Assembly (NCBI GenBank): GCA_020851115.1
Contig: JADZDJ010000034.1
Coordinates: forward strand, 1 to 56,628
Length of the DNA stretch: 56,628 bases
Direction: 5' to 3'
From: Pirellulales bacterium
Lineage (GTDB): Bacteria; Planctomycetota; Planctomycetia; Pirellulales; JADZDJ01
The notes beneath the pieces were generated by a model. That model searched no databases. It had not been told where the DNA came from and worked only from the letters and a program-made list of their open reading frames with translations. Positions 1-56,628 of this stretch are shown here, piece by piece. Position 1 is the first letter of the stretch; every line of letters starts with the position of its first letter. The translations under genes and the position numbers were made by a program.

Positions 1-1
1 A

Positions 2-97
2 TTGTTCGAGTTCCTGATTGACACGGACTGCTGGAACGCGAGCGATTCGCGGTTCCGCGGTTGTGTACTTGGGAGGAGGTCCAGAGCCTCTTCATGA
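2..97 (+). CDS. Possible 3' end of an upstream gene (partial)
   Basis: One frame is open from the window edge for about 31 codons and stops 64 bases before the GH28 start. It reads as a plausible C-terminus (LFEFLIDTDCWNASD in the middle part). I do not recognise the family and the fragment is too short to judge codon use. It could equally be a chance open frame. Confidence 0.25.
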   Translation: MFEFLIDTDCWNASDSRFRGCVLGRRSRASS

Positions 98-160
98 TGG
101 GGCACAAAACAATCTTTCCAAGAAAGGAACTGATCACCCTAAGAAAGGTAGGTGTTGAAC

Positions 161-1654
161 ATGCGATACAACATCCCAAGGAACGTTCGTGGCGTGAGCA
201 AAACTGCCTGCGCGCTGGCGGTGTGGACGGCGATTTCTCTAGGTGGCGGCTGGCAAGGATTTGCCGCCGGAGCAGACCGTGTCGTCACCGATTTCGGAGC
301 CGTAGCTGATGGGAAGGCACTGAATACCAAGAACATTCAGCGCGCCATTGATGAATGTACAGCGGCGGGTGGAGGGGTCGTCAGAATCCCGGCGGGCACC
401 TTCCTGACCGGTTCGCTGGTGCTGAAAGATCACGTGACGCTGTGCTTGGACTCCGGCGCTGTGCTCTTGGGCAGCACGCGACTGGAGGACTACGAACCGC
501 ATGTGCCCAAACTCCGCTCGTACACCGATGTGCATTACGTGGACCGGAGTTTGATCTACGCAGAGAAAGCCAAGAACGTCGCAATCGTTGGGCGGGGCAT
601 GATCGACGGCCAGGGCAAGGCCGACTCTTTCCGCAAAAAACCCTACAAACAGCGACCATACATGATGCGATTTGTCGAATGCCGCGACGTCCTGGTACGT
701 GATGTCACGCTCAAGAATGCCGCCATGTGGGTCCAGCACTATCTTGGCTGTTCGGGGGTCAACATCAACGGCGTGACCGTGGACAGCTTGGCCAATGCGA
801 ACAACGACGGCATCGATATCGACAGTTGCGAATTCGTGCGCGTGGCGAACTGCCACATTTCCAGCGTCGACGACTCGATCGTCCTGAAGTCAACGACTCA
901 CCTCCCTTGCCGCCACGTTACGGTAACCAATTGTAACCTCAAGAGCCTTTGCAATGCGCTCAAGTGCGGCACCGAATCGCACAGCGGTTTCGAGGATATC
1001 ACAATTTCGAATTGCACCATCTACGATACCAAGCTGAGCGGGATCGCCCTGGAAGCCGTCGACGGCGGTTCGCTGCGCCGCGTGATTGTCTCGGGCATTT
1101 CAATGGTCAATGTGGCGAACCCGCTGTTCATCCGCCTTGGCAACCGGGCAAGGCCACTGGTGAAACAGGATGGAGAGACGAGTGATGCCAAGCCGTCGGT
1201 CGCAGCACTTCACCATGTCATCATTCGCGATGTCGTCGCCACCGGTGGAGATAAAATTGGGTGTGCCATTGCCGGAATTCCCAGCCACCCGATCTGCAAT
1301 GTACATCTCTCCAATATCCATTTGACGATGGCAGGCGGCGGTGACGCCGAACTCGTGGAGCGCGAAATCCCCGAGAATGAAACGTCGTATCCGGAGTATT
1401 TCATGTTCGGCGAGTTGCCGGCCTATGGCCTCTACTGCCGCCATGTAGACGGGATTACGATGAATAACATCACGCTCGACCACGTCAAACCCGATGCGCG
1501 TCCGGCAATTGTACTCGACGACGTAAAAGGTGCAGACCTGTTTCGAGTTGTCACTGGGAACACCGAGACGGCGCGGCTTCTAACGCTCAATGTCGAACAA
1601 TTGCGCGATCGGGACAAGGAAATAGAAACAACTGGAGGCAAATCGACCCAGTAG
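161..1654 (+). CDS. Glycoside hydrolase family 28 (polygalacturonase-like), exported
   Basis: A protein of about 497 residues with an N-terminal signal peptide, then a right-handed beta-helix protein of the polygalacturonase type. The start of the fold shows the usual VTDFGAVADGKALNT block. Later come the GH28 catalytic motifs: NNDGIDID near residue 215 and SVDDSIVLKS about 25 residues on, which supply the paired aspartates. Members hydrolyse alpha-linked galacturonan or related pectic glycans outside the cytoplasm. I chose the ATG at 161; a GTG at 152 is in frame, but the purine-rich AAGAAAGG stretch sits better for the ATG. No other carbohydrate gene is adjacent. Exact substrate (pectin, rhamnogalacturonan or xylogalacturonan) cannot be told from sequence. 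Confidence 0.85.
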   Translation: MRYNIPRNVRGVSKTACALAVWTAISLGGGWQGFAAGADRVVTDFGAVADGKALNTKNIQRAIDECTAAGGGVVRIPAGTFLTGSLVLKDHVTLCLDSGAVLLGSTRLEDYEPHVPKLRSYTDVHYVDRSLIYAEKAKNVAIVGRGMIDGQGKADSFRKKPYKQRPYMMRFVECRDVLVRDVTLKNAAMWVQHYLGCSGVNINGVTVDSLANANNDGIDIDSCEFVRVANCHISSVDDSIVLKSTTHLPCRHVTVTNCNLKSLCNALKCGTESHSGFEDITISNCTIYDTKLSGIALEAVDGGSLRRVIVSGISMVNVANPLFIRLGNRARPLVKQDGETSDAKPSVAALHHVIIRDVVATGGDKIGCAIAGIPSHPICNVHLSNIHLTMAGGGDAELVEREIPENETSYPEYFMFGELPAYGLYCRHVDGITMNNITLDHVKPDARPAIVLDDVKGADLFRVVTGNTETARLLTLNVEQLRDRDKEIETTGGKSTQ

Positions 1655-1919
1655 AAACCTTTTTATGAGGCCTTTCTGAGGCGGCTGATGGGTATCCATC
1701 GCCGAGTGATATCGGTGCCAGAAAGATCTCTCGGAGGGGCTCCGCACGAGTTTTCTACACATCGCTGTCCGTGCTGCGCGCAGGGGCGAGCACGTTGAAT
1801 TGCCTCAATCGACTGTTTGGCTTCGCTAGCGAAACCCCTGTTAAATGTGCTAGCAGGATCGATGCTTACACAAGATGCTGGAAGTTTCGGCCCAATCCAT
1901 ATAGTCGAACACTTATTCG

Positions 1920-1962
1920 ACAAATGAAAACAGCCCGCCGTCAATTGCTGACAGCGGGCTGC
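1920..1962 (-). terminator. Rho-independent terminator of tRNA-Ala
   Basis: Read on the minus strand, an 8-bp perfect stem (CAGCCCGC / GCGGGCTG) is followed by TTTTCATTT. It lies seven bases after the 3' end of the tRNA, so it very probably ends that transcript. Confidence 0.75.
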
Positions 1963-1968
1963 TTGAAG

Positions 1969-2041
<73 letters not shown>

Positions 2042-2108
2042 GCGGCCCAAAAAACAATATTCACGGACCCGTAGCAACCTTCATTCGTTGCTAGCATTCT
2101 TGGGCCGC
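2042..2108 (-). other. Long hairpin forming the 5' leader of tRNA-Ala
   Basis: GCGGCCCAA (2042-2050) and TTGGGCCGC (2100-2108) form a perfect 9-bp outer stem. Inside it TAGCAAC and GTTGCTA (2072-2078 / 2087-2093) form a second hairpin. On the minus strand the structure ends exactly where the mature tRNA begins, so it would be the precursor leader removed by RNase P. Confidence 0.45.
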
Positions 2109-3497
2109 TTATCAATAATGCCTTGTGTAGGGGCGGGAGACCCGCACACAACGAACGTTGGCCAATTGGCATACGCTTTTCTGACCTTGCTGGACCTGCA
2201 TTTTAAGTCCGTCGGGGCGACATGTCCAGCGGCGGTCGGCTGCGCGCAAACCGATAAATTGTCGGGAATTAGGCTCGGCTTCGCCTTCTCGATGCTAGCA
2301 ATCGCTGCGGCGAGAAAATCGCGTCGAAATTGTGGATGTTAAGGAGAAACGATTAAACCGAGGCTAGGGGACTAGTCGATAAGTGTGTGCTTAACTTTGC
2401 GGACGGTCGATGCGACTAATAGCAAACGCGTTGGCGCTGACGCCACCGTTAAAAAAACTCCAGCGGCGCGGCGAACGTAAGATTTTGCTGTCGAAATTGC
2501 GAAATTTCCATTGCAATTGATCTCATGCATCATGCTTTACTATCGTTGATGTTGATGTCGGGCGCATGTGGCGATGCGTCTGCGAAGGATCGACTTGTCG
2601 AACCGCCGGCAATCGTCCAGCAATCTAAATTACCCAGTGTGATAAATAACATCTTCGTGCGGCGCGAATCGACGGCGGCAATTTCTCAGGAAAAACAAGG
2701 CTGCAAGCAATCTTGTGCAAACTGCCCTTGATGATGTGTGATTTCGCGAGAGTTTGACGCTCTAGCGACACAAAATTTCTTACCGTCTCGGTAAAACTTG
2801 GCCGAGGAAGTGCACTGTTGCATCACGACGCCTTTCAACACGAACCATCGCTTAAGCCGGCGCGTGGGCCGAATTTCATCGCTCATTCAGTTGATTGAGC
2901 GAGCTTTTTGGAGAATGCCGGGCGGGGAAAAATTCTTTTTCAAACTTCACGCGCCGCTTGCTTGACAAAACTGCATCGCGGAGCAAAATAGCCTCCTTGT
3001 GGTTTGAGTGCAGTTGAGTTGATCGTGAAATTAATCGCGTGAATTTCACCGGAACGGCGGTGTTTTTAGTGTGTTGTGGTGCGGCGTAAGGCGGCGGTGG
3101 AATTTGCATCGTCGCCGTCCTGATTCATGTGGGGCGTTGCTCGAAGCGATCGCGAGTCTTCGATAGATTCGGCTTCGCGGCGAGATGCATCGCTTGGATC
3201 GATGCCATTGCAGCGGTGATAGGGCTTAGGTTCTGCGCACGCAGCGGCTGCGACATGCCGATTGACTAGAACGGCAAGTTTTTGCCGGCGAATCGCGATT
3301 AGTTTCGCTCCCGAAGTGGCGGCTGTAACCTTTGAAAGACGGGGGGCGAAGCGAAGGATCGAGACTCGGCGACTTTTTGTCGGGGACCGGATGCCCCCCC
3401 TGTTTTTTTGACGGGCGAGATACGTAGATTGAGGAACCAGAGACAGAACCGCGGAGGCTCTCTAAGCCGACGGCGGCATTTCGTGTAGAATGCCGTC
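2109..3497. other. Gene-free stretch of about 1.4 kb
   Basis: I see no protein-like reading frame here. Open frames of 66-84 codons lack start context and composition. A hairpin at 2123-2151 (TTGTGT..GCGGG/CCCGC..ACACAA) is visible. A TTGACA at 2962-2967 has a weak AT-rich hexamer 17 bases on. A GGGG/CCCC stem followed by seven T lies at 3382-3408. I looked for RNase P RNA, tmRNA and SRP RNA signatures by eye and did not see them. A structured RNA remains possible. Confidence 0.4.
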
Positions 3498-4820
3498 ATG
3501 CCGCAAGCGCTAATTGCCATCGGATCGAACCTAGGCGAGCGAGAGGCTTTGCTTCATCGCGCGGTCGAATTGTTGACGGCTAGCGACAATGTTCGGCTGG
3601 TAGTCGCTAGTTCACTTCGCGAAACAACGCCTGTGGGCGGCCCGGTCGATCAGCCCGATTATCTCAATGGGGCGGTCCTCGTCGAAACCTCGCTTTCGCC
3701 ACAGGCGCTATTTTCACGGCTAATGGAATTGGAGCGCAGCTTAGGGCGAGTGCGCGGCGAGCATTGGGGACCGCGGACAATCGATCTGGATTTGCTTTTG
3801 TACGACGACGTGGTGCTGCAATCGCCCGAGTTGACTCTGCCACATCCGCGTATGGTGCAGCGGCAGTTTGTGCTTGCGCCGGCCGCGGAAATTGCCGGCG
3901 ACATGATCGACCCGGTGACTGGTTTAACGATCATCCAACTGCTAGAGCAGCTCAGCGCCGGCAAACCAATGATATTGTCGAACGTGCACGAGGCACAGCG
4001 CTGGGTTTTGGATCAACGCCGACAAGGGAAGCGCATCGGCGTGACGCCAACGATGGGGGCGCTTCATGCGGGGCACATGAGCTTGGTCGAACGCAGCCGG
4101 CGAGAGTGCGACACGACGGTAGTGACGATTTTTGTCAACCCGATGCAATTCGCGCCGACGGAGGATTTTTCGCGTTATCCGCGTCAGTTGGAGCGCGATT
4201 TGGATATGCTGGCGCCGCTGGGGGTGGATCTGATTTTTGTCCCAACGGTGGAGGAAATGTATCCTTCGCAGTTTGCTACAACGGTCGAAGTACGCGAGCT
4301 CACCGATCGCTGGGAGGGCGCCGTTCGGCCAGAGCATTTTGTCGGCGTTACGACCGTGGTGCTGAAACTGTTGAACATCATTCCAGCCAACCGGGCGTAT
4401 TTTGGGCAGAAAGACTACCAGCAATACGTCGTGGTGCGTCAAATGGCGGCCGATTTGAATTTGCCGACGGAAATCGTGGCTTGCCCCATAATTCGCGAGA
4501 CAGATGGCCTGGCGATGAGTTCGCGAAACGCATATCTTTCAGCCGACGACCGACGTCGCGCGGTGGTATTGTCGCACAGTTTACGGGCGGCTCGCGAAAT
4601 GTTCGCCGACGGAGAGCGCCGAGCGACGAAAATCCGCGACGCGGTGCGACGGACAATCTCCGACGAAGCGAGCGTTCAACTCGATTATGTGGCTGTGGTC
4701 GATGGCGAGACGCTGGAAGAATTAAGGGACATCCGCGAATCCGCCGTCGTTCTGGTTGCTGCGCGCGGGGGAGCAACTCGCTTGATTGATAACGAGATAT
4801 TGACCCACGACGTAAAATAG
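3498..4820 (+). CDS. folK-panC: FolK-PanC fusion: HPPK joined to pantothenate synthetase
   Basis: A single 440-residue reading frame holds two enzymes. Residues 1-155 are 6-hydroxymethyl-7,8-dihydropterin pyrophosphokinase (folate synthesis), with GSNLGERE near the N-terminus and the HPPK signature GPRTIDLDLLLYDD at 91-104. Residues 160-440 are pantoate-beta-alanine ligase (pantothenate/CoA synthesis), with TPTMGALHAGHMSLV (183-197), FVNPMQFAPTEDF, GQKDYQQ and the ATP-binding MSSRNAYL. No stop separates them. Met158 is the natural start of a separate PanC, so internal initiation is possible. HPPK is usually about 160 residues and PanC about 280, so both halves are full length. Confidence 0.9.
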   Translation: MPQALIAIGSNLGEREALLHRAVELLTASDNVRLVVASSLRETTPVGGPVDQPDYLNGAVLVETSLSPQALFSRLMELERSLGRVRGEHWGPRTIDLDLLLYDDVVLQSPELTLPHPRMVQRQFVLAPAAEIAGDMIDPVTGLTIIQLLEQLSAGKPMILSNVHEAQRWVLDQRRQGKRIGVTPTMGALHAGHMSLVERSRRECDTTVVTIFVNPMQFAPTEDFSRYPRQLERDLDMLAPLGVDLIFVPTVEEMYPSQFATTVEVRELTDRWEGAVRPEHFVGVTTVVLKLLNIIPANRAYFGQKDYQQYVVVRQMAADLNLPTEIVACPIIRETDGLAMSSRNAYLSADDRRRAVVLSHSLRAAREMFADGERRATKIRDAVRRTISDEASVQLDYVAVVDGETLEELRDIRESAVVLVAARGGATRLIDNEILTHDVK

Positions 4821-4883
4821 TGAATGAATGCTGGTATCGGCCCTTGGGCGTAGGTCGTGTCGCATTCTTCGCGTTACATTTTC

Positions 4884-5921
4884 ATGCGTTCCACGTTATT
4901 ACACATCCCGAATGAAGCTTTCGGCCTGCCGCTATTCGGCTTCGGTTTGCTCTTGGCAATTTGGTCCGTCGCCTTTGCCAGCTATTTGGCTTGGCGAGTT
5001 TATCGCTTTGGATGGACCAAGGAGATTTGGGCGGAGTTGCCGATGTTCGCCGCGATCAGCGCGGCGATCGTCTACGTGCTGCCTGCCGTGGCGGATCGCC
5101 AAGGCATTCCCATCCGCGGCTACGGCGTGATGGTGTTTCTGGGCGTTGCATCGGCCGTCGGGTTGGCGGTGCGTCGCGCCAAGCACGAAGGCTTTCCCGC
5201 GGAATTGATCTATTCAATGGCAATCTGGTTGGTGATTAGCGGCATCGTTGGCGGCCGGCTGTTTTATGTCATCGAGTATTGGAGAGATTTTCAAAAAGAA
5301 AGTTTCCTGGGAACGCTGGGCGCCGCGCTGAAATACACCGAAGGCGGACTGGTCGTTTACGGCGCGTTTCTGGGCGGGGCGGCGGCGGCGGTGGCATTTC
5401 TCCTCCGCAACAAATTGCCGGTGTGGCAGTTTGGCGACATCATTTCACCCAGCGTAATGCTCGGCCTGGCCCTGGGAAGGATCGGCTGTTTCTTGAACGG
5501 CTGTTGTTACGGCGGCCCGTGCGATCTGCCCTGGGCCGTGACGTTTCCGAAAGATTCGCCGGCATATCAAGAGCAAGCTAGTCGCGGCCTGCTCGGCGAA
5601 CCGCCGATTCTCGCTCAGCGCAGTCTGCCCGTTCATCCGACGCAGCTTTATAGTTCGATCGATGCGTTGCTAATTACTTCGGTTCTGCTGGCATGGTCGC
5701 CGTTTCGCCGACACCACGGCGAACTGGTGGCTATGATGATGACCGTTTACCCAATTGCACGAATCTTGGAAGAGGCCATTCGAATCGACGAACCGAAGAG
5801 ATTTTTCACACAGTTGACCATCTCACAGAATATCAGCTTGCTGCTACTTGCCGGCGCGGTAGCGGTGTGGATTTACGTACTGCATCAGCCGCGGCTGCAA
5901 TATGCGCCGGCGGCAACATAA
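4884..5921 (+). CDS. lgt: Prolipoprotein diacylglyceryl transferase
   Basis: An integral membrane enzyme of about 345 residues that transfers diacylglycerol from phosphatidylglycerol to the lipobox cysteine of prolipoproteins. The Lgt signature is present in its Cys-rich variant (GRIGCFLNGCCYGGPC), followed by the HPTQLYSS block near the C-terminus. Several hydrophobic segments span the protein. I place the start at the ATG at 4884 because MRSTLLHIPNEAFGLPLFGFG matches the usual Lgt N-terminus apart from its first residues; a GTG at 4857 is in frame. It lies 63 bases after folK-panC on the same strand. Its likely clients in this window are the lipoproteins at 46884 and 49416. Confidence 0.9.
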   Translation: MRSTLLHIPNEAFGLPLFGFGLLLAIWSVAFASYLAWRVYRFGWTKEIWAELPMFAAISAAIVYVLPAVADRQGIPIRGYGVMVFLGVASAVGLAVRRAKHEGFPAELIYSMAIWLVISGIVGGRLFYVIEYWRDFQKESFLGTLGAALKYTEGGLVVYGAFLGGAAAAVAFLLRNKLPVWQFGDIISPSVMLGLALGRIGCFLNGCCYGGPCDLPWAVTFPKDSPAYQEQASRGLLGEPPILAQRSLPVHPTQLYSSIDALLITSVLLAWSPFRRHHGELVAMMMTVYPIARILEEAIRIDEPKRFFTQLTISQNISLLLLAGAVAVWIYVLHQPRLQYAPAAT

Positions 5922-6010
5922 GCCCCCGAGTGCGAAATTTCTGATTTTCTCGCAAGCGCTTTTACTCGATAAGACCTACAACTATCTATCGCGTACGCAT
6001 TTTCGCCGCA

Positions 6011-6047
6011 AGAAAAGACAAAAGCCCCGGAATTGCTTCCGGGGCTT
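6011..6047 (-). terminator. Rho-independent terminator of the response-regulator gene
   Basis: An 11-bp stem (AAGCCCCGGAA/TTCCGGGGCTT) with a 4-base loop, followed on the minus strand by TTTGTCTTTTC. It lies about 35 bases after the stop of the regulator gene. Confidence 0.85.
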
Positions 6048-6080
6048 GTCGGGTGCCACCTAGCACTCGCGAAATGCGAC

Positions 6081-6707
6081 TTAGACTAAGCCCTTTCGTA
6101 CTGCCCAGACGGCTGCTTGCGTGCGGTCGCTGACGGCAATCTTACGGAGTATGTTTTGTACGTGCTCCTTCACCGTTTCGACGCTGATGCCCAGCGAGCG
6201 GCCGATTTCTTTGTTGCTCAGTCCGAGTGCGATGTGCCGCAGCACTTGCAGTTCGCGCTGAGTCAATGGCACGTCGTCGCTTGGCTCGCGCGTATTCATC
6301 GCCAAATGGACGCGGCGCAGTTCACCAGCCTTCACTGGCGGCTGACCGTGGGCGGCCGCATTAATGGCCGAAATCAGTTCGTTCTTCGTCGACCCCTTCA
6401 GTACATAATCGGAGGCACCCAGCGCCACCGAGCGAGCTACATACGTCGGGTTGTCGTATGTTGACAACATCACTACGCGTTGATCTGGACGATCCTTGCG
6501 GATCTTTTCCAAGGCATCCAGCCCGTCGATATCCGGCAGGCGGATGTCGAGCAGTACCACATCGGGCTTGTGCTTCTTCGCGAGCTTGACGGCTTCCTCG
6601 CCTGTCTTCGCTTCCGCAACTACTTTGATGTCGCTACCCGAGAACAAACTGGCGAGACCTTTGCGAACGACTTCATGATCGTCCGCCACTAAAACCTTCA
6701 CACTCAT
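6081..6707 (-). CDS. Response regulator, NarL/FixJ type
   Basis: A 208-residue two-component regulator. The N-terminal receiver domain has the phospho-acceptor aspartate in VVLLDIRLPDIDG (about residue 55) and the conserved lysine in YVLKGS. The C-terminal LuxR-type helix-turn-helix spans roughly 145-205 (LTQRELQVLRHIALGLSNKE, then SVETVKEHVQNIL). No histidine kinase is adjacent, so it is an orphan; the hybrid kinase at 38 kb is far away and carries its own receiver. It has a strong terminator and seems to be transcribed alone. Confidence 0.9.
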   Translation of the reverse strand: MSVKVLVADDHEVVRKGLASLFSGSDIKVVAEAKTGEEAVKLAKKHKPDVVLLDIRLPDIDGLDALEKIRKDRPDQRVVMLSTYDNPTYVARSVALGASDYVLKGSTKNELISAINAAAHGQPPVKAGELRRVHLAMNTREPSDDVPLTQRELQVLRHIALGLSNKEIGRSLGISVETVKEHVQNILRKIAVSDRTQAAVWAVRKGLV

Positions 6708-7118
6708 TTCAAACCTCCCGTTAGGAAAAGCAATCCACCGATACCGCTGGCCCCCGCCGCGTTATCGGCACCTCCAACACGATGTTCAACCGCTCAACCT
6801 ATTGCTCCGCAAATCCCCCACGATTCGGTGCAATTCCGAATGTTTCCTATTTTGATTAAGTAAGGCGCAAATTCATAGCCCCATAACCTGTTTAATTTTA
6901 GGAGTGGTACTTCACTTGGGTAGAGGTACCACCAAATTCCAGTGTTATTTCTCGCGCCAGCTTGTGCGCTACGGACTTGACCGCTTGATACGTTCAGTGG
7001 CTGCCATGGCGGCCGCCAGCTCACTTGAATAGCGATTTTCCAAGAAAAATAGACAAATTTTGTAATTCCAAAATTCAAATTGGGCAGGGCAAAACATGTC
7101 GCACGGCGGATTTCTATT
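6708..7118. other. Intergenic stretch without a recognised gene
   Basis: About 410 bases between the response regulator and pheS, both on the minus strand. It contains AT-rich inverted words (AATTTTGTAATTCCAAAATT near 7050-7075) and a partial copy of the G-rich word (GGGCAGGG at 7082-7089). An open minus-strand frame runs through this region into pheS but looks like a shadow. Confidence 0.4.
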
Positions 7119-8147
7119 TCAAAATTGTTGCAAGAAACGTACGTCGTTCTTATAAAATTCGCGGATATCCGCGATGCCGTGACGGCGCGCACAGACTCGT
7201 TCCACACCGAGGCCGAAAGCAAAACCGGAAACTTCTTCAGGATCGTAGCCAACCGCGCGGAGTACGTTCGGATCGACCATACCAGCGCCACCCATTTCGA
7301 CATATCGCGTTTTGCCGCCGACGGTTTCCCAAGCCATATCGACCTCGACACTTGGTTCGGTGAAAGGAAAGAACGATGGGCGGAATCGGATGTGGACGTC
7401 GTGTCCCAGGAAGCTGGCCGCAAAGAGACGAAGTACGCTCTTGAGGTCGGCCATCGTCACATGGCGATCGACCAGCAGACCTTCAATCTGATGAAACATC
7501 GGATAGTGCGTGGCGTCGGCGTCGTCGGGACGATACACGCGGCCGAGTGAAATTACGCGAACCGGAGGCGGCTGCCGTTCCATGACGCGAATTTGCACGG
7601 TGCTAGTTTGGCTGCGCAAGAGCATCGGACCATTGCGTCCCGCACTCGCAGTGGCGAGGTAGAAGTTTTCTAACGGATCGCGGGCAGGGTGCGAGGCCGG
7701 AATGTTGAGGGCCTCAAAGTTGTGCCATTCATCTTCGATCTCAGGGCCATCCGCGACGGTGAACCCGAGCCGCCCCATGATCTCTTTTAATTCTTCGATG
7801 GTTTGCGTAATCGGATGGATATGGCCGATGATCGGTCGCCGACCGGGTAGCGTTACGTCCAACGACTCGCTCGACTCTGAGGTCGTAGTGGCGAGACGTA
7901 CTCCGGCAGCGGTCAAGGCAGCCTCGAGGATTGCCTTCACCTCGTTGAATCGTTTGCCAGCCGCCGGCTTTTCCGGCCCCGATACTGCGCCAAGACCTTT
8001 TTGAGCGGCCTTTAACTTGCCACTCTTGGCGCCGAGAAACTCGACCCTTGCCGCTTCCAGCGCAGCAGCGTCGGCGGCACGATCGAAGGCAGACTTGCCG
8101 GCGGCAGCAATTTGGTCGAGTTCGGTGATGAAATTGGCAAGGGACAT
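7119..8147 (-). CDS. pheS: Phenylalanine-tRNA ligase alpha subunit
   Basis: The 342-residue catalytic subunit of phenylalanyl-tRNA synthetase. An N-terminal helical region binds tRNA. The class II core follows, with motif 2 in [15 protein letters not shown], the glycine-rich [12 protein letters not shown] and motif 3 in [18 protein letters not shown] place the start at the ATG at 8147 (MSLANF), which has TGAGG six bases upstream; a further in-frame start at 8186 adds an unlikely Cys/Asn-rich leader. pheT lies upstream on the same strand with a gap of about 210 bases, an inverted order relative to most bacteria. Confidence 0.94.
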
Positions 8148-8357
8148 TCGGAACCTCAGATTACAATTACAATGCGAATCAATCAAAAAATTCTATTGGC
8201 CGCGCTGACGCCACCAGCCTCCACCCGCCTACCTGACAACGCAAAATTTTGGCAGGACCTATACACCATTTGACGATCAATGTATTGTGCGAATGCACTT
8301 GAATTGGCGTAAGTGTTCCTTTGCGATTGCTAATCGACGCACTTGGCGAACGATCGC

Positions 8358-10379
8358 TTATACCCTCAGAGCGGCTCCGTGTGCCGCCGCACAAGCGGCG
8401 ACGACTTTGTCGCGCACCACATCAGCTTCGGCGCTCGTGAGCGTGCCGCCGGTTTTTCGCAGAATGACGGAGAACAGTTGGCTCTTCTTCGCCGCTCCAA
8501 GGCGCTGCGGATCGCGATAGGTATCGCGGTATTCGACCCGTTCCAAATCGGAACCGGCAGCGGACTGGACAGTGTCGAGCAAGTCGGCCCAACGAATCCG
8601 CTCGTCGACGACGAGATTCAAATCGCGCGCGACGGAAGGATAGGGTGACAGTTCGCGGGAGCGGGGAATCAACTCGGCAATTTCTTCGAGCATCGAGAGC
8701 TGCAATTCGGCGATGGTTGTCGTACTGCGAAGCTCAAACAGTTTTTGGCCGCACGCGGCGACTTCGCCGACGAACCCTAGCCGCTTGCCGCCGAGGCGAA
8801 GCTCGCTGGCGCGGCCTGGCGTAAGCAGCGAATGTTCGAAGTCAAACGCTTCGACCGTTGCCGCCGCATTCAGCCGTTCGACCATCACTTCGACGATCCC
8901 CTTGGTTGCCAAATAGTCGCCGCCGGAAGCGATTGCCAACATCAGCGGCTCATCGGGCAATCCGCTTGCCTGAGGCAAGTAAATTCTCGCGATTTCAAAG
9001 AGCTCGATCCGCAAATTTCCAATGGCTTCGTTCACGCGGCGTGTTTGAAGCAAACTCGGCACGAGGCTCCGTCGCAACTGATCGGCGCCGCGCAAAATCG
9101 GCGTCGATGCAGTGATGGGCGGCGCATCGGTCCATGGACTGAATGCTTTCGACAGACCCTCATCCACGACGCTGATGGTCATTGCTTCATCGATGCCGGC
9201 AGCCACCAGCGACTCGCGCACTTTTCCTAGCACTCGATCGCGGTCAGTCCGCGAGCTGATCGACATCGGCACACTCACATCTTCTGGAATGGCATCGTAG
9301 CCGTGAATGCGGGCGACTTCTTCGACCAGGTCGATTTCGCGCGTCAGGTCGCGCCGCCAACTAGGCGGAATCGCTTCGACTGCTTCATTCGTCGGCATGG
9401 TTCGCACGATCTTGTTTCCCAGGGCTGTCAAAATCCGCAGCACTTCCTGCACATCAATATCAATGCCGAGAATTCGCCGCAACTGCGAGAGCCGCAAGAT
9501 AATTGGCTCGCGAGCCGGCGGCGTGCGTCCAACGTCGATCGCTCCCGCCGCCAACTGGCCGCCCGCCAGCTCCAAGATCAGCTCACAGCACCGACGGCTA
9601 GCCCAATCGAGGCCATTGGGATCAAGCCCCCGCTCAAAGCGATACGACGAATCGCTGTGCAGCACCAGCTTGCGAGCCGTCGTGCGAATTGAGAGCGGAT
9701 CAAACTCGGCCGCTTCGATCAGCACGTCGGTCGTCGCGTTGCCGACCTCTGTATCTGCGCCACCCATGACGCCGCCAAGCGCCACGGGCCGCGTGCGGTC
9801 GGCGATCACGCACATCCCCGGAGACAGTTCGTATGACTTGTGATTGATCGCTTCGAACTTTTCTCCTTGGCGCGCTTCGCGGACGAAGATTTCCCGGCCA
9901 TCGAGCCGTTGAAAATCGAACGCATGCAGCGGTTGGCCACACTCCAGCAACACGTAGTTGGTGATGTCGACAATGTTGTTGATCGCCGCAATCCCGATGG
10001 TTGCCAATCGATCGAGCATCCACGGCGGGCTGGACTGAATCTTGACGCCACGAATAACGCGGGCCGTGTACCGGTAGCAAAGCGCAGGGCAATTGAGCGT
10101 GACTTTGGACAGTTCGGACACCGCAACGCTCGATTCGACCGGCTGCGGATCAATCAGCGCCAGCGGTGTGTTAAAAACGACGGCGGCCTCGCGGGCAATT
10201 CCAATGTGCCCCAAGCAATCGGGTCGGTTGCTGGTGACTTCCAAATCTATCGCAAAGTCAGATCCCTGCTGGGTCGTCTCCTCGTGATTCAGCCCCGCCA
10301 GCGTCAACCGCCGCTCAAATTCCTCGACCGACACAGTCAACGGCACGTATTGTTTCAGCCAATTCCAGGAAACGAGCAT
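8358..10379 (-). CDS. pheT: Phenylalanine-tRNA ligase beta subunit, short form without the N-terminal OB domain
   Basis: A 673-residue PheT, against about 790-800 for most bacteria. The N-terminus MLVSWNWLKQYV runs through LTLAGLNHEETTQQG and passes by residue 45 straight into LEVTSNRPDCLGHIGIARE. The EMAP-II/OB-type tRNA-binding domain normally inserted here (about 110 residues) is absent. The B3/4 editing region (around 100-300), B5 (around 300-370) and the C-terminal anticodon-binding FDX domain (around 580-673, SPYPSVARDLNLVVD) are present. PheT forms the alpha2-beta2 enzyme with PheS and edits Tyr-tRNAPhe. Confidence 0.93.
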   Translation of the reverse strand: MLVSWNWLKQYVPLTVSVEEFERRLTLAGLNHEETTQQGSDFAIDLEVTSNRPDCLGHIGIAREAAVVFNTPLALIDPQPVESSVAVSELSKVTLNCPALCYRYTARVIRGVKIQSSPPWMLDRLATIGIAAINNIVDITNYVLLECGQPLHAFDFQRLDGREIFVREARQGEKFEAINHKSYELSPGMCVIADRTRPVALGGVMGGADTEVGNATTDVLIEAAEFDPLSIRTTARKLVLHSDSSYRFERGLDPNGLDWASRRCCELILELAGGQLAAGAIDVGRTPPAREPIILRLSQLRRILGIDIDVQEVLRILTALGNKIVRTMPTNEAVEAIPPSWRRDLTREIDLVEEVARIHGYDAIPEDVSVPMSISSRTDRDRVLGKVRESLVAAGIDEAMTISVVDEGLSKAFSPWTDAPPITASTPILRGADQLRRSLVPSLLQTRRVNEAIGNLRIELFEIARIYLPQASGLPDEPLMLAIASGGDYLATKGIVEVMVERLNAAATVEAFDFEHSLLTPGRASELRLGGKRLGFVGEVAACGQKLFELRSTTTIAELQLSMLEEIAELIPRSRELSPYPSVARDLNLVVDERIRWADLLDTVQSAAGSDLERVEYRDTYRDPQRLGAAKKSQLFSVILRKTGGTLTSAEADVVRDKVVAACAAAHGAALRV

Positions 10380-10703
10380 GGCAGCGGGTGAAAGCGGTTT
10401 TGAAAGTTCAATCGTGGATGCTATACGCTAGCTGCTGGACTAAGTCGGTTTCAAAATCTAGCCTCCAGCGTTTTATTCCACAGTCGATAGCAGTCTATTC
10501 CAAGACACTCGATCCCGAAAGCCGTCGAAATGAGTGCTTGCCCCGCGAAATCATATAAAGATCGCCCAATTTCCGCCGAATAATGACATAGGGCCATGGC
10601 GAGTCAGTCGCTACAATTTCGCCGCCCTACTGTGGCCGACGGCGTTTGCTCGATCAAGCTATTCTGCGGCGAGTGAATCAATCTGAACTCGGAGGTTCAG
10701 TCA

Positions 10704-10901
10704 ATGGAGTGCCAATTCTTTCAATGGCTGTTCGCCGGTGCTGGCCCCACGACAATCCAGCATGCGTTAGTCGGAATCGGTTGTCTATTGGCCTTCGATG
10801 TGTTGCGCCGCTGGAGCAAGTCGCGCAAGGCCACCGTCGCCATCGTCACCAGTGAAGAGCATCCAGATTGGGCCGACGACGACTATCGGCAAGCGGCTTA
10901 A
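10704..10901 (+). CDS. Small hypothetical membrane protein (65 residues)
   Basis: A short reading frame with a good Shine-Dalgarno site (GGAGG, eight bases before the ATG), which is uncommon in this window. It starts MECQFFQWLFAGAG, has one hydrophobic stretch (ALVGIGCLLAFDVL), then a basic patch (RRWSKSRK) and an acidic tail. This suggests a single-pass protein with a cytoplasmic C-terminus. I do not recognise a family. It stands alone between the start of pheT and the 3' end of the PIN-TRAM gene. Confidence 0.5.
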   Translation: MECQFFQWLFAGAGPTTIQHALVGIGCLLAFDVLRRWSKSRKATVAIVTSEEHPDWADDDYRQAA

Positions 10902-10953
10902 TAGCACAGTATTTCGTTCGGCGATACGTTTTAGCGGATCGGAACAGAGCAAA

Positions 10954-11991
10954 TCACGCCGCGCGCGAATTCCCTTCATACCGCCCGAAAACCATTCGTC
11001 CGGCGCTCGTTTGTAGCACGCTGGTGACCGCAACATGTGCCTGCTGGCCGACATGATCTCGACCACCTTCGATGACGACCATTGTGCCGTCGTCCAAATA
11101 GCCGACCCCTTGGCCTGGTTCTTCGCCGGGCTTCACAATCCGCACGTCAATCGACTCACCGGGTAAAAACACTGGTTTCAGCGAGTTGCTCAAGTCGTTC
11201 AGGTTAATTACGCCGACGCCGTGCAACTTGGCCACCTTGTTCAGGTTGTAGTCGTTCGTAATCACTTTGCCGTGCAAATGCTTGGCAAGCAGCACCAGCT
11301 TCATGTCCACGGGTTGACCGGCGAATTCCGGTAAATCGCGATCGAAAATCTGCAGTTCGACCTTGGCATTTGAACGGAGCTTATTCAGCACATCAAGGCC
11401 GCGCCGCCCGCGGCTGCGACGCAGTTTATCGGAACTGTCGGCAATGCCTTGCAACTCGGCAATGACAAACCGGGGCATGATGAGTTGCGTGTCCAAAATC
11501 TCGGTCTCCACGACGTCGGCAACGCGCCCGTCGATGACGACGCTTGTATCGAGAACGTAGGGGCGACGGCCTTTCACTTCCTTGGAGAACTCGACGTAGG
11601 GAATGATGAACCGAAAGTCGTCTTTCGTTTGCATTAAGATCGAAATTGTTAAATAACACAGGATCGCGCCGAGGCCGAGTTCCACCCAGTGGACCACCGG
11701 CGAATCGGGCTTGGGCAGCAGCGGCGTCATGGCCAGGCGGACAATGTACGTGAGAAACATCCCCACGATCAGCCCGAAGTAGACGGCGGTCATCGTTTCG
11801 AGCCGCTTCGGTCGCGCAAGAATATCCAGTCCGATGACGATACTTGCACCGCCCAAGCAAGCCGCGATCACCACCCACGGGATCCAGGCGGGCTGATTGG
11901 GGAGAAGCTGAGAGTTGATCAGCCCCACGCCCAGCCCGACGGCTACCATGACAAAGAGCGATCGCAGAACGACGATTGCGACGTTTGGCAT
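10954..11991 (-). CDS. PIN and TRAM domain integral membrane protein (YacL-like)
   Basis: A 345-residue protein. Four hydrophobic segments occupy roughly residues 1-125. A PIN-type nuclease fold follows, starting RPYVLDTSVVIDGRVADVV, with further conserved acidic residues in VDMKLVLLAK and VITNDYNLNK. A C-terminal TRAM RNA-binding domain covers about 285-340 (PGEEPGQGVGYLDDGTMVVI). The layout matches the YacL family of Gram-positive bacteria, whose role is not firmly known; a membrane-tethered RNase is the usual inference. It is transcribed alone. Confidence 0.88.
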   Translation of the reverse strand: MPNVAIVVLRSLFVMVAVGLGVGLINSQLLPNQPAWIPWVVIAACLGGASIVIGLDILARPKRLETMTAVYFGLIVGMFLTYIVRLAMTPLLPKPDSPVVHWVELGLGAILCYLTISILMQTKDDFRFIIPYVEFSKEVKGRRPYVLDTSVVIDGRVADVVETEILDTQLIMPRFVIAELQGIADSSDKLRRSRGRRGLDVLNKLRSNAKVELQIFDRDLPEFAGQPVDMKLVLLAKHLHGKVITNDYNLNKVAKLHGVGVINLNDLSNSLKPVFLPGESIDVRIVKPGEEPGQGVGYLDDGTMVVIEGGRDHVGQQAHVAVTSVLQTSAGRMVFGRYEGNSRAA

Positions 11992-12330
11992 GTTTGGCGG
12001 CCCCTGCCGGCTATAAGTTTGCCCGGAGTGCTTCGCCGATGAAGCTCCGAGAAGTCCCTAAGAGAATCCGTCAAGATATTGTAGGCAAATCGCTTTGCCG
12101 TTGGGCTTGCAACCGCGATTCATTGGAGGAAAGGATTCTCCTCCTACATTTTTTCGGACGCCCTCCCATGAATCACAATAATCGCTTGTCTATTTTAGTT
12201 TTAGTGGTCCGGCAAAGGGGTCCAAATTACCCAACTTTTCGGCACAATCGGCCTATTTGCAACGAGTGCGCCGGGGGCGCTTGCTGGCGCGAGGTGTTGG
12301 CACACTGCAAAAACGCGAATTTTACGGCGA

Positions 12331-12420
12331 TCACTTACCAAGTGTGATCCGCGCGATCGCTGCAATGACCAACACCAAGATGCCGGTAATCAATAGGATG
12401 CCGAGGAAAGACCAAGCCAT
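12331..12420 (-). CDS. Possible 29-residue single-pass membrane peptide
   Basis: An ATG-to-TGA frame reading MAWSFLGILLITGILVLVIA and then a short basic tail (ARITLGK). The whole length is one ideal transmembrane helix. There is no clear Shine-Dalgarno site, but many genes in this window lack one. Such peptides are easily missed by gene callers. Chance cannot be excluded for 29 codons; the composition is the only evidence. Confidence 0.35.
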   Translation of the reverse strand: MAWSFLGILLITGILVLVIAAIARITLGK

Positions 12421-12476
12421 GTAGAGTGTTGTAGCAAAAAGAAGGCGGCTCTTAAATGGGGTGAAACGTTGTGGAG

Positions 12477-12587
12477 TACGGAGGGTTCGGTGTTCTAGAG
12501 ATTGGGGTGCGGTTACAAATTAACATGCTGCTTGAACCCTAAACTCTAGACCCTCGACTCCGAACTCCCGAATCCTCCCGTTTCGAC
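12477..12587. repeat. Inverted low-complexity arms in the pgsA leader
   Basis: The left arm (12477-12512) carries GGAGGGTTCGGTGTTCTAGAG. The right arm (12533-12587) carries GAACCCTAAACTCTAGACCC and CCGAACTCC, which are approximate inverse copies. The right arm ends about 40 bases before the pgsA start. Confidence 0.5.
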
Positions 12588-12626
12588 CTTCAACTTCGGC
12601 CGCTTTTCGGCGTACAATACCTCGCT

Positions 12627-13253
12627 ATGGCAACTGAGACCAAGCCATCGAGAACGGCCAAGTACGACGAGCGGACGATCGTCAATTTTCCCAATCAAGT
12701 GACAAGCGTGCGCTTGATTTTGGCGGTCGTGCTGTTTGTTTTGCTCCACTTTCAATTTTATGGAGTTGGATTTTGGCTGTTTCTCATTGCCGCCGGAACC
12801 GATTGGCTCGACGGTTTTTGGGCGCGACGATACGGCCAGATTACGATCCTTGGCCGAATGCTGGATCCGTTCGTCGATAAGGTGATTATCGTCGGCACGT
12901 ATATTTTTCTGGCGGCCGATCCCAACTCTGGCCTGAAGGCTTGGATGGCGGTTTTGGTTCTCGGCCGCGAATTGCTCGTGACCGCGCTACGGAGCTTTCT
13001 GGAGCAACAAGGGGCCGACTTTTCCGCCGCACTGTCCGGCAAGCTGAAGTTCATCCTGCAATGCACGGCCGCCGGTGCAAGTCTGTTTTGGCTGAGCTAT
13101 ATCCCTAATTCCCCTCCCATAATTCCACAATCAACCGCTGGCCCCGGCTGGGTTCAAGTCGTCGCCGTGGTGTCGATCTGGTCGATGATTGTCGTGACGA
13201 TTTACTCGGGCTACGACTATGTGCGGGCGGCTATACGATTGATCCGCCGCTAA
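12627..13253 (+). CDS. pgsA: CDP-diacylglycerol-glycerol-3-phosphate 3-phosphatidyltransferase
   Basis: A 208-residue membrane enzyme that makes phosphatidylglycerol phosphate. The CDP-alcohol phosphotransferase motif is complete: DWLDGFWARRYGQ followed by GRMLDPFVDK, which supplies the four metal-binding aspartates. Several hydrophobic helices follow. Its product, phosphatidylglycerol, is the lipid donor for Lgt. A protease gene follows after 24 bases on the same strand and may be co-transcribed. Confidence 0.92.
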   Translation: MATETKPSRTAKYDERTIVNFPNQVTSVRLILAVVLFVLLHFQFYGVGFWLFLIAAGTDWLDGFWARRYGQITILGRMLDPFVDKVIIVGTYIFLAADPNSGLKAWMAVLVLGRELLVTALRSFLEQQGADFSAALSGKLKFILQCTAAGASLFWLSYIPNSPPIIPQSTAGPGWVQVVAVVSIWSMIVVTIYSGYDYVRAAIRLIRR

Positions 13254-13277
13254 GATCGGCCGACTTCGTTCGAGGCT

Positions 13278-14255
13278 ATGGACGAATTTTTACAGTCGCT
13301 GATCTTTCTGGCGTTTATCGGTTTCGTCGCGCTGCCCGCGTGGATCGTGATTGGCCATCGACTCTGGCGCGGGCAACCAATTCTTGAGTACGAGCAGCAT
13401 CGCACCGTGCCGTGGAACTGGGTAGACGTGTTGATTGCGATGACGATTTTTCTGGTCGCGCAGGGAGTCTGCTTGGTGGTAGCGATGAGAGTAGCAGGCT
13501 TCCAGGACATGGCAGAGGCGTTGCATGATCCCCGCGCGCAGCTTCCGCTATTGGCTGGGGCCGCCGTCGCCAATCTGCTGACGTTTGCATTGTCGTTGAT
13601 GATTATCCTTGATCGCACCGGCGCGACTGCGCGCGATTTCGGCCTGGATTCGGGGCCGATCTTGCGCGACATTTTGTATGGCTTCGTCGGCTTCCTCGCG
13701 GTGGCACCGATCGTTTACTTCATTCAAATGGTTTTCAACTTCGTCATGAAGATTCGATATGACCACCCTTTGATCGAGGCATTTCAAGATCGACAGGATC
13801 TAACGTCGATGGCGATCCTTTCGGCAATGGCGGTGATCGCCGCTCCTTTGACTGAGGAGTTTTTCTTTCGGGTGCTGCTCCAAGGCTGGCTTGAAGCGAT
13901 GGAAGTCCGCGCCGTCGGGCATGCTCGCGATGAGTCGGTCAATAATTTTCCGGAGCTGGGCGAATCGATTCGCGATCTGGCCGGCGAACCTGCGCCTAGT
14001 GTCGCAACGCCGCCAGTGGCCGGCTGGGCCGGCCTACCGATGGGAAGTGTTCCGATTCTAATTTCTTCGCTGCTGTTTGCTTCGGTTCATTTGGGTCAAG
14101 GGGCCGCGCCGGCTCCACTCCTCGTTTACGCGCTGATGCTTGGTTTTTTGTACCATCGAACTCACCGGCTGATGCCATCGCTCGTGGCCCATTTCGCATT
14201 GAACTCGACCAGCATGGTCATGCTCTTTCTGGCTGCGGGACATGGGGCGAATTGA
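13278..14255 (+). CDS. CPBP-family intramembrane metalloprotease
   Basis: A polytopic 325-residue protein of the CAAX protease/bacteriocin-processing family. The motifs are LTEEFFFRVLLQGW (EExxxR), FASVHLGQG (FxxxH) and LVAHFALNST (HxxxN/S). Between the first and second motif is a long polar insert of about 70 residues (roughly 215-255), rich in Ala, Pro and acidic residues. The substrate is unknown. It probably shares a transcript with pgsA. Confidence 0.87.
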   Translation: MDEFLQSLIFLAFIGFVALPAWIVIGHRLWRGQPILEYEQHRTVPWNWVDVLIAMTIFLVAQGVCLVVAMRVAGFQDMAEALHDPRAQLPLLAGAAVANLLTFALSLMIILDRTGATARDFGLDSGPILRDILYGFVGFLAVAPIVYFIQMVFNFVMKIRYDHPLIEAFQDRQDLTSMAILSAMAVIAAPLTEEFFFRVLLQGWLEAMEVRAVGHARDESVNNFPELGESIRDLAGEPAPSVATPPVAGWAGLPMGSVPILISSLLFASVHLGQGAAPAPLLVYALMLGFLYHRTHRLMPSLVAHFALNSTSMVMLFLAAGHGAN

Positions 14256-14529
14256 CGATCATCGCCACTTTCGGCGGGTCCTTTGTGTCACTATAATCGC
14301 ACGCTCACGCCCGGCCTTCGAGTTCATCAATGGCATGAGGCCGCAATGAGTACGATCGTCTGTGGATCGTCATGGGTCACTCTTGAACTTGCCATAGGCA
14401 TCCAAGAGGTTGTGAAATGATCGTAATGGCAGCTTCCAGCTGCCGATGCGCTCGATGAGCTTTCGCCATGTCCTCGGCGGCTGAAGGCCGCCATTACCGA
14501 ACCCTGTACCCGAACTCTGTACCCTTACC

Positions 14530-15621
14530 ATGTCCTACGGTTTCGGAATCATCGGCTGCGGAATGATCGCGCGCTTTCACGCCAAAGCCATTGCAGACAT
14601 CAAAGGCGCAAAGCTGGTCGCCGTGTTCGATAGTTATGCTCCCGCCGTCGAAAAGTTTGTCGCCGAAATCGGCTGCAAGGGCTACACGAAGCTCGATGAG
14701 ATGCTCGCCGATTCCAAGGTGCAGGTCGTCACGATTGGCACTCCCAGCGGTGCCCACATGGAGCCTGCTATCGCTGCCGCCAATGCTGGCAAGCATGTGA
14801 TCGTCGAAAAGCCGCTGGAAATCACGCTCAATCGCTGCAACGCCATCATCGACGCCTGCAAGAAAAACAAAGTGAAGCTGGCAACGGTTTTTCCCTCCCG
14901 ATTTCATGCGCCCGTCCGCGAAATCAAAGGGGCCATTGATGGCGGCCGCTTTGGCAAGCTGACGATGGGGGATGCCTACGTGAAATGGTTCCGCACGCAG
15001 CAATACTATGATAGTGGAGCATGGCGCGGAACGTGGAAGCTTGATGGCGGCGGCGCGCTGATGAACCAAGCCATCCACAGCGTCGATCTGCTGACTTACT
15101 TGATGGGCCCGGTGGTCGAAGTCACCGCCCACAGTGCAACACTTGCGCACGAGCGAATTGCGGTGGAAGATGTCGTTGTAGCCACCGTGAAATTTGCAAA
15201 CGGCGCTCTGGGCGTCATCGAAGCTAGCACAGCCGCCTATCCAGGCTACCTCAAGCGAATAGAAATCCACGGCTCGGAAGGCCCGGCCGTCATGGAAGAA
15301 GAAGACATCAAAGTTTGGGACTTCGCCAAGAAAATTCGTCGAGACGAGGCGATTCATCAGCGGATGGCCGCAAGTCGCAGCACCGGCGGCGGTGCAAGCG
15401 ATCCTGCGGCCATCGGTCACCACGGCCACACCAAGCAATTCGCCGATTTGCTCGATGCCGTGAAAAAGAACCGCAATCCGGCGGTCGATGGCCCTGAAGG
15501 CCGCCGCTCGGTCGAAATCATTCTGGCCATCTATAAATCTGCCGAAATCGGCAAAGCCGTGAAACTGCCACTAGCAGGCGACCCGTCGCTCAGCGCTCGG
15601 AAGCGAGACAAGGGCCATTAA
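14530..15621 (+). CDS. Gfo/Idh/MocA-family oxidoreductase
   Basis: A 363-residue NAD(P)-dependent dehydrogenase. The N-terminal Rossmann fold shows GFGIIGCGMIARFHAKA, and the conserved EKP motif is in GKHVIVEKPLEITL (about residues 90-103). The C-terminal alpha/beta domain has the GGGALMNQAIHSVDLLTYL block with the usual catalytic histidine. No Tat-type leader is seen, so it should act in the cytoplasm. Family members act on sugars, inositols or related polyols; the substrate cannot be told here. Its leader carries CTGTACCC-type repeated words just before the start. Confidence 0.9.
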   Translation: MSYGFGIIGCGMIARFHAKAIADIKGAKLVAVFDSYAPAVEKFVAEIGCKGYTKLDEMLADSKVQVVTIGTPSGAHMEPAIAAANAGKHVIVEKPLEITLNRCNAIIDACKKNKVKLATVFPSRFHAPVREIKGAIDGGRFGKLTMGDAYVKWFRTQQYYDSGAWRGTWKLDGGGALMNQAIHSVDLLTYLMGPVVEVTAHSATLAHERIAVEDVVVATVKFANGALGVIEASTAAYPGYLKRIEIHGSEGPAVMEEEDIKVWDFAKKIRRDEAIHQRMAASRSTGGGASDPAAIGHHGHTKQFADLLDAVKKNRNPAVDGPEGRRSVEIILAIYKSAEIGKAVKLPLAGDPSLSARKRDKGH

Positions 15622-15831
15622 CGGGCGACTACCAACGATGTCACGTCTTGGGAAGTTGTAACGACACTGCGCATGGGGCCGAGTACGAATAGTGCGATGC
15701 ACAGGTTGATATTCTGGTCATTTGTGAGCGCGACCGCGCCGACGAATCGAGCGAGAATGCCGGCGGCTCGGAAGATACAATCGGCCACGAGCGGACAACG
15801 TCGATCGGCTAGGCGAACCACTTGGCAACGC

Positions 15832-15840
15832 CTATAATCG
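15832..15840 (+). promoter_or_regulatory. TATAAT -10-like element upstream of guaA
   Basis: CTATAATCG is a perfect -10 hexamer in a GC-rich context, about 150 bases before guaA. No good -35 box is visible. A near-identical context (CTATAATCGCACGCTC) occurs at 14291-14306. Confidence 0.35.
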
Positions 15841-15848
15841 TGCGCTCC

Positions 15849-15877
15849 GCCCGAGATGGTCTCGGGCTTTTTATATT
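15849..15877 (+). terminator. Intrinsic terminator between the oxidoreductase gene and guaA
   Basis: GCCCGAGA/TCTCGGGC with a 3-base loop, followed by TTTTTATATTT. It lies about 230 bases after the oxidoreductase stop and about 110 bases before guaA. It could end readthrough, or attenuate guaA if transcription starts just upstream. Confidence 0.75.
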
Positions 15878-15986
15878 TAGCGGCCTTGAAATTTGACCAC
15901 GATGAGCCGATCGTCGCGGGGAATTTTCTTTCGCAAGTTTCCCATACACCCTGCGGTCGATTCATTCTTGGCAGGAACTAGTCGGA

Positions 15987-17570
15987 ATGACGAAAGTTGC
16001 TCTGGTGACGCCGTCGCAAGTTGCCGGCTTGGCCGATGAAAAAGTGCTGGTACTCGATTTTGGATCGCAGTACGCGCAACTGATTGCCCGTCGGGTGCGC
16101 GAGCAAAACGTCTACTGCGAAATCGTGCGTCACGACATTACCTCGGCCCGGGTGCGCGAGATTGCCCCCAAGGGGTTGATTCTCTCCGGTGGACCCTTGA
16201 GTGTTTATGAAGCTGGGGCGCCCCGCTGCGATCACGAATTGTTCCAACTCGACATACCAGTCCTTGGCATCTGCTATGGCATGCAATTGATGTGTGAAGC
16301 CCTGGGGGGACACGTAAAGAGTGCGCCGGCCCGGGAGTATGGCCGGGCACACTGCACCGTTGTCAGTACCGATGACTTGTTTAACGGCGTCGCCGGCCAA
16401 ACCGAAGTGTGGATGAGCCACGGCGACCAAGTGAGCGAAGTCTCCGCCGATTTTGAACCGCTTGCCCGGACGAGCACTTGCCCGATCGCGGCCGTGAAAC
16501 ACAAGCGGTTGCCGCTCTATGGGCTGCAATTCCATCCCGAAGTGACGCATACGCCACCAGGCAAGGCAATTCTGGCAAATTTCCTGAGCAATGTTTGCGG
16601 CTGCCGCGGCACCTGGCGATTGGCGGATTTTGCCGAGCAAACGATTCGCGATCTGCGCAAGCGCATTGGCCAGCACCGCGTCATTTGCGGACTTTCCGGC
16701 GGCGTCGATTCGTCCGTTGTCGCGGCGCTGTTGGCCAAGGCGATCGGATCGCAACTTTCCTGCATCCTTGTCGATAACGGACTGTTGCGGAAGGACGAAG
16801 AGGCTGCGGTGATCCGCGAATTCACGACGCACTTCAACACCGATTTGCACGTGGTAAAAGCTGAGGATCGCTTTCTCGCGGCGCTTGCCGGTGTGACCGA
16901 TCCTCAAGCCAAGCGAAAAGTCATCGGCCACGAATTTATCGAGTGCTTCCAAGACGAATCGCAGCGAATTCAAGGAGCGCACTATTTGGCCCAAGGCACG
17001 CTTTATCCCGATGTTATCGAAAGTGGTGCTGCGATCGACGGGCCGGCAGCCACCATCAAACTCCACCACAACGTCGGTGGTTTGCCCGCGGAACTGGGCT
17101 TCGAACTGATCGAGCCGCTGCGAGACTTGTTCAAAGACGAAGTGCGACGGCTGGGGATCCAACTCGGCCTACCAGAGGAAATCGTCTGGCGGCATCCCTT
17201 CCCCGGCCCCGGTTTGGCGGTGCGCTGCCTTGGCGAAGTCAGCAAGCACAGACTCGACACGCTTCGCGAGGCAGACGCGATTGTGGTGCACGAAATCAAA
17301 GCAGCCGGATTGTATCGCCAAACCGCCCAAGTTTTCGCGGTATTGCTCCCGGTGCAAAGCGTCGGTGTGATGGGAGACGCTCGCACGTACGACAACGTGC
17401 TGGCCGTACGTGCGGTCGATACCGCAGATTTCATGACCGCCGACTGGAGCCGACTCCCGTATGACTTGCTGGCAACCATCTCCACGCGGATTATCAACGA
17501 GGTCAAGGGCGTTAACCGCGTCGTCTACGACATCAGCAGCAAGCCGCCGGCCACTATTGAATGGGAATAG
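15987..17570 (+). CDS. guaA: GMP synthase (glutamine-hydrolysing)
   Basis: A 527-residue enzyme converting XMP to GMP. The class I glutamine amidotransferase domain covers residues 1-205, with the nucleophile Cys in [10 protein letters not shown] and the His/Glu pair in [10 protein letters not shown]. The ATP-pyrophosphatase domain starts at about 225 with the P-loop [13 protein letters not shown]. The dimerisation domain ends in the conserved [12 protein letters not shown]. Length and ending are standard. The start ([10 protein letters not shown]) adds about 18 residues before the usual [20 protein letters not shown]. Confidence 0.97.
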
Positions 17571-17789
17571 TTCGCGGCGATCGTCGGCGAATTAAAGACC
17601 GCGATTGGACGAGCTTTGCCCAGATTGGTTATACCGCCTCGGCATCGGTCAGCAAGTTTTGCCTATGGAGTTGAACCCTTGAATTCGGCCGGCCTCGGGT
17701 GTCGCCGAAACGGCCAGCGGTGTATAAATGGTGTCGCCAAGTGATTATTTCTAAATCGTACATTTGTCTAAATTGAGAAAGTAGCTGTC

Positions 17790-18326
17790 ATGCCAAAAAA
17801 TCGCAAAGCCGAAGTCGACGCGGCTCAAAAGACGCTCGACCTGAAGAGCAATAAATATCAATTGGAACTCGATACCTCGATGGGCAAGATCACGCTTGAT
17901 ATGCTACCGGAAATCGCTCCAGGTCACGTGGCAAACATCTTGGCCTTGGCCAAGATCGGCTATTACGACGGCCTGAAGTTCCATCGCATCATCAAGGGCT
18001 TCATGATTCAAAGTGGCTGTCCAGAAGGCACCGGTACTGGCGGACCAGGTTACACGATCAATGCCGAGTTCAATCAGACCAAGCATCTGCCGGGTGTGCT
18101 TTCGATGGCTCGTACCGCCGATCCGAACTCCGCTGGCTCACAGTTCTTTATTTGTCATGGCGATGCGACCTTCCTCGACGGCCAATACACCGCCTTCGGC
18201 AAGACCGCCGATGCGACAAGCCTTGAAGTGGTGAAGAAAATCGGCAATGTGCCGACAGGCGCACAAGACCGACCGCAACAGCCCGTGACAATCAAAACCG
18301 CTAGGGTTCTGGAAATGGCAACGTGA
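17790..18326 (+). CDS. Cyclophilin-type peptidyl-prolyl isomerase, cytoplasmic
   Basis: A 178-residue single-domain cyclophilin. Active-site blocks are FHRIIKGFMIQSGCPEGTG (catalytic Arg), VLSMARTADPNSAGSQFFI and the Trp-less FLDGQYTAFG. There is no signal peptide; a short charged N-terminal extension (MPKNRKAEVDAAQKT) precedes the barrel. It accelerates proline isomerisation in folding proteins. It lies 220 bases after guaA on the same strand. Confidence 0.92.
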   Translation: MPKNRKAEVDAAQKTLDLKSNKYQLELDTSMGKITLDMLPEIAPGHVANILALAKIGYYDGLKFHRIIKGFMIQSGCPEGTGTGGPGYTINAEFNQTKHLPGVLSMARTADPNSAGSQFFICHGDATFLDGQYTAFGKTADATSLEVVKKIGNVPTGAQDRPQQPVTIKTARVLEMAT

Positions 18327-18378
18327 GCAGCGCCAAGAACCGTCGAGGCGCGGTGACGCAGAAAGGACGTTGTAGCAA

Positions 18379-20775
18379 ATGCCTCATGCAAAGGTGCGAA
18401 ACGACGTTGAGGATTCAATAGTTAATGGAATCGGCTTGCCATTCGTTTCGGTTCTTGGCGGCATGGTGACTTTACGAGCGATCAATATTACCTTCTTCGC
18501 GTCTGTGCGTTTACTCGGCGCCCTAGCAATTCTGTCGGTCGTTTTTGTCAGTCCGACGCACGCGGGTGAATTGAAGCAACCACCGACGGTTAAATCTGTT
18601 CGCGTCGGATTCGGCAACACTTATAAGCTCGGTTGTTGGACGCCCGTGGAGATTTCACTCAGCGAATCGCCAGGGCAGGGCAGGGGGGTGGAAATTCAAG
18701 CTGCGGATGGCGATTCGATTCCGGTGAGATTTTCGGAATCATCCACCGTCGGCAGCCGCGTTTTCGCATACGCCAATATCGGTCGCGGAGATCGTCCGAT
18801 CGACGTGCTGCTGCGGCAGGCCGACCGTGCGGGCAATCCCTGCGAGGCCCAAACCCTGCGGACGCTTGCGTCAGACGAATTGCCGCGCGCATTGCCGGCC
18901 ACCAACGAATGGATTGTCGAACTGGGTGCCACCATCGGCTTCGTTGAGCTTGCCGCACGAGCAAGGCACGACAATGACGACCCCGCCCACCTGGAGGCCA
19001 TTGAGCTCGATCGATCGCAATGGCTACCCGACCAATGGTACGGCTACGAAGGAATCGATGTCGTGGCAATCGCAGGCACACCCGGCGTTCAAGAATTCTT
19101 TGCCGATCCAGCATCGATCGATGCCCTCGAACACTGGGTGCGGCTCGGCGGTACGCTGTTGATCGCTTGTGGCGAGGAAACCGAATTGTTGTTCAGTCGC
19201 GACAGGCCGCTGTCGCGTTTTGCGCCCGGTGAGTTTGGCGGCATGGGGTCGATCTCGTCGTCGAAGTTCGGCACGATTGAGACCTTTGCCGGCACGGAAG
19301 GCAAAGTTGAGCGGCTCAACGCGACCACGCTGCACGTGCCGATTTGGAACCACATCGACGGCCGGGTCAAATTGCGGACCGGAAGCACTGCCGCCGATGT
19401 TCCGCTGGTGATTCTCAGTCCGCTCGGTTTTGGCGAAGTCGTGTTTGTCGGCCTCGATCTGCACGGTCCGATATTCAGCGAGTGGCCCAGTCGAGGACAA
19501 TTTATGCAGCGATTGCTCGGCAGCCGATCGCAGCGCAGCGCCTCAACCGAAAGATTCGATTTCAGTCGCGGCATGCAATTGGGTTACGTCGACCTAAGCG
19601 GGCAGCTTCGAGGGGCGCTTGATCAATTCGGTGCCGTCGGGCTGATTCCGTTTTGGGTGGTCGCCACGCTCGCCTTGGTTTATATTGCGATCCTATTTCC
19701 TCTCAATTATTGGCTAGCTACGCGTTGGCTCAAGCGGCCGCAGGTCGCGTGGCTGGTTTTTCTACTGGTGGCCGCAGCGTTTTCGGCGAGTGCGTATGGA
19801 GTCGCCAATGCTTCGAAAGGAGAGCGGCTGTGGATAAATCAAATTGATTTGGTCGATATCGACTCGGCGGAAGGCACGGCGCGCGGCACGACCTGGTTCA
19901 ACGTGTTTAGTCCGCGCAACGCCAAGTTCGATCTTCAAGTCCGAGTGGATGGAGCGAAGGAGGCGGAGGACGGGGCAGGGGAGAACCGAAGGCGGAGAGC
20001 GGAAGCCGGAAGTCGAAATTTAGAATTTGCCAAACCACTCGGCAACCAGACGCCAGACTTCCAGGCCACCAGGGATTCAAGCACTTCTCTCATCAGTTGG
20101 CTCGGTCTAACCGGCGCTGGAGTAGGTGGGATGAACTCGAAGGCTGGAGGCGCGCCGCTGTTTGATGCTCCTTACGAGATCCAGGCAGGGCAGGGGAGGG
20201 TCGTGGGGGCGCCGATCGGAATTTGGACCAGCAAAGCATTTGTCGCACGCTGGCAGGACGTTTTCACCAGCCTTGAGGCCGATCTGTCGCAGGCCGCTGG
20301 CGGAGGGCTGCACGGTTCTATTGCAAATCACTCGAACACGTCGCTGACCGAATGCGTACTCATGTTCGGCAACTCGGTCTGGTCCATCGGCAAGATTGAA
20401 GCGGGTGAGACGAGAAACCTTGACCGCCTCGATCCGCAGTCGGCGCAACAGGTCGATAGCTATCTCACCCAACGAGAATTATACTCGACAAGCTCGCACA
20501 CGCCCCCCTATGACCGAAGCAGCTTCGATGTGGCGAGAATCTTGGAGATTATGATGCTCCACGAAGCAGCCGGTGGAACAAACTACTCCGGCCTGCTCCA
20601 CCGTCAGCAGCGGTACGTCGATTTGAGCAATCAATTAGAATTTGGCAGAGCGATCCTGATCGGCCGCGTAACAACTGGCGCGGCCGTGGCTATCAACGGC
20701 GAGGACGTTGCCGCGGAAGAGATGAACTTGCACTATACGGTGCGGCGATACGTGATGCCAGTGAAGGCGCGGTAA
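18379..20775 (+). CDS. Large membrane-anchored protein beside an ABC ATPase, function unknown
   Basis: About 798 residues. A signal or anchor lies near the N-terminus (LLGALAILSVVFV). A long extracytoplasmic part follows. Two transmembrane helices lie at about 420-445 and 455-475 (FWVVATLALVYIAILFPL, then WLVFLLVAAAF), and a second soluble part follows. The region around 215-290 (YEGIDVVAIAGT, then WVRLGGTLLIACG) looks like the amidotransferase-like fold of gliding/ABC-associated proteins. An in-frame ATG at 18463 would give a cleaner signal peptide. The soluble parts contain three G-rich repeat insertions, encoding SPGQGRGV, EDGAGEN and AGQGRVV. Neighbour ABC ATPase suggests a transport or envelope role. 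Confidence 0.75.
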   Translation: MPHAKVRNDVEDSIVNGIGLPFVSVLGGMVTLRAINITFFASVRLLGALAILSVVFVSPTHAGELKQPPTVKSVRVGFGNTYKLGCWTPVEISLSESPGQGRGVEIQAADGDSIPVRFSESSTVGSRVFAYANIGRGDRPIDVLLRQADRAGNPCEAQTLRTLASDELPRALPATNEWIVELGATIGFVELAARARHDNDDPAHLEAIELDRSQWLPDQWYGYEGIDVVAIAGTPGVQEFFADPASIDALEHWVRLGGTLLIACGEETELLFSRDRPLSRFAPGEFGGMGSISSSKFGTIETFAGTEGKVERLNATTLHVPIWNHIDGRVKLRTGSTAADVPLVILSPLGFGEVVFVGLDLHGPIFSEWPSRGQFMQRLLGSRSQRSASTERFDFSRGMQLGYVDLSGQLRGALDQFGAVGLIPFWVVATLALVYIAILFPLNYWLATRWLKRPQVAWLVFLLVAAAFSASAYGVANASKGERLWINQIDLVDIDSAEGTARGTTWFNVFSPRNAKFDLQVRVDGAKEAEDGAGENRRRRAEAGSRNLEFAKPLGNQTPDFQATRDSSTSLISWLGLTGAGVGGMNSKAGGAPLFDAPYEIQAGQGRVVGAPIGIWTSKAFVARWQDVFTSLEADLSQAAGGGLHGSIANHSNTSLTECVLMFGNSVWSIGKIEAGETRNLDRLDPQSAQQVDSYLTQRELYSTSSHTPPYDRSSFDVARILEIMMLHEAAGGTNYSGLLHRQQRYVDLSNQLEFGRAILIGRVTTGAAVAINGEDVAAEEMNLHYTVRRYVMPVKAR
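18673..18688 (+). repeat. G-rich dispersed repeat inside a gene
   Basis: GGGCAGGGCAGGGGGG, four G-runs, read in frame as GQGRG within the membrane protein gene. Confidence 0.75.
20184..20200 (+). repeat. G-rich dispersed repeat inside a gene
   Basis: GGCAGGGCAGGGGAGGG, read as AGQGRV in the second soluble domain of the same protein. A shorter copy (GGGGCAGGGG, other frame) lies at 19972-19981. Confidence 0.75.
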
Positions 20776-20906
20776 TCCATTGTTCGCGGGCCCCTTGAAT
20801 CCAATCATGGCTGGAGCATACCCGTTTGCGCCGACGGCGAACCGTCGCATCCTGGAATGGATTCGGCTCATGCGATTGTTTCAATCGTGCAACGATTCGA
20901 ATCATC

Positions 20907-20960
20907 GTCAGTGGTCAGTTGTCCTTTGCATGATACTTCTGACTACTGGCCACTGATCAC
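20907..20960. repeat. Inverted low-complexity arms before the ABC ATPase gene
   Basis: The left arm CGTCAGTGGTCAGTTGTCC (20907-20925) and the right arm GACTACTGGCCACTGATCAC (20941-20960) are approximate inverse copies. The same words recur at 46741-46821. Confidence 0.55.
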
Positions 20961-21007
20961 GGACACAACTCACTACGAACCAGACCACTAAATCCCCTCC
21001 GTCGGTC

Positions 21008-21934
21008 ATGATTGAAACCTGCGACCTGACCAAGAAATACAACGAACTGTTCGCCGTTAAATCGCTAACGGTGAAGCTCGAAACGGGAGACGTGTTCGGC
21101 TTCATCGGTCCCAACGGCGCCGGCAAGACGACGACGATGCGGATGCTGGCAACGTTGCTTAACCCAACCTGGGGCGAAGCCTACGTTTGTGGCTATTCGA
21201 TTTACACCAAACCGAAGGAAATCCGTCGGCTGATCGGGTTCATGCCGGATTTCTTCGGAGTTTATGACGATATGAAGGTGATCGAATACCTCGAATTCTT
21301 CGCAGCCGCCTACCGGATCAAAGGGGAAAAACGCCGCAAAGTATGCGAGGAAGTGCTAGACTTGGTTGGCCTTGGCTACAAGCGCGATGCGCTCGCCACA
21401 AGTCTTTCGCGCGGCATGAATCAGCGTCTGGGCTTGGCTCGAGTGCTGTTGCACGATCCACAAGTGCTGCTGCTGGATGAACCGGCCAGCGGCCTTGATC
21501 CCCGCGTGCGCATCGAAATCCGCCGCGTGATTCGCCAACTTGGCGAAATGGGGAAAACGGTCATGGTTTCCAGCCATATTCTTCCTGAGTTGGCCGACAT
21601 GTGCAACAAAGTCGGCATCATCGAGCGTGGCGTAATGGTCGCGAACAAGGACGTTCACCAACTGATTGACGAAGTTCGGCCAAACGTTGTCCTGCGGATT
21701 TCGGTCGTAGGATCGCAAGAAGAAGCAGCAAGACTGATCGAGCAGCACGACATTGTCGAGCGGGTCGAACCCTCGGCGATAGAACTGGTCGTGACGCTGA
21801 AAGAAGGCATCCGAGATTATGCCGACTTGGCGACGATGCTGGTCGCTGGCGGCCACCGACTGACGCTGTTCAAAGAGGATGAACTCGATTTGGAAGGCGC
21901 CTTTATGGCGCTGACGAAGGGGATTACAGCATGA
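21008..21934 (+). CDS. ABC transporter ATP-binding protein
   Basis: A 308-residue ATPase of the NatA/CcmA/drug-export group. Walker A is GPNGAGKTTT (34-43), the Q-loop region is IGFMPDFFGVYDDM, the signature is LSRGMNQRLGLAR (LSRGM rather than LSGGQ), Walker B is VLLLDEPASGLDP and the H-loop is VSSHILPELADM. The C-terminal 80 residues form the extra domain seen in this group. It follows the large membrane protein on the same strand with a gap of about 230 bases. No permease gene is present downstream, so its membrane partner must lie elsewhere or be lost. Confidence 0.92.
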   Translation: MIETCDLTKKYNELFAVKSLTVKLETGDVFGFIGPNGAGKTTTMRMLATLLNPTWGEAYVCGYSIYTKPKEIRRLIGFMPDFFGVYDDMKVIEYLEFFAAAYRIKGEKRRKVCEEVLDLVGLGYKRDALATSLSRGMNQRLGLARVLLHDPQVLLLDEPASGLDPRVRIEIRRVIRQLGEMGKTVMVSSHILPELADMCNKVGIIERGVMVANKDVHQLIDEVRPNVVLRISVVGSQEEAARLIEQHDIVERVEPSAIELVVTLKEGIRDYADLATMLVAGGHRLTLFKEDELDLEGAFMALTKGITA

Positions 21935-22266
21935 TCACTGCGGAGCGACAAAGTATTACCCCAAGGGAAGTGAGATCTGACGAGCATTACGGTTGATGCT
22001 GTAGCTGCGAAGAAACTTCGCTCTGGTTGCCAATCATTGGAAAGGTGCGATCCCGACGGCAAAGCAATCACCATATTGATGGTGCCAGGGATCTAGAAAT
22101 ATCCAAACGATCAAGGTTCCATCTGCCGAAGAAGAGCACAACGCATCAAGAAACAGAAGGCTGGGCGCACTCTCGAATTTGTTGCTGGTTGCCTCTGTCG
22201 AAAAGGTATCAGAGCAACAATCGGCCTTGGCCTGGGCCGTTTGGCGATCTCGATCACCCCACTCAA
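21935..22266. other. Intergenic region after the ABC ATPase gene
   Basis: About 330 bases. An ATG overlapping the ATPase stop (ATGA at 21931) opens a 21-codon frame (MITAERQSITPREV and on) that ends near 21996. This is the coupling expected for a following permease gene, but no permease-like sequence follows in any frame. Nothing else is recognised. Confidence 0.35.
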
Positions 22267-23106
22267 TCATCCTCTCTGAAGCTTGAGTTCCACAAACTCC
22301 TTCACCCGATTCGCAATCGCCGGCTCGACCGGCAGCCGTTCCATGCTACTGGCGCCGTAAAAGCCAACCACGCCCTGGGTGTGGTTGAGGACATATTGGG
22401 CGTCCGCCGGTTCGGCGATTGGCCCTCCGTGACAGAGCACGAGAATGTTTCTGTTAATTCGCATTGCCGCATCGCACATCGCTTGCACGCTTTGCACGGC
22501 GCGGTCGAGCGTCAGAGCAGTGGTCGCGCCAATGCTGCCATTGGTTGTCAATCCGACGTGCGGAATGAGAAGATCGGCCCCGGCTTTGGCAAGCGCGGCC
22601 GCGTCGTCGGGGTTGAATGCGTAGGGCGTCGTCAACATGCCCATTTCGTGGGCGGTGCGAATCATATCCACTTCCAGCCCGAAGCCCATGCCGGTTTCTT
22701 CGAGGTTGGTGCGGAATACGCCGTCGATCAGTCCGACGGTGGGGAAATTTTGCACGCCGGAAAAGCCGGCTGCGTCAAGGTCGCGCAGCAGCAGCTTCAT
22801 CACGCGAAATGGGTCGGTACCGCAAACACCGGCCAGTACAGGAGTATGCTTGACGACAGGAATTACTTCGTGAGCCATGTCGAGCACAATCGCATTGGCA
22901 TCGCCATAAGGCATCAATCCGGCGAGCGAGCCACGGCCGCCCATTCGGAAGCGACCTGAATTGTAGATCACCAGCAAATCGATGCCGCCGCCTTCGGAGA
23001 ACTTGGCGCTGATGCCCACGCCTGCGCCGCCGCCGATGATTGGCTTACCAGCAGCAACTTTTGCGCGGAGCCGAGAAAGAATTTCGTCGCGAGAAAAGAG
23101 AGCCAT
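22267..23106 (-). CDS. PEP hydrolase-like TIM-barrel protein (C-terminal half of the Tm-1 type)
   Basis: A 279-residue protein of the phosphoenolpyruvate hydrolase-like/TIM-barrel family (PF09370 type by recall). Characteristic blocks are [44 protein letters not shown] and [20 protein letters not shown]. In plant Tm-1 proteins this domain is fused behind the domain encoded by the next upstream gene, so the two probably work together. The chemical reaction is not established. It is last in a three-gene minus-strand cluster with a gap of 127 bases. Confidence 0.85.
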
Positions 23107-23233
23107 CGTGGAGTTTCAACTCAAAAAAAATGATCGCGCAAACACGCAGAGATATGAAGTGGAACAGTGCCTGAAACAAACCGCTTGACTCGAAAGTACT
23201 AATTTGCGCCTTCGAGCCTTTGCGGGAGGCATT

Positions 23234-24472
23234 TTAGCAAGCTTTGCGGGAATGAATCAGGGAGAGCAATTTGGTGGCCGCCGCTTCGGCAAAGGCCGGG
23301 TCGTTAATGTGCCGATCGAGCTCCATTAGCTCCACCTGAGGTGAAGTTTTCAATGTGTCGCGGATGCCATCGAACAAAGTCTGCCGTGCAACAGGATCGT
23401 CGAACGGTTGTCCCGCTCGATCAAGGGCGGAAACACCGCACAGAGGCAACATTACGCAAGCTGGCCCATTCGAAACGGAAACCTTTCGACCGATTTCTTC
23501 GCCAAGCTGCCGGTTTTCATCGACGGTCGTGCGCATCAGCGTAATCGTCGGGTTATGCTGATAAAATTTTCGATCCGCAAATTTCGCCGGCACCGTTTCC
23601 GGCTCGCTGAAATTGACCATATCCAGGGCACCCACCGAGACCAGTTGCGGCACACCGTGCTTGGCAGCCACCGTCAACCGATTCGGGCCGGCCGTGAGCA
23701 CGCCGCCGACGAGTTCATCGGCCAGTTCGGTCGTGGTAATATCGAGTACGCCGGCGATCAAACCATCCGCGATCAGCGATTCCATTGCTTGCCCGCCGCT
23801 CCCGGTGGCATGGAAGACGAGTACTTCGTAGCCGGCCTGCTCCAGCACTTCGCGACTTCGATTCACGCAGGGCGTAGTAACGCCGAACATGGTCGCGGCC
23901 ACGAGCGGCTTGTCCGATGACTTCGACAATTGATCTCCACCCGACTGACGAGCCTGCACCATTCCGGCCATCGCCGCCGCAGCATTCGAGAGGACTAAAC
24001 GGCTGATGCGGTTGATGCCTGCAATATCGACGATCGAGTTGAGCATGAAAATGTCTTTGTCGCCGACATACTGTCGCACTTGGCCGGAAGCGAGCGTGCT
24101 GACCATGACTTTCGGCACGCCCAGCGGCAACGCTCGCATCGCGGAAGTGCCGATCGTCGTTCCGGCCGACCCGCCGATACTGATGACGCCATCGAGCTTG
24201 CCCGCATCAAGCCACTTTCTCGCCATCGTCGTCGCGGACTGGGCCGCCGCTTTTACCGCCGTTCCACGATCGTGGCGCGATTGCAATTCCGTGAGCGACA
24301 ATCCTGCTGCTTGAAATAATTCTTCGCGCCGCACGTCGGCAGCGACCGATGGCTCGCCGATGCAACCGGCGTCGACGAGCGTCGCGTTGCAGCCTAGTCG
24401 GCGCAGTTCGTCACATACCAGCGCGGCCTCCAGGCCTTTTGTATCGAGTGTGGCGAAAACTAGAATAGCCAT
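23234..24472 (-). CDS. Tm-1-like ATP-binding domain protein (UPF0261)
   Basis: A 412-residue protein matching the UPF0261/Tm-1-like family. It starts MAILVFATLDTKGLEAALVC and has the glycine-rich ISIGGSAGTTIGTSAMRALP, a DIAGINRISR block and VFHATGSGGQAMESLI. In plants the same domain forms the N-terminal half of Tm-1, a tomato mosaic virus replication inhibitor; its bacterial role is not settled. The gene follows the aldolase gene by only six bases, so they are almost certainly co-transcribed. Confidence 0.88.
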   Translation of the reverse strand: MAILVFATLDTKGLEAALVCDELRRLGCNATLVDAGCIGEPSVAADVRREELFQAAGLSLTELQSRHDRGTAVKAAAQSATTMARKWLDAGKLDGVISIGGSAGTTIGTSAMRALPLGVPKVMVSTLASGQVRQYVGDKDIFMLNSIVDIAGINRISRLVLSNAAAAMAGMVQARQSGGDQLSKSSDKPLVAATMFGVTTPCVNRSREVLEQAGYEVLVFHATGSGGQAMESLIADGLIAGVLDITTTELADELVGGVLTAGPNRLTVAAKHGVPQLVSVGALDMVNFSEPETVPAKFADRKFYQHNPTITLMRTTVDENRQLGEEIGRKVSVSNGPACVMLPLCGVSALDRAGQPFDDPVARQTLFDGIRDTLKTSPQVELMELDRHINDPAFAEAAATKLLSLIHSRKAC

Positions 24473-24478
24473 CCTAGA

Positions 24479-25276
24479 TCAATACCTCGTGATGTCTTTG
24501 ATTGCCGCCTCGGGAATCAACGACTTCACAAACTCTTGCGCTTTAGTCGTCATCATGCGGATATCGCTGGCGACGGCCAGAAATTGCATGCCTTGCGCCG
24601 CCCTATGTCGCGCCGCGTCTGGCGACATGACGTGCATCCCGGTCGGCGTGCCGGTTTTCTTGCCAATGTCGACGATGCGTTGGATCGCCGCTTCAAACTC
24701 GGAATCGGTCGCTTCCACGCCATCAGGTTTTCGCATGTTGGCGCGCAGATCGACCGGGCCGACGAAGATCGCGTCAACCCCCGGCAGGCTATAGATCGCT
24801 TCGGCGTTCTCGATGCCTTGCGGGCTTTCGGTTTGCAATACGACCAGAATCTCGTCGTTGGCGCGCGTAAAGTAGTCGATCGGAGAGGCGTCGAAGTTCA
24901 GCCCATGCAGGCTACCACCTAAACTGCGGTTGCCCAGCGGCGGATACTTTGCCGCGGCGATAATCTGATTCGCTTGTTCGACCGTATTGACCATCGGGGC
25001 AACGATTCCCCACGCTCCGGCATCGAGCGCTCGTTTGATGAGAAAATGATTTCCTTCCGGCACACGTGCCAGCGGCACGCCGCCGGCATCAGCAATTGCG
25101 CCGAAGACGGTGGCTGCCTCGCGCCAATCGAGCGGCTGGTGCTCCATATCGAGCGTCAGCCAATCGAAACCCAATCGAGCGAGCACACGGCTGGCCAGCA
25201 AGTCGCCCAGCGACAGCCAGGTTCCAAACGAAGTCTTGCCTTCACGGAGCTTTTTTTTGACGGGATTCGATTTCAT
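24479..25276 (-). CDS. HpcH/HpaI-family aldolase
   Basis: About 265 residues of the class II 2-keto-3-deoxy acid aldolase family (HpcH/HpaI, GarL). Characteristic blocks are [48 protein letters not shown] (metal and substrate region) and [14 protein letters not shown]. Members cleave keto-deoxy sugar acids or similar compounds to pyruvate and an aldehyde. The ATG at 25276 ([10 protein letters not shown]) is preferred over an upstream in-frame codon; no Shine-Dalgarno site precedes it. Instead a C-rich copy of the dispersed repeat lies two bases upstream. It heads the cluster with the two Tm-1-type genes, which suggests a shared catabolic pathway. Confidence 0.87.
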
Positions 25277-25611
25277 TAGGGCAGGGCAGGGGGGCCGTAG
25301 GTGGTAGACTGTTGCACAAACAACGACCAACTGACCATTGACCAATAGGCAACCAGACTACCAGACGACCAGCCACGAGTCACCCTGTCTTAACCATGCT
25401 TGCCAATTTTTCCAATTCTGCGGCCGAAAACCCGCTGCACCTTTGGCCTGGTTATGCCGTAGAATAGTCGAGCCGGGCGGCAATTGACCTACCACGCTCG
25501 GCCGTGGAGAGCGAAAACACTGACGTGTTTCGTTCTTGGCAGCGAACCGTGAGTAGCACGTTCTCGGTCGGCGGGGAATTTTTTTAACTTATTCAAGGGA
25601 ATTATTGAATC
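25277..25611. other. Divergent intergenic region
   Basis: About 335 bases between the aldolase and FKBP genes. It starts with the G-rich repeat, then low-complexity words such as ACCAACTGACCATTGACC (25326-25343) and AGACTACCAGACGACCAGCC (25356-25375). The part near the FKBP gene has no clear promoter; AAGGGA lies about nine bases before the FKBP ATG. Confidence 0.4.
25279..25294. repeat. G-rich dispersed repeat against the aldolase start codon
   Basis: GGGCAGGGCAGGGGGG on the plus strand; in the aldolase mRNA it appears as a C-rich leader. Confidence 0.75.
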
Positions 25612-26385
25612 ATGGTGGATCGCAAAAAATCGTCGCGGCCTGTCTTGGCCTGCTTGATTGCTGTCTTGCTCGTTTCTGGTTGGGCATTGGCTCAATCGCC
25701 GACAGGCAAACAACCGGAAGGGGTGGCAGCGGGCGCTGCCGTCGAGTTGAAGTCCGACAAACAAAAGTTTAGTTATGGAATCGGTTTCCAAATGGGCTCA
25801 AGCGTCCGTCAGCAAGGCATTGCCGATGATTTGGAAATTGCCGCGTTCCTGCGCGGCGTTACCGACGGCATGAGCGGAAATAAACTGGCCTTGAGCCAAC
25901 TGGAACTCAGGCCGGTCATGGAACGCTATGGAAAAGAAATTGAACAGCGTCTGCGCGACAAATCGAAAGTCGCCGCCGCCAAGAACAAACAAGAAGGAGA
26001 TAGGTTCCTCGCGGAGAATAAAGCCAAAGAAGGAGTCAAGACTTTGCCCAGTGGACTGCAATACAAAGTCCTGAAGTCGGGCAGCGGCGCCACGCCTGGA
26101 CCAGCCGATACCGTACTCGCGCACTATCACGGCACGCTCATCGACGGCACGGTTTTCGATAGCTCGGTGCAGCGCGGCGAGCCGATCGAGTTTCCAGTGA
26201 ACGGAGTGATCAAAGGTTGGACCGAAGCATTGCAGCTGATGAAAGTCGGCGACAAATGGCAACTGTTCGTGCCCTCGGACTTGGCTTATGGCGAGCGCAG
26301 CCCGTCGGACAAGATCGGCCCCAACTCGGTGCTGATCTTCGAAGTTGAATTGAAAGACGTTAAGAAAGAGCCTACCGCAAAGTAG
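25612..26385 (+). CDS. Exported FKBP-type peptidyl-prolyl isomerase (Mip/FkpA-like)
   Basis: A 257-residue protein with a signal peptide (LACLIAVLLVSGWALAQ). A helical dimerisation domain of FKBP_N type follows (KFSYGIGFQMGSSVRQQGI, about 55-150), then the FKBP barrel (about 160-250) with TVFDSSVQRGEPIEF, NGVIKGWTEALQLMKVGDKW and LAYGERS. It should act as a folding chaperone in the periplasm. The next gene is also predicted to be exported and to act on damaged proteins, so the two may form a protein-quality pair. Confidence 0.92.
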   Translation: MVDRKKSSRPVLACLIAVLLVSGWALAQSPTGKQPEGVAAGAAVELKSDKQKFSYGIGFQMGSSVRQQGIADDLEIAAFLRGVTDGMSGNKLALSQLELRPVMERYGKEIEQRLRDKSKVAAAKNKQEGDRFLAENKAKEGVKTLPSGLQYKVLKSGSGATPGPADTVLAHYHGTLIDGTVFDSSVQRGEPIEFPVNGVIKGWTEALQLMKVGDKWQLFVPSDLAYGERSPSDKIGPNSVLIFEVELKDVKKEPTAK

Positions 26386-26506
26386 TCGCGAAAAAAGTTT
26401 CAGCGCGAATCGACGCGAGTTCTCGCTGAACGGTTGAGAAAATTGCCTTGCCGATTCGCACCCAGAAACGATCGTTTGCGGCGAGACGGGTTTGTTGGTT
26501 AGCGAT

Positions 26507-27775
26507 ATGAACATTGAAGCTCATAGTGCGCCCTTTCGCCAACTGCCGTTCGCCTATCGCGCGCGAACGATCTTTGGACTACTGTTGTCGGCCTGCAGCC
26601 TTTCGCCTGTCGCCGCTCGCGCCCAGTCGAAGCTATATCTCGATGCGCTTCACAAGCGGATGATCGAAAAGGAGATCATTGGCGGCGGCATCAAGAATGA
26701 GCGAGTGATTCAATCGATGCGCGCCACGCAGCGGCACGAGTTTGTCGATGCTGCGCACCGTAAGAACGCCTATTACGACATGTCGCTGCCAATCGGCGCC
26801 CATCAGACGATCAGCGGCCCGTTTGTCGTGGCCTATATGACCGAGCAGCTCGATCCGCAGCCGACCGACAAAGTGCTGGAGATCGGCACCGGCAGCGGCT
26901 ATCAAGCAGCCGTACTCAGCCCGCTGGTCCAAGACGTTTACTCGATCGAAATTATCGAACAGCTCAATAAACGTGCAACGCGGACGCTTGACCGCCTCAA
27001 ATATCGGAATATCCACCTGAAGATTGGCGACGGTTTTCAGGGCTGGCCGGAGCACGCTCCCTTCGACAAGATCATCGTCACTTGCTCGCCGGAGAAGGTA
27101 CCTCAGCCGCTCGTCGATCAATTGCGAGAAGGGGGAAACATGATCATCCCCGTTGGCGAACGGTTCAACCAAATGCTGTACCGCTTCACCAAGCGGAGCG
27201 GAAAGCTGGAAAAAGAGCCGTTGCGACCGACGCTGTTCGTACCCATGACTGGCACAGCCGAAGACGGTCGCGAAGTGCAACCCGATCCAATTCATCCGCA
27301 ATTGGTCAATGGCAGTTTTGAAGAGAAGATCGGCACCGAAGGAGAGCCAACGGCGTGGTATTACTGCCGTTTGCAGGAAGTGAAAGACGTGCTTGATGCG
27401 CCCGATGGCCATCGCGTGCTGTTATTCACCAACGATGTGCCAGGTCGCATGAGCCGCGCATTGCAAGGTTTTGCGATTGATGGCAAGCAAATTGGCGAAG
27501 TCGAAGTCAGCGCCTCAATTCGCGGCAAAAACATCGTTCACGGTCCCAATGCCGAACAGGCCCCGCAAATCTCGCTTACCTTTTACGACGCCAACTGGGC
27601 GATCATCGGCCGCACCTGGACCGGGCCCTACCAAGGCACGTTTGCGTGGCAATTGGCGACGGAAAAGCTCAAGGTGCCACGGGGAGCGACCAAATGCATT
27701 ATGCACGTCGGCCTACTGGGGGCGACCGGAGAATTTGCGATCGACAACGTCAAGATTCTGGCAATACCACGGTAA
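26507..27775 (+). CDS. pcm: Protein-L-isoaspartate O-methyltransferase, probably exported, with an extra C-terminal domain
   Basis: About 422 residues. The methyltransferase domain (about 45-265) has the PCMT blocks QTISGPFVVAYMTEQL, the SAM motif KVLEIGTGSGYQAAVL and YSIEIIEQL, and it repairs isoaspartyl residues. Two features are unusual. The N-terminus carries a short hydrophobic stretch ending in LSAC (27-30), which fits a lipobox, or else a signal peptide ending after ARAQ. The C-terminal 150 residues (NGSFEEKIGTEGEPTAWYYC and on, ending FAIDNVKILAIP) look like a galactose-binding-type beta sandwich. E. coli Pcm is about 208 residues and cytoplasmic. A TTG at 26492 is an alternative start. 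Confidence 0.85.
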   Translation: MNIEAHSAPFRQLPFAYRARTIFGLLLSACSLSPVAARAQSKLYLDALHKRMIEKEIIGGGIKNERVIQSMRATQRHEFVDAAHRKNAYYDMSLPIGAHQTISGPFVVAYMTEQLDPQPTDKVLEIGTGSGYQAAVLSPLVQDVYSIEIIEQLNKRATRTLDRLKYRNIHLKIGDGFQGWPEHAPFDKIIVTCSPEKVPQPLVDQLREGGNMIIPVGERFNQMLYRFTKRSGKLEKEPLRPTLFVPMTGTAEDGREVQPDPIHPQLVNGSFEEKIGTEGEPTAWYYCRLQEVKDVLDAPDGHRVLLFTNDVPGRMSRALQGFAIDGKQIGEVEVSASIRGKNIVHGPNAEQAPQISLTFYDANWAIIGRTWTGPYQGTFAWQLATEKLKVPRGATKCIMHVGLLGATGEFAIDNVKILAIPR

Positions 27776-27809
27776 CATCGTCGGAAGATTCCGCACCATC
27801 TGCTCGCAT

Positions 27810-28235
27810 TCACCTCGCAACATCACATAGTGGGATGATCGCGCTCGATGATCGCACCAACTGTCCTAACGTCACTTGGCGCAAGGATTCTTCCGCTGAG
27901 GCATACATCTCGTCGAGTTCCTTGTGCAGTGGGCAGAGTTGCGTGTGCGATGGCAGTCCAAGCGGACAATGCCGAATTCGTTCCAGTGGCGAGACGGCGT
28001 TCACCACGTCGAGAATCGTGATCTTGTCTACCGACAATGCCAGTGAATATCCACCGCCAGGACCAGATTGAGAGCGCACCAAGCCGGCCCGCGCCAAATC
28101 TTGCAATACTTTGTGCAAATAGCGCCGCGGAACCTGTGTTACCCTAGCAAGCACATCGGCTGAACTCGCATCATCAGGCGCATTGGCCAACCACACTGCA
28201 GCACGCAACGCGTATTCGGCAGTTTTAGAAAGCAT
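27810..28235 (-). CDS. Rrf2-family transcriptional regulator, probable NO sensor
   Basis: A 141-residue winged-helix regulator starting [17 protein letters not shown], with the Rrf2 DNA-binding region [17 protein letters not shown] and the wing [10 protein letters not shown]. Two cysteines (C90 and C101) and nearby histidines (H97, H104) lie in the cluster-binding loop. NsrR and IscR normally have three cysteines, so the cluster ligation here may differ. It is divergent from a cytochrome-norB-cupin operon. That context, with the dyad at 28332-28351, suggests an NsrR-like repressor released by nitric oxide. The start at 28235 is the canonical Rrf2 start; an upstream extension is unlikely. Confidence 0.88.
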
Positions 28236-28331
28236 GGGCTGGAAGCGAATTTGCACACCGTGCTGATTTCGAGAGGCTGATTCTCGTTCCGCGCAGCGGC
28301 AAGTCAAGGATCGAATTATTCAATTCTACAC

Positions 28332-28362
28332 CTTGACATGTACTATTCAAGAGGCGTATTCT
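28332..28362 (+). promoter_or_regulatory. Promoter with overlapping dyad operator for the NO operon
   Basis: TTGACA (28333-28338) and TATTCT (28357-28362) are separated by 18 bases, a good sigma-70-type promoter. CTTGA (28332-28336) and TCAAG (28347-28351) form an inverted repeat; the two 10-base halves match at 7 of 10 positions. The dyad covers the -35 box and most of the spacer, where a repressor would block transcription. The predicted start of transcription lies about 45 bases before the ATG at 28414. Confidence 0.6.
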
Positions 28363-28413
28363 GAAGACATGGCCCGCACGCCATCCCTGCCTTTCGGAAA
28401 ATTGAGGTGTTTC

Positions 28414-29751
28414 ATGCGACTGAATCCTGCCATTGCCTGCTTGGTTATGCTGATCGCGTGGACGGTTTTTCCTGCCGTCGCGGAGGATGAATTCGAAAAG
28501 AAGCCGATTGAGTATAGCAAGAGTGATCCCGACAACGCCGTTTCGAAATTGCAAGAGCAACTCAAGAGCGGCGCAACGACGCTCGAGCGTGACAACGAAC
28601 AAGGTTTCCTGCATTCCCTGCTCGCTGCTCTGAACGTGCCGATCGAATCGCAAATGCTAGTGTTTTCGAAAACCAGCTTGCAGCGGCAATGCATCGAACC
28701 CGACGCGCCGCGGGCGATTTACTATAACGACGATGTTTATGTCGGCTTTTGTCACAACGGCAGCGTGATCGAGGTTTCCGTGGCCGACCCGAAATTAGGA
28801 GCCGTATTCTACACCCTCGATCAGCGGCCAACGAAAAAGGAGCCGAACTTGATTCGTCAGACTGAGAATTGCCTGACCTGTCACAGTTCGTCGCGCACCG
28901 AAAGCGTGCCGGGTCATCTCGTGCGGTCGCTGTTTGCCGATGCGCAGGGCCAGCCGATTCTTTCGGCCGGCAGCTATACCGTTGATTACACGACGCCGCT
29001 CGAGCAGCGGTGGGGCGGTTGGTACGTCACGGGAACTCACGGCAAGCAGAAACATTTAGGCAACCGTATTTATCGCGAGCAAGACAACTTGCGGCCAGGC
29101 TGCGATTCCGACGGCCACAACCTCACGCACCTTCCGGACCGCGTGCCTTCCGAATACTATCTTGCCCCGCACAGTGACATCGTGAGCCTGATGGTGCTGG
29201 AACACCAAACGTTGACTCACAATCGTGTGACGCGGGCTAATTTTGAAACCCAGCAAGCGCTGCAATATCAGGACGATATGGTCCGCATTTTCAAAGAGCC
29301 GCCGACCACGCGTTACGAGAGCACGACCCGGCGAATCGCCAGCGCGAGCGAAAAACTGGTCGAAGCACTGCTGTTTGTCGACGAAGCTCCACTGACCGAA
29401 AGAATCCGTGGAACGTCTGGGTTTGCCGAGAAATTTCCGCTTGCTGGACCGCGAGATTCAAAGGGGCGGTCGCTACGCGATTTCGATCTTGAGCACCGGC
29501 TCTTCAAATATCCGTGCAGCTACCTCATCTACTCGAAATCGTTCGACGGTCTGCCTGCCGAAGCGCGCGACTACGTTTGGAAACGCCTCTGGGAAGTTCT
29601 CACGGACAAAGACGAATCAAAAAAGTTCGCCCATCTATCCAGTGACGACCGACAAGCGATTCTGGAGATCGTCAGCGAGACAAAACCAAATCTTCCCGAG
29701 TATTGGAAGGTAGACGCAGGGAAGATCGCAGGCAGCCGTGCGTTGAAATAG
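28414..29751 (+). CDS. Exported monoheme c-type protein of the NO operon
   Basis: About 445 residues. A signal peptide (MRLNPAIACLVMLIAWTVF, cut after AVAE or nearby) precedes a soluble protein with a single heme-attachment motif CLTCH (153-157). The rest has no family I recognise with certainty. ATG 28414 is chosen because GAGG lies at the right distance and the signal peptide is complete; an ATG at 28369 would start at the predicted transcription start. It is first in the operon with norB (gap 77 bases), so an accessory or electron-transfer role in NO handling is inferred, although quinol-type NorB does not need a cytochrome donor. Confidence 0.75.
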   Translation: MRLNPAIACLVMLIAWTVFPAVAEDEFEKKPIEYSKSDPDNAVSKLQEQLKSGATTLERDNEQGFLHSLLAALNVPIESQMLVFSKTSLQRQCIEPDAPRAIYYNDDVYVGFCHNGSVIEVSVADPKLGAVFYTLDQRPTKKEPNLIRQTENCLTCHSSSRTESVPGHLVRSLFADAQGQPILSAGSYTVDYTTPLEQRWGGWYVTGTHGKQKHLGNRIYREQDNLRPGCDSDGHNLTHLPDRVPSEYYLAPHSDIVSLMVLEHQTLTHNRVTRANFETQQALQYQDDMVRIFKEPPTTRYESTTRRIASASEKLVEALLFVDEAPLTERIRGTSGFAEKFPLAGPRDSKGRSLRDFDLEHRLFKYPCSYLIYSKSFDGLPAEARDYVWKRLWEVLTDKDESKKFAHLSSDDRQAILEIVSETKPNLPEYWKVDAGKIAGSRALK

Positions 29752-29828
29752 CCGCCGCTTGACTCCGACTGCCAGACGAATGAGAATGCGGGCGTTTTGA
29801 ATCGGATTACGGAAGTAAGAGAGGCGAT

Positions 29829-32060
29829 ATGCGACGGCTTTGGGTATTGTTTGCAGTTGTATTGGTCTTGTCGTTTCTGGTGCTGGGGTGGATTGGTGCT
29901 CGAATCTATCAAGTCGCCCCACCGATGGCTGATCGCGTGGTGACCACGGATGGCAAGGTGGTGATCGACTCGGGCCAGATCAACCAGGGGCAACATGTTT
30001 GGCAATCTCTCGGCGGCATGGAGGTTGGTTCTATCTGGGGACACGGCAGCTACGTGGCACCCGATTGGACTGCCGACTGGCTGCATCGCGAAGCCGTCTT
30101 CGTTCTCGATCGCTGGGGTAGCGCACAGTTCGGCAAGAAGTTCGCCGAACTCGACGCCGAGCAGCAGGCGCAATTGACGGGCCGACTAACCGAACACATC
30201 CGTAAGAACACCTACGACCCAGCGACGCGCACCATCACCATCGATCCGCTTCGCGCCGAAGCCTTTGAAGCGAACTGGCAGCATTACACGGATGTATTTT
30301 CCAACGGTCGTGCGGCCTATGCGATTCCTCAAGGCGCCGTCACCGAAAGCGGCCGCTTGCGCGCGCTGAGCGCGTTCGTCTTCTGGACCGCGTGGGCGGC
30401 AACCACGAATCGTCCGGACGATACGGTGTCGTATACGCAGAACTGGCCGCACGAGCAGTTGGTCGGCAACGTGCCGTCGGGTGAGGCTGTCGTTTGGACG
30501 GGCGTGAGCATCATCATGTTACTGGCCGGAATCTCCGCCATGGCCTGGTGGCATGCCTCCAAGAACGGCAAAGAGGAAAAGGCTCCCCTGCCGCAAACCG
30601 ACCCGCTAGGGGCTTGGACCGCAACTCCCTCGCAGAAGGCAACGATCAAGTATTTCTGGGTCGTTACCGCCATGATGTTGCTGCAGATGACGCTCGGCGT
30701 GGTTACGGCGCACTACGGAGTTGAGGGAGACGGGTTCTACGGGATTCCTGTGTCCAAGTGGATCCCGTATGCCGTATCTCGCACTTGGCACTTGCAATTA
30801 GGGATTCTCTGGATTGCCACTGCATGGCTGGGAGCGGGACTTTTCATTGGGCCTTTGGTTAGCGAAGTCGAACCCAAGGGTCAGCGATTGGGAGTCAATG
30901 TGCTGTTCGTTGCGCTGGTGGTCGTGGTGGTTGGCTCGCTGACGGGGCAATGGTTGAGCATTCAAAACAAGCTTCCGTCCGATGCTATGTCGTTCTACTT
31001 TGGTCATCAGGGTTACGAATATGTCGATCTCGGCCGAATCTGGCAGATTGCCTTGCTGGCCGGATTGCTGCTGTGGCTGTTCCTCGTCGTTCGCGTGCTG
31101 CGCCCGGCGCTACGAAAAGGGGGGGAATCAAAACAACTCGTGGCGCTGCTGCTGGTGTCTACCACGGCCATTGCGCTGTTCTATGCCGCAGGACTTGGCT
31201 GGGGACGCCATACGAATCTGACGATTGTTGAGTATTGGCGATGGTGGGTGGTCCATTTGTGGGTGGAAGGTTTCTTCGAAGTGTTTGCCACTACGGTGAT
31301 CGCGTTCTTCTTCATGCGGCTGGGGTTGATTCGGCCGGGCGTGGCTGCCGCCGCGGCCTTGATGTCGGCCACGATTTTTCTTTCCGGGGGCATTATCGGA
31401 ACCTGCCATCATTTGTATTTTTCAGGAACGCCGACGGCTGCCTTGGCGTGGGGTTCGGTCTTTAGCGCGTTGGAGGTCGTCCCCTTGGTATTGGTTGGCT
31501 TTGAAGCGACGGAAGACTTCCGTCGGTCGAGAGTCACGCCCTGGGTGCGAAAATATAAGTGGCCGATCTACTTCTTCGTGGCCGTGGCGTTTTGGAACAT
31601 GGTGGGCGCAGGGCTATTCGGTTTTATGATCAATCCGCCGATCGCGCTCTACTACATGCAAGGCCTCAATACCACGCCGTTGCACGGCCATTCTGCGCTC
31701 TTCGGCGTGTACGGCATGCTCGGCATCGGTTTGATGCTGGTGTGTTTGCGCGCACTGATTCCGGGTCGGGAGTGGAGGGACGGCTTATTGAAGTTTTCGT
31801 TCTGGGCGCTTAACATTGGGCTATTGACTATGTGCGTGCTAAGCCTGTTGCCAGTCGGCTTGATGCAAACCAAGGCTTCGGTCGAAAACGGCTACTGGTA
31901 TGCTCGCAGCAGCGAATTCATGCAAACCTCGCTGATGCAAACGCTGCGGTGGATGCGAGTACCCGGCGACACCATTTTCTTTCTCGGCGCATTGGCCTTA
32001 GCTCTATTTATTGTGGGCCTAAAAACGGGGCATTCGTTCTCGAAGAAACAGTCCGATTGA
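29829..32060 (+). CDS. norB: Quinol-dependent nitric oxide reductase (qNOR)
   Basis: A 743-residue heme-copper oxidase superfamily member that reduces 2 NO to N2O in the membrane. The N-terminal helix and soluble domain (about 35-210, GQHVWQSLGGMEVGSIWGHG) are fused to the NorB core, which defines the qNOR class. Core motifs include SRTWHLQLGILWIATAWLG, HLWVEGFFEVFATT (heme and FeB histidine and glutamate region) and LHGHSALFGVYGMLGIG (heme ligands). About 14 helices are expected. It lies between the monoheme protein and a cupin gene in one operon and probably serves NO detoxification or denitrification. No nitrite reductase is in the window. Confidence 0.95.
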   Translation: MRRLWVLFAVVLVLSFLVLGWIGARIYQVAPPMADRVVTTDGKVVIDSGQINQGQHVWQSLGGMEVGSIWGHGSYVAPDWTADWLHREAVFVLDRWGSAQFGKKFAELDAEQQAQLTGRLTEHIRKNTYDPATRTITIDPLRAEAFEANWQHYTDVFSNGRAAYAIPQGAVTESGRLRALSAFVFWTAWAATTNRPDDTVSYTQNWPHEQLVGNVPSGEAVVWTGVSIIMLLAGISAMAWWHASKNGKEEKAPLPQTDPLGAWTATPSQKATIKYFWVVTAMMLLQMTLGVVTAHYGVEGDGFYGIPVSKWIPYAVSRTWHLQLGILWIATAWLGAGLFIGPLVSEVEPKGQRLGVNVLFVALVVVVVGSLTGQWLSIQNKLPSDAMSFYFGHQGYEYVDLGRIWQIALLAGLLLWLFLVVRVLRPALRKGGESKQLVALLLVSTTAIALFYAAGLGWGRHTNLTIVEYWRWWVVHLWVEGFFEVFATTVIAFFFMRLGLIRPGVAAAAALMSATIFLSGGIIGTCHHLYFSGTPTAALAWGSVFSALEVVPLVLVGFEATEDFRRSRVTPWVRKYKWPIYFFVAVAFWNMVGAGLFGFMINPPIALYYMQGLNTTPLHGHSALFGVYGMLGIGLMLVCLRALIPGREWRDGLLKFSFWALNIGLLTMCVLSLLPVGLMQTKASVENGYWYARSSEFMQTSLMQTLRWMRVPGDTIFFLGALALALFIVGLKTGHSFSKKQSD

Positions 32061-32092
32061 ATCCAGACAATCCAAACGAACGGGGGTAATTC

Positions 32093-32422
32093 ATGGCCAT
32101 TCCTCATGCCCATGCCGGCGAGCGGATTCATTTGCCGCTTGGCGAGAAGCTGGTCCACGAAAGAACGACTACGCTGGTCAAGACCGATCGCCTGGAAGTC
32201 ATTCGATTGGTAGAACCAGCCGGCAAACAGATTTCTGCTCATCAGGTTTCCGGGCCGATCACCGTGCAATGTCTCGAAGGGCGGGTGATGTTTTCGGTCG
32301 GCAATCGGCCGCAGGAACTGGTGGCTGGAGACTTCCTTTACCTCAATGGCAACGAATCTCATTCACTCGAAGTACTCGAAAACTCGTCCCTATTATTGAC
32401 GATTTTCTTTAACCAATCGTAG
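32093..32422 (+). CDS. Small cupin-domain protein
   Basis: A 109-residue single-domain cupin. The two conserved blocks are around ISAHQVSGPITVQCLEGRV and LVAGDFLYLNGNESHSLEVL. The first metal-binding motif is incomplete (a single His), the second keeps the terminal His. It starts 32 bases after norB and is the last gene of the NO operon. Such small cupins often accompany NO or nitrate genes; the function is unknown. Confidence 0.8.
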   Translation: MAIPHAHAGERIHLPLGEKLVHERTTTLVKTDRLEVIRLVEPAGKQISAHQVSGPITVQCLEGRVMFSVGNRPQELVAGDFLYLNGNESHSLEVLENSSLLLTIFFNQS

Positions 32423-32825
32423 CGATCTCGATGCGATGTCGGAAAATCGGCTCGCCTGCGATAGCTCAGGACTTTCGGATAGCGGCGGGGGCCGGATAAT
32501 GGTCCCTGATGTAGGTCCGAAAGATGATCGAATCGAAGCAAGAAGTGACCGTGCATCGTCGCCGGTTTGACGACAATTTCAAGCAAGCCCAGGTAGTCGC
32601 GCGGTTGCACGGCTTGTGTTTCGTTGAAGAGTGTCAACGTGGTTCGCACAAACAATTCCGCCATGCGGACGGCCGGGGAACGACGGTGCCGTTCCACCAA
32701 GGACGCGATATTGGGATGACCACCGAGGAGTTTTGGCCAAAGCATGATGCCAGCCGCCGACCGATGCCAATACCGATGCCGCTTGAGTACGAACCTACAT
32801 TCAGAGAATCGCTGCTCAGTTCCAG

Positions 32826-33128
32826 TCGAGCCATTCGAATTCGGTGCGCCCGTTGGCAAGTCTTCCAGCGCTACCACATGCAGCAGCGCGACACGAGTGA
32901 CGCAATCATAAACCGCCGGATTCTTAAGACCGGAATGGTCAATGCTCAAGTCGCGATGGATAACCAACACGAAATCGGGATGATCAATGTCGAACCGCAA
33001 GCCTTACTTGCGATGAGGTGAAACGGCCGAAATGGTCTTTCGCGAACGCGACTTAGAATATCATCCCAGCCGAATTTGCGAACGACTTTGCCTTGGACGA
33101 CTGTGTCAATTCCGCCTGACAATATCAT
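32826..33128 (-). pseudogene. Frameshifted short planctomycete-type RPFxPF protein
   Basis: Two overlapping minus frames together make one small protein. The first reads KFGWDDILSRVRERPFRPF and ends LIAS; the second continues LRFDIDHPDFVLVIHRDL and ends LEDLPTGAPN. They join if one base is restored near 33003-33006. The RPFxPF...HPDF pattern is that of a roughly 100-residue family I know from planctomycetes, of unknown function. The second frame also runs on without a stop past the usual end into unrelated sequence to about 32440, so the original stop may also be lost. Confidence 0.55.
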
Positions 33129-33229
33129 TTTCGCCCGATATTATTCGTGCAAATTGAGAGGAACCGAGAAACCGCACCAATTGCCTACCGCGCGAACCGC
33201 GGTCTATACTTATTGGTCTATCCGTTTTC

Positions 33230-33247
33230 GGGGCAGGGCAGGGGAGG
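33230..33247. repeat. G-rich dispersed repeat upstream of asd
   Basis: GGGGCAGGGCAGGGGAGG, four or more G-runs, about 110 bases before the asd start. Confidence 0.75.
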
Positions 33248-33314
33248 TAAACTAGGCTTTCCAGTCTGACAGCACTGGGAAACGGTTTCCACTGCATTAT
33301 TCGTCGCAGTTCTT

Positions 33315-33345
33315 GTCGGGGCAGAAGACCCGACTTACAGGGGGA
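33315..33345 (+). promoter_or_regulatory. Leader hairpin and ribosome binding site of asd
   Basis: GTCGGG (33315-33320) and CCCGAC (33329-33334) form a 6-bp hairpin, followed by a strong Shine-Dalgarno GGGGGAGG eight bases before the GTG start at 33356. This supports the GTG as the true start. Confidence 0.5.
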
Positions 33346-33355
33346 GGTCAATTTC

Positions 33356-34450
33356 GTGCTTGAGTCGTTAGCGGTCGTTGGCGCAACTGGCGCTGTGGGA
33401 CGCATTATTTTGGACTTGCTTGCCGAGCGGAATTTTCCCGCCGAGCAGTTCAAGTTTCTAGCCTCCGGTCGATCGGCCGGCAAGACGGTCACCTTTCGCG
33501 GCAGGCAGCATCGGATCGAATTGCTCGAGCCGGAGGCATTCAACGACATTGAAATCGCGATCGGCAGCACGCCCGACGAAGTTGCCAAGGAATTCGTTCC
33601 GTGGGCAGTCGAGCGCGGTTGCACGGTGGTCGACGAAAGCGGCTACTGGAGGATGAACCCGGAGGTGCCGCTGGTGATTCCTGAAGTGAACCCGGACGCC
33701 GTGCTCAGCCACAAGGGCATCATCGCCAGCCCGAATTGCTCGACGACGCAGCTCGTCGTTGCCCTCAAGCCGCTGCACGATGCGGCTCGGGTCAAACGAG
33801 TTGTCGTCAGCACGTACCAAGCCACCAGCGGCGCGGGGCTGGCCGGTTGCCGCGACCTCGAAAACGGCACGAAGGCCAAGCTCGACGGCGGAAAACACGC
33901 CAATGAGACGTTTGCCTACGATATCGCGTTCAATCTCATTCCGCAAATCGGCGGCTCGAAGCACAAGGGCTACACCTCAGAAGAGATGAAGATGGTGTAC
34001 GAAACGCGAAAAATCATCGGAGATGAATCGATCCAGGTCTGCCCGACGTGTGTTCGCGTGCCGGTCAGCAACTGCCATAGTGAAAGCATTGTAGTCGAAA
34101 CTGAACGCAAAGTGTCGGTTGAAGAAGCCCGCGAGTTGTTCGCCGCATTCTCCGGCATTACGGTCGTCGACGACCTCGACAAAAAGCTCTATCCGATGCC
34201 CAAGGACTGCGACGGCAGCGACGATGTCTTCATCGGCCGTATCCGCGAGGACATTTCGACGCCCAATGGGCTGGCGTTCTGGTGCGTCAGCGACAATCTC
34301 CGCAAAGGAGCGGCAACGAACGCGGTGCAGATTGCGGAGTTGCTCGTACGGAGTAACGTGTTACAAAATGCGCGAGTGAATTTCATTGGGCCAAAAAACG
34401 AGAATAACGAAGGTCGAATGGCGAAGGTCGATTCCATGACGAATGCCTAA
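33356..34450 (+). CDS. asd: Aspartate-semialdehyde dehydrogenase
   Basis: A 364-residue enzyme of the aspartate pathway to lysine, threonine, methionine and diaminopimelate. The NADP-binding start is LAVVGATGAVGRIILDLL. The catalytic cysteine is in SPNCSTTQ (about residue 128) and the substrate-binding block is STYQATSGAG. The GTG start is fixed by its strong ribosome site. The last 20-25 residues (NENNEGRMAKVDSMTNA) extend beyond the usual end of about 340 residues. Their DNA consists of GAAGGTCGA and GACGAATG words that recur, inverted, in the following intergenic region, so the tail looks like repeat invasion. Confidence 0.95.
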   Translation: MLESLAVVGATGAVGRIILDLLAERNFPAEQFKFLASGRSAGKTVTFRGRQHRIELLEPEAFNDIEIAIGSTPDEVAKEFVPWAVERGCTVVDESGYWRMNPEVPLVIPEVNPDAVLSHKGIIASPNCSTTQLVVALKPLHDAARVKRVVVSTYQATSGAGLAGCRDLENGTKAKLDGGKHANETFAYDIAFNLIPQIGGSKHKGYTSEEMKMVYETRKIIGDESIQVCPTCVRVPVSNCHSESIVVETERKVSVEEARELFAAFSGITVVDDLDKKLYPMPKDCDGSDDVFIGRIREDISTPNGLAFWCVSDNLRKGAATNAVQIAELLVRSNVLQNARVNFIGPKNENNEGRMAKVDSMTNA

Positions 34451-34485
34451 ATTCCACAACAAGCCGTCAGGCGTTGCCGAGCACT

Positions 34486-34545
34486 CGTTATTCGGGCTTA
34501 GTCATTCTTTAGAAATTCGACATTAGTCATTCGTCATTACTCACT
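34486..34545. repeat. Low-complexity TTAGTCATTCG words in the truA leader
   Basis: The words TTAGTCATT (twice), GTCATTCGTCATTAC and TTCGACATT fill the 60 bases before truA. Inverse words (GACGAATG, GGTCGAAT) lie in the 3' end of asd. Confidence 0.55.
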
Positions 34546-34556
34546 ACGCGATCTTG

Positions 34557-35357
34557 ATGGCGACACGTACCCTCAAGCTCACGATCGCCTACGACGGCAC
34601 CGACTATGCCGGTTGGCAAGTGCAGGCGGGCCAACCGAGTTTGCAGGCCGAGTTTCAGAAAACGCTACAACAAATTGTCGGCCAACGGACGCATGTCGCC
34701 GCCAGCGGTCGCACCGACGCCGGCGTTCACGCGCTCGGTCAAGTTGTCAGCTTCGAAACTGATTCGGATCTGTCCGTCGAGACCTTCCAGCGCGCGCTCA
34801 ACGCTCACCTGCCGCGCGACATCGTGGTGATCGCTGCCGAAGAAGCTCCGCCCGGTTTTCACGCCCGGCGCGACGCGGTGCGAAAGCGGTATCGCTACAT
34901 TTTACAAGACAGCCGCGTACGCGATGTTTGTCGTTTGCGCTATGCCCATCATCTATACAAACGCCTCGACGTCGCCGCGATGCAGCAAGCAGCCGCCATT
35001 CTTGTTGGCATGCACGATTTTGCCAGCTTCGAATCCGCAGGCTCGCGGCGCACAACAACGGTTCGGACGATTAATGAGCTGACCGTTCGCCGCGGTGATT
35101 CGCGAGAGAATGAGTTCGCAGCAGAGCAGGGGGGAAGAACAAAATATCCGAACCTAGCAGATATCGTCGTGATTGAAGTCGAGGCTGATGGCTTTCTTTA
35201 CAACATGGTTCGCAATATCGTTGGCACGCTCATCGAAGTAGGGCAGGGGAGGGCAGGGGAGGAGTGGGTTGCCAATGTGCTTGCCGCGCGCGACCGCCGC
35301 CAAGCCGGACAGACCGCGCCACCGCAGGGTTTGTTTTTGGTGCAAGTGGATTATTGA
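34557..35357 (+). CDS. truA: tRNA pseudouridine synthase A
   Basis: A 266-residue enzyme that isomerises uridines 38-40 of tRNA anticodon arms. The catalytic aspartate is in ASGRTDAGVHALGQV (about residue 54). KRYRYILQDS, HDFASFESAG and FLYNMVRNIVGTLIEVG are further TruA blocks. Two G-rich repeat copies have entered the gene. One encodes EQGGR in the polar stretch before KYPNLADIVVIEV, the other VGQGRAGEEW in the helix region near residue 230. Both lie in surface-exposed parts, so activity is probably kept. A TTG one codon upstream is an alternative start. Confidence 0.94.
   Translation: MATRTLKLTIAYDGTDYAGWQVQAGQPSLQAEFQKTLQQIVGQRTHVAASGRTDAGVHALGQVVSFETDSDLSVETFQRALNAHLPRDIVVIAAEEAPPGFHARRDAVRKRYRYILQDSRVRDVCRLRYAHHLYKRLDVAAMQQAAAILVGMHDFASFESAGSRRTTTVRTINELTVRRGDSRENEFAAEQGGRTKYPNLADIVVIEVEADGFLYNMVRNIVGTLIEVGQGRAGEEWVANVLAARDRRQAGQTAPPQGLFLVQVDY
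35241..35262 (+). repeat. G-rich dispersed repeat inside truA
   Basis: Two units of GGGCAGGGGA in tandem plus GG, read as GQGRAGE. A shorter copy (GCAGGGGGG) lies at 35127-35134 in the same gene. Confidence 0.75.
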
Positions 35358-35370
35358 AGCGGATACCAGA

Positions 35371-35446
35371 GAAAAATACAAATTGCAATGAGGGAACTGG
35401 TTCGACTCCGAATATTTGCACTTTGCATTATTCATTTTGCCATCGC
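35371..35446. repeat. Inverted AT-rich arms between truA and the kinase gene
   Basis: The left arm GAAAAATACAAATTGCAATG (35371-35390) and the right arm words TTTGCACTTTGCATT and TTCATTTTGCC (35414-35441) are approximate inverse copies. The same words recur at 36417-36505 and 42068-42138. Confidence 0.55.
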
Positions 35447-35535
35447 CATGAACTCGCAATTGCTCGTCCGCGGCGCTTGAAGTACGCTATTAGTGAGTAT
35501 CCAGCATCATTTCCCAACGCGGCGAAAGCGCAACC

Positions 35536-36411
35536 GTGGCACTGTCGGCACTGTCGGTCCAAGATCGAATCGGCGAATTTCGGCTGGTGTCGTTGGTGGG
35601 CACCGGGCGACATTGCGAAGTTTGGGAAGGGGTCGATGACGACCGCCGCAAGCGCGTTGCGCTCAAGATTCTGCTTCCCGATTTTGCCAAGAACCGTGAA
35701 CAAATTGCGCTACTGCGGCACGAATACTCGGTCGGACGCGGGCTCGACCATCCCAATATCATTCACATCGACGGCATCAACACGCATCGCAATTTGCTGT
35801 ATCTAGCGATGGAGTTGTTCGCGGCGCAGAATGCCAAACAGATGTTGCTCCATGACGGCGTCGAAGGCATCGCGCATCTCGTGCAGCCAATCGCCGAGCA
35901 AGCGGCTGCGGCGCTCGGATATTTGCACTCCAAAGGCTGGGTCCACCGCGATGTGAAGCCCGACAACTTCCTCGTCACTCGAGAGGGGGATCTGCGGTTG
36001 ATCGACTTCGCCCTGGCCGAGCGCCGCAAAGGAATGCTCGGCAAACTCCTCCCTGGTAGGTCGAAAATTCAAGGTACGCGCAGCTATATGTCGCCCGAAC
36101 AGATCCGCGGACAGGGGGTCGATCACAGGGCCGACATTTACAGCCTTGGCTGCGTGTTGCACGAATTAGTCAGCGGCAAGCCGCCATTTACCGGCCAAAC
36201 GACGCAAGATCTACTCACCAAGCACCTGCGACAGGCGCCGCCGCCGCTGGAAGCCGCGGGGCGCGACGTAACGACGGCGTTCGCCGAACTGGTGCGTCAA
36301 ATGCTAGCGAAGAATCCAGCCAGGCGGCCGCGGCACATGGAAGAGGTCCACCGCGCGCTACGCGGCCTGCAAGTCTTTTCCCGCATTCCCGCCCCGCCTT
36401 CGGCACGCTAA
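35536..36411 (+). CDS. Serine/threonine protein kinase with DFA in place of DFG
   Basis: A 291-residue stand-alone kinase domain with no membrane segment. It has the glycine loop LVGTGRHCEVWEG, the ATP lysine in VALKILL (K44), the catalytic loop VHRDVKPDNFLV (HRD at 137-139) and APE-equivalent YMSPEQIRG. The metal-binding DFG motif reads DFA (157-159). The aspartate is kept, so catalysis remains possible, but the flexibility of the activation loop should differ. A GTG start at 35536 is used. The substrate is unknown; it sits between truA and accA. Confidence 0.9.
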   Translation: MALSALSVQDRIGEFRLVSLVGTGRHCEVWEGVDDDRRKRVALKILLPDFAKNREQIALLRHEYSVGRGLDHPNIIHIDGINTHRNLLYLAMELFAAQNAKQMLLHDGVEGIAHLVQPIAEQAAAALGYLHSKGWVHRDVKPDNFLVTREGDLRLIDFALAERRKGMLGKLLPGRSKIQGTRSYMSPEQIRGQGVDHRADIYSLGCVLHELVSGKPPFTGQTTQDLLTKHLRQAPPPLEAAGRDVTTAFAELVRQMLAKNPARRPRHMEEVHRALRGLQVFSRIPAPPSAR

Positions 36412-36416
36412 AATGC

Positions 36417-36505
36417 ACGATTCAAAATGAAAAATGCAGACGGACTTGCTCGCCGATCTTCTGCATATCCATCGTCATATTTTCATTTTGCAATTTGCAT
36501 TCATC
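36417..36505. repeat. Inverted AT-rich arms between the kinase gene and accA
   Basis: The left arm holds TTCAAAATGAAAAATGCAG (36422-36440), just after the kinase stop. The right arm holds TTTTCATTTTGCAATTTGCA (36479-36498), about 15 bases before the accA start. The two are approximate inverse copies. Confidence 0.55.
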
Positions 36506-36514
36506 GTTTTCTCC

Positions 36515-37483
36515 ATGCCCCCCACCCTCCACCGTCTGCTGTTCGAAAAGCCCATTTACGAGTTGGCAGACAAAATCGCTGCACTCGAAGCCGAACCTAA
36601 TGGCACGCCTGAACGGCAAGATTTGCTTCGTCGCCTGCGTCGCGAAACGAGCGACCTAACGCGCCAGATTTTCAGCAACTTGGCGCCCTGGCAAACGATT
36701 GAAGTCGCCCGCCATCCCGATCGGCCAATGACCACCGATTATTTGGCACTGGTGTTCGACGAATTTGTCGAGCTGCACGGCGATAAGTCGTTTGGCGACG
36801 ATCCGGCCATCCGGACCGGATTCGCGAAGCTCGACCAACACAAGGTTCTGGTCGTCGGGCATCAAAAAGGCAAGACGCTTAAGGAACGTAACGCCTGTCA
36901 TTTCGGCTGTGCTCATCCGGAAGGCTATCGCAAGGCGATGAGTAAAATGAAAATGGCCGCGAAATATGGCTTGCCGGTGATTGCGCTGATCGACACTCCG
37001 GGTGCCTATCCAGGCATCGGAGCGGAAGAACGCGGCCAGTCGCAAGTCATTGCCGAGAGCATGTTCATGATGTCGCAGTTGGCCACGCCCATCGTGTGCG
37101 TGGTGATTGGCGAAGGGGGGTCCGGCGGCGCACTGGGAATCGGCGTCGGCGACAAAGTGGCGGTGTTGGAGCACGCTTATTACTCGGTGATTAGCCCCGA
37201 AGGGTGCGCCGGCATTCTCTGGAAAAGCGCCGCCCATAAGGAAGAAGCCGCAACGGCGCTAAAATTGACGTCCCGCGACTTACGCCGTCTCGGCGTGATC
37301 GACGACGTTATCGAAGAACCCTTGGGCGGCGCCCATCGCGACCACCGTCAAGCTGCCTTGCGATTGAAGGTCTATCTGATTCGGGCACTGCGGGAACTGG
37401 TCGGAAAACCCTCTGCCGAACTTGTCAAATCGCGGTACGAAAAATTCCGCCGGATGGGGATGTTCTTGGAAGAGCCGGTATAA
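36515..37483 (+). CDS. accA: Acetyl-CoA carboxylase carboxyltransferase subunit alpha
   Basis: A 322-residue AccA, the usual length, which with AccD transfers the carboxyl group from biotin to acetyl-CoA. It starts with helices typical of AccA (FEKPIYELADKIAALEA). The core has FVELHGDKSFGDDPAI, VVGHQKGK, IALIDTPGAYPGIGAEERG and VIGEGGSGGALGIGVGDKV. The ATG at 36515 is chosen; the open frame upstream merely translates the AT-rich repeat arms. No accD is nearby, which is common when the acc genes are scattered. Confidence 0.95.
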   Translation: MPPTLHRLLFEKPIYELADKIAALEAEPNGTPERQDLLRRLRRETSDLTRQIFSNLAPWQTIEVARHPDRPMTTDYLALVFDEFVELHGDKSFGDDPAIRTGFAKLDQHKVLVVGHQKGKTLKERNACHFGCAHPEGYRKAMSKMKMAAKYGLPVIALIDTPGAYPGIGAEERGQSQVIAESMFMMSQLATPIVCVVIGEGGSGGALGIGVGDKVAVLEHAYYSVISPEGCAGILWKSAAHKEEAATALKLTSRDLRRLGVIDDVIEEPLGGAHRDHRQAALRLKVYLIRALRELVGKPSAELVKSRYEKFRRMGMFLEEPV

Positions 37484-38217
37484 ACGTGCTAACAGCGTCC
37501 GGCAATCGCGTGCATCGGCGATCAACTCCCCTGCCAATCCATCAGAAAAACGTGCGCAATAAATTTCCGTTTCTGGGCAGCATATCGATCGGCAGCGCAC
37601 TGATCTTGTTTGTAATTGTGCGATTCCAAACAGGCTCCGCGAACTCAACAACTGGCCGTCCGAAAGATCGCCTTCTGTGCTCCCTGTTCATGCAAAGATA
37701 AGTGACACGCAATCGGCCCATCGTTCACTCTACATTAAGCGGCGTTACCGCATTCGCTGGAACGCGACTCATCGTTCGCCGCCAGGGAGAATCGGTCCAA
37801 AAGCACCTTCTCCAACGTCCGATAATGTCTCTTATGTTCGGTAAGGAGTCGGGTTTTTGCCGGGAAATCACGGATTGTATGCTCGGCGCTCTCCAGCGGG
37901 CTACAAGGCGATATAACGACGGCCTGGGAATCTGAATTCCGAAAACTCAAATCTCCATTCTGAAATTTCCCACTCGAAGAATTGCCGCAGTTTTTAGTCG
38001 CCATGCCGCCGCGACTCAAACCCCGTCGGACCCCGTCGGCGCTCGTTATACTCGAAATGTCGAGGTGCGAGTTTTCGGCCGTTTCCCAAAAGCTAATTCG
38101 CTAAAATTGGCGGGGCGGCCAAACGCCGATCCCGGCCAGTCCCCAAGACGAAGACTCGCATTACGGGGGTAATTGCGCCTGCTGGTCTGCTGAGTGGCAC
38201 ATCGATGCACCGGATCG
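37484..38217. other. Gene-free stretch of about 730 bases
   Basis: It lies between the convergent accA and histidine kinase genes. The open frames present (up to 94 codons, both strands) show no protein-like pattern or start signals. A direct repeat GGACCCCGTCGG-type stretch is visible at 38027-38040. I recognise no RNA. Confidence 0.4.
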
Positions 38218-40098
38218 TCAGACGACGGCCGATTGCTGGGACGATCGCCCGGCGGTCAATTTGATCAGCAAGTCTTCCAAATCATCCAAACCGGCAGGCT
38301 TGGTTAAATGGTAGTCGAAGCCGGCGCTCAGAGCAGTGTGTCGATCTTCTTCTTGGCCGTACCCGGTCAACGCAACGAGAAACGTGTCTTGCAACTGGGG
38401 GCATTTCCGCAAGCGCCGAGCGACTTCATAGCCATCGAGCCCCGGCATGGCAATGTCGATAAACGCGACATCTGGAATGTGGTCAAGAATCCACTGAATC
38501 GCCGATTCGCCGTCGTACAACGCCGTTGCGTCTTGATGGAGATATCGGAGCAACATGGCCAACGTTTCTGCCGACGCTCGCACATCGTCGACAACCAGTA
38601 TTCGCCTCTGCGTCATTGTTCGCCGAGTCGACGATTGCCGCCGCGATGGCGCCGAGTCGCCATCACCGGGCACATTTTCAATTAGACGTGGTACCGTCAC
38701 AGTAAACTCGCTTCCGCGATTCAATCCATCGCTGGATGCACTCAACGCCCCATCGTGCAATTCTACAATCTGCTTGGCTAGCCACAAGCCGATCCCCAAT
38801 CCACCGTGCGACCGGCTCAGCGTCGGGTCCACTTGATGAAACGGTTCAAAGATTTTTCCCAGCATCGCAGGGGAGATTCCCTTGCCGTTATCTTGAATGC
38901 GCACCGTCGCTTGTCCGGCCAACACTTCCATTCGCACTCGAATGTCGCCCCCCGGCGGAGTAAATTTCGCCGCATTATTCAATACGTTTGCAAACACTTG
39001 TCGCAGTCGAACTGCATCTGCATCGACCAGTACTTGCTGTTCGGTTTTCGTCACCGTCAAGTGGTGGCCGGCGGTATCGATCGCAGGCCGCGCGGCCTCG
39101 AGGGCTTCGTCGATCATGCGGCGCAAGTCGATGTGCTCCTTGGAGAGCTGGATCTTGCCGCGGGCAATTCGCGACAGATCCATCAAATCGTCGATCAGGC
39201 AGATCAACTGCTGAACCTGTCGATCCATCACCTGCCGCAATTGTTCCAATTTTTCTTTATCGTCGTCGACAAACGGCCACAGTTGCAGCGCATTGCTGAT
39301 CGGCGACAGAGGATTGCGCAGTTCGTGTGCCAAGATCGCCAAGAATTGGTTTTTGCTAGCATCGGCTTCCTTCAGCACCTGCTCGGCGACGATTCGATCT
39401 TGAATATCGGTCCTTGTCCCAAACCATTCCGCAACTTTTCCTTGCTCGTCCCAGATTGGCACGGCGCGGACCAAATGCCAGCGCATTTCACCGTCCCTGC
39501 GACGCAATGTATGAGTGTCTTCCCACGCCGTCTGAGCAAGACGAGCCGACTCCCACGTTGCCATCAATCGGCTACACTCCGCAGGATCACAATACCGAGT
39601 CCATTCAAACCCCATCGCTTCAGCGGCAGTCGATCCCGTGTAGTCGTACCAGCGCTGATTGAACCAAAATCGATCACCGTCGGACCGAGCCATCCAAACC
39701 AATTGAGGCATCGAATCGGCCAAGTTGCGAAATTGCTTTTCTCGTTCGCGACGCCACGCCGAACGCAATGCGCTACACAGGCTAGTGACAGTAACGCCGA
39801 CCACGAGAAACATCAACAGGTTCAACCCGTCGGCCAGCGTCTCAAACCGTAAGGATTCGATTCCGTGCGAAAATGGCGGCGGAACCAGAAATAACAAGCC
39901 CAACAGCGCGCTCAGAAAAGTCGCCAACAACCCGGAACCAAAACCGCCCCAATAAGCCGCTGCCATCACGACCAGCAGAAACGGCAACAGCCGGGCTTGC
40001 TCGGCCAGCGCGTCGTCGACGGCCAATCGGAGCAGCAACACCAACAAGCATCCAACGACCGCCAGAATGTAACCGAACGCTTTCTTCGATCGCTTCAT
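38218..40098 (-). CDS. Hybrid sensor histidine kinase with C-terminal receiver
   Basis: About 626 residues. The N-terminus is a KdpD-like four-helix membrane module (about 5-115, LLVLLLRLAVDDALAEQ and AAYWGGFGSGLLATFLSALL). A PAS domain follows at about 125-245 (SMPQLVWMARSDG, DYTGSTAAEAMGFEW). HisKA has the phospho-histidine in ILAHELRNPLSPI, and the ATPase has NVLNNAAKFTPPGG (N box), QDNGKGI (G1) and GGLGIGLWLAKQ (G2). The receiver covers the last 125 residues, with its aspartate in AFIDIAMPGLDGYE. The ATG at 40098 has AGGAAGG upstream. The signal sensed and the output partner are unknown; no HPt or regulator gene is adjacent. Confidence 0.92.
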   Translation of the reverse strand: MKRSKKAFGYILAVVGCLLVLLLRLAVDDALAEQARLLPFLLVVMAAAYWGGFGSGLLATFLSALLGLLFLVPPPFSHGIESLRFETLADGLNLLMFLVVGVTVTSLCSALRSAWRREREKQFRNLADSMPQLVWMARSDGDRFWFNQRWYDYTGSTAAEAMGFEWTRYCDPAECSRLMATWESARLAQTAWEDTHTLRRRDGEMRWHLVRAVPIWDEQGKVAEWFGTRTDIQDRIVAEQVLKEADASKNQFLAILAHELRNPLSPISNALQLWPFVDDDKEKLEQLRQVMDRQVQQLICLIDDLMDLSRIARGKIQLSKEHIDLRRMIDEALEAARPAIDTAGHHLTVTKTEQQVLVDADAVRLRQVFANVLNNAAKFTPPGGDIRVRMEVLAGQATVRIQDNGKGISPAMLGKIFEPFHQVDPTLSRSHGGLGIGLWLAKQIVELHDGALSASSDGLNRGSEFTVTVPRLIENVPGDGDSAPSRRQSSTRRTMTQRRILVVDDVRASAETLAMLLRYLHQDATALYDGESAIQWILDHIPDVAFIDIAMPGLDGYEVARRLRKCPQLQDTFLVALTGYGQEEDRHTALSAGFDYHLTKPAGLDDLEDLLIKLTAGRSSQQSAVV

Positions 40099-40457
40099 GC
40101 CAGCCTTCCTCAGATCGTGCAATCATCGAGATACAGTGGCAATCCAACTTGACTACCACTTAGCAAAGATTGACGTAATTCCGAGCTGCGCCCGTTAGAA
40201 AGCGATTTGATTGACTCCTGCGATCCGAAATCTCGTCAATTGTGACTGCGTAGGAGATAGAAACCAATTCCCTTCGGACATGAACAGCGAATAATGGATA
40301 TTCGTAACTTGCACTCGTTTCCCTGCAGGTATGCGATTGCTCACCAATGTGGACAGCAATTCATCCAATTGCTATCTATGCCAATTGAAAGCGGAGAGTT
40401 CTGTCGCCTTACAAAAAAGTAAGCCAACTGCCGTGCGGTTGCGGAAGACGGGTGAAG
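40099..40457. other. Intergenic region without a recognised gene
   Basis: About 360 bases between the histidine kinase start and the 3' end of the CvpA gene. AT-rich, no repeat family recognised. CTTACTTTTTTGTAAG near 40407-40422 could form a small stem downstream of cvpA on the minus strand. Confidence 0.35.
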
Positions 40458-41075
40458 TCAACGAACCCAGAGCTTCGACGGATCACTGGCGGCATGGTTT
40501 CCGCTCGCATTTTCCGGAGATCGTCGATCGCCCGGCGGCTGATTGCCGGCACTTTGAGGCGCATTGGGATCGAGCCCATCTTCGAGCTTGTGGAGATAAG
40601 GGCCGATTACATCGTGCAGTTCAGGGGGCATTACGGCGTCGGCCTTGTCGAGCAGCACGGCCATAGCGCGACCCGACTTACTTTGCAAGATATGTTCGCG
40701 CATCGTCGGCCAGAGTGTCAACGCGAAAAAAGTGATCGCAAGGCAAAGCAAAATGCCTTTAAGCAGACCGAAGATAGCGCCGATTTGATGATCGAAATCG
40801 CGCAGCTTAATTCGATCGAGTAGTCCGGCGACTAACCGAAAGGCCAGCCACACACCAGCACCGGTCGCTAAATACAAGACCAGCATCGCCGCAAAGCGGT
40901 TCCACGGCGCACTGTCGCCAAACATCGGCGCCAGCGAAGCACTGAACTTCAGGCACACAAAATAGCTAAGCACCAGCGATGCCACCGAAGCCAACTGCCA
41001 GGCCATCCCTTTCCAAGCACCAAAGATCGTGGCCCCGCCAAGCACGGTCAGCATCAAGATGTCGTACCAGTCCAT
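40458..41075 (-). CDS. CvpA-family membrane protein
   Basis: A 205-residue protein with four hydrophobic helices in the first 125 residues (MDWYDILMLTVLGGATIFGA, then IGAIFGLLKGILLCLAITFF) and a polar tail of about 80 residues. The arrangement matches the CvpA/colicin V production family, whose cellular role is in envelope homeostasis and is not well defined. The tail is rich in Asn, Pro and Asp and looks disordered. It is divergent from the YdjM-like gene. Confidence 0.85.
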   Translation of the reverse strand: MDWYDILMLTVLGGATIFGAWKGMAWQLASVASLVLSYFVCLKFSASLAPMFGDSAPWNRFAAMLVLYLATGAGVWLAFRLVAGLLDRIKLRDFDHQIGAIFGLLKGILLCLAITFFALTLWPTMREHILQSKSGRAMAVLLDKADAVMPPELHDVIGPYLHKLEDGLDPNAPQSAGNQPPGDRRSPENASGNHAASDPSKLWVR

Positions 41076-41077
41076 GC

Positions 41078-41299
41078 GACGGTTCGGGGTTCAGGGTTCA
41101 GTGAAGACAGAGATCGCAGAGTTTATCAGCAGCCGCGCGACAGTCGAAGGTCAGTTTGAAAGAAGCAATCCAGGCTGACTAGGCATACGTGCTAGCACTC
41201 CATTTGGCGTGCAACTGATCTTGGGGCAACGCACGTTTTTCCGATAAAGTTCCGCTCTCAAAATCCCAAGCCCCGAACTCCAAACCTTGAACCCTCCGC
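41078..41299. repeat. Inverted GAACCC-type arms in a divergent intergenic region
   Basis: GGTTCGGGGTTCAGGGTTCA (41083-41102) lies against the cvpA start and is its CCCTGAACCC-type leader. CCCCGAACTCC and TTGAACCCTCC (41271-41298) lie against the start of the opposite gene. Each gene thus has the same C-rich word on its own sense strand. Confidence 0.6.
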
Positions 41300-42070
41300 A
41301 TGGCTGGCTTTAAAACTCACATCACTACCAGCACGGTGATAGGTATTGCCGGCGGCGCGGCTTCCAAAATCTATTTTGGCGTGCCGCTCGAAACGAGCCT
41401 CTTGGCCGCCGGGCTGTGCGGCGTGGCGGGAATGATGCCCGACCTCGATAGCGGACCTGGCCGGCCATTGCGCGAAAGCATGGCCTTTGCTGCGGCCGTG
41501 GTGCCCATGATGTGCGTCGATCGATTCAAGCAGGCGGGAATGTCGCTCGAATCGATGATTTTAGCCAGCGGCGGGATGTATTTAGCCATTCGCTTCGGTC
41601 TGGCGGCTTTATTACGCCGATACACGGTTCACCGCGGTATGTTTCATAGCATACCAGCAGCGCTCATTGCGGGAGAAGTCACCTTTCTGGCGTTCGGCTG
41701 CGAGCGGCTCGACTTGCGATTTTTCGTTGCCGGCGCCGTCGTGGTCGGCTTCATGTCGCATTTGATTCTCGACGAAATCTGGAGCATCGAATGGCATCGC
41801 GGTCGCATGCGGTTCAAGAGTTCGTTCGGTACCGCGATCAAATTCTGGGGAGACAGTGTGTGGGCGAATATTTCGACATATCTGAAAGTCGTGGTACTGA
41901 CGTTTTTGGTGGTCAACGACCAGGAATGGACGGGCCGCTTTGGCTCCCCGAGTCAACAGTCGCAGCAACTCGCCGAGCGCTTTTTCAACCGCATCGGTTT
42001 GCAGCGCAATCCGACGACGAAGACCTTGAGCATCCCTGAGCCGAAGGAAGAATTTCAACATGTAGAATAA
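41300..42070 (+). CDS. YdjM/LexA-binding-like membrane-bound hydrolase family protein
   Basis: A 256-residue membrane protein of the PF04307 (YdjM, inner-membrane metal-dependent hydrolase) type. It has the family start GFKTHITTSTVIG, the GMMPDLDSGPGRP motif, a VHRGMFHSIPAALIAG block (His-rich) and VGFMSHLILDEIWSI. The conserved D and H residues are those expected to bind a metal. The biochemical role is unproven. The tail after helix 5 is soluble and polar. It converges on dtd. Confidence 0.85.
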   Translation: MAGFKTHITTSTVIGIAGGAASKIYFGVPLETSLLAAGLCGVAGMMPDLDSGPGRPLRESMAFAAAVVPMMCVDRFKQAGMSLESMILASGGMYLAIRFGLAALLRRYTVHRGMFHSIPAALIAGEVTFLAFGCERLDLRFFVAGAVVVGFMSHLILDEIWSIEWHRGRMRFKSSFGTAIKFWGDSVWANISTYLKVVVLTFLVVNDQEWTGRFGSPSQQSQQLAERFFNRIGLQRNPTTKTLSIPEPKEEFQHVE

Positions 42071-42138
42071 AAAATGCAAGTTCAAACATGTTGCACGGCA
42101 TGATGATTCATTCTGCAATTTGCGTTTTTCATTTTTCT
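42068..42138. repeat. Inverted AT-rich arms between convergent genes
   Basis: AAAAAATGCAAGTTCAAAC (42069-42087) and TGCAATTTGCGTTTTTCATT (42115-42134) are approximate inverse copies and use the same words as 35371-35446 and 36417-36505. Here both flanking genes end, so the arms are not tied to promoters. Confidence 0.55.
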
Positions 42139-42575
42139 CGGCTCTCCAGCATCAACGTAACCGGCCCGTCGTTCGTGAGCGAGACCTCCATCTGCGTGCG
42201 AAAGCGGCCGGATTCAACATGAATGCCCTGCGCACGGGCGGTCTCGACGAATAGCTGGTATAGTCGCTCCGCCTCATCCGGCGCCGCAGCCTCAATGAAG
42301 CTCGGCCGGCGACCCTTGCGGCAATCGCCCAGTAGCGTGAACTGACTGACCACCAGCATCGCCCCGCCAGCTTCAATCAGCGCGAGATTCATCTTGCCGT
42401 CGTCATCATTAAAAATCCGCAGTTCGACAATCTTCCGCGCAAGCCATCGCGCGTCATCGTCCGAGTCGCCGAGGGCCACACCCAGCAGTACCAGCAGACC
42501 GCGATCAACGCGGCCAACGACCTCGCCGGCCACGACGACTTTTGCCTGACTGACACGTTGAACAACGGCACGCAT
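42129..42575 (-). CDS. dtd: D-aminoacyl-tRNA deacylase
   Basis: A 148-residue enzyme that removes D-amino acids (and glycine from tRNA-Ala) from mischarged tRNAs. It starts [15 protein letters not shown], has the catalytic [15 protein letters not shown] motif near residue 78 and ends with the cross-dimer motif [11 protein letters not shown], which carries the Gly-cisPro-type turn. Full length. Divergent from the ZIP transporter gene. Confidence 0.95.
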
Positions 42576-42596
42576 AACTCGATATTAGATGATCGA

Positions 42597-42735
42597 CACT
42601 GGACGCTGGATTTCCGAGACTCTTGCGTCTATTTTCTACCATTCAGTATCTATCATCCAGCATCCAGCACAACCTTGACATTCAACTGCAATTGCTATTC
42701 ATTGTTACTTTCCATTATTCCAGCACCCAGCCTCC
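42597..42735. repeat. Inverted TCCAGC-type arms in a divergent intergenic region
   Basis: The left arm CACTGGACGCTGGAT (42597-42611) and the right arm ATCCAGCATCCAGCAC (42655-42670) are inverse copies with one or two mismatches. Further CCAGCACCCAGCC words lie at 42720-42733, just before the ZIP start. Confidence 0.65.
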
Positions 42736-42744
42736 CGTCCGCTT

Positions 42745-43626
42745 ATGTATTTCCTCGCCGCCATCTACTCGCTGATGATCGTCCTGGCCGCACTCATCGG
42801 CGGCTGGGTTCCGATGCTTGTGCGCCTGACGCACACGCGGATGCAGCTTTTTCTCAGCTTCGTAGCGGGCGTGATTTTGGGCATCGGCCTGTTGCATTTG
42901 CTGCCGCACGGATATCTACAGCTTGAAAATATCGATCAGACCGCGATGTGGCTGTTGGGCGGCTTTCTGGTGATGTTTTTCCTTGAACGCTTCTTCCATT
43001 TTCATCATCACGATGCGCCGGTCGATGAAACGCCCAAAGACATCGCTAAAGAAGCACACGAGCACTGCGATCACCAGCCTTCGAAGGGGGAGCATCATCA
43101 TCACGCTGACGCGACATCGATGACGCGGTTGTCGTGGAGCGGCGCGCTGATGGGTCTCACGCTGCACAGCTTGATCGACGGACTGGCGTTGGGAGCTGCT
43201 ATTTTCGCGGATAAGAGCGAACATCGTGCAGCGCAATTGGCTGGTTTTGGCACCTTTCTGGCAGTCTGGCTGCACAAGCCGTTCGATTCGTTAACCATCA
43301 GCACGCTGATGGTCGCTGGCGGTTGGTCGCGCGGCTGGCAACATGCGGTAAATGTTGGATATGCCGCGATTGCCCCGTTGGGAACCTTGGCTTTTTTTCT
43401 CGGCTTGGAGCAGGTCGGACGTGGACATTCGATGTTTGTCGGCGCAGCGCTATGCTTTGCATCCGGAGCATTCTTATGCATCTCCACCAGCGACCTGCTC
43501 CCGGAAGTGCAATTTCACAAGCACGATCGGGTAAAGCTGTCGCTGGCGTTATTGCTCGGCGTCGCCCTCGCGGCAGCCATCGTGCTGCTTGAGACGACCG
43601 GGCACCAACATCACCTGCCAAGGTAG
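42745..43626 (+). CDS. ZIP-family metal transporter
   Basis: A 293-residue membrane protein with eight expected helices. After helix 3 there is a His-rich cytoplasmic loop (FHFHHHDAPVDE, then HEHCDHQPSKGEHHHHAD) for metal binding. Helices 4 and 5 carry the metal site (LTLHSLIDGLALGAA and VWLHKPFDSLTIS). It imports zinc or a similar divalent cation. It is translated from a repeat-rich leader without a Shine-Dalgarno site. No Zur or Fur box is recognised. Confidence 0.9.
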   Translation: MYFLAAIYSLMIVLAALIGGWVPMLVRLTHTRMQLFLSFVAGVILGIGLLHLLPHGYLQLENIDQTAMWLLGGFLVMFFLERFFHFHHHDAPVDETPKDIAKEAHEHCDHQPSKGEHHHHADATSMTRLSWSGALMGLTLHSLIDGLALGAAIFADKSEHRAAQLAGFGTFLAVWLHKPFDSLTISTLMVAGGWSRGWQHAVNVGYAAIAPLGTLAFFLGLEQVGRGHSMFVGAALCFASGAFLCISTSDLLPEVQFHKHDRVKLSLALLLGVALAAAIVLLETTGHQHHLPR

Positions 43627-43661
43627 CAGCCGCTGCGACTGCTCGCGGGCACGCATCAAAT

Positions 43662-44207
43662 TCAAATCGGCAATCCGCGCTCCTGCCGAATTCGCCGAAC
43701 TTCGGCGAGGATGCCTTCAATCACGCTATGATGCGCCGCAATGCGCCCAGCCTCCATGAAGAAGGTCAGCGCGATAAATATCAGCCCGATAAAAGCCCCA
43801 AACAGGTGAGGCGTAACCCAATGCTCCGTCCCGGCGCGAAGCGTAGCCGGATCGGCAGCCGCGCCAAGCGCTCCCACGGCAACCGCGGCAAGCATCGAAA
43901 AAACAGCCCACGGAAACGTGCTGCGTTTCAATCGTACACTCTGCTGAAGATGGCGAGGATCGAGCCGATAGGTTTCCGTCACCTCCTTGCACCAGCGGCT
44001 CGTACCGATGAAATATGTCATGGCGATGCTATTGACCAGCACCACGACAATCGCCGCGGCAGTGCCCAACATCCGATGTACGGTGGCCCAGCGGAGCTGC
44101 GTCGTATCGACAGTGCCGTGTAAATCGCCGATATACAGGCCCAAAAGCAGGGCTGCGGACATGAGCAGCAAAGCCACAATCGCGAGCGTCGTAAAAATGC
44201 GAATCAT
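43662..44207 (-). CDS. Four-helix membrane protein, function unknown
   Basis: About 181 residues from the ATG at 44207 (MIRIFTTLAIVALLLMSAAL). Four hydrophobic helices are separated by short loops. The histidines VHRMLG and TPHLFGAF lie at helix starts, as in heme-binding or cytochrome-like membrane proteins, but there is no decisive motif. A longer form (start 44282) seems less likely. The gene converges on the ZIP gene and is divergent from pdxA. I do not assign a function. Confidence 0.7.
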   Translation of the reverse strand: MIRIFTTLAIVALLLMSAALLLGLYIGDLHGTVDTTQLRWATVHRMLGTAAAIVVVLVNSIAMTYFIGTSRWCKEVTETYRLDPRHLQQSVRLKRSTFPWAVFSMLAAVAVGALGAAADPATLRAGTEHWVTPHLFGAFIGLIFIALTFFMEAGRIAAHHSVIEGILAEVRRIRQERGLPI

Positions 44208-44362
44208 GTTCCACTTTATACGTTGTACGTCGCAAGATTTGTAGGGCCTCTCCGAGAACTCTTCGCGTTCCGCCATGAACAAGGAAGCTGCAATCGAAAA
44301 ACTGGAGCGAAACTCTTCCCCGCTCCATCCTCACAGCCCGGTGCCAGGGATATACTACGGGC

Positions 44363-45463
44363 ATGGAGCCTCGCAAACCACTATTGGCCATCACTCAGGG
44401 CGACCCGGCTGGCGTCGGGCCAGAGACTGTCGTCGGCGCCTGGAGGCAACCGGAGATGCACGATCTTTGTCGCGTCGTCGCCATCGGTCATCCGATAGTC
44501 TTTCAACGGGCTGTCGAACTCGTCCATGCGGGTGCAACGATTGTCACGGTCGAATCGCCGGACGAAATCGATTCCTCGCCCAGCGTCATTCCATGCTTGT
44601 CCAGCGGCAGCGATGATGCCGCCGATGTACTGCCAGCGACGATCGACCCTCGCGGCGGGCAAGCGGCCTACGATGCGCTCGTTGTCGCGGCGCATTTGGC
44701 ACTCGACGGCAAAGTCAGTGGCCTCGTCACCGCGCCGCTACACAAAGCCGCGCTCTGGCGCGCTGGGCATCATTTTCCTGGGCATACGGAGTTACTTGCC
44801 CAGCTTTGCGGCGTGGACGATTTCGCCATGATGCTGTATCTGGGGCCCACGGCGATGTCGATCGACGGCAGCCGGTGTGTTCGCGGATCCGCTGGCTTGG
44901 GCGTTGTACATGTTACGCTGCACATGGGATTGGCGGAAGTTTTTCGGCACCTGACCACCGAATCGATTCTGGCCAAAATCCATTTAGCCGATCAGGTGAT
45001 GGGGAAAATCAAAGGTGAAAAACCGCGCATCGGTGTGTGTGCATTGAATCCACATGCCGGCGAAGAAGGCTTGTTCGGCAATGAAGAAATTCGCACTATC
45101 GCGCCAGCCGTCGAGGCGGCGCAGCATGCAGGGTTGCTCGCCGTCGGGCCATTTCCCACCGATACACTCATGGTCCGCGCTCGCAACGGCGAATTCGACG
45201 CCGTCGTCGCCATGTATCACGACCAAGGTCACATCGCGCTCAAGCTACTCGGCATGCATCAAGCCGTCAACGTCACCTGCGGCCTGCCGATCGTCCGCAC
45301 CAGCGTGGCGCACGGCACGGCATTTGACTTAGCGTGGCAAGGCCGCGCAGAGACGTCAGGAATGATTGAAGCCGTACGAATGGCGGCGAAGCTCTCGAAA
45401 AGCATTTCCGGCATCAGCGACAAACAAGAAAAAATGCTGCTGCGCGACCGCCTCGGATGCTGA
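44363..45463 (+). CDS. pdxA: 4-hydroxythreonine-4-phosphate dehydrogenase
   Basis: A 366-residue NAD-dependent enzyme of pyridoxal phosphate synthesis. It starts KPLLAITQGDPAGVGPE. The metal-binding histidines are in HHFPGHTELLA, in VHVTLHMGL and in YHDQGHIALKLLG. The C-terminal block LPIVRTSVAHGTAFDLA is also conserved. It is longer than the E. coli enzyme (about 330) by internal loops. No pdxJ is adjacent. Confidence 0.94.
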   Translation: MEPRKPLLAITQGDPAGVGPETVVGAWRQPEMHDLCRVVAIGHPIVFQRAVELVHAGATIVTVESPDEIDSSPSVIPCLSSGSDDAADVLPATIDPRGGQAAYDALVVAAHLALDGKVSGLVTAPLHKAALWRAGHHFPGHTELLAQLCGVDDFAMMLYLGPTAMSIDGSRCVRGSAGLGVVHVTLHMGLAEVFRHLTTESILAKIHLADQVMGKIKGEKPRIGVCALNPHAGEEGLFGNEEIRTIAPAVEAAQHAGLLAVGPFPTDTLMVRARNGEFDAVVAMYHDQGHIALKLLGMHQAVNVTCGLPIVRTSVAHGTAFDLAWQGRAETSGMIEAVRMAAKLSKSISGISDKQEKMLLRDRLGC

Positions 45464-45487
45464 CCAAGCTCTCATCGATCAAGACAA

Positions 45488-46582
45488 TCATTGCTTCACC
45501 CCCAGCGATTTCAGAAACGCTTCCGTAGTCTCCGCGAAACCTGCGGCCGGCTCGTATTCGAACTGCCGTTCGTCGATCGGCGGATTGAATTGCACTTCAT
45601 ACAGTTCGACCAGCACTATCGACTGCAGTTCATTGCCCCTCCCCTGCCCTCCCCTGCCCTGCCCTCCCCCTCGGCGGCGATAGTTGATGCGATAGGGAAA
45701 CAAATCGTCTTGCCCCAAGTAAACCAAGACCTCCTCCGGCAACTGTTCCGGTAAAAGCCTCAAGTCGAGCGACTTGCCTTTGGCCGCTTGATTGGCTAGT
45801 TCCTTCGCAATCGGCCTGAGCACTTCGACCTGCCATGTGCCGGTGGCAATCCATACAGGCAATTGGTCGAGCCGTCCTTCTTCTACCTGCATAAAGCGAA
45901 ACGACTTTCGCAAGTCCTCGGCTACCTGTGGCAATCCCCCACTCGCGAGGCCCGCTTGGAAGCCGAGCGGCTGACCGACAGTTTTGCCCGCTTGGTCCAT
46001 CGCTTGACGCACGCGGCGTAAATCGACTCGATTGAGCGTCGGTTCATCGGGCGCAAACTGGGTAAGTTGCCAAAGATAGCGGCCGTCGCAAACTTGTTGC
46101 CACAGATGAATTTGCTCGCCGATACTGGTTTTCAGCTCCCAGCGAATTTTCCTAGCATCGCCCACGCCGTGCTGCAAGTACGTCCCCTGCCCTATCGATT
46201 GATAGCCGAACGTATCGACATGAAATCGAACGCGCGCTGAAATCGCTAAATGTTTTGCCAGCGCATCGGCGGCTTTTTTGACAAGTAAATCGGCCCCTTG
46301 CGGAGGCGATTGCGATAGCGGAGTTGGCGCACCTAGCGTGGCATGAGCGATCGAAGCTTGATCGTGCTGCGGTGCTTGTGGGCCGGTGAGCTGCCGAAGT
46401 CGAGATGCTTCACCGATCGAGTCATGAACTGCCACTGGCTGGGGAAGAGATGCTTCGATTGAAATCCGGCCTTGCCGCTGGGGTGCCCCCCTGCCCTGCT
46501 CGGCCGGCGAACCAGCGGTTTGTCCTGGCAAAGTTCCGGCCAATAAAATGCCGACTGTAAAGATAGGTAGGATGACCTTCAT
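45488..46582 (-). CDS. Exported LolA-like protein with a repeat-encoded Gly/Gln/Arg insert
   Basis: About 364 residues from the ATG at 46582 (MKVILPIFTVGILLAGTLPG), a signal peptide. After a disordered linker (30-110), the rest (about 120-364) resembles LolA/lipoprotein-carrier-like proteins: RVRFHVDTFGYQSIGQGTY, KIRWELKTSI, DGRYLWQL. Two G-rich repeat copies lie in the gene. One in the linker encodes EQGRGAP; the other near residue 305 encodes GGGQGRGGQGRGNE between two beta strands. The role is inferred to be binding of lipid or lipoprotein in the periplasm, and is not proven. Confidence 0.72.
   Translation of the reverse strand: MKVILPIFTVGILLAGTLPGQTAGSPAEQGRGAPQRQGRISIEASLPQPVAVHDSIGEASRLRQLTGPQAPQHDQASIAHATLGAPTPLSQSPPQGADLLVKKAADALAKHLAISARVRFHVDTFGYQSIGQGTYLQHGVGDARKIRWELKTSIGEQIHLWQQVCDGRYLWQLTQFAPDEPTLNRVDLRRVRQAMDQAGKTVGQPLGFQAGLASGGLPQVAEDLRKSFRFMQVEEGRLDQLPVWIATGTWQVEVLRPIAKELANQAAKGKSLDLRLLPEQLPEEVLVYLGQDDLFPYRINYRRRGGGQGRGGQGRGNELQSIVLVELYEVQFNPPIDERQFEYEPAAGFAETTEAFLKSLGVKQ
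45636..45671. repeat. Longest copy of the G-rich dispersed repeat, inside the LolA-like gene
   Basis: On the coding (minus) strand this is a run of GGGCAGGGCAGGGGA and GGGCAGGGGA units, seven or more G-runs, read in frame as GGGQGRGGQGRG. Confidence 0.8.
46486..46499. repeat. G-rich dispersed repeat, inside the LolA-like gene
   Basis: GCAGGGCAGGGGGG on the coding strand, read as QGRGA. Confidence 0.7.
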
Positions 46583-46740
46583 GTGAGGGTTTTGACGGAT
46601 TTGCCAAAGATTCTCTTTACACCGGGCCGACGATACCCACAGACGGCCAGACTGCGTCAGGATTCTAGGCGTTTGACCTGGCAATCCCAAGATCAAGTTC
46701 GGCGGAATAGCCGTACGCGTCCGGTGCGATTGGCATTGTT

Positions 46741-46821
46741 GTCAGTGGTCAAACGTCAGTCATCAGTTGCATCTAAACGCTCATCACCGACGACTGGCCA
46801 CTGACCACCAGACGACTGGCC
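46741..46821. repeat. Inverted GTCAGTGGTC-type arms
   Basis: GTCAGTGGTCAAACGTCAGT (46741-46760) and GACTGGCCACTGACCACCAG (46792-46811) are approximate inverse copies with the same words as 20907-20960. They lie between divergent genes. Confidence 0.6.
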
Positions 46822-46883
46822 CTTTTTCACTTCAGCAATCAGGCGGCCACATCGCAGACATGTGCCGTCGTAGGGGGGACTCA

Positions 46884-48272
46884 ATGACTCTGCGCTTTAC
46901 ATTTGGAGCGCTATTGGCTGCGCTCGTGGCTACCGGCTGTGCCTTGCCACTAAATTCGCCATTGGAGCACATTTCTCAACTCCGCCCGGTTTTCGAGCCG
47001 CGTACCAACGTGCTGCCGCCGGCGCAAATGTTAATGCATCCTGGCCCCGGCGTGGATGGACCCGGCCCGGGTGTGATGATGGCCGGCGGTCCTGGTCTAG
47101 GGGCCTACGGCGCTGCCGGAATGGCTCCCGGCATGTTTCCGGGCGGCGGTGGACCTGGCGGTGCTGTCGGTGGCAATGGAGCGCCGTGCGGCGACGTCGA
47201 GCAGGCCTGCTGCTGGAGTGGCTGCGGTGGCTGCTGTGCCGGCAATGGTGCGTGGGGCAACGATATGGCTGCTGCGGGCGGAGCTGGATGGGGCATGGGA
47301 ATGGGATCGTACCCCACTTCGCAAATTGGCTTTATCGGTAGCGACGGCATGCAAGTGCGCTGGGATGTCGGTAGCCCTGGGCTATTTGATTCCGAACCGC
47401 TTGTCGAACCTGGCCGATATAACTTTCCTCAAGGAGCGATCTATCGCTTGAAGCTCACCGACATTCCGAGCTACCCAGGCGTGGAGTTATATCCCACGCT
47501 CGAAGTCGCTCCAACCGTGCCGCGCACCGAAGCATTCATCGCCCACAATTTCATCCCCTTCCAGCTCACGGACGACGATTTCAAACAAGTCCTGTCAGGC
47601 AACTTCGTGACAAAAGTGATTTATCTTCCCGATCCAGAATATCAAGAACTCGCGCTTGCCGGCGTGGAAACACTTGTCAGCACGCGACTCGATCCGGGAG
47701 TCGATCCGATTGTCGAAGCCGACCGTCGCGGTTCGATCTTGGCGATCATCCGCCTAGGCAATAAAGACTTACAAAATGCTGCTGCCGGCGGATTTGCCGC
47801 CAACAGAGGCGGCGACGTTGAACAAGCCGGCTACTGGGGGCCCTGCCCTTGTCCCAAGCCGTCGATTGCGGCGCAAGTCGGCCAGCCCACGGCGGTGCCA
47901 CCGCAATTCGTCGCCGGAGTTACTGCGCCGGAGTGGGGCATGCCCTATTGCGGCACGCCGATCGGTTTGCCAGGCCCGCCGCACATTCCGCTGGGTGTGC
48001 CAGCCGGATTGCAGCAACACGTGATGAAGAATCACACGGCAATGCACATCCCCGGACCGACCAAAAAGGTCAAGATTGATGTGAAGCAAGAGCCTGGATT
48101 AAGTTATCCGCATCCTGCAAGCCACGTTCACATCGTGGAGCGCAGTACGGTCCCGCCGGTCGAATTCCGTCAGCCCTGGCACATGTCGCACCAAGTTGTT
48201 CCAGGTGTCCAGTGCGGCGACGGCGAGTGCAGCGATGGCCAGTGCAGCGATGGCCAGTGCTCACCGCAGTAG
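46884..48272 (+). CDS. Envelope lipoprotein, Gly/Pro- and Cys-rich (paralogue of the 48541 gene)
   Basis: About 462 residues from the ATG at 46884, which follows GGGGGG five bases upstream. The signal peptide ends in ALVATGC, a probable lipobox. A Gly/Pro-rich stretch follows (50-150) with a cysteine cluster (CCWSGCGGCC). A conserved domain covers about 170-300: GAIYRLKLTDIPSYPGVELYP and a VEADRRGSILAIIRLG block. The C-terminus has tandem SDGQC repeats. The next gene encodes the same central domain, so the two are paralogues. I know such proteins from planctomycetes only as envelope proteins of unknown function. A terminator follows, so it is its own transcription unit. Confidence 0.7.
   Translation: MTLRFTFGALLAALVATGCALPLNSPLEHISQLRPVFEPRTNVLPPAQMLMHPGPGVDGPGPGVMMAGGPGLGAYGAAGMAPGMFPGGGGPGGAVGGNGAPCGDVEQACCWSGCGGCCAGNGAWGNDMAAAGGAGWGMGMGSYPTSQIGFIGSDGMQVRWDVGSPGLFDSEPLVEPGRYNFPQGAIYRLKLTDIPSYPGVELYPTLEVAPTVPRTEAFIAHNFIPFQLTDDDFKQVLSGNFVTKVIYLPDPEYQELALAGVETLVSTRLDPGVDPIVEADRRGSILAIIRLGNKDLQNAAAGGFAANRGGDVEQAGYWGPCPCPKPSIAAQVGQPTAVPPQFVAGVTAPEWGMPYCGTPIGLPGPPHIPLGVPAGLQQHVMKNHTAMHIPGPTKKVKIDVKQEPGLSYPHPASHVHIVERSTVPPVEFRQPWHMSHQVVPGVQCGDGECSDGQCSDGQCSPQ
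48216..48260 (+). repeat. Three tandem 15-bp units encoding G/SDGxC
   Basis: Units at 48216-48230, 48231-48245 and 48246-48260. The last two (AGCGATGGCCAGTGC) are identical, the first differs at four positions. They encode GDGEC-SDGQC-SDGQC at the C-terminus of the lipoprotein. Confidence 0.85.
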
Positions 48273-48297
48273 TCTGATTGTTCAATGCAACCCGCGC

Positions 48298-48340
48298 CGA
48301 GGGAGCAGCCCGTCTTGCGGGACTCCCTCGATAGTTTTTT
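48298..48340 (+). terminator. Rho-independent terminator after the first envelope gene
   Basis: CGAGGGAG/CTCCCTCG (48298-48305 / 48323-48330) with an inner CCCG/CGGG stem, followed by six T (48335-48340). It is one of the strongest terminators in the window and separates the first envelope gene from the next two. Confidence 0.88.
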
Positions 48341-48540
48341 GAGCCGCAGTTGAACTATAGAAGTCACATCCGTTCGACGAAAGCATTGGACTCTGTGTTC
48401 ATTCAAGAAGCAGGATTTCCCTCCGACCGATTGTTCCCAGTCGGATTTCGCTCTTATCGATGACTCATCTTCTTCGCAACATTGCCGCTCGAAGCATCCC
48501 ACTGTGTGCATGTCTCTCGACACTGTACGCAATGGAAAAC

Positions 48541-49419
48541 ATGCGCGTCGCACGGTTGTTGATGATTGTCGCCGCAAGTTTTGTTGCCTTCGCGGCACAA
48601 GCCGAGCCTCCGCGACACGATTTGCACGCCGGAGCGATGCCGCCGGGAGCGATTGGCGGTCGACAATTGTTGCGAGGCGGACCGTTGCCGGGTTACTTTC
48701 AGCCTGTCGAGATTCGCGCTCCACAAGGCGCACAGGTCGCCTACGCGATGCAAGATGGCTTCGGCGAATCAGACAAAGCGCCGGCCAAAGCGGGCATGAT
48801 GATCGGCTCGGTCTATCGCCTCAAGGTGACCGACATTCCGCGGCACGAAGGGGAAGAGCTTTATCCGACGATCGAAGTCATCGATCGGCTCTATCCACCA
48901 CTCGGCCAGGAATTGAAATTCCCGATTCCGATCGAGTTGGCCGAAGCAGACCTTGAAGCCGCGTTTCAAGGAAAATTCATCACACGCATCATTTATCTCG
49001 AAAATCCCCGTGGCGCGTACCCAAAAGCAGAAGATCCCCAGGCGCAGCATTCCTTCGAGGTCGGTTCGCACGAAGATCCTCTCGTGGTGGCAGATCGCCT
49101 CGGTCGACCAATGGCAATTTTGCGGATCGGTGGGCGCGTACCCGATGATCCCGCCAATCCGGGAGCAACATTTTTATATTACTCCCCTCCCCTGCTCCGC
49201 GTGCGCCCGCGGCCGCTGGGTCAGATGATTATTCCAACGACTGCTGCTGGCCTGCAAACCCAACCGACAACTGATTCTTTCACAGCGCTGGCCGGTCGGA
49301 GTGCACCAAAATCCGAAGGGTTCAATGCGTCCAGGCATTCACCCTACTCATCCAATGGCGTTTCCATCCATGGAAATGGCGAAGCAGAAAGCTGGGCGAC
49401 CGTAGGAGACATCCAATGA
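48541..49419 (+). CDS. Exported envelope protein, paralogue of the preceding lipoprotein
   Basis: About 292 residues from the ATG at 48541 (MRVARLLMIVAASFVAFAAQA, a signal peptide). In-frame starts at 48532 and 48460 exist. The central domain shares the blocks GSVYRLKVTDIPRHEGEELYP and VVADRLGRPMAILRIGG with the upstream protein, in the same order, but it lacks the Gly/Pro and Cys-rich parts. A C-rich repeat copy (49184-49195) encodes SPPL in the tail. Its stop overlaps the next start (ATGA), so the two are translationally coupled. Confidence 0.72.
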   Translation: MRVARLLMIVAASFVAFAAQAEPPRHDLHAGAMPPGAIGGRQLLRGGPLPGYFQPVEIRAPQGAQVAYAMQDGFGESDKAPAKAGMMIGSVYRLKVTDIPRHEGEELYPTIEVIDRLYPPLGQELKFPIPIELAEADLEAAFQGKFITRIIYLENPRGAYPKAEDPQAQHSFEVGSHEDPLVVADRLGRPMAILRIGGRVPDDPANPGATFLYYSPPLLRVRPRPLGQMIIPTTAAGLQTQPTTDSFTALAGRSAPKSEGFNASRHSPYSSNGVSIHGNGEAESWATVGDIQ

Positions 49420-50744
49420 CGCTTTCGATTCGTTCAGTATCATTCGCGATACTCTCCGGCCTATTGCTGTTCGCCTGCTCGTGCCGTAGCGCGGATCGCG
49501 CTGGCAAGTTCGACCTGTCAATGGTTTCAGACTCTGGCCCGTCGTCGCTGGCCTTTGCCGGCCTGCCGCGGGAAGCCTACACAGGCCATCCAGGCGACGG
49601 ATACACCATTCCCGGCCTGGTTGCGCCGCACATGGAAGCCGCCATTGCCGGCGTCGCCGAAGTCAGCGACAGTGAAGGTCCGTATCAGCCGCCGCTCCGG
49701 CTCGAGAGCGAATCTTCCGGCCAGATCCAAGCCGTCGAGCCTAACGCCGTACAAACTCTGCCGCCAAAATACAACGGCCCGCCGCCGATGCCGGTCATGT
49801 ATGCCGCCCCGTGGCAGCCACCTGGAATTGGTGGTTCGTGGCCAGAAGACGAATACATCTTCGACGGCGGCGATCACAACGGCGGCGTCCAAGTACGCGA
49901 CGACTGGTCGCTCGTCGGCCTCGATGAAGAAGACACGATCATCCATTACGATACGCTTGACGGCCGCACCGTCGTCAAGCCGTCGAATCGTGTCTGCATC
50001 TATGCCCCACGCTTTGCCGCGGTACGCCAAGTGACGCTTCCCTACGGCGATAATCAATTTGTTCGCGCCGGCGGCGTAGACGCTCCGATCGGCCCTGAGC
50101 GAGAAGATATTCTGCAGCCGGTTAGCACCACGCTGCAGCCCGTGCAGCCGGTGGCTGAAGTTGGCGATCGCTCAACGGTCACCTTCCTTGAAAAGCAGCC
50201 GCCAATCGGCCTCATCGCGAATTTGGTCGTCCGCGCAACCGTCGATCGGCTCAAGCCCTATGAAGATTTCGATCTAATCCGTTTTGGAAAGATCGAAGAA
50301 GGCGAAAAGCCGTTCATTGCACAAGCCGTACAGGCTGCGATAACTTGGACGCTCGACCAAGGCGTGCAAGTCGCGGTCGATGGCAAGAGAGCTAACATCT
50401 TTCAAGGAGACCGCCGCGCACAAGCAACGTACTTTGTCCAGCCTGGCAAGCCGTGCCTACGGATTTGCAAGATCGCCTCGACGCACAGTGCGTTGCCCGG
50501 CGAAATCGTCGAATTTACGATCCGCTTCGACAATGTCGGTGAGCAAACGATTGGCAACGTCACGCTCGTGGACGATCTCACCGCGCGCCTGGAATACCTC
50601 GAAAGCTCCGCGCAGGCGAGCGTCGACGCCGAATTCTTCACCGATCCGAACCCGCAAGGTTCACTGGTGCTCCGCTGGGAAATCAAACAGCCGATGAAAG
50701 CTGGCGAAGGCGGAATTGCCCGATTCAAGTGCCGTGTGCGATAA
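49416..50744 (+). CDS. Envelope lipoprotein with C-terminal DUF11-type domain
   Basis: A 442-residue protein. AGGAG lies seven bases before the ATG. The N-terminus ISGLLLFACSC-like stretch (SGLLLFACSCRSADRAG) is a probable lipoprotein signal. The middle (80-290) has no family I recognise. The last 100 residues (about 340-442) are a DUF11/conserved-repeat beta sandwich: PGEIVEFTIRFDNVGEQTIG, then NVTLVDDLTARLEYLESSA. Such domains occur in surface proteins. Coupling to the previous gene suggests that the two act in one envelope structure. Confidence 0.75.
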   Translation: MTLSIRSVSFAILSGLLLFACSCRSADRAGKFDLSMVSDSGPSSLAFAGLPREAYTGHPGDGYTIPGLVAPHMEAAIAGVAEVSDSEGPYQPPLRLESESSGQIQAVEPNAVQTLPPKYNGPPPMPVMYAAPWQPPGIGGSWPEDEYIFDGGDHNGGVQVRDDWSLVGLDEEDTIIHYDTLDGRTVVKPSNRVCIYAPRFAAVRQVTLPYGDNQFVRAGGVDAPIGPEREDILQPVSTTLQPVQPVAEVGDRSTVTFLEKQPPIGLIANLVVRATVDRLKPYEDFDLIRFGKIEEGEKPFIAQAVQAAITWTLDQGVQVAVDGKRANIFQGDRRAQATYFVQPGKPCLRICKIASTHSALPGEIVEFTIRFDNVGEQTIGNVTLVDDLTARLEYLESSAQASVDAEFFTDPNPQGSLVLRWEIKQPMKAGEGGIARFKCRVR

Positions 50745-51397
50745 ACCACGCATTCGGCTGCGTGACGAACCCGCACAAACTTTGAATCATCGCGCTGCCC
50801 CCCTGCCCTGCCCCGTTTGAATCGCTTGCCAATTTCTGCCTGAATTCCTGCTGTCGCCCGTTCTTTTCTGGCGCTCTCCATCTTTGCCATTCATCAACCC
50901 TTGCGGCCCGCGCGACGGTTTCCAACCCGGAGCACATTCCATGCGCTCCGCACGGGTTGGAGACCGGCTGCCGGCAATGCTATCATTCAAGCTCCGCCGA
51001 CGGCAACAACCATCAAATCCCTTCCGATGGTTGCCGCAAGTGGTGGCAGGCAAACCCGTGGCCAAAGGCTGGCACTGCCGACTTGTGGTTCGTACGATTC
51101 GCCATGACGCCGACGACAGGAGTTGCAGTCTGGGAGTAGCGGCTTCCGACGGCTGACACTGTGGCGAACTCCGTCGATTCCTGGTCGGTGGCGAAAACTT
51201 CAATCGAGCCGCCACAGAATTGCCGCTTCCTCCCAGTCCGTCAAGCTGTTTTTTTATGGGAAAATAGTCGCCTGGTCCAATGCTTCAGCAACTGCCGTCG
51301 CCGCAACAACTTCCGCGTTTGCTAGCAGTGCCAGCACGAGCAAAATAATTCGCCGTGCTAGCATCGAAATTAAACGCATGTTCAGTTAGTCATCACC
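50745..51397. other. Intergenic region of about 650 bases with repeat elements
   Basis: Directly after the stop is a hairpin CACGCA/TGCGTG (50748-50764). A C-rich copy of the dispersed repeat lies at 50798-50814. TCCAACCCG (50921-50929) pairs with CGGGTTGGA (50953-50961) around a second GAGC/GCTC stem, a long hairpin. GTGGTGGCAGGC and GCTGGCACTGCC (51039-51082) form another inverted pair. No gene is supported. Confidence 0.45.
50798..50814. repeat. Dispersed repeat, C-rich on the plus strand, intergenic
   Basis: CCCCCCTGCCCTGCCCC, the complement of the G-rich word. Confidence 0.75.
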
Positions 51398-52459
51398 ATG
51401 AATGCCGCCACCGTCAGCGAACTTGACCGGTACGATTACGACTTGCCAAAACATCTCGTGGCGCAAGCGCCGCTGCCTTCGCGCAGCGATGCGCGGCTGA
51501 TGGTCGTGAACCGAAAACATGGCCGAATTTCTCACCATCACATTCGCGATCTGCCGGATTTGCTGCAATCGGGAGACTCCTTAGTGGTGAACGACACGCG
51601 CGTGCTGCCGGCGCGGCTGGTGGGCTATCGACAGAGCACTCAAGGGCGCTGGGAAGGACTGTTTCTCGGCGTTGAGTCGACCGGCGCGTGGCGAATCCTC
51701 TGCAAAGCTCGAGGAAAGCTCGCACCCGGCGAGACCATTCAACTCGTCGATCGTTTGGCGCGCGACGATTTGCAATTGCGATTGGTCGCCAAATCGGACG
51801 CGGGCATGTGGTTGGTTCGGCCGCTCGCTGACGGGCCGATCTTGGAAACGCTGGAGCGCATCGGACGAGTGCCATTGCCCAAATATATTCGCAAAGGAGA
51901 AATGATCGGCGCCGATCGCGAGCGGTATCAAACAGTTTTTGCCAAAGAGGCCGGATCTGCCGCCGCCCCGACGGCTGGCTTGCATTTCACGCCCGAACTG
52001 ATTGGCCGCTTGAAAAATGCTACCATCGACGTGGCCAAAATTACGCTGCATGTTGGCCTCGGCACATTTCGGCCAATCCGAGCGACCAAACTCGATAGCC
52101 ACCAAATGCACAGCGAATGGGGGCGCATCGATGGTGCGACCGCAGAGAGGCTGTCGGCAGTTCGCAAAGCCGGCGGACGCATCGTTGCCGTCGGCACAAC
52201 CTCGGTGCGCGTACTGGAAACCGCCGCGGCAGACGGCGTACTCCGCCCGTGGGCGGGCCTAACCGAGCTATTTATTCGACCGCCTTATCGATTCAAAGCC
52301 GTTGATTGCCTAATGACCAACTTTCATCTGCCGCGTACAACGCTGTTGGTTCTCGCGAGCACGTTTGGCGGCGACGAATTGATTCGCCGCGCTTATCAAG
52401 AAGCGATCGCCCACGAATATCGGTTCTATAGTTACGGTGATGCAATGTTGATTGTGTGA
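51398..52459 (+). CDS. queA: S-adenosylmethionine:tRNA ribosyltransferase-isomerase
   Basis: A 353-residue enzyme that makes epoxyqueuosine in tRNA anticodons. It begins with the QueA pattern YDYDLPKHLVAQAPLPSRSD and has VVNDTRVLPARL, AAPTAGLHFTPELI, LHVGLGTFRPI and the C-terminal LMTNFHLPRTTLLVLASTFG. Full length. Other queuosine genes are not in the window. Confidence 0.96.
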   Translation: MNAATVSELDRYDYDLPKHLVAQAPLPSRSDARLMVVNRKHGRISHHHIRDLPDLLQSGDSLVVNDTRVLPARLVGYRQSTQGRWEGLFLGVESTGAWRILCKARGKLAPGETIQLVDRLARDDLQLRLVAKSDAGMWLVRPLADGPILETLERIGRVPLPKYIRKGEMIGADRERYQTVFAKEAGSAAAPTAGLHFTPELIGRLKNATIDVAKITLHVGLGTFRPIRATKLDSHQMHSEWGRIDGATAERLSAVRKAGGRIVAVGTTSVRVLETAAADGVLRPWAGLTELFIRPPYRFKAVDCLMTNFHLPRTTLLVLASTFGGDELIRRAYQEAIAHEYRFYSYGDAMLIV

Positions 52460-52554
52460 CAAAACCGAGAAAGACGAATGGGGATGCCTCGGCATCTCGT
52501 CAACGAACTTTCCAGACGATATACTCCTCTCGTTCCGATTACTCATTTTGCACT

Positions 52555-52566
52555 CCCCCCTGCCCT
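52555..52566. repeat. Dispersed repeat against the Nudix-like start
   Basis: CCCCCCTGCCCT ends one base before the ATG at 52568, much as the copy at 25279 abuts the aldolase start. Confidence 0.65.
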
Positions 52567-52567
52567 G

Positions 52568-53185
52568 ATGTCAGCCGTTCACTCCGAACACGTCCTCGTC
52601 GTTCCCACCGAGCTCTTACACCGCCTGGGCCATTTTCAAGGCTTCACGGCGGAGGTTAATCGCTACCTGGGAGAACTTCTGAACGCAAGGAATACCAGCT
52701 ACCGCGCGCGCGGAGAAATGGAAGAAGATCCCAGCTTCAAACAACTCATTCCCTACACGATTTTCCGCCATCGAGATGCGGCCGGTCGAATTTCGGTCTT
52801 CCAATACACCCGCGGAAAAGGCCAAGGCGAAGCTCGGCTGCGCAGCAAACGCAGCGTCGGCGTCGGTGGGCACATTTCGATCGACGACCGCACGAGCGAC
52901 GACGCGGTTCCCTATGCCGAAGGCATGCGCCGCGAACTCGAAGAAGAAATTTCCATCGATAGCCCCTACACCGAACAGTGCGTAGGATTGATTAATGACG
53001 ATGAAACGCCGGTGGGACGCGTGCATTTGGGCGTGGTCCATGTATTCGATGTAGAACAGCCGGCGGTTCGGCCGCGCGAAAGTGAGATACTCGAAGCCGG
53101 ATTTCGACCCGTTGAGGAATTGCTCGGCGAACTGGACGGCTTCGAAACGTGGTCGCAAATCTGCCTGCGAGCGCTGTTTGCATAA
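52568..53185 (+). CDS. Nudix-like hydrolase
   Basis: About 205 residues from the ATG at 52568 (MSAVHSEHVLVVPTELL). A longer frame from 52478 is open, but its extra 30 residues partly translate the repeat. The Nudix-like box is GGHISIDDRT, then 10 residues, then EGMRRELEEEISI; it keeps REL-EEE but has a longer spacer than the classical GX5EX7REUXEEXGU. The barrel continues with LGVVHVFDV. The substrate (a nucleoside diphosphate derivative) is unknown. It follows queA by about 110 bases. Confidence 0.72.
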   Translation: MSAVHSEHVLVVPTELLHRLGHFQGFTAEVNRYLGELLNARNTSYRARGEMEEDPSFKQLIPYTIFRHRDAAGRISVFQYTRGKGQGEARLRSKRSVGVGGHISIDDRTSDDAVPYAEGMRRELEEEISIDSPYTEQCVGLINDDETPVGRVHLGVVHVFDVEQPAVRPRESEILEAGFRPVEELLGELDGFETWSQICLRALFA

Positions 53186-53198
53186 TATCCGATCTGTG

Positions 53199-53474
53199 AT
53201 GGCCCTGGACATCCATAAGCTGCGCGGCATCCCTCAAGACACTACGCTCGAAGCGTTTCGCGTTCAGTGTGATATCTTCAGTCGCCTATCGTCAACCGAA
53301 CGCTTGCGCCGCACCTTTGATCTGATCGATTTTGCGGAACGGCTATCGGCTGCTGGAATCAGACAAAGGCATCCCGATTACACGGAGGAGCAAGTTCGGA
53401 TGGCACTTGCTCGCATGCGGTTGGGCGACGAAGTTTTTCAGCAAGTTTATCCTCGGGTTGAGGTTGCTCTGTGA
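53199..53474 (+). CDS. Small protein (91 residues) coupled to a nucleotidyltransferase
   Basis: MALDIHKLRGIPQDTTLEAF and then an all-helical protein with the block RLRRTFDLIDFAERLSAAGI and the C-terminal pattern RQRHPDYTEEQVRMALARM followed by LGDEVFQQVYP. I know this pattern from small proteins of unknown function that precede nucleotidyltransferase-like genes in several phyla. Its stop overlaps the next start (GTGA at 53471), so the two are coupled. An antitoxin-like or regulatory role is only inferred. Confidence 0.72.
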   Translation: MALDIHKLRGIPQDTTLEAFRVQCDIFSRLSSTERLRRTFDLIDFAERLSAAGIRQRHPDYTEEQVRMALARMRLGDEVFQQVYPRVEVAL

Positions 53475-54055
53475 ACTCGATCGAATCGATGCTCGTTCGT
53501 TTGATAGAGCATTTCACCGCGATCAACTTCCCCTACATGGTCGTTGGCTCGTTGGCCAGCAGTGCATTGAGCGTGGCGCGGACGACGCTTGATGCGGACA
53601 TCGTCATTTCGCCAAGCGGCGATCAATTGGATCAATTTCTGAATCGCATCGAAACGGAATTCTATTTCAACCGGCAAACTGCGCATCAGGCCGTTCGCAA
53701 CGAGTCCATGTTCAATGTCATCGACTACTCGCTGGGCTGTAAAGCAGATTTAATTCCACTCAAGAAGCAAGCGTTCGAGCAATCGCAATTCCAACGACGT
53801 CGGATGACTAAAATGCCGGACAGCGGCTTAGAAGTATGGACATCGTCGGCGGAGGATACAATTTTGTCAAAGTTGGTTTGGGCGAAAATGTCAGAATCCG
53901 AGCGGCAATACCATGACGTGATGCAAGTGGCTCGCGTGCAGTGGACTGCTTTGGATTTCGATTATTTATCGTCATGGGCAACGAGATTAGGAATCAACGA
54001 GTTTTACAATAAACTTCTGAACGAGCCGGGGCTCAACGATCCTCAGCCAGAATAA
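53471..54055 (+). CDS. Nucleotidyltransferase-fold protein (AbiEii/MNT-like)
   Basis: A 194-residue protein with a GTG start overlapping the previous stop. It shows the polymerase-beta-type core: YMVVGSLASSALSVARTTLD (the GS motif) followed by ADIVI, which supplies the DxD-like acidic pair, then KADLIPL and the family block SSAEDTILSKLVWAKMSESE. The substrate is unknown. Such proteins include AbiEii-type toxins, MNT antitoxins and antibiotic nucleotidyltransferases; which applies here cannot be decided. Its stop overlaps the cysteine desulfurase start (TAATG). Confidence 0.75.
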   Translation: MNSIESMLVRLIEHFTAINFPYMVVGSLASSALSVARTTLDADIVISPSGDQLDQFLNRIETEFYFNRQTAHQAVRNESMFNVIDYSLGCKADLIPLKKQAFEQSQFQRRRMTKMPDSGLEVWTSSAEDTILSKLVWAKMSESERQYHDVMQVARVQWTALDFDYLSSWATRLGINEFYNKLLNEPGLNDPQPE

Positions 54056-55257
54056 TGCCGCCTCCAGACTCCCCTATTTACATGGACAACCACGCCACCA
54101 CGCGGGTCGATCCACGCGTGTTGGAGGCGATATTGCCCTATTTCGGTGAAAATTACGGCAATGCCGGCAGTACGACGCATCGGTATGGATGGGACGCGCG
54201 AGAAGCCGTCGATCGAGCGCGAGAATCCATTGCCACCACCATCGGCGCTCAGCCGCGGGAGATTGTCTTCACCAGCGGCGCAACCGAGAGCAACAATTTG
54301 GCGATTCGCGGCATTGCCGAGCGACCGAGTCGACGCGGCAATCACCTCGTCAGCGTAGCCACCGAGCACAAGGCCGTGCTCGATGTGTTCGAATTTCTTG
54401 GCCACCGCGGCTTGGAAATCACGCTACTGCCAGTCGAGCAAGCGGGTAGTCCGAGGGCAGGGCTCGTGGCGGCAGACCAAGTTGCGGCGGCAATCCGCGA
54501 TGACACGGCAATGGTATCGATAATGCTCGCCAACAACGAAATCGGCGTCCTTCAACCGCTGGCGGAAATTGGCGATGTTTGCCGCGCGCGGGGCGTGTTG
54601 TTGCATTGCGATGCCACGCAGGGCGTCGGCAGAATTCCGGTCGATGTGGCGAAGCTACAAGTCGATCTACTTAGCTTCTCGGCTCACAAGCTCTATGGGC
54701 CGAAGGGAGTTGGCGCATTGTTCGTCCGCCGAAGCTCGCCGGTCGTGAAGCTCATGCCGCAGATTTACGGCGGCGGTCAAGAAAATGGCATCCGCAGCGG
54801 CACTTTGAATGTGCCAGGCATTATCGGTTTCGCGCGGGCCTTAGAGCTGTGTGCCGAGGAAATGCCTGCCGAGCAGGCGCGGCTGGCGTCTCTGCGAACA
54901 CGGCTGTACGACGGTTTGCGGACGCAACTCGATGGCACTACGCTCAACGGTCCTGCGATCAATCAACCGGCACTGCGGCTGGCCGGCAATCTCAATTTAA
55001 CTTTCGGAGGTGTCGAAGGCCAAACCCTATTACTGGACATGCAACATCGGCTGGCTGTTAGCGCAGGCAGTGCATGCACATCGGCCAATCCACTGCCCAG
55101 CCATGTGCTCCGGGCGATTGGCCTACCCGAAGACGCCGTCCGCAGCAGCCTTCGCTTCGGCCTGGGCAGGTTCAATACGGCCAAAGAAGTCGAAACGGCC
55201 ATCGAAGTCGTGTCCGATTCGGTAAACCGCCTCCGCAAACTATCGAGCATGGCGTAG
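54055..55257 (+). CDS. Cysteine desulfurase (NifS/IscS type)
   Basis: A 400-residue pyridoxal-phosphate enzyme that takes sulfur from cysteine for Fe-S clusters and thiolated tRNA. It starts IYMDNHATTRVDPRVLEAIL; the PLP lysine is in LLSFSAHKLYGPKGVGALFV and the sulfur-accepting cysteine loop is SAGSACTSANPLPSHVL. Gene order (IscA-type gene next, gap 176 bases) supports Fe-S assembly. The start overlaps the stop of the nucleotidyltransferase gene. A partial G-rich word (GGGCAGGG, 54455-54462) lies in the gene. Confidence 0.94.
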   Translation: MPPPDSPIYMDNHATTRVDPRVLEAILPYFGENYGNAGSTTHRYGWDAREAVDRARESIATTIGAQPREIVFTSGATESNNLAIRGIAERPSRRGNHLVSVATEHKAVLDVFEFLGHRGLEITLLPVEQAGSPRAGLVAADQVAAAIRDDTAMVSIMLANNEIGVLQPLAEIGDVCRARGVLLHCDATQGVGRIPVDVAKLQVDLLSFSAHKLYGPKGVGALFVRRSSPVVKLMPQIYGGGQENGIRSGTLNVPGIIGFARALELCAEEMPAEQARLASLRTRLYDGLRTQLDGTTLNGPAINQPALRLAGNLNLTFGGVEGQTLLLDMQHRLAVSAGSACTSANPLPSHVLRAIGLPEDAVRSSLRFGLGRFNTAKEVETAIEVVSDSVNRLRKLSSMA

Positions 55258-55385
55258 CTGCTTCCTCGAGCCGCGCCGGTCTAGAAGTGTTTGCCGCGAA
55301 TTTCCTTTGACTACGCGCGCTCCCCGGCGGCCGCCACTTGGCAAAAACCGAGGCAACACCGCACTTCACTTTCCTCGCCAGATTG

Positions 55386-55391
55386 TATAAT
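55386..55391 (+). promoter_or_regulatory. TATAAT -10 element of the IscA-type gene
   Basis: A perfect TATAAT about 43 bases before the ATG, in a locally AT-rich stretch. No clear -35 box is seen at the expected distance, so the promoter is probable but incomplete. Confidence 0.45.
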
Positions 55392-55433
55392 TTAAGGGTA
55401 TTCTATCGAAACTCAAACTTATGGAGTTAGAAA

Positions 55434-55766
55434 ATGGCAGTTGCACTTACTGAACGAGCCGCTCAAGAGGTCAAAAAGATCATCGAGGAACAGAAATTCG
55501 AGCCTACGACCGTGCTTCGCGTTGGCGTCGCCGGCGGCGGTTGCAGCGGCTTTCAATATAGCTTGGGATTCGATATGAACTTCGACGAAAAGGCCGACTC
55601 GAAATACGACTGCCACGGCGTAACGCTCGTCGTCGATAAGAAGAGTGCCCTGTACCTCGATGGCACCACCGTCGATTTCTACGAGGGCCTCGAAAAGCGC
55701 GGCTTCACGTTCGACAACCCGAACGCCGTAAAAAGCTGCGGATGCGGAAGTTCGTTCCAAGCCTAG
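55434..55766 (+). CDS. A-type iron-sulfur carrier (IscA/ErpA family)
   Basis: A 110-residue protein starting [20 protein letters not shown], with the three conserved cysteines: [11 protein letters not shown] (one) and SCGCGSSF (two, near the C-terminus). It carries or delivers Fe-S clusters. TGGAG lies nine bases before the ATG. It follows the cysteine desulfurase gene, so the two are likely partners, though the -10 box suggests its own promoter. Confidence 0.94.
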
Positions 55767-55843
55767 CGTCCCGTCCAGACTAAATATTGAAGTTGTTCGA
55801 GCGGCCGTTTTCTTGGAACCTCTGCGTCAACACGGAGGTTCTC

Positions 55844-56503
55844 ATGGGCAAGTAGTTTATCGTTCGGCTCACGGACGAGGAACGGGCGATTTGCGAAGCG
55901 ACGATCAAGCAGGAAACGTGCAAGTCGGAGATGCTGCGGCGGGCGGCCATCTTGCTCAAGTCCGGCACCGACGGGCCGGCGTGGAATGATACCAAGATCA
56001 ACGAAGCGGTCGGGTGCCGCAGGCAGACGGTCGAAAACGTGCGGCAAGCGTTCGTGCTGGAATGCTTCGTGGGAGCGTTGGTTCGCAAACAACGAGCGAC
56101 ATCGCCAACGCCGAAGTTGCTCGATGGCGTGGCCGAGGCGAAGTTGATCGCCCTGAGGTTGGGCCAGCCACCTGCCGGCTTCAGCCATCGGACTCTGCGA
56201 CTGCTGGCCGATCGACCGGTCGAACTGGAGGTCGTCGGATCAATTTTATGTTCGCGGCACCAAGGATGATTGGGCTTATGAAGTCGTCCATGTGCTCGAT
56301 TCGCGCTACGTGGGCGTCGAGCGGATCAAGCTGGTTTGCGACAATTTGAACGCGCACACTAAGGGGGCGCTCCACGAGGTGTTGCAAACCGAAATTGCCG
56401 CCTGATCAAACTGCGTGAACGAGAAACAACGAGCCATCGATTGGCAAAATTCACCTTCGAGAAAGCAAGGGTCAAGTTGAAGCGGCTCTATCCCATAATT
56501 TAG
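55844..56503 (+). pseudogene. Decayed IS630-family transposase
   Basis: The frame opens with ATG GGC AAG, then a TAG stop at codon 4, and continues FIVRLTDEERAICEATIKQE, with the helix-turn-helix (INEAVGCRRQTVENVRQAF) and FSHRTLRLLADRPVELEVV typical of IS630 N-termini. The middle catalytic part is missing. Pieces of the C-terminus follow in other frames: SRYVGVERIKLVCDNLNAHT, then NEKQRAIDWQ and, after a frame change, FTFEKARVKLKRLYP. A stop, a deletion and frameshifts make it non-functional. Confidence 0.82.
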
Positions 56504-56520
56504 AGGGTGTTTCTTAATTG

Positions 56521-56628
56521 CTAGCATCGGTGCTGTCGGCTGGGCGGCCGGCAGAGGCGGTGGAGCATGAGCTGGATCATGGCGATTTGGATCATCGCTT
56601 CGCTGTTCTCGCAGAGTTCCTCGTAATC
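56521..56628 (-). mobile_element. 3' end of an IS5-like transposase gene, running out of the window
   Basis: On the minus strand the frame enters from the window edge as DYEELCENSEAMIQIAMIQL and ends CRPPSRQHRC before a TAG at 56521-56523. This matches the C-terminal part of IS5/IS4-group transposases. The adjoining GAGGGTGTTTCTTAATT (56504-56520) may be the element's terminal inverted repeat. The element sits directly against the end of the IS630 remnant. Confidence 0.6.

Follow-up and report, generated by a model that had tools for sequence, protein, structure and literature searches.

The planctomycete envelope is a matter of debate, and many of the genes specific to planctomycete lineages have no function; in Planctopirus limnophila, 151 essential genes are reported to be of unknown function (PMC10632474). 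LolCDE has been reported for T. immobilis, the main text of that paper mentioning neither LolA nor LolB, and the planctomycete wall proteomes it describes hold Cys-rich YTV proteins of lineage-restricted occurrence, along with lipoproteins (PMC8567305). In E. coli, the aryl polyene cluster is reported to encode a LolA-like chaperone together with a LolB-like protein (PMC8253772). A near-universal envelope locus that is restricted to one class and has a clear partner gene offers a concrete starting place in this setting. The locus described here comes from a window of 56,628 nucleotides, the whole stretch of DNA analysed, belonging to a Pirellulales bacterium (contig C34, genome size 5.2 Mb). 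Searches of an open-access library listed no description of the cluster.

Genes of the locus and their distribution

Three genes on the forward strand, g1, g2 and g3, are confirmed as real genes, in agreement with the initial annotation. The first, g1 (46884..48272, 462 aa), encodes a putative lipoprotein with a lipobox-like ATGC at its start (Cys19), followed by a Gly/Pro-rich linker, a domain shared with g2 (47316..47782, forward strand, delimited by alignment and by the match within its own genome) and a conserved Pro/Gly C-terminal part. The product of g2 (48532..49419, 295 aa) is exported, with a Sec-type signal ending in AQA, and carries the core of the shared domain at 48778..49149 (forward strand); an in-frame ATG at 48460 provides a possible alternative start. 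The third gene, g3 (49416..50744, 442 aa), encodes a putative lipoprotein with a lipobox-like LFAC or ACSC, a conserved unnamed middle part and a C-terminal DUF11 domain. A strong terminator had been proposed after g1, where a terminator-like hairpin and T run occupy 48298..48340 (forward strand, the hairpin itself 48298-48330). The hairpin is real (-23.5 kcal/mol, z -2.45, with 4 of 200 shuffles as stable), and against a strong terminator stand a T run that begins four bases past the stem and the absence of the structure from the output of a consensus terminator scan. An Rfam search gave no lead.

Matches to the g2 query were found in 55 of 57 genomes of the same order, 54 of which had at least two matching places, and the g1 profile matched 147 of 148 genomes of the same class. 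In the sole class genome without a match (G162), one contig opens with the end of g3, which suggests a gap in the assembly. Neither g2 as a query nor the profile of g1 found a match in G013 or G051, both members of the order; a g3 search gave a weak DUF11-type match in G013 and none in G051. When 196 genomes were drawn from the phylum, 15 matched, all of them the window's own genome or members of the same order or class, and none of the other 181 did (kinship shown for 20 of these). When g2 was used for a pattern-based scan across the genome collection, three loci came back, all labelled as planctomycetes. The locus is a class-wide core, near-universal in one planctomycete class. The planctomycete specificity suggested from the sequence can accordingly be narrowed to one lineage within the phylum, and the absence from relatives that the initial annotation had named as refuting evidence is not the case. 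Gene order is also conserved, as expected of a cluster: wherever all three genes were in view in order loci, they lay on one strand with their order unchanged (47/47). These gene-order counts, like the junction counts below, use L030 onward, with L060-L062 (extra or truncated copies) dropped and L027 left out where L030, on the same contig, was used.

Envelope export, part of the original proposal, is consistent with the N-termini of the three products. Lipobox-like starts, called by pattern match with no trained predictor and with L060-L062 dropped, occur in 45 of 53 g1 and 40 of 52 g3 proteins, against a g2 background of 5 of 56. Lipoboxes are clear in the g1 proteins of other families (LSGC in both L112 and L118, for instance). 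The fused g2-g3 proteins examined from other families start with plain Sec-like signals, suggesting that lipidation of g3 is dispensable there.

Ancient paralogues and a two-partner arrangement

Searched against its own genome, g2 retrieves g1 with an E value of 1.7e-16 and 33% identity across g2 residues 83-206, placing the proposed common domain of the two proteins beyond chance; these are the sole two copies of the domain in that genome at E<=1. Neither protein could be assigned to a Pfam or NCBIfam family, the searches giving merely scattered weak matches in one or two members each, and two comparisons of the shared domain with PDB sequences gave best E values of 0.17 and 0.0059 without a consistent family. 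An AlphaFold2 model of the domain built from eight sequences is beta-rich (mean pLDDT 65, pTM 0.67). Its best Foldseek match (E 0.036) and best structural Z score (4.2, rmsd 4.0 over 72 residues) are both too weak for naming a fold, and the 9k1u, von Hippel-Lindau and pilin chains found at Z 3-4 are no better than common arrangements. Enzyme function for g1-g3 was considered and rejected, as no enzyme family was recovered in the Pfam, NCBIfam and PDB sequence searches; a cytoplasmic-enzyme match for the shared domain, named beforehand as refuting evidence, was likewise not found.

A domain tree of 150 tips separates 74 g1 sequences from 76 g2 or g2-g3 sequences without error and with support of 1.0, the split being partly expected for 20 class loci whose labels were taken from profile scores. 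This clean split indicates that the duplication is ancient and predates the class, so that g1 and g2 or g2-g3 are ancient paralogues.

The C-terminus of g3 (50457..50627, forward strand) matches both PF01345 (E 8.6e-6, 26.5 bits for a curated cut-off of 24.6) and TIGR01451 (E 3.3e-9, 36.6 bits for a cut-off of 24), in line with the DUF11 domain originally read in the third protein; PF01345 is matched by all 26 g3 members scanned. A structure model of g3 failed (pTM 0.37). The arrangement noted as translational coupling is present as an ATGA overlap of g2 and g3 at 49416-49419. Among 50 g2-g3 junctions in relatives, 21 have a four-base overlap (ATGA in 20), three a one-base overlap and one a fusion, with 25 arranged otherwise. 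Outside the order the two genes are fused in 15 of 20 loci and split in the remaining 5, the fused form being a single reading frame in which the g2 domain precedes the core of g3 and its DUF11 domain. Given this prevalence of fusion, the locus is better described as a two-partner system, consisting of g1 and g2-g3, than as a three-gene cluster.

The window g1 does have the Cys-rich extension and SDGQC repeats from which disulfide cross-linking had been proposed, with 13 Cys after residue 25, three [SG][DN]G[QE]C motifs and a Cys-rich tail at 48216..48269 (forward strand) that was not seen in relatives. The region is not conserved: the median is 4 Cys per g1 protein (n=54) and an SDGQC-type motif is present in none of the 53 others, leaving cross-linking unsupported, and here rejected, as a shared function. 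It may be a local trait of the window g1.

A divergent LolA-like gene

The initial annotation stopped before a conserved divergent gene at 45488..46582 on the reverse strand, which encodes a periplasmic protein of 364 aa with a probable Sec signal peptide and is separated from g1 by an intergenic region at 46583..46883. No Pfam or NCBIfam family fits this gene, and the Pfam LolA model (PF03548) matched none of 30 members at E<=1. In a search of its profile against the PDB, LolA chains made up three of eight matches (best E 0.019). Profile comparison by hhalign scored 63.5% when the LolA set was left uncleaned. A cleaned set, for which weak rows were removed and 8 of 20 loci were left unused (four lacking a match, four weak), gave 93.4 and 95.9%, the latter with E 5e-9 over about 200 columns; five decoys per profile, including a reversed LolA profile and unrelated neighbours, scored at most 0.4%. 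Similarity of this kind extends along most of the domain, which we take as the mark of the LolA superfamily, and judged from profile comparison the product is a probable distant relative of LolA.

The gene was detected in at least 117 of the 148 class genomes and is divergent from g1 in all 117, the matched parts lying 529-1324 bases apart. Among the 20 listed of the 31 genomes without a match, 18 belong to one family (f23), one to f18 (G019) and one to f26 (G117). A broader profile recovers the gene in G117, making 117 a lower bound. No LolA-like gene lies beside g1 in five f23 loci or in G019, suggesting that g1-g3 can work without this protein.

The standard Pfam LolA model exceeds its cut-off in 1 of 25 genomes from the order, 23 of 148 from the class and 43 of 147 from the phylum. 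The unnamed planctomycete domain TIGR03009 is present in all 20 order genomes searched, with one copy in 19, and comparison of its profile with that of LolA gave 98.4%; two weak Pfam LolA matches (G012 and G016) coincide with TIGR03009 places. The idea that the divergent gene is the only LolA was rejected because TIGR03009 is closer to LolA and occurs in all of these order genomes. On the strength of these profiles, TIGR03009 probably fills the housekeeping LolA role, and the divergent gene would be an additional, specialised LolA. TIGR03009 would then be a candidate for a planctomycete LolA missed by the standard Pfam model. The LolC/E family proved non-discriminating, with matches at E<=0.001 in 20 of 20 genomes, none over the cut-off, and in 13 of 14 controls too.

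Possible roles of the locus and comparison with known systems

With no enzyme family matched, the locus probably has a structural role or takes part in assembling the outer membrane. We tentatively favour, at a little short of an even chance, a core envelope locus whose paralogous products g1 and g2-g3 assemble at the outer membrane into a complex served by a LolA-like carrier of its own. There the two partners would pair via the beta-rich domain that they share as paralogues, while the LolA-like protein would act as their own periplasmic carrier, its cargo being either the g1 and g2-g3 lipoproteins themselves or a lipid delivered to them. The LolA-like chaperone and LolB-like protein of the aryl polyene cluster (PMC8253772) offer a precedent for such an arrangement. 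A bolder proposal, which we consider possible but rather unlikely, is that the locus provides a second, dedicated outer-membrane delivery route, with a LolA paralogue serving a near-universal, class-specific acceptor complex of g1 and g2-g3. If true, these proteins would help to build the unusual planctomycete envelope.

Somewhat less probable than that route is a surface layer or proteinaceous wall specific to the class, in which g1 and g2-g3 form a lattice via the shared and DUF11 domains. Such a lattice would be in keeping with the export signals, the DUF11 domain in g3, the restriction to one class and the known wall proteomes with their lineage-restricted proteins, but it fits poorly with genes that are usually present in one copy each and without repeats, with the low Cys content of relatives and the confinement of the SDGQC-type motif to the window g1, with the lack of a YTV tripeptide in all three window proteins, and with the 93-158 kDa size of the homologues given for a wall lipoprotein in PMC8567305, unlike g1-g3. 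The LolA-like neighbour speaks for delivery or assembly at the outer membrane no less than for a surface layer, and the initial interpretation overall is partly supported.

No better placed than a surface layer is lipid trafficking, with the LolA-like protein ferrying a non-protein lipid and g1 and g2-g3 serving as its outer-membrane receptor. The relation to LolA in genomes that have a separate LolA candidate (20/20 in the order) would agree with such a role, as would the aryl polyene precedent (PMC8253772), but no lipid-synthesis gene is a conserved neighbour in the loci examined and the profiles of g1, g2 and g3 do not resemble LolA. Least probable of all is that the LolA-like gene is only a frozen neighbour, functionally unconnected to g1-g3, which would then have another envelope role such as stress sensing: the LolA-like gene is absent or undetected in 31 of 148 class genomes and g1 is found in 147 of a class draw of the same size, but the divergent adjacency holds in 117 of 117 genomes with a match, in contrast to pdxA, which is near the cluster in many order loci and was seen in just 1 of the 20 loci from other orders.

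The favoured outer-membrane complex with its own carrier can be set beside several known systems. Like LolA (PF03548), the divergent protein is exported and profile-related (95.9%), but its members escape the PF03548 model and TIGR03009 supplies a second LolA-like protein in the same genomes. The C-terminus of g3 belongs with DUF11 and TIGR01451, but the window protein has one such domain only, placed after a long conserved part without a family. The YTV and Cys-rich wall proteins described in PMC8567305 are lineage-restricted and exported, as are g1-g3, and differ from them in the YTV tripeptide, which the window proteins lack, and in Cys content, which is low in most relatives. In the aryl polyene cluster, as reported in PMC8253772, a cluster-specific LolA-like gene likewise lies beside envelope proteins; as a difference, no biosynthesis genes were seen at this locus.

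Surroundings and variants of the cluster

Ahead of the g1-g3 cluster lie genes for a ZIP-like transporter and a small membrane protein, together with pdxA (window positions 42745-45463), and these recur in the same position in many relatives within the order. Additional g1-type domains were identified in two genomes, within long reading frames distant from the main locus (L060, G014:C3; L061, G006:C121). At one locus of the order (L068, reverse strand) g2 and g3 are naturally fused; the fusion retains a Sec-type signal, and the linker joining its two parts contains Pro and Cys.

A candidate housekeeping LolA

The planctomycete domain TIGR03009, found in L148 (G000:C257:11278-11910), is related to the lipoprotein carrier LolA (hhalign 98.4%, L148 and relatives) and is present in all order genomes examined (20/20). 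TIGR03009 is a candidate for the housekeeping LolA of these bacteria, overlooked by the Pfam LolA model.
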